A program made the translations under genes and the position numbers. From the NCBI GenBank assembly GCA_020850315.1, contig JADZEY010000068.1:1-38800 (forward strand): a stretch of 38,800 nucleotides of DNA, read 5' to 3'. The notes below the pieces were generated by a model. It was not told the origin of the DNA and did not search any database. It was given only the letters and a program-made list of their open reading frames with translations. The stretch's first letter is position 1, and each line of letters begins with the position of its first letter. Origin of the DNA: Armatimonadota bacterium (GTDB lineage: Bacteria > Bacteroidota > Ignavibacteria > OLB7). Below, piece by piece: positions 1 through 38,800 of this stretch.

Positions 1-55
1 CAATTCGTGGAATTGCTTAACGGAGAGTCCCGTTAAGGATCGAAGAATCCGATCG
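1..55. other. Three consecutive small hairpins at the window edge
   Basis: Three short inverted repeats follow each other: CAATT/AATTG (1-5 with 11-15), a perfect 8-bp stem CTTAACGG/CCGTTAAG (16-23 with 30-37) and GATCG/CGATC (38-42 with 50-54). They could be the 3' end of a structured RNA, a terminator region of a gene outside the window, or part of a repeat. There is no strong T-run after them. The identity is unknown because the left part is cut off. Confidence 0.3.
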
Positions 56-149
56 TTGCTTATTGCTCGTTGGATGTTCAGCATGTTTTTCTTGCTAACT
101 TAACCTATTCCTGAATAAGTCTATTATCTACCAACAACATCTACTACGT

Positions 150-686
150 ATGGCTCACATCGAACTCAACAACCCATATCCTGGAATTTCTGGGCTATTA
201 GCCTTCCGCCCTGTGACAGCGGCACCACTGAATCATCTTGCCGAAACAATTCTTCGGGGGGAATCCCCACTATCGCAAGGTGAACGTGAGTTGATTGCCG
301 GCTATGTCTCGTTCCTGAATAACTGTCGCTTTTGTACTGGCTGCCATATCGGCGCGGCGCAGTGCTTGCTGAACGATGACGGAACCCTGATGGCGCAAGT
401 AAAACAGGACGCAGAAAGTGCCGACATTTCGGAGAAAATGAAGGCATTATTAGCAATTGCCGCCGCTGTCCAAAAAACCGGAAAGGCCGTGACAGAGGAA
501 CTTATTGCCCGCGCAAAATCAACCGGAGCAAGCGATACTGAACTGCACGACACGGTGCTGATTGCAGCCGCCTTCTGCATGTTCAACCGCTACGTTGATG
601 GGCTTGGAACATGGGCACCAGAAGACGATGCAAGCTACGTCAATGCCGGAAAGCATTTGGCTAAGAATGGATATTTAGAGAAATAA
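150..686 (+). CDS. Carboxymuconolactone decarboxylase / AhpD-like peroxidase-related protein
   Basis: A 178-residue, all-helical protein of the AhpD/CMD superfamily. The diagnostic segment is N58-C59-R-F-C62-T-G-C65-H66: members of this superfamily carry a CxxC pair followed by a His in the same helix and use it for thiol-based peroxide reduction. Here a third cysteine sits directly before the His, so the redox pair could be C59/C62 or C62/C65. The stretch after it (KMKALLAIAAAVQKTGKAVT, then an ELHDTVLIAAAF helix) matches the usual order of 'peroxidase-related' proteins. It is probably cytosolic and acts in oxidative-stress defence; the substrate is not deducible. It ends 17 bases before the convergent gene at 704-3817. 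The start is ATG with no clear ribosome binding site. Confidence 0.8.
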   Translation: MAHIELNNPYPGISGLLAFRPVTAAPLNHLAETILRGESPLSQGERELIAGYVSFLNNCRFCTGCHIGAAQCLLNDDGTLMAQVKQDAESADISEKMKALLAIAAAVQKTGKAVTEELIARAKSTGASDTELHDTVLIAAAFCMFNRYVDGLGTWAPEDDASYVNAGKHLAKNGYLEK

Positions 687-703
687 TCAGCTGCTCGTTA
701 TCC

Positions 704-3700
704 CTAGAAATCATACCCCAACGACAAATAATACTTTGGGGGACTCCACGATTCTAAATTATAGCTCCACGCTACATCCAACCGCGCAGGAAGGCCGAAC
801 AGATATGTGCGAAACCCAAATCCGGTGCCGATTAGCAGGTCATCGGTGATGGTGTTTCCGGCGGCATCTTGCTGGGTAAGATGTAGCGTGGAATTCCATG
901 CTGCGCCAATATCGGTGAAGATATTCCCCTGTAAATACAACGGAACTGCACCACCAACAATTGCTTGCAGCAGCGGGAATCGAATCTCCGCATTTGCCAA
1001 ACCATAATTGCTCCCTACCGATTCGCTAAAATTGAAGCCACGCATGGGATAACCTGGAGTAAAGAAGAAGAAATCTTCGGGATTGTCAAATGCCCCTCGA
1101 TCGCTGAACTCATAATTCAACCACCCTTCCTGCCCTCCTAAAAAGAATTTCTGCGGGTTTGGCCCAAAGCTTGCCCCACCAGCAAAGCGAAGTGCCAAGC
1201 TGGAAAAGCCATCACGATCGAACGGGACGTAGTGGCGGAAATCCCCCAACAGTGAATAGAACCCAACGCCAGCATTTCCCAATTTTGGGCTTCCCTGCGC
1301 GGTGATGTTGTAGCGTGAACCTTTATTTGGCGAAAAGAACCATGGGGAAGAATTATCGAACACATAGCTAAAGGAAGGGATAAACATCATCTTCCCTTCG
1401 TCTGGTTGTGGGTCCCCTAACTGCATGGATTCGCGGCTGATGTACATGACCGAAATTCCTAAATCCAAGCGCGTAAATCTATCGAATGGATAGGCAGCTT
1501 GGCTTTGCAACCCAAGCTGGCGGAAACGGGTTAGATAGTAATTCGCATCCACCCCCGGCAGGTATCCGAACGCTGAGTTTTGGGAAATGCCAACACCATA
1601 ATCCATTCTGTCGGGTAGATATAAATAGCTTACCGAAAAATCACTGTTTTTCAAATCCATTTGCAAATTGGTTGTTGCAAAAATCTGGTGGTCGCCAAGC
1701 ACATCGCTGAACAGCATTTGAATTGTTCCTTGCGCGCCATAAAACGGGTCGTAGGTTCCGCCGGCTTGCACAAAATCGGAGCTAAATTTCACCTTGTAGT
1801 CCTTGCTGGTAAAATCACCGGAATCCACGCGGCTATCCACGGTTGTGCGCACTGTTGCTGGGGTATCCGATGCTCTCCCTCCCGATGGAGGAAGCGAGGC
1901 AACCGCATCGTCAGGGTCAACCCGTACTGAGCCATACCCATCAACTGAAGTAACCGTAGTGACAGCAACTTCCGGTGCAAGAGTATCAGCTTTTGTGCTG
2001 GTTGCTCCGGCCTCTACTTTCTGTTCATCCAAAAATTTTGTTTGTGGCAGGGTATCGGTTTCGTACCGCAACGTAAATGGAATTCGCAGAAGGAAGATGT
2101 CGTAGCCATCATCGTTCCAAGCATTAAACAGCAATTTGGAATCATCGCTGGAAATTGCAAGCTGGTCAATGCCAGAAATTGAGTTGGTAAGCACACGGGT
2201 GGCTCCGCTGGAATCGCGCAGGTAAATGTTGTTGATACCATTGCGGTCGGAAATATAAAGCAAGTTTCCGCCAGCCCCGGGCGTTGGCGATTTTTCGATA
2301 ATTGTTGGGGTGTTTGTGATGCGTGCCAACTCCCGACCGTCAATGCCGATGGAGTAAATATCGCTGGAATGATAATCGTAATTCCAGATCAGCGTGTTGC
2401 GGCGGTTTGCCGTTCCAACAGGGTTGTCGCGGCGATCGCTGACAAAGTAAATTGTGCGGTTATCGCGCTCCCATTGCGGGTCGTGGTCGCTGTAGATATC
2501 ATCGGTGATATTGACTAAATCACGTGATTTCAACTCGTACACATAAATATCCGACTGATCCCCCTTAATCCCCTGGAAGGCCAAACGCTCGCCATCGGGC
2601 GACCAAGCCACCGAGTAGATAGCATCCATATCAAATTCCAATTTTCTCTCATCACCCGTCTTCAAATCAAAAATAAAAATTGCGTCCTTCCCTATTGATT
2701 TCACTGATAGTGAAATACGGCGGCTATCCGGAGACCAAGCAATGGATGGAGTCAGAAGATGGAGCTCCTCAAAATTCACATCGCTCTCACCTTCAAAAAT
2801 TTGCTCCACTTTTTCCGGCTTGTCAATGTCGGCAACATACACCGAGCGGAAGCCGTCGCGGTCGCTGATAAATGCGAAGCGGCGACCATCGGGTGAGATG
2901 GAAGGGGATGTGTTAAAAAATGATCCCTCTTTTTTGTGATTTGTCAGCTTGTTAGCAAAATCGACAGGGCGTTTGCGGTCGGCAATATCAGGCCAGTATT
3001 GTTTTTTTAGATCGTGCTTCCACTGCTCGCTAAATTCACTCAGATCTTTCCCAAATGCTGCTCGGAAGGCTTCATCAAGGTTTCCGGTTGACTTGCAGCG
3101 GTTTAGCAGTTCGGCAATTTTTTCGCGTCCATAATTTTTTTCCACATACCAATAGAAGGCTTGCCCGCCACGGTAAGCGAAATAACCACCAAGCTCCTGC
3201 AAATCAGGAAGGTAGTTTCCGATAACAGCATCACGGATGAACATATCCGTTTCGATATCATATCCACCTTGCGATTCGAATTCGGCAAGCCCTTCGTTCA
3301 TCCAAATTGGGAGCATGAACTGGACGTTGTTACTGATAAGTTGCTGGATAGACCCCCCATAAAATTTATCGTTCAACACAGCGTGAACAAGTTCATGGTG
3401 GATAACATGACGGAATTTTTCCCAATCCCCCTCGAAGGGAACCACCACCCGATTTTTGAACAACTCCGTCACCCCCCCCACCCCTTCAGGAAGATATTCG
3501 CCGATGACGTTGGTTTGCTGGAAGTCGTTTTTGGAATTGTAGAGGATGATGGCAACACGGGCGTTGATACGATACCGCCAATGATCCTGAATTTCGGCCA
3601 GCGCGTGTTCGATGACGTTTGCGGTGAATTTTGCCAAATTCAGCCCGGCTTCGTCGTAGTAGTAAATATCGAAATGGTCGGTCTGAATATATTTCCAGAC

Positions 3701-3817
3701 AAATGAGCGGTACTGCAATTTATTTTTGCCAAACTGCTGGGCGTTGCTGCTGCTGGCAATTATCAGTAGCAATGCTACGACGATAAGCCCGACGGTTGGA
3801 GATTTATGTTGGCCCAT
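704..3817 (-). CDS. Gluzincin-type peptidase / TolB-like propeller / outer-membrane barrel fusion protein
   Basis: A 1037-residue exported protein with a signal peptide (residues 1-26, cut after SSSNA). Residues ~35-270 form a peptidase-MA-like domain with H141-E142-L-V-H145 and a downstream N174-E175-G-L-A-E179, the zinc-binding layout of gluzincin metalloproteases. Residues ~300-600 contain TolB/WD40-like strands of the type SPDGRRFAF.SDRDG..., at least six times. After a low-complexity Thr/Ser/Asp linker (~605-670) comes a ~350-residue beta-barrel resembling the C-terminal half of Omp85/surface-antigen proteins, ending in ...LGYDF, a terminal aromatic expected of a BAM substrate. It is likely an outer-membrane protein presenting a periplasmic peptidase and propeller. 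It lies 81 bases downstream of the VWA/WD40 gene on the same strand. Function is inferred from domains only. Confidence 0.85.
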   Translation of the reverse strand: MGQHKSPTVGLIVVALLLIIASSSNAQQFGKNKLQYRSFVWKYIQTDHFDIYYYDEAGLNLAKFTANVIEHALAEIQDHWRYRINARVAIILYNSKNDFQQTNVIGEYLPEGVGGVTELFKNRVVVPFEGDWEKFRHVIHHELVHAVLNDKFYGGSIQQLISNNVQFMLPIWMNEGLAEFESQGGYDIETDMFIRDAVIGNYLPDLQELGGYFAYRGGQAFYWYVEKNYGREKIAELLNRCKSTGNLDEAFRAAFGKDLSEFSEQWKHDLKKQYWPDIADRKRPVDFANKLTNHKKEGSFFNTSPSISPDGRRFAFISDRDGFRSVYVADIDKPEKVEQIFEGESDVNFEELHLLTPSIAWSPDSRRISLSVKSIGKDAIFIFDLKTGDERKLEFDMDAIYSVAWSPDGERLAFQGIKGDQSDIYVYELKSRDLVNITDDIYSDHDPQWERDNRTIYFVSDRRDNPVGTANRRNTLIWNYDYHSSDIYSIGIDGRELARITNTPTIIEKSPTPGAGGNLLYISDRNGINNIYLRDSSGATRVLTNSISGIDQLAISSDDSKLLFNAWNDDGYDIFLLRIPFTLRYETDTLPQTKFLDEQKVEAGATSTKADTLAPEVAVTTVTSVDGYGSVRVDPDDAVASLPPSGGRASDTPATVRTTVDSRVDSGDFTSKDYKVKFSSDFVQAGGTYDPFYGAQGTIQMLFSDVLGDHQIFATTNLQMDLKNSDFSVSYLYLPDRMDYGVGISQNSAFGYLPGVDANYYLTRFRQLGLQSQAAYPFDRFTRLDLGISVMYISRESMQLGDPQPDEGKMMFIPSFSYVFDNSSPWFFSPNKGSRYNITAQGSPKLGNAGVGFYSLLGDFRHYVPFDRDGFSSLALRFAGGASFGPNPQKFFLGGQEGWLNYEFSDRGAFDNPEDFFFFTPGYPMRGFNFSESVGSNYGLANAEIRFPLLQAIVGGAVPLYLQGNIFTDIGAAWNSTLHLTQQDAAGNTITDDLLIGTGFGFRTYLFGLPARLDVAWSYNLESWSPPKYYLSLGYDF

Positions 3818-3898
3818 AGTGGGTATCAGTCCTTGGTTCGTTGTTAATTCTTTGCTTCGTCAAGCATATTCGCAAGGCAAAAATGGAGCGTTGGTTGC

Positions 3899-6800
3899 CT
3901 ACCGTTGCACCGCAAACTTACGTGTCAATCGTGCTGTTGGGGTTTCCAGTTTGTAGAAATAGGTGCCGTTGGGCAACGATTCTGTTGGAATGACGACGGA
4001 ATGCTCCCCTGCTTGCATCGACCCGTTGCACAAGGTTTGAAGTTGCTGGGCATTGCTGTTCCAGAGGGTTAGCATGGTATGCCCCGGCTCTATCAAACTG
4101 AACTCCACAACAACCTGGTCCCCAGCCGGGTTTGGGAAGCCTGGGCGCAGGAACAGCCGGGCATCGGGATTGAACAAGCGGGTTACGCGTTGATCCTTGC
4201 ACAAATCCAGCAACTGAACTTCCCCATGCTGCAACGTTGCTTGAACAGGGCACTCAATCTCCCATTCCAGCGAGTCAATGCTCAGTTGCGACCACTCGGC
4301 ATTTCCAAGACCCGCAACCATGGTGGCAACAAACAAGGTGTCGCTTGCTCCGTTCCACACTCCATGGATGGTGATGGTGCGCTGGCCGTCGGCAATGCTG
4401 CTTGCCGCGCCGGAATCGAGCGGCAGCAACACCGAGGCATTGCAGCCCAGCACTATTCTAAACCGCCGCACCCCAGATTCCGCCACGTTGCTGGCGTTCC
4501 GAAGAAGTACCGGAACGGTGATTACCTCCCCGGCTTTCACCCGCAGTGTGTCGGGAACGGCAACCGTGACAGCCGCGACAATATCGGCACAGACCCCTTC
4601 CCCAACTAATGGAATTATTACAGCATCAGGTTCCCCCCCCCATTCGCTGGAGGCAATCACCTTCATCCTTCCATTTGCCAACCCAAGCCGCGTTGGGCTG
4701 AAACGAAGAGGGATAGAGTGAGATTCCCCAGGAAGAAGAGTAATGGGGAAGAATTGAGCCAGCATGGAAAACTGCAGAGTATCCGGCCCGATTGCGCTAA
4801 CGGAGAGCAGCCGAACCGGAAGCGAACTGGTGTTGGATAGCGTCACTGTGGCCGTGTCATCCTGGCTGGTTCCCAAACGAACTTTTCCGAAATCAATAAG
4901 GTTTCCGTTTAGTGCCAACTCTGGCAAGATTCCTTCGCCGCGAAGCTCGGCAATCGTGCTGCCAAAATTGCCACGAAGCTGAACCATGGCGGTTCTGATC
5001 CCCACGGCTTGCGGGGCAAACCGAAACTCAATCGTGCCGCAAGCCCCGGGTGGCAGCAGCAACGGCAACCGCGCAGCCACAACCGAAAACTGAGCCGTGG
5101 CCCCGGCCACAAGGGTGATGGAATCAACCCGGATGATTGCTGCCGAGCGGTTGCACAACCAAGCAGTCAGCACCGAGTCGCGGCGGCTTCCAACAATCAC
5201 CTTTCCCAAATCAACTGCGGCCAATCCCGGCGTGGCTCTGACGATGCTCCAGAGGCTATCGGATTGGTCGCTTTGGATAGGCTCGGGGGCAATGTTCCAG
5301 ATGCGGGCGGTGCTGTCCTGCTGGGCACTGATAATCCGGTAGCCATTGCCGTTAAAATCGGAACCGAGTGAGAGCACATCCCCCCCGCCGAACGTGGCAA
5401 TCAATGCTTGCGACTGCCGATTCCACAGCGTCACATATCCCCCATTGGCCACTGGCCCAAACGTGCTGATAGCAACCTGCGTTCCGTTGGGGCTGACGTT
5501 GGCGGAGAAGCCCCCTTCGGTGAACTGAGCAATGGCCGCGCCGGTTGCCGCATCCCACATCTGCACGTTGGTGCTGGCGGTGATAAGCCCTGTGCCATCG
5601 GGGGTCCATTCCACCGTGTGGACAATGGCGGTGAAACCAGTGAGGCGAAGCAGTTCGTTCCCATTGAAGCGGTCCCACACGCGGACGGTGCGGTCGTATC
5701 CCCCCGATGTCGCAATTCGCGTTCCGTCAGGGCTGAAAGCAATGTGAGTGATGTAGCTGGTATGCCCTTTCAGAGTGCGGAGCAGTGTTCCGGTGGCAAC
5801 GTCCCACACTTCTGCGTCGTTGTCCGGTTTGGCCCCAATTCCGGTGGTGGCGGCAACCGTTCCATCGGGGCTGAAGTCGGCAAACGTTCCATCGCCAAAC
5901 GGCCGTGTGGGAATAAAAAGCTGGCGAACAAGCTGGCCAGTGTTGGCATCCCACAGCCGTCCGCGGCCATCGGTGGCGGTGCTAAGAATCAACGCTCCGT
6001 TGGGGCTGATTGCCACCGAGCGGACAGGGGCGGGATGTTGCAGCTTCAGCAATTCGGCTCCGGTGTAGCTATCCCACACCCGAACGGTGCTGTCCAAGCT
6101 GGCGGTTGCTGCACGCCTTCCGTCTGGGCTGAAGACCGCACGAACCACTGCGCGTTGGTGGCCAAGCAACGTCACCAACGTGTCGCGGCTTAGTGCCGTG
6201 GCACGAAGCAGGCAACGCTCCGATGGCATATCGAGAACACGCCAGCCGTGGCGCAAGCCAACCCCGCTGTCGGTAATCTGATTCCACGTTGCGCTGGCAT
6301 CGGTGCTGAACTCCAATTTCACCCTGTCGGTTGGCAGCACCCCTTCCCACCGCAACTCAACCGAATCATTTACCACCAACTTCTCACCTCCATTTGGCAT
6401 CACAACGCGCAGCGTGGGGGTGGCAGGATTCCGCCCGGGGAAGCCAGCACTCAGGAACACCGTGGTTCCCCCGCAGGGCGTTGCGCTCACCCGAACGGTG
6501 GCAAATGTTTGCAGCGAATCGGTGGGGCGATAGCGGAGGGTGATAGTCCGGCGTTCCCCAGCCGGGATTGTGAACGCCGGGGGCGCACCACCACTAATGA
6601 TGCTGAATTGTGGATCTCCAATTGCAATATCGGTGACAGCAATTGGAGCATCGCCAGCAACAAGCTCAATGGTGGTGTCGCGAAATTGACCGGGGGGAGT
6701 TGGTGGGAACAAGATTCCGGTTGGGATTGCGGTTGCCCGAACAATCGCGCTTGCCGGCGCACGGTAGGAAGCGCGCCCACTGGTCTTCAGTTTGGGAATG

Positions 6801-7705
6801 GCAACTTGCAGATCGCGCTGGGAATTGCAAGCCGAGCCGCTTCGCCAGCGAATCGTGCAAACCCCACCAAACCGCGCATGGCCAAGTATCAGCCGATACG
6901 CCGCGCGTGCTTCGGCTTCGCTGCTCACATTTTGGATGCAGAAACCGCCAGTTTGCGCAGCAATCCGTTGCAGCGGCGGGGGTGCGTCAAGGCCAATCGT
7001 CACGCAGTAGATGGTTGCGCCAACGGCGTTTGCGCGGGCAATCACCACCCCCTCATCCACGTCCGATTGGCCATCGGTCAGCAGCACAATCACACGGCGG
7101 TGCTGGCCCCGCGTGGCAATGTTCAACGCACCCAGCGGGGTTGCCAGCAACGCGCTATCGTAGCTGGTTCCCCCCTGCGGTTTCAGTTGTTCGATAGCCT
7201 CCAGAAGTTTCCAACGTGCGGTGGTGAAATCTTGATTGAGATAGGCGGCATGATCGAAACTGGTGACAGCACACTCAGATCCCCCAAGCGGCAGAAGTTC
7301 AACCCAAGCCTGGGCCGCTGCCCGAGCAATCAGAATACCGGGAGCACCGTAGAACATCGAGCCGGAGACATCAATAGCAAGCACTGAGGAGAGGTCGCGT
7401 GCGGAGGTGCTGGGTGGGCAATCAATCCCGGTCACGGTTCGGGGTTCGCCATTTTCGGTAAGCGTGAAATCGGAAGCGGTGATGCCGGAGATAGGCGTTC
7501 CCAAGCTATCGGACAGAAAGAACGGGAGCGTTAGGTTGGGAAATTCGGTAGTGTCAACAGAGCCAAGCGTCAAGATCGGTTGGGATATTCCCGAATGGCT
7601 GATGACAATGAGCATCAGCAGACAGCTTCCCATCCCGAGAAGCAATGTTCGGAATCGAAGGGATATCACTTGAGTGAAAATCTGGGCGAAAGAATGAATT
7701 TCCAT
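3899..7705 (-). CDS. VWA domain + seven-bladed WD40 propeller + ASH-type domains, T9SS-sorted surface protein
   Basis: A 1268-residue secreted protein counted from the ATG at 7705; a TTG at 7726 would add seven residues, and neither has a clear ribosome binding site. A hydrophobic signal segment is followed by a VWA domain with a full metal site (D112-V-S-G-S, T180, D211). Next come a beta-rich region and then seven WD-type repeats (roughly residues 510-815; blades ending VRVWD, GRLWD, AEVWD, VRVWD, VQMWD, VTLWN, ARIWN), enough for one closed propeller. After that lie two or three ASH/Hydin-like Ig domains and a C-terminal T9SS sorting domain (FPNPAGDQVVVEF... GTYFYKL). It is expected at the cell surface or secreted, probably in ligand binding or adhesion. 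It starts 33 bases after the end of the gene at 7739-8197 and is probably co-transcribed with it. Confidence 0.88.
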   Translation of the reverse strand: MEIHSFAQIFTQVISLRFRTLLLGMGSCLLMLIVISHSGISQPILTLGSVDTTEFPNLTLPFFLSDSLGTPISGITASDFTLTENGEPRTVTGIDCPPSTSARDLSSVLAIDVSGSMFYGAPGILIARAAAQAWVELLPLGGSECAVTSFDHAAYLNQDFTTARWKLLEAIEQLKPQGGTSYDSALLATPLGALNIATRGQHRRVIVLLTDGQSDVDEGVVIARANAVGATIYCVTIGLDAPPPLQRIAAQTGGFCIQNVSSEAEARAAYRLILGHARFGGVCTIRWRSGSACNSQRDLQVAIPKLKTSGRASYRAPASAIVRATAIPTGILFPPTPPGQFRDTTIELVAGDAPIAVTDIAIGDPQFSIISGGAPPAFTIPAGERRTITLRYRPTDSLQTFATVRVSATPCGGTTVFLSAGFPGRNPATPTLRVVMPNGGEKLVVNDSVELRWEGVLPTDRVKLEFSTDASATWNQITDSGVGLRHGWRVLDMPSERCLLRATALSRDTLVTLLGHQRAVVRAVFSPDGRRAATASLDSTVRVWDSYTGAELLKLQHPAPVRSVAISPNGALILSTATDGRGRLWDANTGQLVRQLFIPTRPFGDGTFADFSPDGTVAATTGIGAKPDNDAEVWDVATGTLLRTLKGHTSYITHIAFSPDGTRIATSGGYDRTVRVWDRFNGNELLRLTGFTAIVHTVEWTPDGTGLITASTNVQMWDAATGAAIAQFTEGGFSANVSPNGTQVAISTFGPVANGGYVTLWNRQSQALIATFGGGDVLSLGSDFNGNGYRIISAQQDSTARIWNIAPEPIQSDQSDSLWSIVRATPGLAAVDLGKVIVGSRRDSVLTAWLCNRSAAIIRVDSITLVAGATAQFSVVAARLPLLLPPGACGTIEFRFAPQAVGIRTAMVQLRGNFGSTIAELRGEGILPELALNGNLIDFGKVRLGTSQDDTATVTLSNTSSLPVRLLSVSAIGPDTLQFSMLAQFFPITLLPGESHSIPLRFSPTRLGLANGRMKVIASSEWGGEPDAVIIPLVGEGVCADIVAAVTVAVPDTLRVKAGEVITVPVLLRNASNVAESGVRRFRIVLGCNASVLLPLDSGAASSIADGQRTITIHGVWNGASDTLFVATMVAGLGNAEWSQLSIDSLEWEIECPVQATLQHGEVQLLDLCKDQRVTRLFNPDARLFLRPGFPNPAGDQVVVEFSLIEPGHTMLTLWNSNAQQLQTLCNGSMQAGEHSVVIPTESLPNGTYFYKLETPTARLTRKFAVQR

Positions 7706-7738
7706 GATGCAATGAACACCGAACAAGAAGTGAGGTTA

Positions 7739-8197
7739 TCATCTACCGGGAAGATTTTTCCCGGTGAGCAAGCCATGGAAGCGATACACCACGGTTCCGT
7801 CATCGGTCAATTCTGGATGCGCCGCGCCGTGTCGGCACAGCTCCTCGATGGCCCCTTGCGCCTCGCCGATGGTGATCGGTGAATCAAGCGCGATTTGTGC
7901 AAGGGTAGCATATCCGCCGGAGCGGGCGGCGGCACTCAGAACCTCTTTCTCCACGTACAACCGCCTGCGGGTTTGCTCAAGCGCGGCAATGTAGCGAAGC
8001 CAAAATATCCCGCAGACCGCAAACCCAGCACCAATCAAGCCGTTGAACATCAGCGCGAAAACACCGCCGGAGCGGATGATAAAATGGGCAAGCTCCATGC
8101 TGGCAATCAGCACACCAATCAGCAGCAGCACGCCGGCACCAAGCCGGGGAAGGAAATCGCCGGGACGACTTTGTGGAAGTGGGTTGTTTGTTTTCAT
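7739..8197 (-). CDS. Small membrane protein with winged-helix-like C-terminus, function unknown
   Basis: A 152-residue protein. Two membrane segments (about residues 18-43 and 47-70) are followed by a soluble ~80-residue tail. The tail (EVLSAAARSGGYATLAQIAL, then IGEAQGAIEELCRHGAA, then DGTVVYRFHGLL) reads like a winged-helix fold: helices, then a beta wing ending in YRFHG. No family name can be given. It is the first gene of a probable operon with the VWA/WD40 protein downstream. Its ATG lies 12 bases from the ATG of the divergent gene at 8210, so its promoter must lie inside or overlap that gene. It could be a membrane-anchored regulator, but nothing shows that directly. Confidence 0.7.
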   Translation of the reverse strand: MKTNNPLPQSRPGDFLPRLGAGVLLLIGVLIASMELAHFIIRSGGVFALMFNGLIGAGFAVCGIFWLRYIAALEQTRRRLYVEKEVLSAAARSGGYATLAQIALDSPITIGEAQGAIEELCRHGAAHPELTDDGTVVYRFHGLLTGKNLPGR

Positions 8198-8209
8198 ACA
8201 GGATCGCTT

Positions 8210-8812
8210 ATGATGTTCAACGACGCAAGGACCATGCCCCAGACGAGTGGCGGTGAAGCAGGTTACGGGGAAAACCTTCCTAAAGCATTTGCGCCAACGT
8301 TTGCCTCCATCCTAACCTGTTGTTTGGCAATTGCCATGCCAGCATCCTTCGGTGGCTGTATGTTCAGCTCCATCAATAATCCCAAATTTGATAAAACCTG
8401 CCTTCATGCTGGTTTTTCTGGAATAGACCATCCAGCAATTGAGATAGGGGTTGGGAATCTGGAATATGGCCAAAAATCAGTGCTGCATCACACTGCCAGC
8501 ATAACCCGAAGCTACGCGATTGCCGCACGTGTTGAGCTGGGCGACACAGCCATGTACGCCATAGAAGGGTCGTTGTGGGGAGGCGGAGCAATCGGAATGG
8601 GACTCAGCGCGGCATACTACACCAACTTCACCGCCAGCAGTTTCTACCTGCGCCCAGAATTTGGCATGGGCGATTTTTCAATCGGGCCAATCTGGTTGCG
8701 CTGGGGGGTTGGCTATAATATCCGGTTTACCCACCGTGCCGTTGCCGAAATGAATCAACCTTTTCTGAACGTCCGCGTGACGGCACCACTGGATACGGTT
8801 TCGATGGAGTGA
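8210..8812 (+). CDS. Possible surface lipoprotein / small beta-rich envelope protein, unknown function
   Basis: A 200-residue protein of unknown family. The start at 8210 (or the adjacent ATG at 8213) is supported by AGGA at 8200-8203; an upstream open stretch in the same frame lies antisense to the neighbouring membrane-protein gene and is not credible. A hydrophobic stretch (ILTCCLAIAMPASFGGC) ends in a lipobox-like FGGC, so Cys50 could be lipidated. The rest is rich in Gly/aromatic alternating strands (ELGDTAMYAIEGSLWGGGA, YYTNFTASSFYLRPEFGMG), as in small outer-membrane barrel or envelope proteins. A strong bidirectional hairpin terminator lies 50 bases downstream. The N-terminus is unusually long for a signal peptide, so a later start is possible. 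Confidence 0.65.
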   Translation: MMFNDARTMPQTSGGEAGYGENLPKAFAPTFASILTCCLAIAMPASFGGCMFSSINNPKFDKTCLHAGFSGIDHPAIEIGVGNLEYGQKSVLHHTASITRSYAIAARVELGDTAMYAIEGSLWGGGAIGMGLSAAYYTNFTASSFYLRPEFGMGDFSIGPIWLRWGVGYNIRFTHRAVAEMNQPFLNVRVTAPLDTVSME

Positions 8813-8862
8813 GATAGGAAACACACATTCAGGATTGTAGAAGCCTTCTTCTCGCGAAACCA

Positions 8863-8906
8863 AAAAACCTTCATACCGACCACACAGGGTCAATATGAAG
8901 GTTTTT
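8863..8906. terminator. Bidirectional intrinsic terminator
   Basis: A perfect 13-bp inverted repeat AAAAACCTTCATA (8863-8875) / TATGAAGGTTTTT (8894-8906) encloses a second small stem GACC/GGTC. The A-run on one side and T-run on the other let it end transcription in both directions, which fits its place between the convergent genes ending at 8812 and 8944. Confidence 0.9.
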
Positions 8907-8943
8907 AGCAATCTATGATGAGGCTTTTTTCCCCTTCCCCTTT

Positions 8944-9465
8944 TTACAGCCGGATTCGCGATTGCTTCACGATCATGTTAATCTGCTCGCGAATTTGATC
9001 GCTGGGATCCAGCTCGCGGGCTTCGCGAAGGTAGCGGCGTGCGCCTTCGGTGTTGCGGCCACGCATATCTAACTGAGCCATGTACATCAGTGCTGTTGCT
9101 TTCTCATCAACCGAGCGGAAGTAGCCAGTATCCAGCGCGGTTTTGAAGCCTTGCCGTGCGGCTTTCCAGTTCTGTCCTTGCGTCTCCACAATTCCCTGGA
9201 AGAAGTAGTAATAAGTCCTGGAATATGGGTTCAATTTTTCGGGGGCGCGAATTGCGCCAAGCCGTTTGCGGGCGTCGTCCCAGTCCTGGCGTTGCAGCGA
9301 ATTGGTGACTTGCAGCAGTTGGTTCATGCGCCACCAGAAGTAGTACAGCCCAGCACCAAGCGCCAGCACAATGCCGCCAGCAATCCACCACTGCGCCACA
9401 AGCATTCCCGCGCCACCAACCACTAACAGGATGATAAGACCAAGGATAAGTTTTGGAGAGACCAT
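8944..9465 (-). CDS. Membrane-anchored TPR-like protein
   Basis: A 173-residue protein. Two membrane helices near the N-terminus (about residues 5-23 and 27-46) are followed by helical repeats that look like two to three tetratricopeptide units: WDDARKRLGAI, then NPYSRTYYYFFQGIVETQGQNW, a unit around AARQGFKTALDTGYF, and RGRNTEGARRYLREARELDPS with the typical closing Asp-Pro. TPRs mediate protein-protein contacts; the partner is unknown. The soluble part most likely faces the cytosol. It is downstream of the isochorismatase-family gene by 30 bases on the same strand and may be co-transcribed with it. It ends at the bidirectional terminator. Confidence 0.75.
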   Translation of the reverse strand: MVSPKLILGLIILLVVGGAGMLVAQWWIAGGIVLALGAGLYYFWWRMNQLLQVTNSLQRQDWDDARKRLGAIRAPEKLNPYSRTYYYFFQGIVETQGQNWKAARQGFKTALDTGYFRSVDEKATALMYMAQLDMRGRNTEGARRYLREARELDPSDQIREQINMIVKQSRIRL

Positions 9466-9495
9466 AGAGTAATCAGGTTCAGTTCAGGAGGTTAT

Positions 9496-10044
9496 TCACA
9501 GTGGCTTAACAAGCGCGGAGATGGTTTTGAATTCTTTGGCATCAGCACTTTCCAGCATATCGAACAGCGCCATCTCGACGGTTGTTGCTTCCACGCCGTG
9601 GCGTGTTAGCCGCTGGAGCGCGATTGTGTGGCTGGCTTCCCGCCGCGAAGAAACGGCATCGGCAACAACATCAACATCATGCCCAAAATTCCGAAGGTCG
9701 CGGGCGGTTTGATAGACGCAGATGTGAGTCTCGACACCGCACAACAGCACTTTCGATTTCCCGGCAGCTTCCAACTGCTGCATGAATCGCAGGTTCCCTT
9801 CTGCCGAAAACGTCAGCTTTTCCACCGGGCGATACCATTCACCTAACGCCTCCTTCACCTCCGGCACGGTGGCCCCAAGCCCTTGCGGATATTGCTCGGT
9901 GACAAGAATCGGCAACCCCAGCGCACGGCATCCATGCACCAACCGAACAACTTCCCGAATCACCTCGTCCCCCCGATGAATTACCGGCATCATCCGCTCC
10001 TGGACATCAACAACAACCAGCATTGTGTGGTTCCTATCCAACAT
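9496..10044 (-). CDS. Isochorismatase-family cysteine hydrolase
   Basis: A 182-residue protein with the isochorismatase/nicotinamidase fold. The family triad is visible: D13 (VVVDVQERM), K76 (PVEKLTFSA) and the nucleophile C109 in CGVETHICVYQTA. The GVETHICV sequence resembles the YcaC/ISOC-domain branch more than the classic pyrazinamidase branch, so the substrate cannot be named. The frame stays open to 10407, but the ATG at 10044 is preceded by AGGAG with six bases spacing, and the longer version would overlap the neighbouring hydrolase antiparallel to nothing conserved; 10044 is the start. It is cytosolic. The closest same-strand neighbours are a TPR membrane protein (downstream) and a YheT-type hydrolase (upstream). 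Confidence 0.88.
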   Translation of the reverse strand: MLDRNHTMLVVVDVQERMMPVIHRGDEVIREVVRLVHGCRALGLPILVTEQYPQGLGATVPEVKEALGEWYRPVEKLTFSAEGNLRFMQQLEAAGKSKVLLCGVETHICVYQTARDLRNFGHDVDVVADAVSSRREASHTIALQRLTRHGVEATTVEMALFDMLESADAKEFKTISALVKPL

Positions 10045-10139
10045 GATTGCTCCTGCGATTATGAACTGAGTTGTACGCCTTGACCGAGTTAAACAACGTG
10101 GGGCAAAACTACGCAAAACGCCCCCCCACACTTCGGCGG

Positions 10140-11138
10140 TTAGCACGGCGTTACAAAGGGGGCTCGCGTCGGCGGCTGAAGCAGAAGCTCCCCCAAAAAA
10201 CTCACGGCTCGGCGCTCGGACCAGTAGGTGCGTCCCAACCCCATAAACCCCACATGCCCCCCTGAGGAAGGGACCTCCAAAGTAACGGTGTTGCTTGCCG
10301 TTGCTTCCGGAACGGGGAAGCAGGATGGGCTTAAAAAAGGATCGTTGGCCGCGTTGACAAGAAGCGTTGGAAGATGGATGCACGGAATAAATTGGCGGCT
10401 GCTGCAACGGCTCCAGTATTCTTCAGCATCGCGGAAGCCGTGCAGCGGCGCGGTGTAGCGGTCGTCGAATTCGGCAAAGGTTCGCATCCGGTCTAGGCCG
10501 TGATCTTCTATCATCCCGGGCATTGCCTGCATCTTTTGGCGCACCTTGCTTCGCAGCGAATCAATGAAGCGTTTCATGTAGATGCGGTTGGCGGGTTCGG
10601 CCAGCCGCGCCGCGCTTCCGGCAAGGTCACAGGGGACGGAAAAAGTGACAGCCCCAACAAGTTCGGGGAAGGTATTTCCCCCCTGTTCACCCAGATATTT
10701 CAACGTCACATTCCCTCCCAAACTGAAGCCGACCAACCCAATCTGCTTGTACGGTTGCTGCGCCACCACGTGGGTGATAACGGTGTGGAGGTCATCGGTG
10801 GCCCCGCTGTGGTAGAATCGCAGTTGGCGATTCAGCTGGCCGCTGCACCCCCGGAAATTCCAAGCCAGCGCGTCCCAGCCGGCAGCGTTGAAGGCGCGGA
10901 CCATCCCCAAAATGTACGGGCGTGATGCATTCCCCTCCAGCCCGTGCTGAAGTATCACCAGCCGGTTGCTGCCAATGGTTGACCAATCAAGATCAAGGAA
11001 ATCATCATCGGGCGTGGCGATACGCTGGCGGCGATAGTGCACCCCGGTTACGCGGCGGAGCAACGTGGGAAGAATGGTCTGCAGATGCCCTTCGGAAAGC
11101 AACAGCGGTGGGCGAAAGGTTGATGGAATAATTGGCAT
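10140..11138 (-). CDS. YheT-family alpha/beta hydrolase
   Basis: A 332-residue alpha/beta hydrolase. The N-terminal signature RPPLLLSEGHLQTILPTLLR and the segment LQHGLEGNASRPYI are typical of the YheT/UPF0017 group (bacterial relatives of ABHD1/2/3 lipases). The catalytic triad can be placed at S139 (GFSLGGN), D266 (NAANDPF) and H295 (SSGGHVGFMG). Family members act on esters, probably lipid-like, but the physiological substrate is generally unknown. Length is normal. No signal peptide is seen, so the protein is likely cytosolic or loosely membrane-associated. It lies 18 bases downstream of the DUF3574-like lipoprotein gene, suggesting a shared transcript. Confidence 0.9.
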   Translation of the reverse strand: MPIIPSTFRPPLLLSEGHLQTILPTLLRRVTGVHYRRQRIATPDDDFLDLDWSTIGSNRLVILQHGLEGNASRPYILGMVRAFNAAGWDALAWNFRGCSGQLNRQLRFYHSGATDDLHTVITHVVAQQPYKQIGLVGFSLGGNVTLKYLGEQGGNTFPELVGAVTFSVPCDLAGSAARLAEPANRIYMKRFIDSLRSKVRQKMQAMPGMIEDHGLDRMRTFAEFDDRYTAPLHGFRDAEEYWSRCSSRQFIPCIHLPTLLVNAANDPFLSPSCFPVPEATASNTVTLEVPSSGGHVGFMGLGRTYWSERRAVSFLGELLLQPPTRAPFVTPC

Positions 11139-11156
11139 GAAGCAGGGCTGAAAAAT

Positions 11157-11600
11157 TCAGAAGGAAACCCACACGTACTGGCTTACGCGCAGCACCGATT
11201 CTTGATCGTACATGGCGCAATACTCCTTCCGGATGGAGTCAATGGCATTGCTTTGTGCGGGGGTGTCGTCGTGGATTAGCAGCACCACTTTGGTCATCTC
11301 CGGCTTGATTTTCCCATCGGCCATTTGGTATTGGCCGTTGGCATCAATCACGGTTAGACCCTTGGGAAATCGTGGGGTGATAAGGCTGTCCAGAAACTTG
11401 CGCCAATCGCGTAATCCCACCACTCCGTTATCCCGCTTCCTCATGCCAAAGTAGAGTTCGGTGCGCACCGATTGAAGGCCATCGAACGGCGGTTTGCCAG
11501 CCGGCGCGATTGTGGATTCGGATGAACGGCAAGCCCCGATGAGCAGAGAAAGAATCAGTACAGAAATAGGCATTGCTGCCGAAGTTCGTGTTGTTGGCAT
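11157..11600 (-). CDS. DUF3574-like lipoprotein
   Basis: A 147-residue lipoprotein. The signal segment SVLILSLLIGAC gives a lipobox with Cys24 as the first mature residue; an ATG at 11573 would shorten the leader to a more ordinary length and cannot be excluded. The mature part follows the DUF3574 pattern: RTELYFGM near the start, WRKFLDSLITPRFPKGLTV in the middle, then KVVLLIHDD, and EYCAMYDQESVLRVSQYVWVSF at the end. DUF3574 has no established function. It is probably anchored in the envelope. It is the first gene of the minus-strand group that continues with the alpha/beta hydrolase. Confidence 0.82.
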   Translation of the reverse strand: MPTTRTSAAMPISVLILSLLIGACRSSESTIAPAGKPPFDGLQSVRTELYFGMRKRDNGVVGLRDWRKFLDSLITPRFPKGLTVIDANGQYQMADGKIKPEMTKVVLLIHDDTPAQSNAIDSIRKEYCAMYDQESVLRVSQYVWVSF

Positions 11601-12097
11601 TGCTGTTGCGAAGTAAGAACGTGAAGTGAGGAATTAGACGATGAACAGAAATTAACCTTCTTGAGTGTGACCTTTTCACACTTCAAAGAACCTTTACTAT
11701 CTGCAAGGCAGAAGCATCGCCAGACGACGCGCGAACAATTTGACGAGTGTGATGTTTGCCTGTGCTGATGCGTTATGCTTGTGTTCGCGATGATGACACC
11801 AAGCTACCAAACGCTGCAAGAAGCAGCCCACAGTGCTTGTGGCATTTCAATACACACAATCATACGCAGGAAGCAAATTCCTGCATGAAGTCTGTGCTTC
11901 CCCCCACGGCGCGTTGATACCTCTCTGTTGCGTGCCTTTGCCGGATGTACCACACTTCAATCCATTTCCATTTCAGCCAATAACAAAACTTGGGATGCCG
12001 TGCTCGGCACATTCCCATGCGTGAGCTTTGCCCGCTCGCTGGGCAAAGCAGAATGACTACGCTATCTACCAACTTTCAACGATTTAGGATACCACGT
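11601..12097. promoter_or_regulatory. 497-base divergent intergenic region with two hairpins
   Basis: No convincing gene is seen here. It separates the divergent lipoprotein gene and the giant T9SS protein, so both promoters should lie inside. Two hairpins stand out. One is AGTGTGA/TCACACT at 11664-11682. The other is a perfect 9-bp stem GCTTTGCCC/GGGCAAAGC at 12025-12049, which ends 48 bases before the downstream ATG and could act in the leader RNA. No recognised riboswitch matches, and I cannot place promoter boxes with confidence. Confidence 0.5.
12025..12049 (+). promoter_or_regulatory. Leader hairpin upstream of the giant T9SS protein
   Basis: A perfect 9-bp stem, GCTTTGCCC (12025-12033) with GGGCAAAGC (12041-12049), closes a 7-base loop. 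There is no T-run behind it, so it is not a standard terminator. Its position in the presumed 5' leader suggests a role in mRNA stability or translation, which is inference only. Confidence 0.4.
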
Positions 12098-15000
12098 ATG
12101 CGACAATCACTTTCCACATATTCCCGCACAATGGCGGGTGTTGCGGCCAGACGGCTTCCGCTGCTGCTGTTGCTTTGGGTTGCAATGGCTACTCCTTCGG
12201 CAGCCTTCTTGTCCGACTACAAATACTCCACCGGAAGCGGCAAGCCGTTCACCATGGATGACGCGAAACAGATCATCTACCCCGATGCCTACGATGCCAC
12301 ATCGGGAATCATTGATCTTGGATTCGAGTTCGAGTTCGATGGCGTGATGTACTCCCAATTCTCCGTGAACTCTAACGGGTTGCTGGGATTGGGTGGTAGC
12401 GATGTCACCCCATACGGCTGGCAGTCCTTCGATGGCACCGATGTCTATCCGGTGATTGCTCCATTTTGGGATGAGCTTATCACCATCAATAACGGCGTTC
12501 GCTACCAAGTTGTGGATGGCGCACAAGGGCGTGTGTTAGTTGTTGATTGGGAAGCCTTTCACCGCAACGAATGGGAATCCAAGGATAACACCTACCACTT
12601 CCAAATTCGCTTGTATGAGTACTCCAACACCATCGAATTCTGGTACGGAAACATGGCGACGGTCACCAACACCTATGCCAAAATTGGCGCGGCAGCCGAT
12701 GGTGGAAACTTTGCCAGCGGCTACTTCAGCGAAGGAGAATTGTACGTTGATTACGGATACCCCCAAACCACGGATCTTGCCAACAACTCCATCTCCGAAA
12801 ACACCCTTATCACCTTCCAGCCACAGCCATGCGGCTACAAGTTTGCTGGTAATCCTGATGAAGGTGGCAGCTCCGAGATGTTCGACGGCGATAAGCTGCT
12901 GACCAACATCGAAATCCCGAACACTACATCACGCTCGCTTCGCCCATTCCAGATGTACTTGGCCTCGAACTGCACCAAACAAATTGTGCGGTTTGCAATC
13001 ACCGGCCAGTATGCGGGCGAGTACAGCGTGGAGCCAGCCGAGATTGGCGTTGGCCCCGATGAAATGATCGAGCCAACCATCACCTTCACCCCTGCTTGCA
13101 CCGGACCACGCCCGGCAACGCTTACGATCACCGGGCCAAATGGGTTTACGGCAACCTACCAGCTGGTGGCCAGCGGAGCCTCACGATTGGGGTGGATTGG
13201 CAATGTGGAAGATGGCGGCGTGGATGGAATGCCGAACGGCGCAACACTGCTCGGGAACCCATCTGTCACCTACGGCCAACAGCGGACATTTAGGCCGTTC
13301 ACCATGCTTGGGGAAATGAAGTCCGATGGCCCGAAAAAAAGCTCGGCGGTGGATGTGACCTACACGCTGAACGATCCCAGCGGGCAATTCCGCATCACCC
13401 CCGCAAGCGCGACGCTGATGGCTGGGGAGACCAGCACACCAACCATCACGTTCGTATCGCGCCGGTTTGGCCAGCAGACAGCAACATTGACCATTGAGGG
13501 CGATTGTGAGAAACGGACGTTCACCCTGCAAGCAACCGTTGTGGGGGCCGGCGGCGAGTTTACCGCTAACGGTGCGCCGCTCGGTTCGGGGGAACCGCTG
13601 TTTAGCAAAGTGTTCGAGTGCAGCGGTGCGTCGGTGAACTCCATTGCAATCACCGTGCGCAGCGTTGGGAATCAGCCGCTGACGATCGGTTCGGCAGAGT
13701 TCTTCCGCACCGACTCAATCTACGGGCAAGGGGTTCCGCGCTATCCGCTGCTGCGCGACCAGAACAACCAACTGATTTCGTCAAGCGATTATTTCATCAC
13801 CGATTTCCCCGGCACAATCCCAGTGGCCGGGAACGCGTTGACGGAGTTCCCAATTGTTCTGAACCCAGGGGAATCGCGCACGTTCTACATCAACTTTGCA
13901 GCGCAACGCCCCGGCAAACGGTTGGCGCGATTGTTCATCCCCACCAACGCGCTGAACTTTGCATCGGCCAACACTGATGGTGTTGGAACCGACGGCATGG
14001 TATCGGTGGATATGTTCGGCAAAGGCTTGGGCGCACAGCTGGCAAGCAATGCCGATGGTGCAGCGTTGCAGTCGCTCTCGTTCCAGCCAACACGGATTCG
14101 CCAAAGCCAAGAATCCACCATCACCGTGTGGAACTCTGGCGCCTGCGATCTTCGCATCAGCAAGGACGATTTCCGGATTTCCGATGGCGACGTTCGCGAT
14201 TTCCAGATCATCAGCGCGTTCCCGAACGTTGCTGTTGATCCGCAAAGCAACGACTACATCCTTCCAGCTGGCGGCTCATCCACCATCACCGTTCGGTTCA
14301 CCCCAATCCGCACCGGCTCGCGCCGTGCCGGGGTGTACCTGCAAACCAACGACTCCGCCCGCCACCTTCCGAACATGGAACCCGGCGCCTACTACTGGGA
14401 TGTGGTTGGCGTTGGAACCATTGGGCTGAACACTCAGCAGGTGGCGCTTGGCCCATCGGTGATTGATGGCCCGCTGGGAAGCAATGCCGTTGCCACCGCA
14501 ACCGTGGAAAACACCGCAACCGAAACAATCACGATTGTGAAAGCCGTGATTGTTGGCCCCGATGCTGCCGAGTTCGGCATGAACCCAACCACACCGTGGC
14601 CGGCACTTCCGTTTGATTTCCTGCCGGGGAATGAGATGCTCTTCTCGGTGCTGCACACCCCCGCAACCGGAAGCCAACCGGGGTCACGCGAAGCAAGCCT
14701 GCTGCTGATTTCCAACAGTGGCGACACGCTGGAAGTGTTGCTACATGGCGACGCCGGAAGCCGCACAATCGCCGCCGGCCCAGCAACACTGTTCGATGAT
14801 GTCTCCGTTGCGGTCGGGAAAATCGCACGCGGCACCGTGATGATTACCAACAACGGCACGCTTCCGCTGCAACTTGGCGCAACAACCATCACCGGCCCGA
14901 ACGCCACCGACTACGCACTGGGCCGCCTGCCACGGCTTACCCTTGCCCCAGGGCAAACAGAGTACCTGCAAGTGACGTTCCGCCCGCTGAACCGTGGCAC

Positions 15001-15403
15001 CTCAACGGCCACGTTGACAATCAACAGCAACGGCGTGAACGGGGCGCAGAGTATCAATCTGGGCGGCGTGGCCAATGGTATTGAAGAAGGAAGCAGTGAA
15101 ACGGGAACCAGCGGGGTGGAATCGGCCGATGGTGCTGGCGGTATCAGCCTATCCCAGGCAATGCCGAACCCAGCTTCCAACCAAGCACGCATCAGCTACC
15201 GGATAGAGTCGGCAACAACCGTCACACTCACCCTCTTCGATGCGTTGGGTCGTGAGGTGGCGCGGATTGATGAAGGATTGAAACCAGCTGGAGAACACGC
15301 AGTGAGCTTCAGCGTTAGCAAACTTCCAGGCGGGAACTACCGCTACCGTTTGGCTACGGCAACAGGAGAGGCTGTGAGTCGTGGTTTGACGGTGGCCAAG
15401 TAA
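12098..15403 (+). CDS. Giant T9SS-sorted surface protein with repeated ASH/Ig-like domains
   Basis: A 1101-residue secreted protein. The ATG at 12098 is chosen because AGGA lies 8 bases upstream and it gives a clean signal peptide (RRLPLLLLLWVAMATPSAA, cut near residue 36); an upstream in-frame ATG at 11990 would precede the leader hairpin. Residues ~40-240 form a beta-sandwich with a FDG..Y...VNSNGLLGLG and VIAPFWDEL pattern seen in nidogen-like surface modules. Residues ~250-1000 contain about six 'choice-of-anchor'/ASH-type Ig domains (recurring motifs such as LAPGQTEYLQVTFRP, NPGESRTFYINFAAQRPG, ITVRFTPIRTGSRRA). The last ~80 residues are a T9SS C-terminal domain (MPNPASNQARISY ... GGNYRYRL). 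It is probably an adhesin or cell-surface scaffold. It is followed by a strong terminator, so it is likely monocistronic. Confidence 0.88.
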   Translation: MRQSLSTYSRTMAGVAARRLPLLLLLWVAMATPSAAFLSDYKYSTGSGKPFTMDDAKQIIYPDAYDATSGIIDLGFEFEFDGVMYSQFSVNSNGLLGLGGSDVTPYGWQSFDGTDVYPVIAPFWDELITINNGVRYQVVDGAQGRVLVVDWEAFHRNEWESKDNTYHFQIRLYEYSNTIEFWYGNMATVTNTYAKIGAAADGGNFASGYFSEGELYVDYGYPQTTDLANNSISENTLITFQPQPCGYKFAGNPDEGGSSEMFDGDKLLTNIEIPNTTSRSLRPFQMYLASNCTKQIVRFAITGQYAGEYSVEPAEIGVGPDEMIEPTITFTPACTGPRPATLTITGPNGFTATYQLVASGASRLGWIGNVEDGGVDGMPNGATLLGNPSVTYGQQRTFRPFTMLGEMKSDGPKKSSAVDVTYTLNDPSGQFRITPASATLMAGETSTPTITFVSRRFGQQTATLTIEGDCEKRTFTLQATVVGAGGEFTANGAPLGSGEPLFSKVFECSGASVNSIAITVRSVGNQPLTIGSAEFFRTDSIYGQGVPRYPLLRDQNNQLISSSDYFITDFPGTIPVAGNALTEFPIVLNPGESRTFYINFAAQRPGKRLARLFIPTNALNFASANTDGVGTDGMVSVDMFGKGLGAQLASNADGAALQSLSFQPTRIRQSQESTITVWNSGACDLRISKDDFRISDGDVRDFQIISAFPNVAVDPQSNDYILPAGGSSTITVRFTPIRTGSRRAGVYLQTNDSARHLPNMEPGAYYWDVVGVGTIGLNTQQVALGPSVIDGPLGSNAVATATVENTATETITIVKAVIVGPDAAEFGMNPTTPWPALPFDFLPGNEMLFSVLHTPATGSQPGSREASLLLISNSGDTLEVLLHGDAGSRTIAAGPATLFDDVSVAVGKIARGTVMITNNGTLPLQLGATTITGPNATDYALGRLPRLTLAPGQTEYLQVTFRPLNRGTSTATLTINSNGVNGAQSINLGGVANGIEEGSSETGTSGVESADGAGGISLSQAMPNPASNQARISYRIESATTVTLTLFDALGREVARIDEGLKPAGEHAVSFSVSKLPGGNYRYRLATATGEAVSRGLTVAK

Positions 15404-15435
15404 GTACGGAACTCCTGGATACGTTGAACAGAGAG

Positions 15436-15465
15436 AACGCCCGCCGAAAGGTGGGCGTTTTTTTT
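15436..15465 (+). terminator. Intrinsic terminator after the giant surface protein
   Basis: A 10-bp stem AACGCCCGCC (15436-15445) / GGTGGGCGTT (15450-15459) with one G-T pair is closed by a GAAA tetraloop and followed by a T-run to 15465. This is a textbook Rho-independent terminator. Confidence 0.93.
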
Positions 15466-15572
15466 GTGGGCTACCGCTGGGCGATGGATTCCGTTATCTG
15501 GCTATCTTCTGACCAAACCAGCCGGAAACTCCGCACACGCACACGCTCTCTCTCATCAGTCTTACCAACGCA

Positions 15573-18407
15573 ATGCAGCGATTCACAACTTTTGCCACTC
15601 TACTGATTAGCTTCTTTGCAGCACGTTCGGCACAGCTTATTGCCCAAGTCCCCAGCGGCTCGTTACTCCATTTGCGTGCCGATAGCGGGGTGGTGGTGGT
15701 TGACGGTACGGTTGCCCGGTGGAACGATATCAGCGGCAATAACAACGATGCCGCGCAGGATCAAACCGAGCGGCAACCTCAGCTTATCAAGGATGCGGCA
15801 GGTGGATTGCCAGCCGTCCGGTTCAACGGCACGCAGTACATGACGGCAACCTCAGTCTTCCCGGTGGGAAGCGATTACACCGTGGCGTTTGCTGTGCGGG
15901 TGAACTCATACGCAACCTCAAACAATGTGATATCGGGGAACAGCCGTGCGCACTACTTCGGCGCGGTTCCGTACCTGAAGGTGCTGCACAGCGGGAATTT
16001 CGGCCAACAAGCAACCGCTGCCATAGCCGTTACCAACACAATGAACGTTGCGGTGGTGACCTACACCGAAGCAACACGCAAGGCAACAATCACCATCAAC
16101 GGCTTTGCTGCCGCCACCGCCGAAGTCCCCACAAACACCGATCCAGTCATCTACTTGGGGGCGTATGCCAAAGCCAATTATTTAACTGGTGATATTGCCG
16201 AGGCGGTCATCTTCAATCGTGTGCTAACGCCAACGGAAGTGTCAAGCCTGCAATCAAGCTGGATAGCGCGGTATCGTGTTCCCGTTCCACTCCCCTACTC
16301 CCCCCCCGCCGCAGGGCCGCTGGTGTGGCTGAAAGCCGATAGCGGCATCGCCCCCGCAGCCGATAGCAAGGTGGCGCGCTGGAATGATTGCAGCGGAAAT
16401 GGTTATGCTGCTTGGCAAGATTCGGCTCAGTGGCAACCAACATTGCTGCCAAACGCCCGCTTTAACCTTCCCGCCGTGCGGTTTGCCGGGGCGGGGAATT
16501 TTATGCAGGCAACATCAGTCTTCCCAACCCGCTCCGACTACACCCTAACGTTTGTGGTTCGCTTGAACAACGTCGGGGCAACGAACAATGTTGTCTCCGG
16601 TGTTACCCACGCCCACTGGTTCGATGGGGGAGAATACGCCAAGGTGTTGCATGGAGATTTCAACGCGCAGGGGGTGGCTTCCATTCCGGTGCGGCAGGGG
16701 GAGTTTGCGGTTGTCACGATGGCATATCACGATGCGCGCCGCAGGGCCGCGTTGTTCATCAACAGCCATGCTGCCGATAGTGCTACGGTTCCGCAGAATC
16801 TGGACTCCATTATCTACTTGGGGGCATTTCGGGGGGGGAATGTTCTGGCAGGGGACATTGCTGAAATACTTCTCTACCGCCGCGAGCTTTCCCCCAACGA
16901 ACGAGCCCAAACCGAGAGCTATCTTTTCCGCAAGTATGGCATTCCCATCCCCCCCGCTCCGCCAAAACCCGACTCCACATTTACCGAGCTTCCCGCACAG
17001 CTACAGCTGTTTCCACGGGGGGGCGACAACTTCGCAACCGTACCGATTGCGGGCGTAGTTCGCGTTGGTGGGTGGGATTCGATTGTGGTAGAGGTTGCCC
17101 GTGCCGACAGCAGCTGGGAGCGGTTATCGGCCCCGTTGCACTATGCCGCAGCGGGCGCGCCGTTCGCGTTCGCGCCGCGCATTGCCGCCGCCCTATCCGA
17201 ATATCGCTTCACCGTTACGCTGCGTGCTGTTGGCGGTGGAGGGGGTGATAGAGATAGCATCATTGCCACACGCGACAGCATCACCTGCGGAGATGTGCTG
17301 CTGATTTGCGGCCAATCAAACTCCATTTTTGGGCATGGTGGCCAGGGTGCTGGGCCAAGTGAGTTCTGCCGGACGTACGGCTTGAATTTCTCACGAAATC
17401 AGCGCGACACACTCTGGGCGATAGCCAGCGGAGTTGGGTCGGGCGGTGGGCCGAATATCGGTGCTTGGGGGATGCGGCTGGCGCGGCTGTACGTGCAGCA
17501 AACTGGCGTTCCGCTGTGTGTTATCAATGGTGGGGTTGGCGGAACAATGATCGAGCAGCACCAACGGAACGACGCTGCGCCGCAGACGCTTTCAACCATC
17601 TACGGCAGTATGCTCTACCGTGTGAAAAAATCTGGGCTGGCAGCGCACGCACGGGGGATGATGTGGTACCAGGGTGAGTCGAACACGGTGAACAACTATG
17701 CTGCAAACTTCCGCGCACTACGCCGCGATTGGCTGGAGGATTACCCGCAACTGACGAAGCTGTATGTGGTGCAAATTCGCCCGGGCTGCGCGGCGGGCCC
17801 ACACCGCGAATTGCGCGAGCTTCAGCGGACGCTTTCCGACAGCTTCCCGGATGTTGTGGCCTACTCACCAATGGGCGTTGCTGGCCACGATGGCTGCCAC
17901 TACGTTGCCGCTGGCTACGACACCATCGGCGTGCAGTTATTCCGATTGTTCGCTCGTGATTTTTTGGGAAGCACCGACACGGTAGATATTGGGTCGCCGA
18001 ATATCCGCGCAGCATTTTTCACCACCCCCGAATCGAATCAACTTGCGCTGGTGTTTAGCAATGCCCAGAATGGGTTACTGGTTACTCCGGACCTCACTAT
18101 CGGCGGCAACATCCGCACCATAAGCGACGCATTGTTCTTGAATGACAGCGTGCAGGCTGTCCGTTCGGTGCAAGTGGTGGGCGATACTCTGCTGCTGAAT
18201 CTATCCGCCGCCTACCCCGGCGCACGGATCAGCTACATCCCGGATCAGTCGTATGCCGGAACATCGGTGATCTACGAAGGGCCTTGGATACGTAACCAGC
18301 GTGGAGTTGGGGCGTTTTCGTTTCACCGTTTCCCAGTTCGCCCGTTCGGCACCACAACCGCCGCGCCACAGCAACCAGCAACGGTGAAGAAGCTGGATTT
18401 ACGGTGA
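15573..18407 (+). CDS. Exported protein with two LamG-like domains and a SASA-type (SGNH) carbohydrate esterase domain
   Basis: A 944-residue exported protein. The N-terminus (TTFATLLISFFAARSAQLIAQ) is a signal peptide. Two copies of a concanavalin/LamG-like domain follow, about residues 28-230 and 245-462, each opening with a LRADSG/LKADSG...ARWND.SGN motif and containing TATSVFP/QATSVFP. After a beta-rich linker comes a SASA/DUF303 domain (~575-800) with the nucleophile S582 in ICGQSNS, a WYQGESN block and D773-G-C-H776, the expected SGNH catalytic residues. Relatives are sialate or xylan O-acetylesterases, so removing acetyl groups from a polysaccharide or glycoprotein is the likely job. 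No T9SS tail is evident at the C-terminus. It ends 21 bases before the convergent DedA-like gene. No ribosome binding site precedes the ATG. Confidence 0.88.
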   Translation: MQRFTTFATLLISFFAARSAQLIAQVPSGSLLHLRADSGVVVVDGTVARWNDISGNNNDAAQDQTERQPQLIKDAAGGLPAVRFNGTQYMTATSVFPVGSDYTVAFAVRVNSYATSNNVISGNSRAHYFGAVPYLKVLHSGNFGQQATAAIAVTNTMNVAVVTYTEATRKATITINGFAAATAEVPTNTDPVIYLGAYAKANYLTGDIAEAVIFNRVLTPTEVSSLQSSWIARYRVPVPLPYSPPAAGPLVWLKADSGIAPAADSKVARWNDCSGNGYAAWQDSAQWQPTLLPNARFNLPAVRFAGAGNFMQATSVFPTRSDYTLTFVVRLNNVGATNNVVSGVTHAHWFDGGEYAKVLHGDFNAQGVASIPVRQGEFAVVTMAYHDARRRAALFINSHAADSATVPQNLDSIIYLGAFRGGNVLAGDIAEILLYRRELSPNERAQTESYLFRKYGIPIPPAPPKPDSTFTELPAQLQLFPRGGDNFATVPIAGVVRVGGWDSIVVEVARADSSWERLSAPLHYAAAGAPFAFAPRIAAALSEYRFTVTLRAVGGGGGDRDSIIATRDSITCGDVLLICGQSNSIFGHGGQGAGPSEFCRTYGLNFSRNQRDTLWAIASGVGSGGGPNIGAWGMRLARLYVQQTGVPLCVINGGVGGTMIEQHQRNDAAPQTLSTIYGSMLYRVKKSGLAAHARGMMWYQGESNTVNNYAANFRALRRDWLEDYPQLTKLYVVQIRPGCAAGPHRELRELQRTLSDSFPDVVAYSPMGVAGHDGCHYVAAGYDTIGVQLFRLFARDFLGSTDTVDIGSPNIRAAFFTTPESNQLALVFSNAQNGLLVTPDLTIGGNIRTISDALFLNDSVQAVRSVQVVGDTLLLNLSAAYPGARISYIPDQSYAGTSVIYEGPWIRNQRGVGAFSFHRFPVRPFGTTTAAPQQPATVKKLDLR

Positions 18408-18428
18408 TGAAACCAGCAGATGGAGCAA

Positions 18429-19070
18429 TCAAGAATCCCCCCTTCTCATGGTTTTGATGGCAATCATCCCCAACCCCGGCAGCAGCAGCGATGCCGCAAA
18501 CGCCCACAAGAACGCATCGCTGCTGGCAGCAAACGCACCAGTTCCGGCATACACGGCCGAGATGCCCAAATTGGCAAGTGAACTTAGCAGCAGATATTGC
18601 TTTGGATTCATCCCCCCTATCCCAGCCGCAAACGCCGAGACCTCGGCCAGCACCGGAATGGGCCGTGCGATGATGATTCCCCAAACACCCCAACGCTTTG
18701 TTAGTGTCGCGAACTTGGCAAGGTCTGTGCTTCCCACAATTCGGTTTGCAGCCCCGCGCCCTGTGCGTTTCCCTATCCAATATCCCAGCAGGCTTCCCAG
18801 ACTCATCCCACAAAATGAAGTGAGCAACCCACCGGTAAACCCCAACAGATACCCAGCCGCTGTGCTGACGATGCTGCTGGGAACTGGCAGCAGAATATCC
18901 GACACCAGCAACAACCCCAGCACAAAACTGGTGAAGACGGGCTGATGCCGGGTTGCTGCAACGAACGTTTTGATCCAAGCCTCCAACGATTCCCCAAACA
19001 GCCCGAACGGCAGCAACACCACCAACAGCAGCAGCAACGCAAGCAACGCCCAACGGGCCGAACGTGGCAT
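18429..19070 (-). CDS. DedA/TVP38 family (VTT-domain) membrane protein
   Basis: A 213-residue polytopic membrane protein. The VTT/SNARE-associated domain is recognisable from LLLVSDILLPVPSSIVSTAAGYLLGF.GG, then SFCGMSLGSLLGYWIGKRTGR and the IIIARPIPVLAEVSAFAAGIGGM block, in which the R-P-x-P/E-x-S/A-A-G-x motif is the family hallmark. DedA relatives work as proton-coupled lipid scramblases or flippases in the inner membrane. The gene starts 6 bases after the stop of the amidohydrolase-like gene. Its AAGGAG ribosome binding site is built into the end of that gene, so the two are translationally linked. Confidence 0.9.
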   Translation of the reverse strand: MPRSARWALLALLLLLVVLLPFGLFGESLEAWIKTFVAATRHQPVFTSFVLGLLLVSDILLPVPSSIVSTAAGYLLGFTGGLLTSFCGMSLGSLLGYWIGKRTGRGAANRIVGSTDLAKFATLTKRWGVWGIIIARPIPVLAEVSAFAAGIGGMNPKQYLLLSSLANLGISAVYAGTGAFAASSDAFLWAFAASLLLPGLGMIAIKTMRRGDS

Positions 19071-19076
19071 CGTGCG

Positions 19077-20378
19077 TTACTCCTTCAATCCCGGTTGGCG
19101 GTTCAAAAATTCTTGGTGAAGCTGGGTGTGCCGGCTGGTCATTGGTATGCGATAGCCATCAATGAACAGGTGGCGGATGTTGGTTGCTGGCTCGAACGGA
19201 TCCCCATCGGCAGCGAACAGCGTTGCCTGCTTCCCAACCTCCAACGAACCAAGCTGGTTGCTTACGCCAAAAATTTCTGCGGGGACAATCGTCACCGCAC
19301 GCAAGGCTTCCTGGCGCCCCATCCCGTAGGCCGCAGCAAAACCAGCGTGGAACGGAAGGTTGCGAACGTTAGCGTCGTCGTTGGTTCGCAATGCCACTTT
19401 CACCCCCGCTGCGCGAAGCAATCCGGCGTTGCCGTAGGCGCGGTCGTAGCGGTCGCTGGGGCGGTTGGGGATGCTGAGCACGGGGCCAACAATGCAGGGG
19501 ATGTTGGCAGCCGCAAGTTTATCGGCCACACGCCAGCCTTCATCAACCCCGGTAAAAATTGCCAGCACATTGTTCTGCTTCACCCATGCGATTGCCGAAT
19601 CAATGTCGCGGGCGGCGTTCACCTCGATCAGCAACGGTGCGCGCCGGGTGGCGGCGGGAAGCAGTGCGTCCATTTCTGGCAGATATTCCGGCAGCCGATT
19701 GGGGTCCGGCTTGACGCGGCGGGCGGAATCAATGGTGGCGTAGAGTTGTGCTTTTTTCCAGAGGTCGTCCAAACGCTTGCGGGCCTTCTTTGCTTCTTTC
19801 TCCACCTCCTCTTCGGGGCGGTCGTCCCACCAGCCGCGCCGTCCGGTTGAAGGGAAGTTCATCGCCACCGCCTGCCAGCCGGAAACGCTCATCTGCTCGG
19901 GGGTGTATCCGTTCAGGTTAATCAGCGCGGCGGTTCCGGGGAACAGCCCGCCGTTCGGCACAGTCAGCACAGTGGTTACGCCATTGACGCGAGTGACGGG
20001 GATACTGACGGAGTTTGGATTGATCGCCGTCAGTGCGCGCATCTGCGGCGCGATTTGGCCAAGCTCGTGGTTGTCGCGGGTTTCCGGAAGCGAACCAACC
20101 TCAATCAATCCAAGCTGAGTTCCGGCATCAATCATTCCCGGGTAGAGTGTCAGGCCATTGCAGTCAATGGTGGTGGCATCAGCTGGCGCGGAAACATCGG
20201 GGCCAAGCGCGGCAATTTTGCCATCGCGGATCACCAGAACGCCCCGCTCAATCACTCCATTCGTCACGGTTTGGATACGGGCGTTGGTTAACGCAAACGT
20301 CCCTTTGGTGGATTGCGCGCCGGCAATGCCACACACAGCAAGAAACAGAGCAGCCCACAGCGAAAGTTTTACGATCAT
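19077..20378 (-). CDS. Exported amidohydrolase-like protein lacking the HxH metal motif
   Basis: A 433-residue protein with a signal peptide (IVKLSLWAALFLAVCGIAGAQ) and the composite beta-sandwich/TIM-barrel layout of the amidohydrolase superfamily: the sandwich strand ALTNARIQTVTNGVIERGVLVIRDGKIAALG, the PGMID turn and the C-terminal LGSLEVGKQATLFAADGDPFE. In active relatives PGLIDxHxH supplies two metal ligands; here the sequence is PGMID-A-G-T-Q, so positions 86 and 88 are Gly and Gln. It is therefore probably not a classic metal hydrolase, or it uses other ligands. The start is the ATG at 20378, because the upstream extension runs into the repeat array. It sits upstream of and is coupled to the DedA-like gene. 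Confidence 0.82.
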   Translation of the reverse strand: MIVKLSLWAALFLAVCGIAGAQSTKGTFALTNARIQTVTNGVIERGVLVIRDGKIAALGPDVSAPADATTIDCNGLTLYPGMIDAGTQLGLIEVGSLPETRDNHELGQIAPQMRALTAINPNSVSIPVTRVNGVTTVLTVPNGGLFPGTAALINLNGYTPEQMSVSGWQAVAMNFPSTGRRGWWDDRPEEEVEKEAKKARKRLDDLWKKAQLYATIDSARRVKPDPNRLPEYLPEMDALLPAATRRAPLLIEVNAARDIDSAIAWVKQNNVLAIFTGVDEGWRVADKLAAANIPCIVGPVLSIPNRPSDRYDRAYGNAGLLRAAGVKVALRTNDDANVRNLPFHAGFAAAYGMGRQEALRAVTIVPAEIFGVSNQLGSLEVGKQATLFAADGDPFEPATNIRHLFIDGYRIPMTSRHTQLHQEFLNRQPGLKE

Positions 20379-20388
20379 GGAAATTTGG

Positions 20389-20479
20389 GAATGTCGAGTG
20401 AAAAGTGAAAAAACGAACAACGAAGAACTTCTTCGCTAATGACCAATGACCAATGACCAATGACCAATGACTAATCACC
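20389..20479. repeat. Seven-base-period tandem repeat array
   Basis: Four perfect back-to-back copies of CAATGAC (20444-20471) are flanked in the same 7-base register by TAATGAC, TAATCAC and, further left, two copies of AGTGAAA (20397-20410) plus degenerate heptamers. The array fills the gap between the amidohydrolase-like gene and the GNAT gene and runs through the GNAT stop codon (20471-20473). Confidence 0.85.
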
Positions 20480-20998
20480 AACAAGCCGTTTGGAAAGGAT
20501 CACGCTTCGGTAGTTGGTGACATCCCACTGGACGTATTCGATAAACCGGAAGCCAAGCCGCTGATACCACTGGCGGAGATGTTCGGCGGGTTCGGCGGTG
20601 TCCAAGGCAAGCTCGGTGGCACCAAGTGTTCGCGCTTCTTCTTCGGCCAACCGCAGCATCTGCAGCCCGATGCCCTGGCCTTGCAGCCCCGGCCTAACCG
20701 CAAACTGCCCAAAGTGAAAGACCGTTGGCTTGCGATACCACGGCGTAGATGAGGCTGGATAGGGGCCATAGAGTGTCAGCGTTCCAACAATCGCTTCCCC
20801 CTGCCGCGCTACAAACGTACGGACTCCGCTGGTTATACGGTCAAGCGTTACGGATTCATCTTGGTGGGTGGCCAGGAATCGCAACCCCATCCGCGCCAGC
20901 TCCCCGTAGGCTTCATGCAGCAGCGCGGTGAGTTGGCTGATGGAGTCGCCGGGGTGGTAGTGGCGGATGATGATGTTTTCTGGTGTTACGCCGTTCAT
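20471..20998 (-). CDS. GNAT-family N-acetyltransferase
   Basis: A 175-residue GNAT acyltransferase. The acetyl-CoA binding block is seen as GQFAVRPGLQGQGIGLQML (about residues 97-115), followed by ALDTAEPAEHLRQWYQRLGF, the usual closing helix with W/Y-x-x-x-G-F. The substrate is unknown. The ATG at 20998 overlaps the TGA of the upstream kinase-like gene in an ATGA, which both fixes the start and indicates translational coupling. The stop codon lies inside a 7-base-period repeat array, so the last residues (VGD) may have been shaped by the repeat. It is cytosolic. Confidence 0.88.
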   Translation of the reverse strand: MNGVTPENIIIRHYHPGDSISQLTALLHEAYGELARMGLRFLATHQDESVTLDRITSGVRTFVARQGEAIVGTLTLYGPYPASSTPWYRKPTVFHFGQFAVRPGLQGQGIGLQMLRLAEEEARTLGATELALDTAEPAEHLRQWYQRLGFRFIEYVQWDVTNYRSVILSKRLVGD

Positions 20999-21855
20999 AA
21001 AAACTCGCTCTGAATGGAGAGAGAATCGCACCACCCCTCCCAAAAATCCTCCATTGCCTGATACCTCAACTCAGCGTTTGGCTGGGTTGCTTGCTGGAAT
21101 ACCCGAAGCATTGCTGGCGTTCCGCGAAATGTTGCTGGATTTACCGTTCCATCACCAAGCAACCACAGGGCGATGCGGGCAAGCGTGAACAGGGTTGTTC
21201 GTTGGTCAATCAGCGCCCCCATCTGGAATTCTTCGGGAGCCATGAACCGTGCCGAACCGAACATCCGCCCTATCATGTTGCGGAACGGACCTTGATGATA
21301 ATGATCCAGATCAACAACATGCAGCTGTGAGGTTGCGAAGTTGTACAGAAGTGAGCCATCGTACAGATCAACAGCAACCCATCCACGCTGGGCAATAATC
21401 AGATGGAGATTGAACAGCGAATGGAGTGCCGCAATAATCGTGGCGGCTGGCAAACGGCGGAACCGCTGCAATATCGAAGCCGGATCATCCCGAAGCTGGC
21501 GCGGAGCCCAAAGAAGTTCGCCGTTGCACCACTGATACACCAGCAATGGACCAGCGGGGGACTCAATCACATTGTGGAGCGTGGGAAGCGCGGGATGTTC
21601 ACCAACCGAGCGATACAGGCGTGCGGCATTGCGAAGCAGTTGAACCCGTTGGTTGTGGCGAAGCAACGGAGCGGGGTCATCCACCAAGCCAGCGGTTTTC
21701 ACAAACCAGCGTTGGTTGTCGGCCCGCACACCGTAAGAGATGTTCCCAGAATCTTGGGTTCGCGAATCGAAGCGTGCGAAGATTGCGCCGATACCCTTCA
21801 GAAACTGTTCGGCGGGTTCTTCAATCTGGGTTTGCGTAAGCAATGGGAGTATCAT
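20995..21855 (-). CDS. Protein-kinase-like protein, possibly atypical
   Basis: A 286-residue protein with a kinase fold. Candidate equivalents are K53 (RWFVKTAG) for the ATP-binding lysine, D163 or D166 in WVAVDLYDGSLLYNF for the catalytic loop, D182 in VVDLDHYH for the metal-binding DFG site, M-A-P-E-E (205-209) for the APE motif and D217 after it. The loop is not HRDLKxxN but VAVDLYDGSLLY, so activity on proteins is uncertain; phosphorylation of a small molecule is equally possible. The glycine-rich loop is also reduced (QDSGNISYGV). It is translationally coupled (ATGA) to a GNAT enzyme downstream, suggesting they act together. It is cytosolic, with no membrane segment. Confidence 0.75.
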   Translation of the reverse strand: MILPLLTQTQIEEPAEQFLKGIGAIFARFDSRTQDSGNISYGVRADNQRWFVKTAGLVDDPAPLLRHNQRVQLLRNAARLYRSVGEHPALPTLHNVIESPAGPLLVYQWCNGELLWAPRQLRDDPASILQRFRRLPAATIIAALHSLFNLHLIIAQRGWVAVDLYDGSLLYNFATSQLHVVDLDHYHQGPFRNMIGRMFGSARFMAPEEFQMGALIDQRTTLFTLARIALWLLGDGTVNPATFRGTPAMLRVFQQATQPNAELRYQAMEDFWEGWCDSLSIQSEFL

Positions 21856-21910
21856 CTGATCTTACGCAGAATTTGAAGAGTGAACATCGGACTGTTCAGT
21901 GGCTCCACTC

Positions 21911-21968
21911 ATACCCTCCGACAGGCTCAGGACAGGCTTCGACGGAGCTCAGCATGAGCGGAGGGTAT
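21911..21968. repeat. Palindromic TCGAC..GCTCAG-type element (REP-like)
   Basis: A 58-base element is bounded by a perfect 10-bp inverted repeat, ATACCCTCCG (21911-21920) with CGGAGGGTAT (21959-21968). Inside are two related blocks, CCGACAGGCTCAGGA and TTCGACGGAGCTCAGCATG. A close relative of the second block occurs at 29555-29578. It lies in the 268-base gap between the AAC(3)-like and kinase-like genes. Confidence 0.85.
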
Positions 21969-22044
21969 ATTCCGGTGGAACACTGCGGCATTGAAAGCAC
22001 CGAACTCCAGCATGGTTGTGCGTAAGGTGAGTTATCATAATCAC

Positions 22045-22097
22045 TTCCGCCTCTTCTTCGCGCTCTTTGTGTGGCTTCGCTCTGCGTCCTTTGCGTG
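22045..22097. repeat. Degenerate CTTTGCG/CTTCGCG string
   Basis: A run of near-repeats of 7-9 bases (CTTCGCGCTCTTTGTGTG, then CTTCGCTCTGCGTCC and TTTGCGTGAATTTTT) fills the rest of the gap before the AAC(3)-like stop codon. It has no coding character. It resembles a second string at the right end of the window in style though not in exact sequence. Confidence 0.55.
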
Positions 22098-22123
22098 AAT
22101 TTTTCTGCCATCTCGTACCGCCT

Positions 22124-22939
22124 CTACTTCGTCCCGAACTCCCGTTCCATCCACTCAACCCCAAAAGCAAGAAGGTCGGCGGCGTTGTAAAGCCGTGCGG
22201 TTGCCGAGCCGACTTTCCCCATTGTTCCCCTGCCGGAAGTAAGATACTGGCGGGCGATTGCCTCGAAGTAATTCTCTGGCCAATCAACAATCCCGCGCAA
22301 GGTGTCGAACTCCTCAATCTGCACCCAGACACGTTTGCCACGTTGCAGCAATGGCATGGCGTAGCGCACCACCCGCTTGTTCGGCACGTTTGCCATCGTC
22401 TCGGCATGGTGCAGAAGGGTGATATCCCCCAATGGTGAACCAAGCTGAAGCACGCGCCCGCCAAGCTGGCAAAGTTTGGCCAACGGCGAACCAACGCCAT
22501 CGCGGTAGTTGAGCGGCTGCTTCTCGGTGATGGTTTTGGCAAGCGGCCCAACTGCCACGTAGGAGAACGGGTGGCCGCTACGATGCGCGCCGGGCCAAAG
22601 CCGCAGATACTCGGCAAGGATACTCATGCCGCGCCAATCGGCATGGGAAGTAAGGGAATCGAAGGCGGGGAGTTCTTGGTAGTAGGTTTGCCGATGTTCG
22701 GGGGGAAGCTCGCTAAGGCTGTAGGCGGTTTCGGCACTGTCCCAGCTGGCAATCATCATCACGGTTCCCCCGGGCATCAGCACATCAAACAATGCTTGCA
22801 GCACCATTTCCGGTCCCCCAATCACCCACCCCAGCGACTTCACCGAAACATGAAGCATCAGAAGCTCGCCGGGGCGAACCCCCATCGCATGAAGGTCGTG
22901 GACAAGCTGGCTTTTGGTGACAAGCGGAAGTTCGGACAT
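22124..22939 (-). CDS. AAC(3)-family aminoglycoside N-acetyltransferase-like protein
   Basis: A 271-residue protein of the Antibiotic_NAT family. The N-terminal LLMLHVSVKSLGWVIGGPEMVLQAL, the GTVMMIASWD strand, HPFSYVAVGP and the SPLGDITLLHHAE block (which carries the catalytic His) are the family signatures. Enzymes of this family move acetyl from acetyl-CoA to the 3-amino group of aminoglycosides, but many chromosomal members have other, unknown acceptors, for example in antibiotic or cell-wall metabolism. Length is normal. Nothing around it suggests a resistance island. Three copies of a 14-base repeat lie directly upstream of its start. Confidence 0.88.
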   Translation of the reverse strand: MSELPLVTKSQLVHDLHAMGVRPGELLMLHVSVKSLGWVIGGPEMVLQALFDVLMPGGTVMMIASWDSAETAYSLSELPPEHRQTYYQELPAFDSLTSHADWRGMSILAEYLRLWPGAHRSGHPFSYVAVGPLAKTITEKQPLNYRDGVGSPLAKLCQLGGRVLQLGSPLGDITLLHHAETMANVPNKRVVRYAMPLLQRGKRVWVQIEEFDTLRGIVDWPENYFEAIARQYLTSGRGTMGKVGSATARLYNAADLLAFGVEWMEREFGTK

Positions 22940-22950
22940 GGAAGGAAATC

Positions 22951-22992
22951 GGTTGCCAGTGAACGGTTGCCAGTGAACGGTTGCCAGTGAAC
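22951..22992. repeat. Three perfect tandem copies of a 14-bp unit
   Basis: GGTTGCCAGTGAAC occurs at 22951-22964, 22965-22978 and 22979-22992 without gaps, followed by a degraded GGAACGG. It sits 12 bases upstream of the AAC(3)-like ATG, in its presumed promoter/leader. Fourteen is twice the heptamer period seen at 20389-20479. Confidence 0.95.
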
Positions 22993-23052
22993 GGAACGGT
23001 GAGTATGGATAGCGGAGGAGAGATCGCCCTCATTTTTCTCTGGTCGGGAGCG

Positions 23053-23844
23053 TTACATCATCCCCATGTGGTAGCCACCATCCACGGCGATTGTTGCCCC
23101 GGTGATGTAGCTGGCACGGGCCGAGGCAAGGAACGCAATCACGTCGGCGATTTCTTCTGGGCGGGCCATTCGGTTCAGGGGGATATCCTCATGGTAGCGG
23201 GCCAAAATTTCCTCGTGCGAGATCCCCAGCTCGCGTGCTTCCTCGATTGCTAAATCATAAACCCGGTTGGTAAGCGCGTAGCCAGCCGCCACGTTGTTCA
23301 CCAAAATGCCGAACGGGGCAAGCTCGGTGGAAAGTGTTTTGGCCAACCCCACCACCGCGCTGCGCAAGGAGTTGGAAAGCATCAGATGTTCGATTGGCTG
23401 CTTCACCGAAACGGAGATCAGGTTCACAATCCTTCCCCCGCCGGAGGTCTGCATGTGGGGGATTGCAGCGCGGATTAGCCGAACCGCGCTCATCAACACA
23501 AGGTCGGTTGCTTCGCGCCAGTCGTTATCGTCAAGGGTGATGAAGCTGCCACGCTTTGGCCCACCACAGTTGGTGACCACAATATCCACACTACCGAAGG
23601 CGATGCGTGTGGCATCCATCAGCATCTCGATATCATCGGCTTTGGTGACATCCGCCTGGACCCACTCCACACGGCGGCCTGTGGCCGCACTAATCTCTTC
23701 GGCAGTCTTCATCAGTGCTTCCTTGCCACGTGCGCAAATCACAACATTGGCACCTTCGCGGGCAAGCCGTGCTGCCGTTGCTTTGCCAAGCCCGTGGCTG
23801 CTTGCGGCAATCACCGCTGTCTTATTGTTTAGCTCTAGGTTCAT
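23053..23844 (-). CDS. SDR-family oxidoreductase with an unusual active site
   Basis: A 263-residue short-chain dehydrogenase/reductase. The Rossmann core is clear: AVIAASSHGLGKATA (nucleotide loop), CARGKEAL, D65-V-T, TNCGGP and the C-terminal ITGATIAVDGGYHMGM. In classic SDRs a Ser is followed 13 residues later by Tyr-x-x-x-Lys. Here S144 is present, but the next positions are S157 and R161 (LSNSLRSAVVGLAKT), so Tyr and Lys are both missing. FabG-like subgroups with LSN..R in place of YxxxK exist, so this is a subfamily trait rather than decay. The coenzyme-binding pattern (ARG after the second strand) favours NADP. The substrate is unknown. Confidence 0.88.
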   Translation of the reverse strand: MNLELNNKTAVIAASSHGLGKATAARLAREGANVVICARGKEALMKTAEEISAATGRRVEWVQADVTKADDIEMLMDATRIAFGSVDIVVTNCGGPKRGSFITLDDNDWREATDLVLMSAVRLIRAAIPHMQTSGGGRIVNLISVSVKQPIEHLMLSNSLRSAVVGLAKTLSTELAPFGILVNNVAAGYALTNRVYDLAIEEARELGISHEEILARYHEDIPLNRMARPEEIADVIAFLASARASYITGATIAVDGGYHMGMM

Positions 23845-23910
23845 ATCAAGGATGAATGCCGCGTTGTGAAGTTTTGAAGTTTTGACTGCGCAAGAATTGC
23901 AGGGGAAGAA

Positions 23911-23940
23911 AAGGAAGCCAACACGTATGCTGGCTTCCTT
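23911..23940 (-). terminator. Intrinsic terminator downstream of the small lipoprotein gene
   Basis: A perfect 10-bp inverted repeat AAGGAAGCCA (23911-23920) / TGGCTTCCTT (23931-23940) has a 10-base loop. On the minus strand it is followed by TTCTTCCCC, a moderately T-rich tail. It falls 30 bases after the stop of the gene at 23970. Confidence 0.75.
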
Positions 23941-23969
23941 GATCGTTTTAGTAGTGTCCGATGCGGGGC

Positions 23970-24404
23970 TTACTGGAAGTCAGCCGAGAAACTGCCGTTG
24001 GTGATTGCTTTGCTGGCTCCGGTAGAGCTCATTCCGGTGAAGGAGAACGTGCCTTCCACAGTGGTAGCATCCAATTTTGTGACGTTCACTTGGGCAAGCG
24101 GGGCGGCGTAGGTGAAGTCGGCACCGGGGCCGGCAGTGTAGATTGCTGTTCCTGTCACCGATCCCGTTGTTGTGGCCGCAAAAGTTAAGCTGATGCTGAC
24201 ACCGTTGCCACTGTCGCCGGTGACGATGATGGATCCGCCAGCCTTCCGCGCCGTTACCGTGCTGCTGGTTGCGCTGAACGATGTGCTACCGATGGTTGCC
24301 GTCAGGCTGCCGTCAACGGGGCTGTCGGTGGGGCTTTCTTCGCACGCGCCAAACAACAGCGCAAGCGCCAAGATGGCAGGAAGCAACGTGAGAAAACGCT
24401 TCAT
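23970..24404 (-). CDS. Small lipoprotein with a beta-sandwich-like body
   Basis: A 144-residue lipoprotein: KRFLTLLPAILALALLFGAC gives a lipobox (LFGAC) with Cys21 as lipid anchor. The mature part is Ser/Thr/Gly-rich with alternating strands (GSLTATIGSTSFSATSSTVTARK, GSIIVTGDSGNGVSISLTF, VEGTFSFTG) and resembles the DUF6252-type envelope proteins common in this phylum; I cannot confirm the family. GGAG lies 9 bases before the ATG. A terminator follows, so it is probably transcribed on its own. It is likely exposed on the outer membrane or in the periplasm. Confidence 0.8.
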   Translation of the reverse strand: MKRFLTLLPAILALALLFGACEESPTDSPVDGSLTATIGSTSFSATSSTVTARKAGGSIIVTGDSGNGVSISLTFAATTTGSVTGTAIYTAGPGADFTYAAPLAQVNVTKLDATTVEGTFSFTGMSSTGASKAITNGSFSADFQ

Positions 24405-24503
24405 TGGTCCGTACTCCTTCTGATGATTGATTGATTATTGACACCTCTCCTCTATGCCTATCCTCTGCTACTTTTATTTGTCATTCGACATTCGACGTTC
24501 CCA

Positions 24504-26441
24504 TCATCCCCCCACATGCACCGCTGGCCGCCGTTTGGGATTGTGTTCGGCTTGGCGCAACACTTCGTGGGTTACGGGCGCGGTGTCACCTTCACCAAAG
24601 GCAATGTAGCGAAGCACGTAGCTAAACGGATTCCCCTCGGTCCAACCGAAATAGACGTGGGGGATTTTGCCAGTCTTATTGCGAACGTGCAGCAGAAATG
24701 CAGCAATGGCGTTCGGCACCGCAGGGGCTTGGCATCGAAGCACGGAGAACTCCCCGATCTTCTTCCCTTTCACTTTAATTTTTCCGGTGAACTCCGAAGC
24801 ATCCCCCGGCATCACCTCGAAAAACAGCACAGGGTCATCCTCGGGAATATGATTGTTGGCGCGCTTTTCCTGCTCCTTAAAACGGTATTCCTCAACGTCG
24901 CCACGGTCGCGGCGGTTGGCAATAATCCGGATATCCCCATCGCGTAGCTCCTCGATGATTCTTCTTGCAGCATCGTCTAACTCAATCTCCTCCACACGAA
25001 GCTCGGTGGAACGCAGCACGCGGGAGATCAGAGAGCTTAGGACGATAGCAAGGATGAAGAACGAAGCGATTTTCAAGCCTTCGGGACGCTCGATGATGTT
25101 GACGATGGTGGTGTAGCCAAACACCAACGAAATCAGAAAAAACGCCCAACGGATGTTCCCTTTTTTCCAGACCGAGAGCGTCACGGCAATCGCGGCGGAA
25201 CTCATCAGCACCAACACACCAGTGGCATACGCGCCACCTTGCGCGTTCACATCGGCATTAAAAATGATGGTGACAGCAAAGGCGATGACCGTATAAACCA
25301 GTACCAGTGGGCGGGTGGCACGCGCCCACTCCGGGGCCATGCCGTAGCGCGGAAGGTAGCGGGGAACAATGTTCAGCAGCCCCGCCATTGCCGAGGCACC
25401 CGCAAACCAGAGAATGGCAATGGTGCTGATGTCGTATATCGTCCCGAAGCCATCGCCAAAAAATTTGTGAGCCAAGAACGCCAGCGCGCGCCCGTTAGCT
25501 TGGCCGCCAGCTTGGAATTCTGCTGGCGGGATTAGTGTTGTGGTGATGATGCTGCTGGTAAGCAACATCACACTCATAATCAACGCTGCGGACCACAGCA
25601 GTTTGTGGGTGTTGTGAATACGCCCTGTCGGTTTTTTGTACGTGTCTCCATGCTCCCCTTTCACCAGTGGCATCACCGCCACGCCGGTCTCGAATCCGGA
25701 CAGCCCAAGCGCAAGTTTTGGGAACAGGATCAGCGCAACGCCGATCATCATCCAGGGATTGCCGTGGGTTTCAAACAAGTGGGCCGTCCAGTCGCTGAGA
25801 ACGGTGGCATGGGTGGCAACTTCGTAGATGCCGTAGATCACCACAATCAGGTTCAGAAACAGATACGCCACCACCAAGAAGACTGCCATCCCAATGGCCT
25901 CCTTGAACCCTTTCAGAAACACCGCGCCAAGCAGCGTCACCAGCACCAGCGTGACAATCACCGGATGCTCAAGCCAATGGGGGGCAAAAGGGTTTTCGAT
26001 GATGTGTGCAGTGGCATCGGCTGCCGAAAGGGTGATGGTGATGATGAAGTCCGTTGCCACAAACCCCAACAGCACCAACACAAACAGCTTCCCCTTCCAG
26101 CGGGAAAGCAGATTCTCCAGCATCGAAATGGAACCTTCGCCATGCGGGCTTGCCGCAGCAACCCGCTTGTAGATAGGCAACGCGCCAAACAGCGTCAGCA
26201 GAATCAGGATAAGCGTAGCGATTGGGGAAAGGAACCCAGCAGCAAGGAACGCAATGCCCGGCTGATACCCAAGCGTTGAGAAGTAATCCACACCGGTCAG
26301 GCACATCACTTTGTACCAGGGGTGTTGGTGATGCTGCCCTTCTTGTCCGTGAGGTCCTTCAACCTCTTTTATCTGCCGCTCGTAAAACCACAGCTTGAAC
26401 TTGCGGTTGAACAACCGCCGCCGCGCCGATTGATGATTCAT
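24504..26441 (-). CDS. APC-superfamily amino acid permease with a soluble C-terminal domain
   Basis: A 645-residue transporter. After a charged N-terminus ([18 protein letters not shown]) there are 11-12 membrane helices from about residue 45 to 495, starting with [30 protein letters not shown], the helix-1 region of APC amino acid transporters. The last ~150 residues are soluble, contain [16 protein letters not shown] and end with [38 protein letters not shown], a block also known from APC permeases of actinobacteria. The ATG at 26441 is chosen; the frame is open up to 26582, where the extra residues are Gly/Ala/His-rich and without membrane character. The transported substrate is not clear. 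It is in the inner membrane. Confidence 0.87.
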
Positions 26442-26609
26442 TGATCTGTGTTGTTGTGAACTCCGCAAAGCCGTTGCAGCCCCGGCCCCCGCACCCTCCT
26501 TCATTCCACCCCGCCCCAGTAGCTTCCGTAAAGGCGGGTGCAAACATAATGGATAGACCATAACGTGGAATAGCTGCTGCAAACAATCCCCACTATTCCA
26601 CCGCCAACT

Positions 26610-27143
26610 CTAAAAGTAATCCTCTTTCTCCTTAAACAACAAATTGAATGTGGTCATCGAGCCGTAGCAGCGGGTGATGTATTGCTGGAACTCCACTTTC
26701 TCCCCATCGCTCAATCCTTCGTGAGCATTGACTTTCTGCTCCAGCACCCGCAGCTGGTTCCGCATCATCACAATTTTGTGGAAGAAGACCTCCATGGGTA
26801 TCTCCTTCGGTTGCAAGGTGGTATCGGCCGGATGAAGCATCATCTTCCCACCGTTCCAGCGGCTTCCCAATTTGTGAACCATCGAGTCCGGTTTCTGCAA
26901 TCCCAGGCTTCCCACAACGGCTTCGGCTGTTTGGCGGATAAATTGCCCCAGCGGAACCTCTAGGCCCTCCACGCTGGCAACTGGTTCGGCGGGTTGCAGC
27001 GCGCTGGCTTCGGGCGATACGGTGCGAGTGTTGCCGTCTTGGAAACGAATTTCAACGGTTTGTTCTGTTAGTCCACGAACTGTTCCGGTTCCGTAGATCG
27101 GATGCTTCACGCTCATTCCAATCCGGAGTGCGTCACTTTTCAT
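26610..27143 (-). CDS. Protein with CarD/SH3-like N-terminus, function unknown
   Basis: A 177-residue soluble protein. Residues ~10-45 (MSVKHPIYGTGTVRGLTEQTVEIRF then DGNTRTVSP) have the small beta-barrel pattern of CarD/UvrD-tail-like domains, which bind RNA polymerase in some families. Residues ~55-177 are helical and unlike any family I recognise (SLGLQKPD, HPADTTLQPKEIPMEVFFHKIVMMRN, LFKEKEDYF at the end). Its ATG is 13 bases from the divergent glycosyltransferase start, so the two promoters overlap coding DNA. A role in transcription or DNA metabolism is possible from the first domain only. Confidence 0.68.
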   Translation of the reverse strand: MKSDALRIGMSVKHPIYGTGTVRGLTEQTVEIRFQDGNTRTVSPEASALQPAEPVASVEGLEVPLGQFIRQTAEAVVGSLGLQKPDSMVHKLGSRWNGGKMMLHPADTTLQPKEIPMEVFFHKIVMMRNQLRVLEQKVNAHEGLSDGEKVEFQQYITRCYGSMTTFNLLFKEKEDYF

Positions 27144-27156
27144 CTATCTTGCTCCC

Positions 27157-28281
27157 ATGATGTTCAACAATGTTTTGATCCTTTCGGCCTCGGCTGGGGC
27201 TGGGCATATCCGCGCTGCGCAAGCGATTGAGCAGGCGTTCCAGCAGCTTGGCGCGGCCCAGAACGTGCGCCATATTGATACGCTGCAATATACCAACAAG
27301 CTCTTCCGGAAATTGTATTCGCAGGGGTATATCGAGGCGGCCAACAACGCCCCGGAAGTGCTTGGCTGGCTGTACGACCAAACCGACCGCCCCTGGAAGA
27401 ACGAACGGATACGGCTGGCGTTCGATAAACTCAACACTGGCCGTTTCATCCGGATGATGAAGCAGTATCAGCCGGAGATTGTGGTCTGCACCCACTTCCT
27501 TCCTGCCGAAATTATCTCCTGGCTGAAAGCAAAGGGGAAGATCAGCAGCAAGCAAGCAATTGTTGTCACCGACTTCGACATCCACGCGCTCTGGTTGTGC
27601 CACCATTACGAGCGGTACTTCGTTGCGCTGGAAGAAACCGCCGAGCATCTTCGGTTGCTGGGGATTCCGCAAGGGAAGATCACCGTTTCGGGAATCCCCA
27701 TTGACCCCCTGTTTGCCACGCCAAAGGACCCGCTCCAGATGCGCCACAAGCATGGCCTTGACCCAGATTGCACCACCATGTTGGTTTCTGCCGGAGGGTT
27801 TGGCGTGGGGCCGTTGGAACACATGATTGAGTCGCTTGGGACCATGCGGCATCGGGCACAAGTTGTGGTGCTGTGCGGGCGCAACCCCGAACTGAAGGAG
27901 CGTGTGGAGCAACAAGCCTTGCGCTCCGCAAGCGCTAATGTTTCCGTGCACGCCTTGGGGTTCACCACGCAGGTGGATGAGCTAATGGCCGCCAGCGACC
28001 TTCTGCTGGGGAAGCCGGGCGGGCTAACCACCAGCGAGGCGTTAGCCCGTGGGCTTGGCTTTGTGATTGTGAACCCAATCCCCGGGCAGGAGGAGCGGAA
28101 CTCCGATCACTTGCTGGAGCAAGGGGTGGCAATCCGCTGCAACAACCTTCCGGTGCTTGGCTGGAAAATTGACCGACTGCTTGATGACCCCGCGCGCCTT
28201 GCGGGGATGCGCCAACACGCCCGGCGGCTTGCGCAACCAAATGCCGCGCAAGCGATTGTGAGGAAGTTGATGGAGGCGTGA
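27157..28281 (+). CDS. MGDG synthase / UgtP-type glycolipid glycosyltransferase (GT28)
   Basis: A 374-residue glycosyltransferase. The N-terminal ILSASAGAGHIRAAQAIEQAF is the hallmark of the MGDG-synthase/diglucosyl-diacylglycerol synthase group. The middle has DTLQYTNKLFRKLYSQGY and VTDFDIHALW, and the sugar-nucleotide domain contains LLGKPGGLTTSEALA (~283-297) and the PIPGQEERNSDHLLEQG block. Such enzymes add galactose or glucose from UDP-sugar to diacylglycerol at the inner face of the membrane, so this one likely makes a membrane glycolipid. Sugar and acceptor are not certain. It is a single gene, flanked by genes on the other strand. Two adjacent ATGs (27157 and 27160) lie close to each other, with no ribosome binding site. 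Confidence 0.9.
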   Translation: MMFNNVLILSASAGAGHIRAAQAIEQAFQQLGAAQNVRHIDTLQYTNKLFRKLYSQGYIEAANNAPEVLGWLYDQTDRPWKNERIRLAFDKLNTGRFIRMMKQYQPEIVVCTHFLPAEIISWLKAKGKISSKQAIVVTDFDIHALWLCHHYERYFVALEETAEHLRLLGIPQGKITVSGIPIDPLFATPKDPLQMRHKHGLDPDCTTMLVSAGGFGVGPLEHMIESLGTMRHRAQVVVLCGRNPELKERVEQQALRSASANVSVHALGFTTQVDELMAASDLLLGKPGGLTTSEALARGLGFVIVNPIPGQEERNSDHLLEQGVAIRCNNLPVLGWKIDRLLDDPARLAGMRQHARRLAQPNAAQAIVRKLMEA

Positions 28282-28297
28282 AGAAAAGACTTGGAGG

Positions 28298-29503
28298 CTA
28301 CTCCACCCCCTCCACCATCGTGTTGTTTACCGACTCCAACGCAATCCGAACGTCATCGCGAAGCTCGGGGTGGTTGATGGTTTTTAGTTGGGATAGATAC
28401 GGCTGCAACGATGCTATTTCGCCACTGGTGTTCACCACTGCGCTGCAGTAGCCTCGCCATGCTTGCACGTAGTATCGCCCTGCCTGGTCTCCTCCATGCT
28501 CGGATAGAAACGCAGCAATGATATCGTATCCACGATCCACCCCGATGTCCCCCAAGATCTGCAGCACATCCCCCATCACCTCTGGCTCCAACGGTTCTTT
28601 CAGATACAGCGCCAGCACTTGCGCGGCGGTGTCGCCGTACTCAATCAGCTCGTGGCCCGCGCTGAAATCCCCGGCCACAAGCGCGGCGGCAAGCTGGCGA
28701 ACGCGGTCAACGTTGCGGCGGTCGTAGTGGGCAACAATGTAGGCCCCAAGCTGCGTGCTGGCAAGCTCGGGCATCATGAAGTTTTTGTACATCCCGAACA
28801 ACGCCTCGCCCAATCCAACCTCGAAAATGTGCAAATGCCACAGCCGAATCCGAACCTCGCGAAGCAACTGGCCGGAGTCGGAAAGGATCGGAGCAGTTGT
28901 CAGTGGTTTCTTTGAAGCAGCCGGGGGCGCGGCAATGGTTGCTGCCGAACCAGTTGCGGCGGAATCATCCACAATCGTTGGGTTGGTTGGCGCGGGGTTC
29001 TCGTCGGTATCTTCCGGCGTTTCTCCCGGTGCAGTTGCTGCTTCGTTCTCTTGCTCAGTTTCATCACCTTCGTTTGCTGCTTCTTCCTGCTTCTCCTCTT
29101 CCTCCTGCTCCTCCTCTTCTTCCTCCTTAATCAGCCCTTTCTGCAGGGCCTCGTATTTCTTCACGTACAGCCATGTAAGGTATCCGTCGCGGTCGCTTTC
29201 CAAGATGTCGGCGTGGCCAACCACATGTATTTCGGTGGCACGCAGGCCAATGGCCGAAAGCATCACGGTGTTGACCAACGCCTCCTCCTGCTGGTGGATT
29301 CCGTTCAGATGGTGGCTGATGTCGGGCAAGGGGGCATACAGGTCGTTCACCACTTCGGGGTCAAGCTCAATCACGCGGTCGTACACGGCAACCATGTAGC
29401 TGTGCTGAAGCGCAAGGTTATGCTCCATCACAAACTTGCCAAGCCCGTACATCCGGCCACGAAGTGGGAACAGGAAGATGTCGCCAATCTGAAAATCGCT
29501 CAT
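28298..29503 (-). CDS. Protein with Imm26-like N-terminus, acidic linker and helical repeat C-terminus
   Basis: A 401-residue protein of unknown function. Residues 1-45 begin FQIGDIFLFPLRGRMYGLGKF, similar to Imm26-type small domains (GDIF.IPL..G.YG.G); this is suggestive, not certain. Residues ~125-200 are a very acidic, Glu-rich low-complexity stretch (EEEEEEQEEEEKQEE and Asp/Glu/Thr repeats) then a Pro/Ala/Thr linker. Residues ~205-401 are helical, with a HEAT-like look (VMGDVLQILGDIGVDRGYDIIAAFLSEHGG). No signal peptide or membrane segment, so it is cytosolic. It lies 102 bases downstream of uvrC on the same strand. Most of the gap is a palindromic repeat. Confidence 0.65.
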   Translation of the reverse strand: MSDFQIGDIFLFPLRGRMYGLGKFVMEHNLALQHSYMVAVYDRVIELDPEVVNDLYAPLPDISHHLNGIHQQEEALVNTVMLSAIGLRATEIHVVGHADILESDRDGYLTWLYVKKYEALQKGLIKEEEEEEQEEEEKQEEAANEGDETEQENEAATAPGETPEDTDENPAPTNPTIVDDSAATGSAATIAAPPAASKKPLTTAPILSDSGQLLREVRIRLWHLHIFEVGLGEALFGMYKNFMMPELASTQLGAYIVAHYDRRNVDRVRQLAAALVAGDFSAGHELIEYGDTAAQVLALYLKEPLEPEVMGDVLQILGDIGVDRGYDIIAAFLSEHGGDQAGRYYVQAWRGYCSAVVNTSGEIASLQPYLSQLKTINHPELRDDVRIALESVNNTMVEGVE

Positions 29504-29554
29504 GTGAAAATGGTCTTTGGTCTATTGTTGATTTGGTCTGTTCTGTTGTTATTG

Positions 29555-29596
29555 CTTCGACAAGCTCAGCATGAGCGGGGGAGCTTGCTCACCCGC
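29555..29596. repeat. Second TCGACAAGCTCAG-type element with adjoining hairpin
   Basis: CTTCGACAAGCTCAG followed by CATGAGCGG (29555-29578) repeats the inner block of the element at 21937-21961 with one small difference. It runs into a hairpin GCGGGGGAGC (29575-29584) / GCTCACCCGC (29587-29596) with one mismatch and a 2-base loop. It lies 9 bases after the uvrC stop codon (minus strand) and may stabilise or end the mRNA. Confidence 0.75.
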
Positions 29597-29605
29597 CTGT
29601 TCCAC

Positions 29606-31633
29606 CTACTCATCGTCCAAACGCTCTTCCTCTGCTGCATCTTCATCCCCCTCCAACTGGCCATCGTCATCCATCAGTTGGATATCGTCGTCTTGGTCGG
29701 CGGCGGCGGTTGCGGCATCGGTTGCGGGGGATGCTTCGGCGGCGGCTTTGGCCTGGAAATAATCGTGCACGGCTTGCCCCGTTTTTGGCCCCAACACCTG
29801 CTGAAGCTCCTGCAAGGCTGCGGCGGTAACGCCCCGAACCGATCCAAACGTCTCGAAAATTTTCTGCGCAGTTTTTGCCCCGATTCCTGGGATGTTGGTG
29901 AGCTCCGTCTGCAACGTCCGCCGGCTGCGCAGCGTGCGGTGGAAGGTAATGGCAAAACGGTGCGCTTCGTCGCGAAGATGCTGCAACAGCCGCAAACTGC
30001 TGCTGGAACGGGGAAGCAACAGCGTGTCGCGCTGATCCGGTAGCACAATTTCCTCCAATCGTTTTGCCAGCCCAATCAGCGGAATATGCTGAAGATTGAG
30101 CTCGCGAAGCACCTCCATTGCCGCCCCAACCTGCCCTTTCCCTCCGTCAATCACAATCAAGTCCGGCAGCGCAAGTCCCTCGTTCAGCACGCGGCGGTAG
30201 CGGCGGCCAACAACCTCACGCATGGTGTCGAAATCGTTGGGGCCAACAACGGTTTTTACCTTGAACTTCCGGTACTCGCTTCGGCGTGGCTGGCCATCCA
30301 CAAAACTGACCATGGAGGAAACAGGGTCGGTCCCCTGGATGTTGGAGTTGTCGAAGCACTCGATCCGGCGCGGGGGCTTTTTCAACCCAAGATCCCGTTG
30401 CAGGCTTTGCACGGGGCGGGGCACCATGTCGCTCCGTTTCATTCGCTGCAACTTCAGTTCGTCCAGCAGGAACTTGGCGTTGGTTTGCGCCATCCCCACC
30501 AGCTTCTGCTTGTCGCCGATTTTTGGAATGGCAAGCCGAACCCGCCCTTCGCCGCGCCGCTCGGTTAGGAATCGCTCAATCAGCTCGCCATCTTCCTGCA
30601 ACTCAATCGGCAGCAGCACTTCTTCGGGGATAGATTCGGCGGCGGAGTAATGGCGTTCAATAAAATTCCGCAACACCTCTTCTTGCGGCATCTGCAGCAC
30701 GCCGCTCATGTAGTGGTGTTGCCGCCCCACCATCCTTCCGTCGCGCACGCGGAAGATTACTGCGCAAGCGTCGTCGTCCTCGGCAACGCAGGCGATGATG
30801 TCGCGGTCGGTAAAGTCCTCGCTCACCATTTTCTGCTTGCCGCTGTACTCACGCAATTTCTGCAGCCGATTCCGCATGACGGCGGCTTCCTCGAACCGCA
30901 TTGCTTCGGCAAGGTGGCCCATGTCCAGCTCAAGTGTTCGTTCAAGCTCGCGGGTTTTTCCGTTCAGAACTTGCATCACTTGGCGGATCATCTCACGGTA
31001 GTCTGCCTGGCTCACCAACCCTTCGCATGGCCCCTGGCATTTTCCGATGTGGTAATCCAAACAGACTTTGTACTTGCCGGCAGCAATGGTCTCATCGTTC
31101 AGATTCAGATCGCAGGAACGGATCGGGAAGATTGAGCGAATCGTTTTCAGCAGATAGTGAACATACTTGGCATCGGTGAACGGGCCGAAGTAGCGGCTGC
31201 CGTCGCGAACCCGGGTGCGGGTGCTGAACACACGCGGAAACGCTTCGTTGGTGACGCGAATGTACGGGTAGGTTTTGTCATCCTTCAGCAGGATGTTGTA
31301 GCGTGGCCGCAGCTTTTTAATCAGGGTGTCCTCAAGGATCAACGCCTCCACTGCCGAATCGGTGACGATGGTCTGAAGGTCGTGGATCTTGGACACCAAC
31401 GCACGGGTTTTTGCGTCGCGCGGGCGGCCTTCCTGAAAGTAGCTGCGGACGCGGTTGCGCAAGTTTTTGGCCTTGCCAACGTAGATCACCTTCCCGTCGC
31501 GGTCCACATACTGGTACACGCCGGGATCGGTGGGAAGATTGTTCAACTTATCCTGCAACGACAGCGGAAGCTCCGTCGGCTCCGATTCGGAAAGATCGCT
31601 GGCGGGCTGAGTGTTTGGAATGTCGTTGTTCAT
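29606..31633 (-). CDS. uvrC: UvrABC excinuclease subunit C
   Basis: A 675-residue UvrC, which cuts the damaged strand on both sides in nucleotide excision repair. Seen in order: GIY-YIG domain (GVY-QYV at ~38-43 and YVG at 51-53, then KNLRNRVRSYF); cysteine block CLDYHIGKCQGPC; UVR domain (LAEAMRFEEAAVMRNRLQKL); RNase-H-like 3' part with CFDNSNIQGTDPVSSMV, DLIVIDGGKGQ and DEAHRFAI.FHR; helix-hairpin-helix IPGIGAKTAQKIFETFGS. The ATG at 31633 is preferred over one 8 codons earlier. A ~45-residue Asp/Glu-rich tail (DQDDDIQLMDDD, EEERLDDE) follows the hairpin and is longer than usual. Cytosolic; stands between aroK-aroB and an acidic-linker protein. Confidence 0.97.
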   Translation of the reverse strand: MNNDIPNTQPASDLSESEPTELPLSLQDKLNNLPTDPGVYQYVDRDGKVIYVGKAKNLRNRVRSYFQEGRPRDAKTRALVSKIHDLQTIVTDSAVEALILEDTLIKKLRPRYNILLKDDKTYPYIRVTNEAFPRVFSTRTRVRDGSRYFGPFTDAKYVHYLLKTIRSIFPIRSCDLNLNDETIAAGKYKVCLDYHIGKCQGPCEGLVSQADYREMIRQVMQVLNGKTRELERTLELDMGHLAEAMRFEEAAVMRNRLQKLREYSGKQKMVSEDFTDRDIIACVAEDDDACAVIFRVRDGRMVGRQHHYMSGVLQMPQEEVLRNFIERHYSAAESIPEEVLLPIELQEDGELIERFLTERRGEGRVRLAIPKIGDKQKLVGMAQTNAKFLLDELKLQRMKRSDMVPRPVQSLQRDLGLKKPPRRIECFDNSNIQGTDPVSSMVSFVDGQPRRSEYRKFKVKTVVGPNDFDTMREVVGRRYRRVLNEGLALPDLIVIDGGKGQVGAAMEVLRELNLQHIPLIGLAKRLEEIVLPDQRDTLLLPRSSSSLRLLQHLRDEAHRFAITFHRTLRSRRTLQTELTNIPGIGAKTAQKIFETFGSVRGVTAAALQELQQVLGPKTGQAVHDYFQAKAAAEASPATDAATAAADQDDDIQLMDDDGQLEGDEDAAEEERLDDE

Positions 31634-31724
31634 TGGCTTTGGGGGGCAAACATACAAAGGGGGGATTTCTCCGGAACTCCATCACTGCGTGATTGCTCCT
31701 CGGTTGGGCACACTCTCTCCCCCA

Positions 31725-33332
31725 TCACCGCAAGGACTCCTCGGCAATTTTTTCGGCGGTGCGGCGCAGAACATCACTCACCATCTCCACATCCTCGGTA
31801 TCGAACAGCCGCACCCCAACATGTTCGGTTGGCAGCACAAACCGGATTCCGGCCCCGGCCCGTTTTTTGTCGGAACGCATGGCGCGGATCATCGGCTCGG
31901 CAGGAGGAATCGGAGCGGAGCGGAGCGTGAACGGAAGCGCGGAAGCGATAATCGAATCGCGCCGCTGTGGGCTGATGTCGCCAATCAGCCGGGCCATCGT
32001 GGCGGCGGCAACCAGCCCAAACGCAACTGCTTCGCCGTGGGCAAAGACACCCGGCGCGGCCGATTCCAGCGCGTGGCCGAAGGTGTGGCCCAAGTTCAGC
32101 GACATCCGCAGCGAAGCATCGAACATATCCCGCTCCACAACATCCATTTTTGTGGCAATGCTCAGGCGGATCACCTGATCAAGGTTTGCGGGGATCTGAC
32201 CTTCCAGAATCGCCGGAGCAGCTTCGGCAGCGGCGCCGGCAAGCTCTGCCGAGTTCGCGATTCCCATCTTGACCGACTCCACAAATCCCGACCGCAACTC
32301 ACGCAGGGGAAGCGACCGCAAGAACGCCCCGCAGACCAACACATCGGTTGGCTGGCGGATGGTCCCCACAAGGTTTCGGATTCCCGCAACGTTGATTGCG
32401 GTTTTGCCGCCAATGGCCGCATCCACCTGGCCAAGCAGTGTTGTGGGGATGTACACGCAAGCAATCCCACGCATAAACACCGATGCAAGAAACCCTGCAA
32501 CATCGGTGACAACGCCGCCACCAATCCCAACCACCAGCGAATCGCGTGTGAAGCCCGCCGCAGCCAACGATTGGGCAAACTCCTCAACAATCTTGAACGT
32601 TTTCGATTGCTCCCCTGCTTCGATTCTCAGCACCAGATGTTCGCTTCCGTCATCCAACCCCAAGTGGTCGTGATAGAGTTGGGCAACAGCAGAATCCATC
32701 ACAAACGCAACCTTCCGCCCGGCGGCAAGCTGGCGCAGGTGGCCAACCAACGGCGGCAACGCAGCGTAGCCAGTGATGGCGCAGGGCTGGCCGCTTGGCG
32801 AAGTCTGAAGCTGCCACGTTGGCCGCAGCAGCTGGTTGATCTTCTGGTTCAGGCGTTCGGCAAGTTCTTCCGGTGGGGCATCGCTTGCCAGCGTCAGTTC
32901 CGACTCCTGATACCAGCCAAGCCGTTGGCGGTACAATCGTTTCCAAGCAAGCAGCGGATCCTCTTCAAACAGCAGCGGGCGGGGCGCGCCCCCTTCCAGC
33001 CGTTCGATAGCGGTTGCAGCATCAACATCCAAAAACACCCGAATCCCTGACTCGCGGATGATGCTTCGGATCGCTGGGTCGGCAACGGCCCCCCCCCCCA
33101 AGGCAATCACTGTTGGCGATTGCTCGGCTTCCATCATCCGAAGCAACACATTCCACTCCATCCGCCGGAACGCTGTTTCGCCGTCGTGCCAGAAGATGTC
33201 CAGAATACTTTTTCCGGCCTCGGCTTCAATCTGCTCGTCAAGGTCAACAAAGGGGATGCCGCGCAGCCGTGCAAGGCATGATCCAACGGTGCTTTTCCCC
33301 GCGCCGGAAGGCCCTTGAAGCCAGATAATCAT
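31725..33332 (-). CDS. aroKB: Bifunctional shikimate kinase / 3-dehydroquinate synthase
   Basis: A 535-residue fusion of two enzymes of the shikimate pathway. Residues 1-~165 are shikimate kinase: Walker A GPSGAGKST (7-15), D30-L-D32 substrate site, GGGA (79-82) and RPLL near 118. Residues ~175-535 are 3-dehydroquinate synthase: GEQSKTF, GGGVVTDVAGFLASVFMRG, PTTLLGQVDAAIGGKTAIN, then ESVKMG, LNLGHTFGHALE and HGEAVAFG with the zinc ligands (Glu and two His). Kinase (step 5) and synthase (step 2) are often neighbouring genes; here they are one protein. It overlaps aroE by 4 bases (ATGA) and so is translated with it. Cytosolic. Confidence 0.96.
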   Translation of the reverse strand: MIIWLQGPSGAGKSTVGSCLARLRGIPFVDLDEQIEAEAGKSILDIFWHDGETAFRRMEWNVLLRMMEAEQSPTVIALGGGAVADPAIRSIIRESGIRVFLDVDAATAIERLEGGAPRPLLFEEDPLLAWKRLYRQRLGWYQESELTLASDAPPEELAERLNQKINQLLRPTWQLQTSPSGQPCAITGYAALPPLVGHLRQLAAGRKVAFVMDSAVAQLYHDHLGLDDGSEHLVLRIEAGEQSKTFKIVEEFAQSLAAAGFTRDSLVVGIGGGVVTDVAGFLASVFMRGIACVYIPTTLLGQVDAAIGGKTAINVAGIRNLVGTIRQPTDVLVCGAFLRSLPLRELRSGFVESVKMGIANSAELAGAAAEAAPAILEGQIPANLDQVIRLSIATKMDVVERDMFDASLRMSLNLGHTFGHALESAAPGVFAHGEAVAFGLVAAATMARLIGDISPQRRDSIIASALPFTLRSAPIPPAEPMIRAMRSDKKRAGAGIRFVLPTEHVGVRLFDTEDVEMVSDVLRRTAEKIAEESLR

Positions 33333-34396
33333 TGATGCTTGAGATGGTGTTGAAGAAGGTTGTGCAGCTCCGCCGGATCCACCGTGATGCCAGTCCAGAG
33401 CCTGAATGATTCGGCAGCTTGCCCGGCAAACATACGCAGCCCGTTTGTGGCGGGAATCCCGGCCCGGTTGGCCGCAGCCACCAGCGGGGTGATGGTGGGG
33501 CGGTAGATCATGTCGTAGAAAAAACCGTGAGTTCCCTCACCCCCCCGCCCCTCTCCCGGGGGGAGAGGGGAGCCAGAGCCAATGTCACTATCGCCGAACA
33601 GAGGGGAGCCAGAGCCAATGTCACTATCGCCGAACAGAGACGAGCCAGAGCCGATGTGAGTATCGCCGAACAGAGACGAGCCAGAGCCGATGTCACTATC
33701 ACCGAACAGAGACGAGTCAGAGCCGATGTCACTATCACCGAACAGAGGCGAGCCAGAGCCAATGTGAGTATCGGCGGGGGAAGGTGTGTTGGAGGTGAGG
33801 TCAGAGCTGAGGTGAACTGGCAGGCCGACTGGGGTAGCGTTAATCAGCAGATCGGCGGTGGCAATGGATCCGAGTTGGGCGGGGATCACTCGTGCATCGT
33901 TCCAGTAGGCGGCTTCGCTGGCGGCGCGTTGCTGGCTGCGGGAGTACATGGTGAGTTGGCGAAGGTTCGCGAAGGCAAGCAGAACATGGATTGCAGCCCG
34001 TGCCGCGCCCCCGGTCCCCAACACCGCAGCGGTGAACGGTTGGTTGCTTCCGGGCAGCTTGTCCACAGCAGCAAGGGCCCAACGGAAGCCGGCAACATCA
34101 GTGTTGAAGCCAATGGCCTTTCCATCGCGGAACAGCACGGTGTTCACCGCCCGAACACGCTCGGCAAGGGGGTCCAGTTCATCCATCATGGTGAACAGAA
34201 GCTCCTTGTGGGGTGAGGTGACGTTGGCCCCGGCATATCCCCCCTGTTTCATCATTGCCAGCGCGTCGGGAAGCTCCGCCGCTGCAACCGGAAAAAGGCT
34301 GTAGGCAAAGGGGAGCCGATGCTGGCCGAACAGGTGGTTATGCAGAAATGGAGAGAGCGAGCCGCCGATATGCTGGCCCAGAAGAACGATGTTCAT
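33329..34396 (-). CDS. aroE: Shikimate dehydrogenase with a 36-bp tandem repeat insertion
   Basis: A 355-residue AroE (step 4, 3-dehydroshikimate to shikimate, NADPH). Recognisable parts are GGSLSPFLHN (shikimate site), NVTSPHKELL with catalytic Lys, N-T-D (GFNTDVAGF), the nucleotide loop VLGTGGAARA and NATPVGLP. Directly after that follow about 90 extra low-complexity residues (six imperfect copies of a 12-residue GDSDIGSGS.LF unit and SPLPPGEGRGGEG) before the normal HGFFYDMIYRP.ITPL segment and the C-terminal helix. Without the insert the protein is the usual ~265 residues. The frame is open throughout. ATG at 34396 is used (a TTG two codons upstream is possible). It is coupled to aroKB by an ATGA overlap. 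Confidence 0.93.
   Translation of the reverse strand: MNIVLLGQHIGGSLSPFLHNHLFGQHRLPFAYSLFPVAAAELPDALAMMKQGGYAGANVTSPHKELLFTMMDELDPLAERVRAVNTVLFRDGKAIGFNTDVAGFRWALAAVDKLPGSNQPFTAAVLGTGGAARAAIHVLLAFANLRQLTMYSRSQQRAASEAAYWNDARVIPAQLGSIATADLLINATPVGLPVHLSSDLTSNTPSPADTHIGSGSPLFGDSDIGSDSSLFGDSDIGSGSSLFGDTHIGSGSSLFGDSDIGSGSPLFGDSDIGSGSPLPPGEGRGGEGTHGFFYDMIYRPTITPLVAAANRAGIPATNGLRMFAGQAAESFRLWTGITVDPAELHNLLQHHLKHQ
33548..33570. repeat. GC-rich palindrome inside aroE
   Basis: A perfect 10-bp inverted repeat, CCCCTCTCCC (33548-33557) and GGGAGAGGGG (33561-33570), with a 3-base loop. It borders the 36-bp tandem repeats and encodes the SPLPPGEGRGGEG part of AroE. CCCTCTCCC-type palindromes are a common small repeat type in bacterial genomes. 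Confidence 0.9.
33571..33773. repeat. 36-bp in-frame tandem repeat array in aroE
   Basis: Units beginning AGCC/AGTCAGAGCC start at 33571, 33607, 33643, 33679, 33715 and 33751, exactly 36 bases apart; the sixth is partial. They are contiguous, without spacers. Copies differ at a few sites, such as TCACTATC versus GTGAGTATC and GAGGGG versus GAGACG. Each adds 12 residues to AroE, keeping the reading frame. Confidence 0.97.
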
Positions 34397-34481
34397 CAAC
34401 AAGGATGTGGCGCGGAAAAAGTAGGCAGGTTGTTGTGGGGCAATATACGTTCAATTCGCTACTGGCAATTCGCCGTGGGGG

Positions 34482-35792
34482 TCAGGCGTTGCGTGGTTCT
34501 TTCAGTTGCACCGCCATGGCCAACGCAGCAAGCCCAACGGCGGTTGTGAAAGCGAACAACCCGGTGTAGCCGATAACGTCGCGAAGGCCGCCAACCATCA
34601 CCGCCACGCCGCAGGCAAGGGCCAGCAGTGTGTTCATCATCCCAACAAACGTTGGCCGCTCCCCTTCCGGGACAATTTCCAGGGTGTAGTTAATCCCCCC
34701 TGTTCCGGCGCTTGATTCGGCAGAAGCACTAACGGCAAACACCCCAAAGAACAGCCACCACGGAAGCAACCCAGAATCGAACAGAAGCAATGCAACCGAA
34801 AGGAGCGTGGCGATCACCGAGGCAACCACCAGCAGTATCCGGTTGCCGATGCGGTTGGAGATATAGCCCCAAAGAATGTTCGCCAGAATGGAGCCGCCAA
34901 GCTCGGCAGCAATGCACAAGCCAATTTCCGTTTCGTGGAAGCCGAAGCGTTCGCGGGCAAACAGGAAGTAGAACGGGGTTCCGGCAAGCCAGATCATCAT
35001 CAGCCCACGCAGCACCACCAGTTTCCGGAACCGGTGATCTTTGTTGAAGATGTTCCGTGCGTGGCCAACGTGCTGGCGCATGGAGCGTTGCGGCGGAAGG
35101 TCGCGCGTGGGTGGCTCCTTCTGCAGCGCAAACACGTAGAAGCTGACAGCAATCACCACGGCCCCAATCACAAACAACGTCACGTACTGGTGGGGGAACT
35201 CCATTGCCCCAATAATTGGTCCCACCACCGCCACCCCAAGAATTGCAGCGGTGACGTTCCCCAACACCGCCCGCCAGCTGAAGTAGCTTCCCCGTTTATG
35301 CGGCGGGCAGGTTTTGGCAACAAGCTCCATAAACACCAACCCAGCAAAACCGCCAGCCAACGCAAACGCGCCGAAACCAAGAACAAACAGGGTGAGCACC
35401 CACGATGTGGGAAGCAGGCCGTAGAGCAACGGCGCAGCGATAGCCACAGCAACGCACAACATCCGAATAATGGCGGCCATGCGGTACAGCGGCAGCTTCA
35501 GCGCGCGGTGGACCACATACCGCGAAGCAATAAACTGCGGCAAATGCCAGCCGATGGTCTCGAACAACGACGTCGCAGCAATCACAATGCTTGGCGCGCC
35601 CAGCCGGTTCAAAAAATCGGGAATGATGGTGCGGGAGTGAAAGAAGGATAAGCCAGTGTTGAACAACACCCCGTTGGCAATCCCCAACCGGTAGTTGGTT
35701 GCAAAATGCGGGTAATCAGGATATGGCTCGGCTGGCGTAGCGGCGGACTGAGCCGGCGAAGATGAGGTAGCGATGTGCTGTGGCTCGGTCAT
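34482..35792 (-). CDS. MFS transporter
   Basis: A 436-residue inner-membrane protein with about 12 helices, of the major facilitator superfamily. After a Ser/Ala/Pro-rich leader of ~30 residues the first helix starts at LGIANGVLFNTGLSFFHSRTIIPDFLNRLGAPSI. The loop after helix 2 is replaced by HRALKLPLYRMAAIIRML and a KRGSYFSWRAVLGN segment precedes helix 5; the second half contains IWGYISNRIGNRILLV, a motif-A-like loop. The substrate cannot be told; this looks like the group of uncharacterised bacterial MFS proteins rather than a known drug pump. It is 85 bases upstream of aroE on the same strand and may be in its operon. The frame overlaps the plausible upstream region of the divergent glycosyltransferase. 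Confidence 0.85.
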   Translation of the reverse strand: MTEPQHIATSSSPAQSAATPAEPYPDYPHFATNYRLGIANGVLFNTGLSFFHSRTIIPDFLNRLGAPSIVIAATSLFETIGWHLPQFIASRYVVHRALKLPLYRMAAIIRMLCVAVAIAAPLLYGLLPTSWVLTLFVLGFGAFALAGGFAGLVFMELVAKTCPPHKRGSYFSWRAVLGNVTAAILGVAVVGPIIGAMEFPHQYVTLFVIGAVVIAVSFYVFALQKEPPTRDLPPQRSMRQHVGHARNIFNKDHRFRKLVVLRGLMMIWLAGTPFYFLFARERFGFHETEIGLCIAAELGGSILANILWGYISNRIGNRILLVVASVIATLLSVALLLFDSGLLPWWLFFGVFAVSASAESSAGTGGINYTLEIVPEGERPTFVGMMNTLLALACGVAVMVGGLRDVIGYTGLFAFTTAVGLAALAMAVQLKEPRNA

Positions 35793-36040
35793 GCAGCAAA
35801 CATACGCCGGAGAAGCTACCCGGCTCAGGTAACGAAGGGTTCAGGCTGAGCTGGAGTGAAATCTCAGTTTGCAAAAAAAAGAGTACGACCTGCGACACCC
35901 GCCAACTTCAAACACTCTTTGTTGAAAACGTTGGGTACCGAGTGAAACGTGCCGTGATTGTTTCAGCCAAGCCCGCTTCCGTATCTTCGCCCGCCATGAG
36001 CAGACCCAAAGGGGAACATCCCCGTTCAGAGGACCAAGCA

Positions 36041-36997
36041 ATGCAGGCCGATCCACAGCATCAGTTGCCGATGATCAGCGTCGTGATTCCGCTGTATAAT
36101 GAAGAGGAATCGTTGCGTGAGCTTGGCCAGCGGCTGGAATCAGCATTGCAGCAGATGGCCGGCGAACGCTACGAAGTCATCTTTGTGGATGACGGCTCGC
36201 GCGATGGCTCGTTTGCGGTAATCCAGGAACTTCACCGGAAGAATCCACGGTTCCAAGCAATCCGTTTCCGCACCAATTATGGGAAATCAGCCGCACTGTC
36301 GGTCGGGTTCGAAAAAGCCCGTGGCCAGTTTGTGTACACCATGGATGCCGATTTGCAGGATGACCCCGCCGAGCTTTCCGCGATGATGGAAAAACTGGAA
36401 AGCGGCTACGACCTTGTGAGCGGATGGAAAAAACGGCGGCACGACCCCTGGCACAAAACCATGCCCAGCAAGCTCTTCAACAAGGTTGTGCAAACCGTCA
36501 CCAAACTGAAGATTCACGACTTCAACTGCGGGCTGAAACTGTACCGCCAGGAGGTGCTGCCGCAGCTAAGCGTGTACGGCGAGATGCACCGCTACCTTCC
36601 GGCGCAAGCGCACTGGCAAGGGTTCCGTGTGGCGGAGCTTCCGGTAACGCACCATGCGCGGAAGCATGGGGTCAGCAAGTTTGGGGTCAGCCGATTCGTG
36701 AAAGGCTACCTTGATCTGCTCACGTTGCTGCTCACCTTCCGCTACTCCACGCGCCCGCTTCATGTGTTTGGAACAATTGGAACTGTTGTGGCATTGGTCG
36801 GTTTTTTGATTGACCTTTGGCTAAGTATTGAATGGTTCCTGGGGATGACCTCACTCACCAATCGCCCGCTTGCATTATTGGGGGTGTTGATGATTATCGT
36901 GGGGGTGCAACTGGTCTCCATTGGGCTCATCGGCGAGATGATCGCAAAGAACTCGTTAAACAACGCCCGCTACTCAATCCGCGAAACCTTAGAATGA
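36041..36997 (+). CDS. GT2 glycosyltransferase, DPM1/GtrB-like, with two membrane helices
   Basis: A 318-residue enzyme: cytosolic GT-A domain plus two C-terminal membrane helices (~239-263 and ~277-299). Motifs seen are ISVVIPLYNEEESL, VIFVDDGSRDGS (D50-D51), and M-D-A-D-L-Q-D-D-P (D102, D104) for UDP-sugar and metal binding. Such proteins put a sugar on polyprenyl phosphate for later use on the periplasmic side. The ATG at 36041 has AGAGGA 7 bases upstream; an ATG at 35996 would add 15 residues and lacks such a site. It overlaps the next gene by 4 bases (ATGA). The same strand continues with an outer-membrane protein and a methyltransferase. Confidence 0.92.
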   Translation: MQADPQHQLPMISVVIPLYNEEESLRELGQRLESALQQMAGERYEVIFVDDGSRDGSFAVIQELHRKNPRFQAIRFRTNYGKSAALSVGFEKARGQFVYTMDADLQDDPAELSAMMEKLESGYDLVSGWKKRRHDPWHKTMPSKLFNKVVQTVTKLKIHDFNCGLKLYRQEVLPQLSVYGEMHRYLPAQAHWQGFRVAELPVTHHARKHGVSKFGVSRFVKGYLDLLTLLLTFRYSTRPLHVFGTIGTVVALVGFLIDLWLSIEWFLGMTSLTNRPLALLGVLMIIVGVQLVSIGLIGEMIAKNSLNNARYSIRETLE

Positions 36998-37770
36998 ACC
37001 GAATGCAAAACTTCACGTCCGCCCGCTGTTTGGTGCTTGGGTTGTTCTTTCTGCTTGGGGCAGCAACAACCGGCATTGCACAATGGAGTGCCCGCCCCTC
37101 AATCGGCGTGCAAACCATGTGGTTCAACGGCAACAACGCTATCCGCCAACCAATCAGCCCCGGCAGCGACCGCGACCTTCCGCTTGGCGGGGGGATGAAC
37201 GGAACTCACCCAGGGTTGCAGTTGCAGCTAGAGTTTCTCCCTTCCAACGAAAGCGCGTTCCGCTTCCCCATCTCGCTGGAAGCGTTCTCACTGGTTGGCA
37301 AAACCACCTTTGCCGCCACCCCCGACGTAGACCAACGGAAACGCCGCTGGCTGTTTCGGCACTCGGCAGAAGTCTATTCGGTTGGCGCAGGCGTAACCTA
37401 CAATTTGGTGGATGGGCTTCCCAGCCTGTATGTCAGCGGGCAGGGGAAAGTCAACTTTATTAGCAGCTCGGAGCTTCTTTCCCGCATTTATTATTCCGAT
37501 AATGGCTCCGTCATCGTTGAACGCACCGTCCACCCCGACACCGCCAGCAAAACACGGTTTGGAGCCTACCTTGAAATTGGTTCCCAAGTGGAATTTTTCG
37601 AGCCATTGCTTCTTGATTTCAGCATCGGCTACGGTGCGCTAAATATCGGCGGGCGCGACACCGACCCCGCAACGCAGCGCAATTTGTTAGTGGTGGATAA
37701 CCAACGCCGCGACCCCGAAACAATCGTAGGTTTTGTTGGGGTGAATTTTAGCATTATCTGGAAATTATAA
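36994..37770 (+). CDS. Outer-membrane beta-barrel-like protein
   Basis: A 258-residue exported protein. The signal peptide (RCLVLGLFFLLGAATTGIAQ) is cut near residue 29. The rest alternates polar and hydrophobic/aromatic residues (LQLQLEFLPSNESAFRFPISLEAF, SVGAGVTYNLVDGLPSLYVSG, FGAYLEIGSQVEFFEPLLLDFSIGYGALNIGG) and ends with TIVGFVGVNFSIIWKL, as expected for an eight- to ten-stranded barrel. No specific family is recognised. The ATG at 36994 overlaps the TGA of the glycosyltransferase gene (ATGA), which fixes the start and couples translation. A role in envelope structure is likely. Confidence 0.75.
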   Translation: MNRMQNFTSARCLVLGLFFLLGAATTGIAQWSARPSIGVQTMWFNGNNAIRQPISPGSDRDLPLGGGMNGTHPGLQLQLEFLPSNESAFRFPISLEAFSLVGKTTFAATPDVDQRKRRWLFRHSAEVYSVGAGVTYNLVDGLPSLYVSGQGKVNFISSSELLSRIYYSDNGSVIVERTVHPDTASKTRFGAYLEIGSQVEFFEPLLLDFSIGYGALNIGGRDTDPATQRNLLVVDNQRRDPETIVGFVGVNFSIIWKL

Positions 37771-37804
37771 CGCTCACCTCACCAAATTCATCTAACTGCT
37801 GCTC

Positions 37805-38614
37805 ATGTCGCTTCAATCAACCGTAAATACATTTGATTTTATTGATGCCACCGACAAGTATTTGTGGGGCTACATGTACGGCCTTTCGCGCGATTACATT
37901 ATTGAGTATTTGGAGTCCAAAAACGTTCCGGTTTCTGGCGCAAAAATTATTGAAATTGGATGCGCCGAAGGGGGGAACCTTTGTGCAATGGCCGAACGTG
38001 GTGCGGCCGAATTGGTTGGGACCGACATCAACGAACCACGGTTGGTTCATGCAAAACAAATCGCCGAAAAATTAGGAATTGATATCACCTACAGCACCCA
38101 CGACGTTATTTATGATGAGCCGTTGCCGGAATGGATTGGACGTTTTGATATTGCGATGCTGCGCGACGTTATCGAGCATTTAGATGATACCGAAATTGCC
38201 CTGCGGAATATCCGCCGTGTGCTGAAGCCTGGTGGCGTTCTGTACGTCACCTTCCCCCCTTACTATTCGGCGTTTGGCGGCCACCAGCAAACGCTGGTGA
38301 ATTGGTCCAGCAAGATTCCATTTATGCACCTTCTGCCAAAACCGATTTTTGAAAAAATGATTGCCAGCGGCCGCCCAGCCGATCAAGTTGAGGTGCGCCG
38401 TTTGCGTGATATTCGGATGACAACGAACAAACTTCGCCGCGCTGCCGACGCTGCTGGTTACTCCATTGCCGACGAAAAACTCTATTTAATCCGGCCAGTG
38501 TATAAAATGAAGTTTGGAATGAACCCAATCGGCGCAAATTTTCTGAAACCGCTGCCGGGATTGCGTGATGTTGTTGCGTTGGAGGCCGGGTATATTTTGA
38601 AAAATGATGGGTGA
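37805..38614 (+). CDS. Class I SAM-dependent methyltransferase
   Basis: A 269-residue methyltransferase. Motif I is IIEIGCAEGG (48-57), the acidic residue after strand 2 is D74 (VGTDIN), and later motifs are FDIAMLRDVIEHLDD and LRNIRRVLKPGGVLYVTFPP. The remaining C-terminal part (KLRRAADAAGYSIADEKLYLIRPVYKMKFGMNP) is typical of small-molecule or sugar methyltransferases found near glycosyltransferases. The acceptor is unknown. It lies 34 bases downstream of the barrel protein on the same strand, probably in one transcript with the glycosyltransferase. Cytosolic. Confidence 0.9.
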   Translation: MSLQSTVNTFDFIDATDKYLWGYMYGLSRDYIIEYLESKNVPVSGAKIIEIGCAEGGNLCAMAERGAAELVGTDINEPRLVHAKQIAEKLGIDITYSTHDVIYDEPLPEWIGRFDIAMLRDVIEHLDDTEIALRNIRRVLKPGGVLYVTFPPYYSAFGGHQQTLVNWSSKIPFMHLLPKPIFEKMIASGRPADQVEVRRLRDIRMTTNKLRRAADAAGYSIADEKLYLIRPVYKMKFGMNPIGANFLKPLPGLRDVVALEAGYILKNDG

Positions 38615-38622
38615 GTTCTGAG

Positions 38623-38640
38623 AGGTGATCATCATCACCT
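38623..38640 (+). other. Small hairpin after the methyltransferase
   Basis: AGGTGAT (38623-38629) and ATCACCT (38634-38640) form a perfect 7-bp stem with a 4-base loop, 8 bases after the stop codon. No T-run follows, so it is only a candidate terminator or mRNA-stabilising structure. Confidence 0.45.
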
Positions 38641-38729
38641 AACCGATTCTGCACAACAATCTATTGTGGCTCGTTTATAGTTAGCCTGCCACGTGTTTGC
38701 ATAACGTCAACATTTCCCTCTCTCTTCTT

Positions 38730-38800
38730 CCTTATCTCTGTGTCCTCTGTGCCTCTGTGGTTTTTCCTCTTTTTCAACCAAGCAGAAAATGAACCACAGA
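38730..38800. repeat. Degenerate CTCTGTG string at the window edge
   Basis: CTCTGTG-type units (TCTCTGTGTCCTCTGTGCC then TCTGTGGTTTTTC) are followed, after ~25 bases, by AACCACAGA, the reverse complement of TCTGTGGTT. The element is cut by the end of the window. It appears non-coding and belongs with the other short repeats in this region. Confidence 0.6.

Follow-up and report, generated by a model that had tools for sequence, protein, structure and literature searches.

A REP-like palindrome lying in frame in aroE and a 36-bp tandem array that probably grew from its edge

The occurrence of a 36-bp tandem array inside a gene for shikimate dehydrogenase raises the question of where such a repeat comes from and what becomes of the enzyme that carries it. 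The window analyzed here is the whole stretch of 38,800 nucleotides from contig JADZEY010000068.1, and the gene concerned, aroE, is a minus-strand ORF at 33329–34402. Both the substrate-binding and the C-terminal domain of AroE were recognized in it by Pfam (Shikimate_dh_N, PF08501, 1e-21; SDH_C, PF18317, 8e-9), and AroE structures in the PDB were matched by sequence as well as by the core fold. The likely start is the ATG at 34396 (MNIVLLGQ...), giving a product of 355 aa. The neighboring gene on the same strand (31725–33332) encodes a fusion of shikimate kinase and 3-dehydroquinate synthase, aroK-aroB (SKI 4e-35, DHQ_synthase 1e-41, DHQS_C; Pfam), and the two genes share the 4 bp ATGA at 33329–33332, where the aroE stop and the start of the fusion overlap. 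The shikimate kinase part of the fusion contains a run of 11 C at 33089–33099 (G in the coding strand, coding GGGA), which might allow slippage or mislead sequencing.

The array spans 33570–33773 on the minus strand (204 bp; TRF period 36, 5.7 copies, 91% matches, 0 indels, score 317) and is the top-scoring tandem repeat of the window. Its units, 12 codons each, start at 33571, 33607, 33643, 33679, and 33715, with a partial one at 33751, and read ADTHIGSGSPLF, GDSDIGSDSSLF, GDSDIGSGSSLF, GDTHIGSGSSLF, GDSDIGSGSPLF, and GDSDIGSGSPLP in coding sense. The first-pass annotation, made from the letters of the sequence, had described units at exact 36-base intervals that add 12 residues each, in frame, between the NATP-G and DM-Y segments of AroE, and had named a fused aroK-aroB as operon partner; all of this was borne out. 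The units have diverged from each other by several amino acid changes (S-D/T-H, G/D, and P/S), and the T-H form is found in units 1 and 4, which would point to repeated exchange within the array and not to one burst. As the array exceeds the length of typical short reads, its exact copy number is uncertain and the number of units in this short-read contig may be wrong; an assembly artefact as the main cause was nevertheless rejected and is highly improbable, since the diverged units stand in register without loss of frame and pass into intact aroE on either side. The 36-bp unit had no match outside the array, either elsewhere in this genome (G000) or in its congener (G001), and was rejected as a dispersed repeat on that ground. 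Other short tandem repeats detected by TRF in the window were AATGACC (6.3 copies, 20438–20481), CGGTTGCCAGTGAA (3.2 perfect copies, 22950–22994), and CTTCTTCCTGCTTCTCCT (2.7 copies, 29080–29128).

The insert comprises more than the array. In coding sense, its last unit runs into CCCCTCTCCC-CCC-GGGAGAGGGG and then CGGGGGGGTGAGGG (33534–33578), and these bases make up the 3' part of the insert. They form an unstranded palindromic element, CCCTCACCCCCCCG-CCCCTCTCCC-GGG-GGGAGAGGGG-AGCCAGAG, which abuts and overlaps the array and encodes GSPLPPGEGRGGEG within AroE. A pattern search for the palindrome core (≤ 2 mismatches) returned seven copies in G000 and three in G001, and the backward-pattern control returned none in either genome. 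The palindrome is dispersed, with copies both between and inside genes, and two of the seven copies in G000 lie clearly within conserved genes, in frame. The second of these places (G000:C14, L047 5203–5247) has 45 bp identical to the aroE palindrome, in frame in the gene of a 1051-aa DUF4062/TPR protein, yet no 36-bp array. Sequence comparison links the two repeats: the 36-bp unit holds AGAGGGGAGCCAGAG, which at C14 forms the outermost 15 bp of the palindrome, and which in aroE occupies 33564–33578 and again 33600–33614.

Several further observations concern the surroundings of these palindromes. A CATCAG microsatellite (four copies) adjoins the DUF4062/TPR copy (L047 5151–5247), and three more palindromes of the family lie within about 900 bp of each other at L047 2513–3432, adjoining A/G-rich tracts that TRF calls short tandem repeats. 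A few other palindromes are themselves tandemly repeated, e.g., as 42-bp (14-codon) units in an ORF of L199. Single-stranded folding of the aroE region was no better than that of composition-matched shuffles (z = −0.36), and a DNA hairpin stability above chance was accordingly rejected.

The congener G001 has neither the aroE insert nor that of the DUF4062/TPR gene. On the two sides of the insertion site, the AroE of G001 shares 76% and 94% identity with the present one, and the segment from NATP-G to DM-Y measures 33 residues there vs. 106 here; the same segment has 22–30 residues in 29 other AroEs, none of which carries the insert. The ortholog of the DUF4062/TPR protein is 92% and 79% identical in its flanks, with 2 residues at the site vs. 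29 here. An in-frame insertion facing an empty ortholog site was found for aroE and the DUF4062/TPR gene (both against G001), as well as for GltX of another genome (G062, described below). Being absent from G001, the two inserts appear to be confined, within the genus, to this lineage; loss from G001 would be the strict alternative, and the more distant AroEs also lack the insert in aroE. ACTCAC flanks the aroE insert on both sides and is present as a single copy in G001, a pattern that is ambiguous as to a target duplication of the MITE kind, as CTCAC could be the element's own outer arm.

Taken as one history, a REP-like palindrome would have been inserted in frame in a loop of AroE, and its edge would then have been amplified to the tandem array. 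We regard this account as probable, and insertion followed by tandem duplication of the right edge would be the simplest way to connect palindrome and array. The main competitor is an independent minisatellite that arose first in aroE, with the palindrome entering its end later or being unrelated to it. About 21 bp of the 36-bp unit, i.e., more than half, is not palindrome sequence, and tandem arrays were not significantly more frequent beside palindromes (6 of 126 sites) than at control sites (12 of 536; p = 0.11), both of which fit such a separate origin. We nonetheless consider it unlikely, given that 15 bp of every unit match the edge of the palindrome at a locus without a 36-bp array and that palindrome and array are absent together in G001. 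The array described by the first-pass annotation stands as a real in-frame expansion of a loop but, being tied to the inserted dispersed palindrome, does not stand alone as a minisatellite.

The consequences for the enzyme were assessed with an AlphaFold model (30 AroE sequences), in which 232 of the 355 residues, forming the core, reach a pLDDT of 90 or more, and the insert (residues 214–287) falls below 50 between two core strands (183–186 and 292–295). A fold search returned AroE crystal structures. Relative to G001, aroE is under purifying selection, with dN/dS values of 0.21 in the part preceding the insert and 0.11 in the part following it; these values span the time since the split of the two genomes and not only that since the insertion. 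Because of these low flank values (0.1–0.2) and the intact predicted core, AroE is probably functional, with the insert as a tolerated disordered loop, in agreement with what had been proposed from the sequence at the outset; the statement that the insert has no counterpart in other AroEs was likewise upheld, for the AroEs examined, by the segment lengths given above. A single gene scores above the Pfam cut-off for the AroE N-domain, though G000 and G001 each also have a weaker AroE-like paralog, so that aroE need not be essential. Following the NATP-G strand as it does, the loop could plausibly lie near the nucleotide pocket.

Two functional readings of the insert can be weighed against these data. 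It could be a real additional domain of AroE, as an in-frame part of a gene on which purifying selection acts; it is however missing from G001 and the 29 other AroEs, is predicted to be disordered, and has a sub-threshold, low-complexity Drf_FH1 hit as its sole Pfam match. An extra conserved domain was consequently rejected, with next to no probability left for it. Alternatively, the array could be a selected repeat whose copy number varies and tunes AroE activity between strains. Units of 36 bp preserve the frame at any copy number, and intragenic repeats of E. coli tolA are reported to vary by strain and to affect stress tolerance (PMC3477136). Against this, the units differ by several amino acid changes with no sign of constraint in the small sample, and the insert is predicted to be disordered and is absent from the congener, which makes tuning very unlikely.

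The favored history, i.e., palindrome insertion with later growth of its edge, may be spelled out as follows. After the split from G001, a dispersed REP-like palindrome of the type CCCTCACCCC-N-CCCTCTCCC-NNN-GGGAGAGGG would have entered aroE in frame, in the surface loop that joins the NATP-G and YDM strands. Slippage during replication, or else unequal exchange, would then have copied the right edge of the palindrome, AGAGGGGAGCCAGAG, along with some 20 bp next to it, resulting in the 5.7 diverged units. We infer this order, since no aroE is known that has the palindrome and lacks the array. Since five of six frames are open in the palindrome, and since the loop sits between two core strands, the resulting AroE would keep a normal core and gain an unstructured loop of some 75 residues, presumably neutral and retained because it is tolerated.

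A stricter pattern was used to see how far the palindrome extends beyond this genome. Of 294 genomes belonging to the class, 41 contained it (backward control 0), as did 7 of 118 sampled across the phylum, including one outside the class. A 33-bp palindrome query also matched 334 plasmid records, largely from enterobacteria, at up to 97% identity; Klebsiella, Azospirillum, Citrobacter, Enterobacter, and others are represented, which could reflect either common descent or convergence. Among 129 distinct copies, 100 are open in five of the six frames, so in-frame insertion would be easy, and 40 fall within ORFs of 150 codons or more that leave 40 or more codons on each side, although some of these ORFs are surely spurious. 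A mobilizer of the Y1/RAYT kind was rejected: no PF01797 hit was obtained in G000, and no palindrome was found within about 1.5 kb of any of 12 Y1 loci in other genomes.

The palindrome peptide lies inside a single Pfam domain in GltX, HsdM, an AMP-binding enzyme, and a histidine kinase. In GltX of G062 (L183), the peptide PSPPTPLPKGEG is inserted, with the element at ORF residue 278; three of four relatives (L304–L307) lack it (G018, G027, and G036), and the fourth has LSSQERGQGGE at the same place, apparently a decayed palindrome copy to judge from its sequence. G062 has a second GltX-like gene, about 39% identical. In CysRS (L163, G129), the peptide occurs at ORF residue 327, separating the catalytic from the DALR domain. 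It recurs in type I restriction-modification genes (HsdM in L176 and L165, HsdR-like in L201, HsdM-like in L285), with two copies within the N6_Mtase domain of the L176 HsdM. In several genomes, palindrome peptides were seen inside YPNPFNP-type C-terminal tails (L161, L164, L167, and L287) that are similar to the sorting domains of type IX secretion. In two different genera (L166 and L168), a primase-like protein has the peptide at about the same place, which could reflect either one old insertion common to both or repeated targeting.

Rickettsia is the best-known source of coding palindromes. The present data describe a second, differently built family that enters AroE, GltX, and CysRS in frame, and they provide a natural series of an empty site, a bare insertion, an apparently decayed insertion, and an expanded insertion, with which one can study how dispersed DNA repeats turn into parts of proteins and what size of added loop an enzyme can bear. 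A broader reading, which we hold only tentatively, is that a single palindrome family with the fixed motif CCCTCACCCC-CCCTCTCCC-GGGAGAGGG might have spread through the class and beyond, in frame in housekeeping genes, making disordered loops that can seed minisatellites, and might thus constitute an RPE-like protein-decorating system outside Rickettsia with a mobilizer of its own. In the open-access literature, to which the search was confined, the 20 best-ranked of 119 papers matching the palindrome DNA motif included no relevant one, and its peptides yielded only two unrelated plant papers.

Among known systems, PARCELs share with the aroE insert tandem repeats within ORFs, DNA with dyad symmetry, and a patchy distribution; they are, however, 25-residue amphipathic motifs in ORFs without assigned functions, many of them membrane-targeted, whereas the aroE unit is a 12-residue, low-complexity sequence in a cytosolic enzyme. 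The intragenic tandem repeat of E. coli tolA, for which strain polymorphism and a phenotype are reported (PMC3477136), is likewise an in-frame repeat inside a conserved gene; the aroE array differs in being tied to an inserted palindrome. GTAG/CGTC REPs are palindromes of 20–40 bp, mostly intergenic, with some inside genes including those of tRNA synthetases; in some cases they are clustered and encode long peptides (PMC3733652). The present family is similar in lying partly inside genes, tRNA synthetases among them, but neither a GTAG nor a CGTC tag was found at the ends of the aroE copy (33530–33580), and no linked Y1 transposase was found. Rickettsia palindromic elements (RPEs), about 150 bp long, are palindromes inserted in frame in genes (PMC10969869). 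In the same way, the element described here is a dispersed palindrome that occurs in frame in unrelated conserved genes and leaves a working-looking protein with an extra peptide; compared by description, the shared element is shorter (about 45 bp), its host belongs to a different phylum, and its aroE insert has grown a tandem array. By analogy, the palindrome seems to work like RPEs and intragenic REPs without necessarily belonging to either, and the aroE case would be an in-frame palindromic insertion in a core enzyme with secondary tandem growth, of a kind already known from RPEs and REPs.
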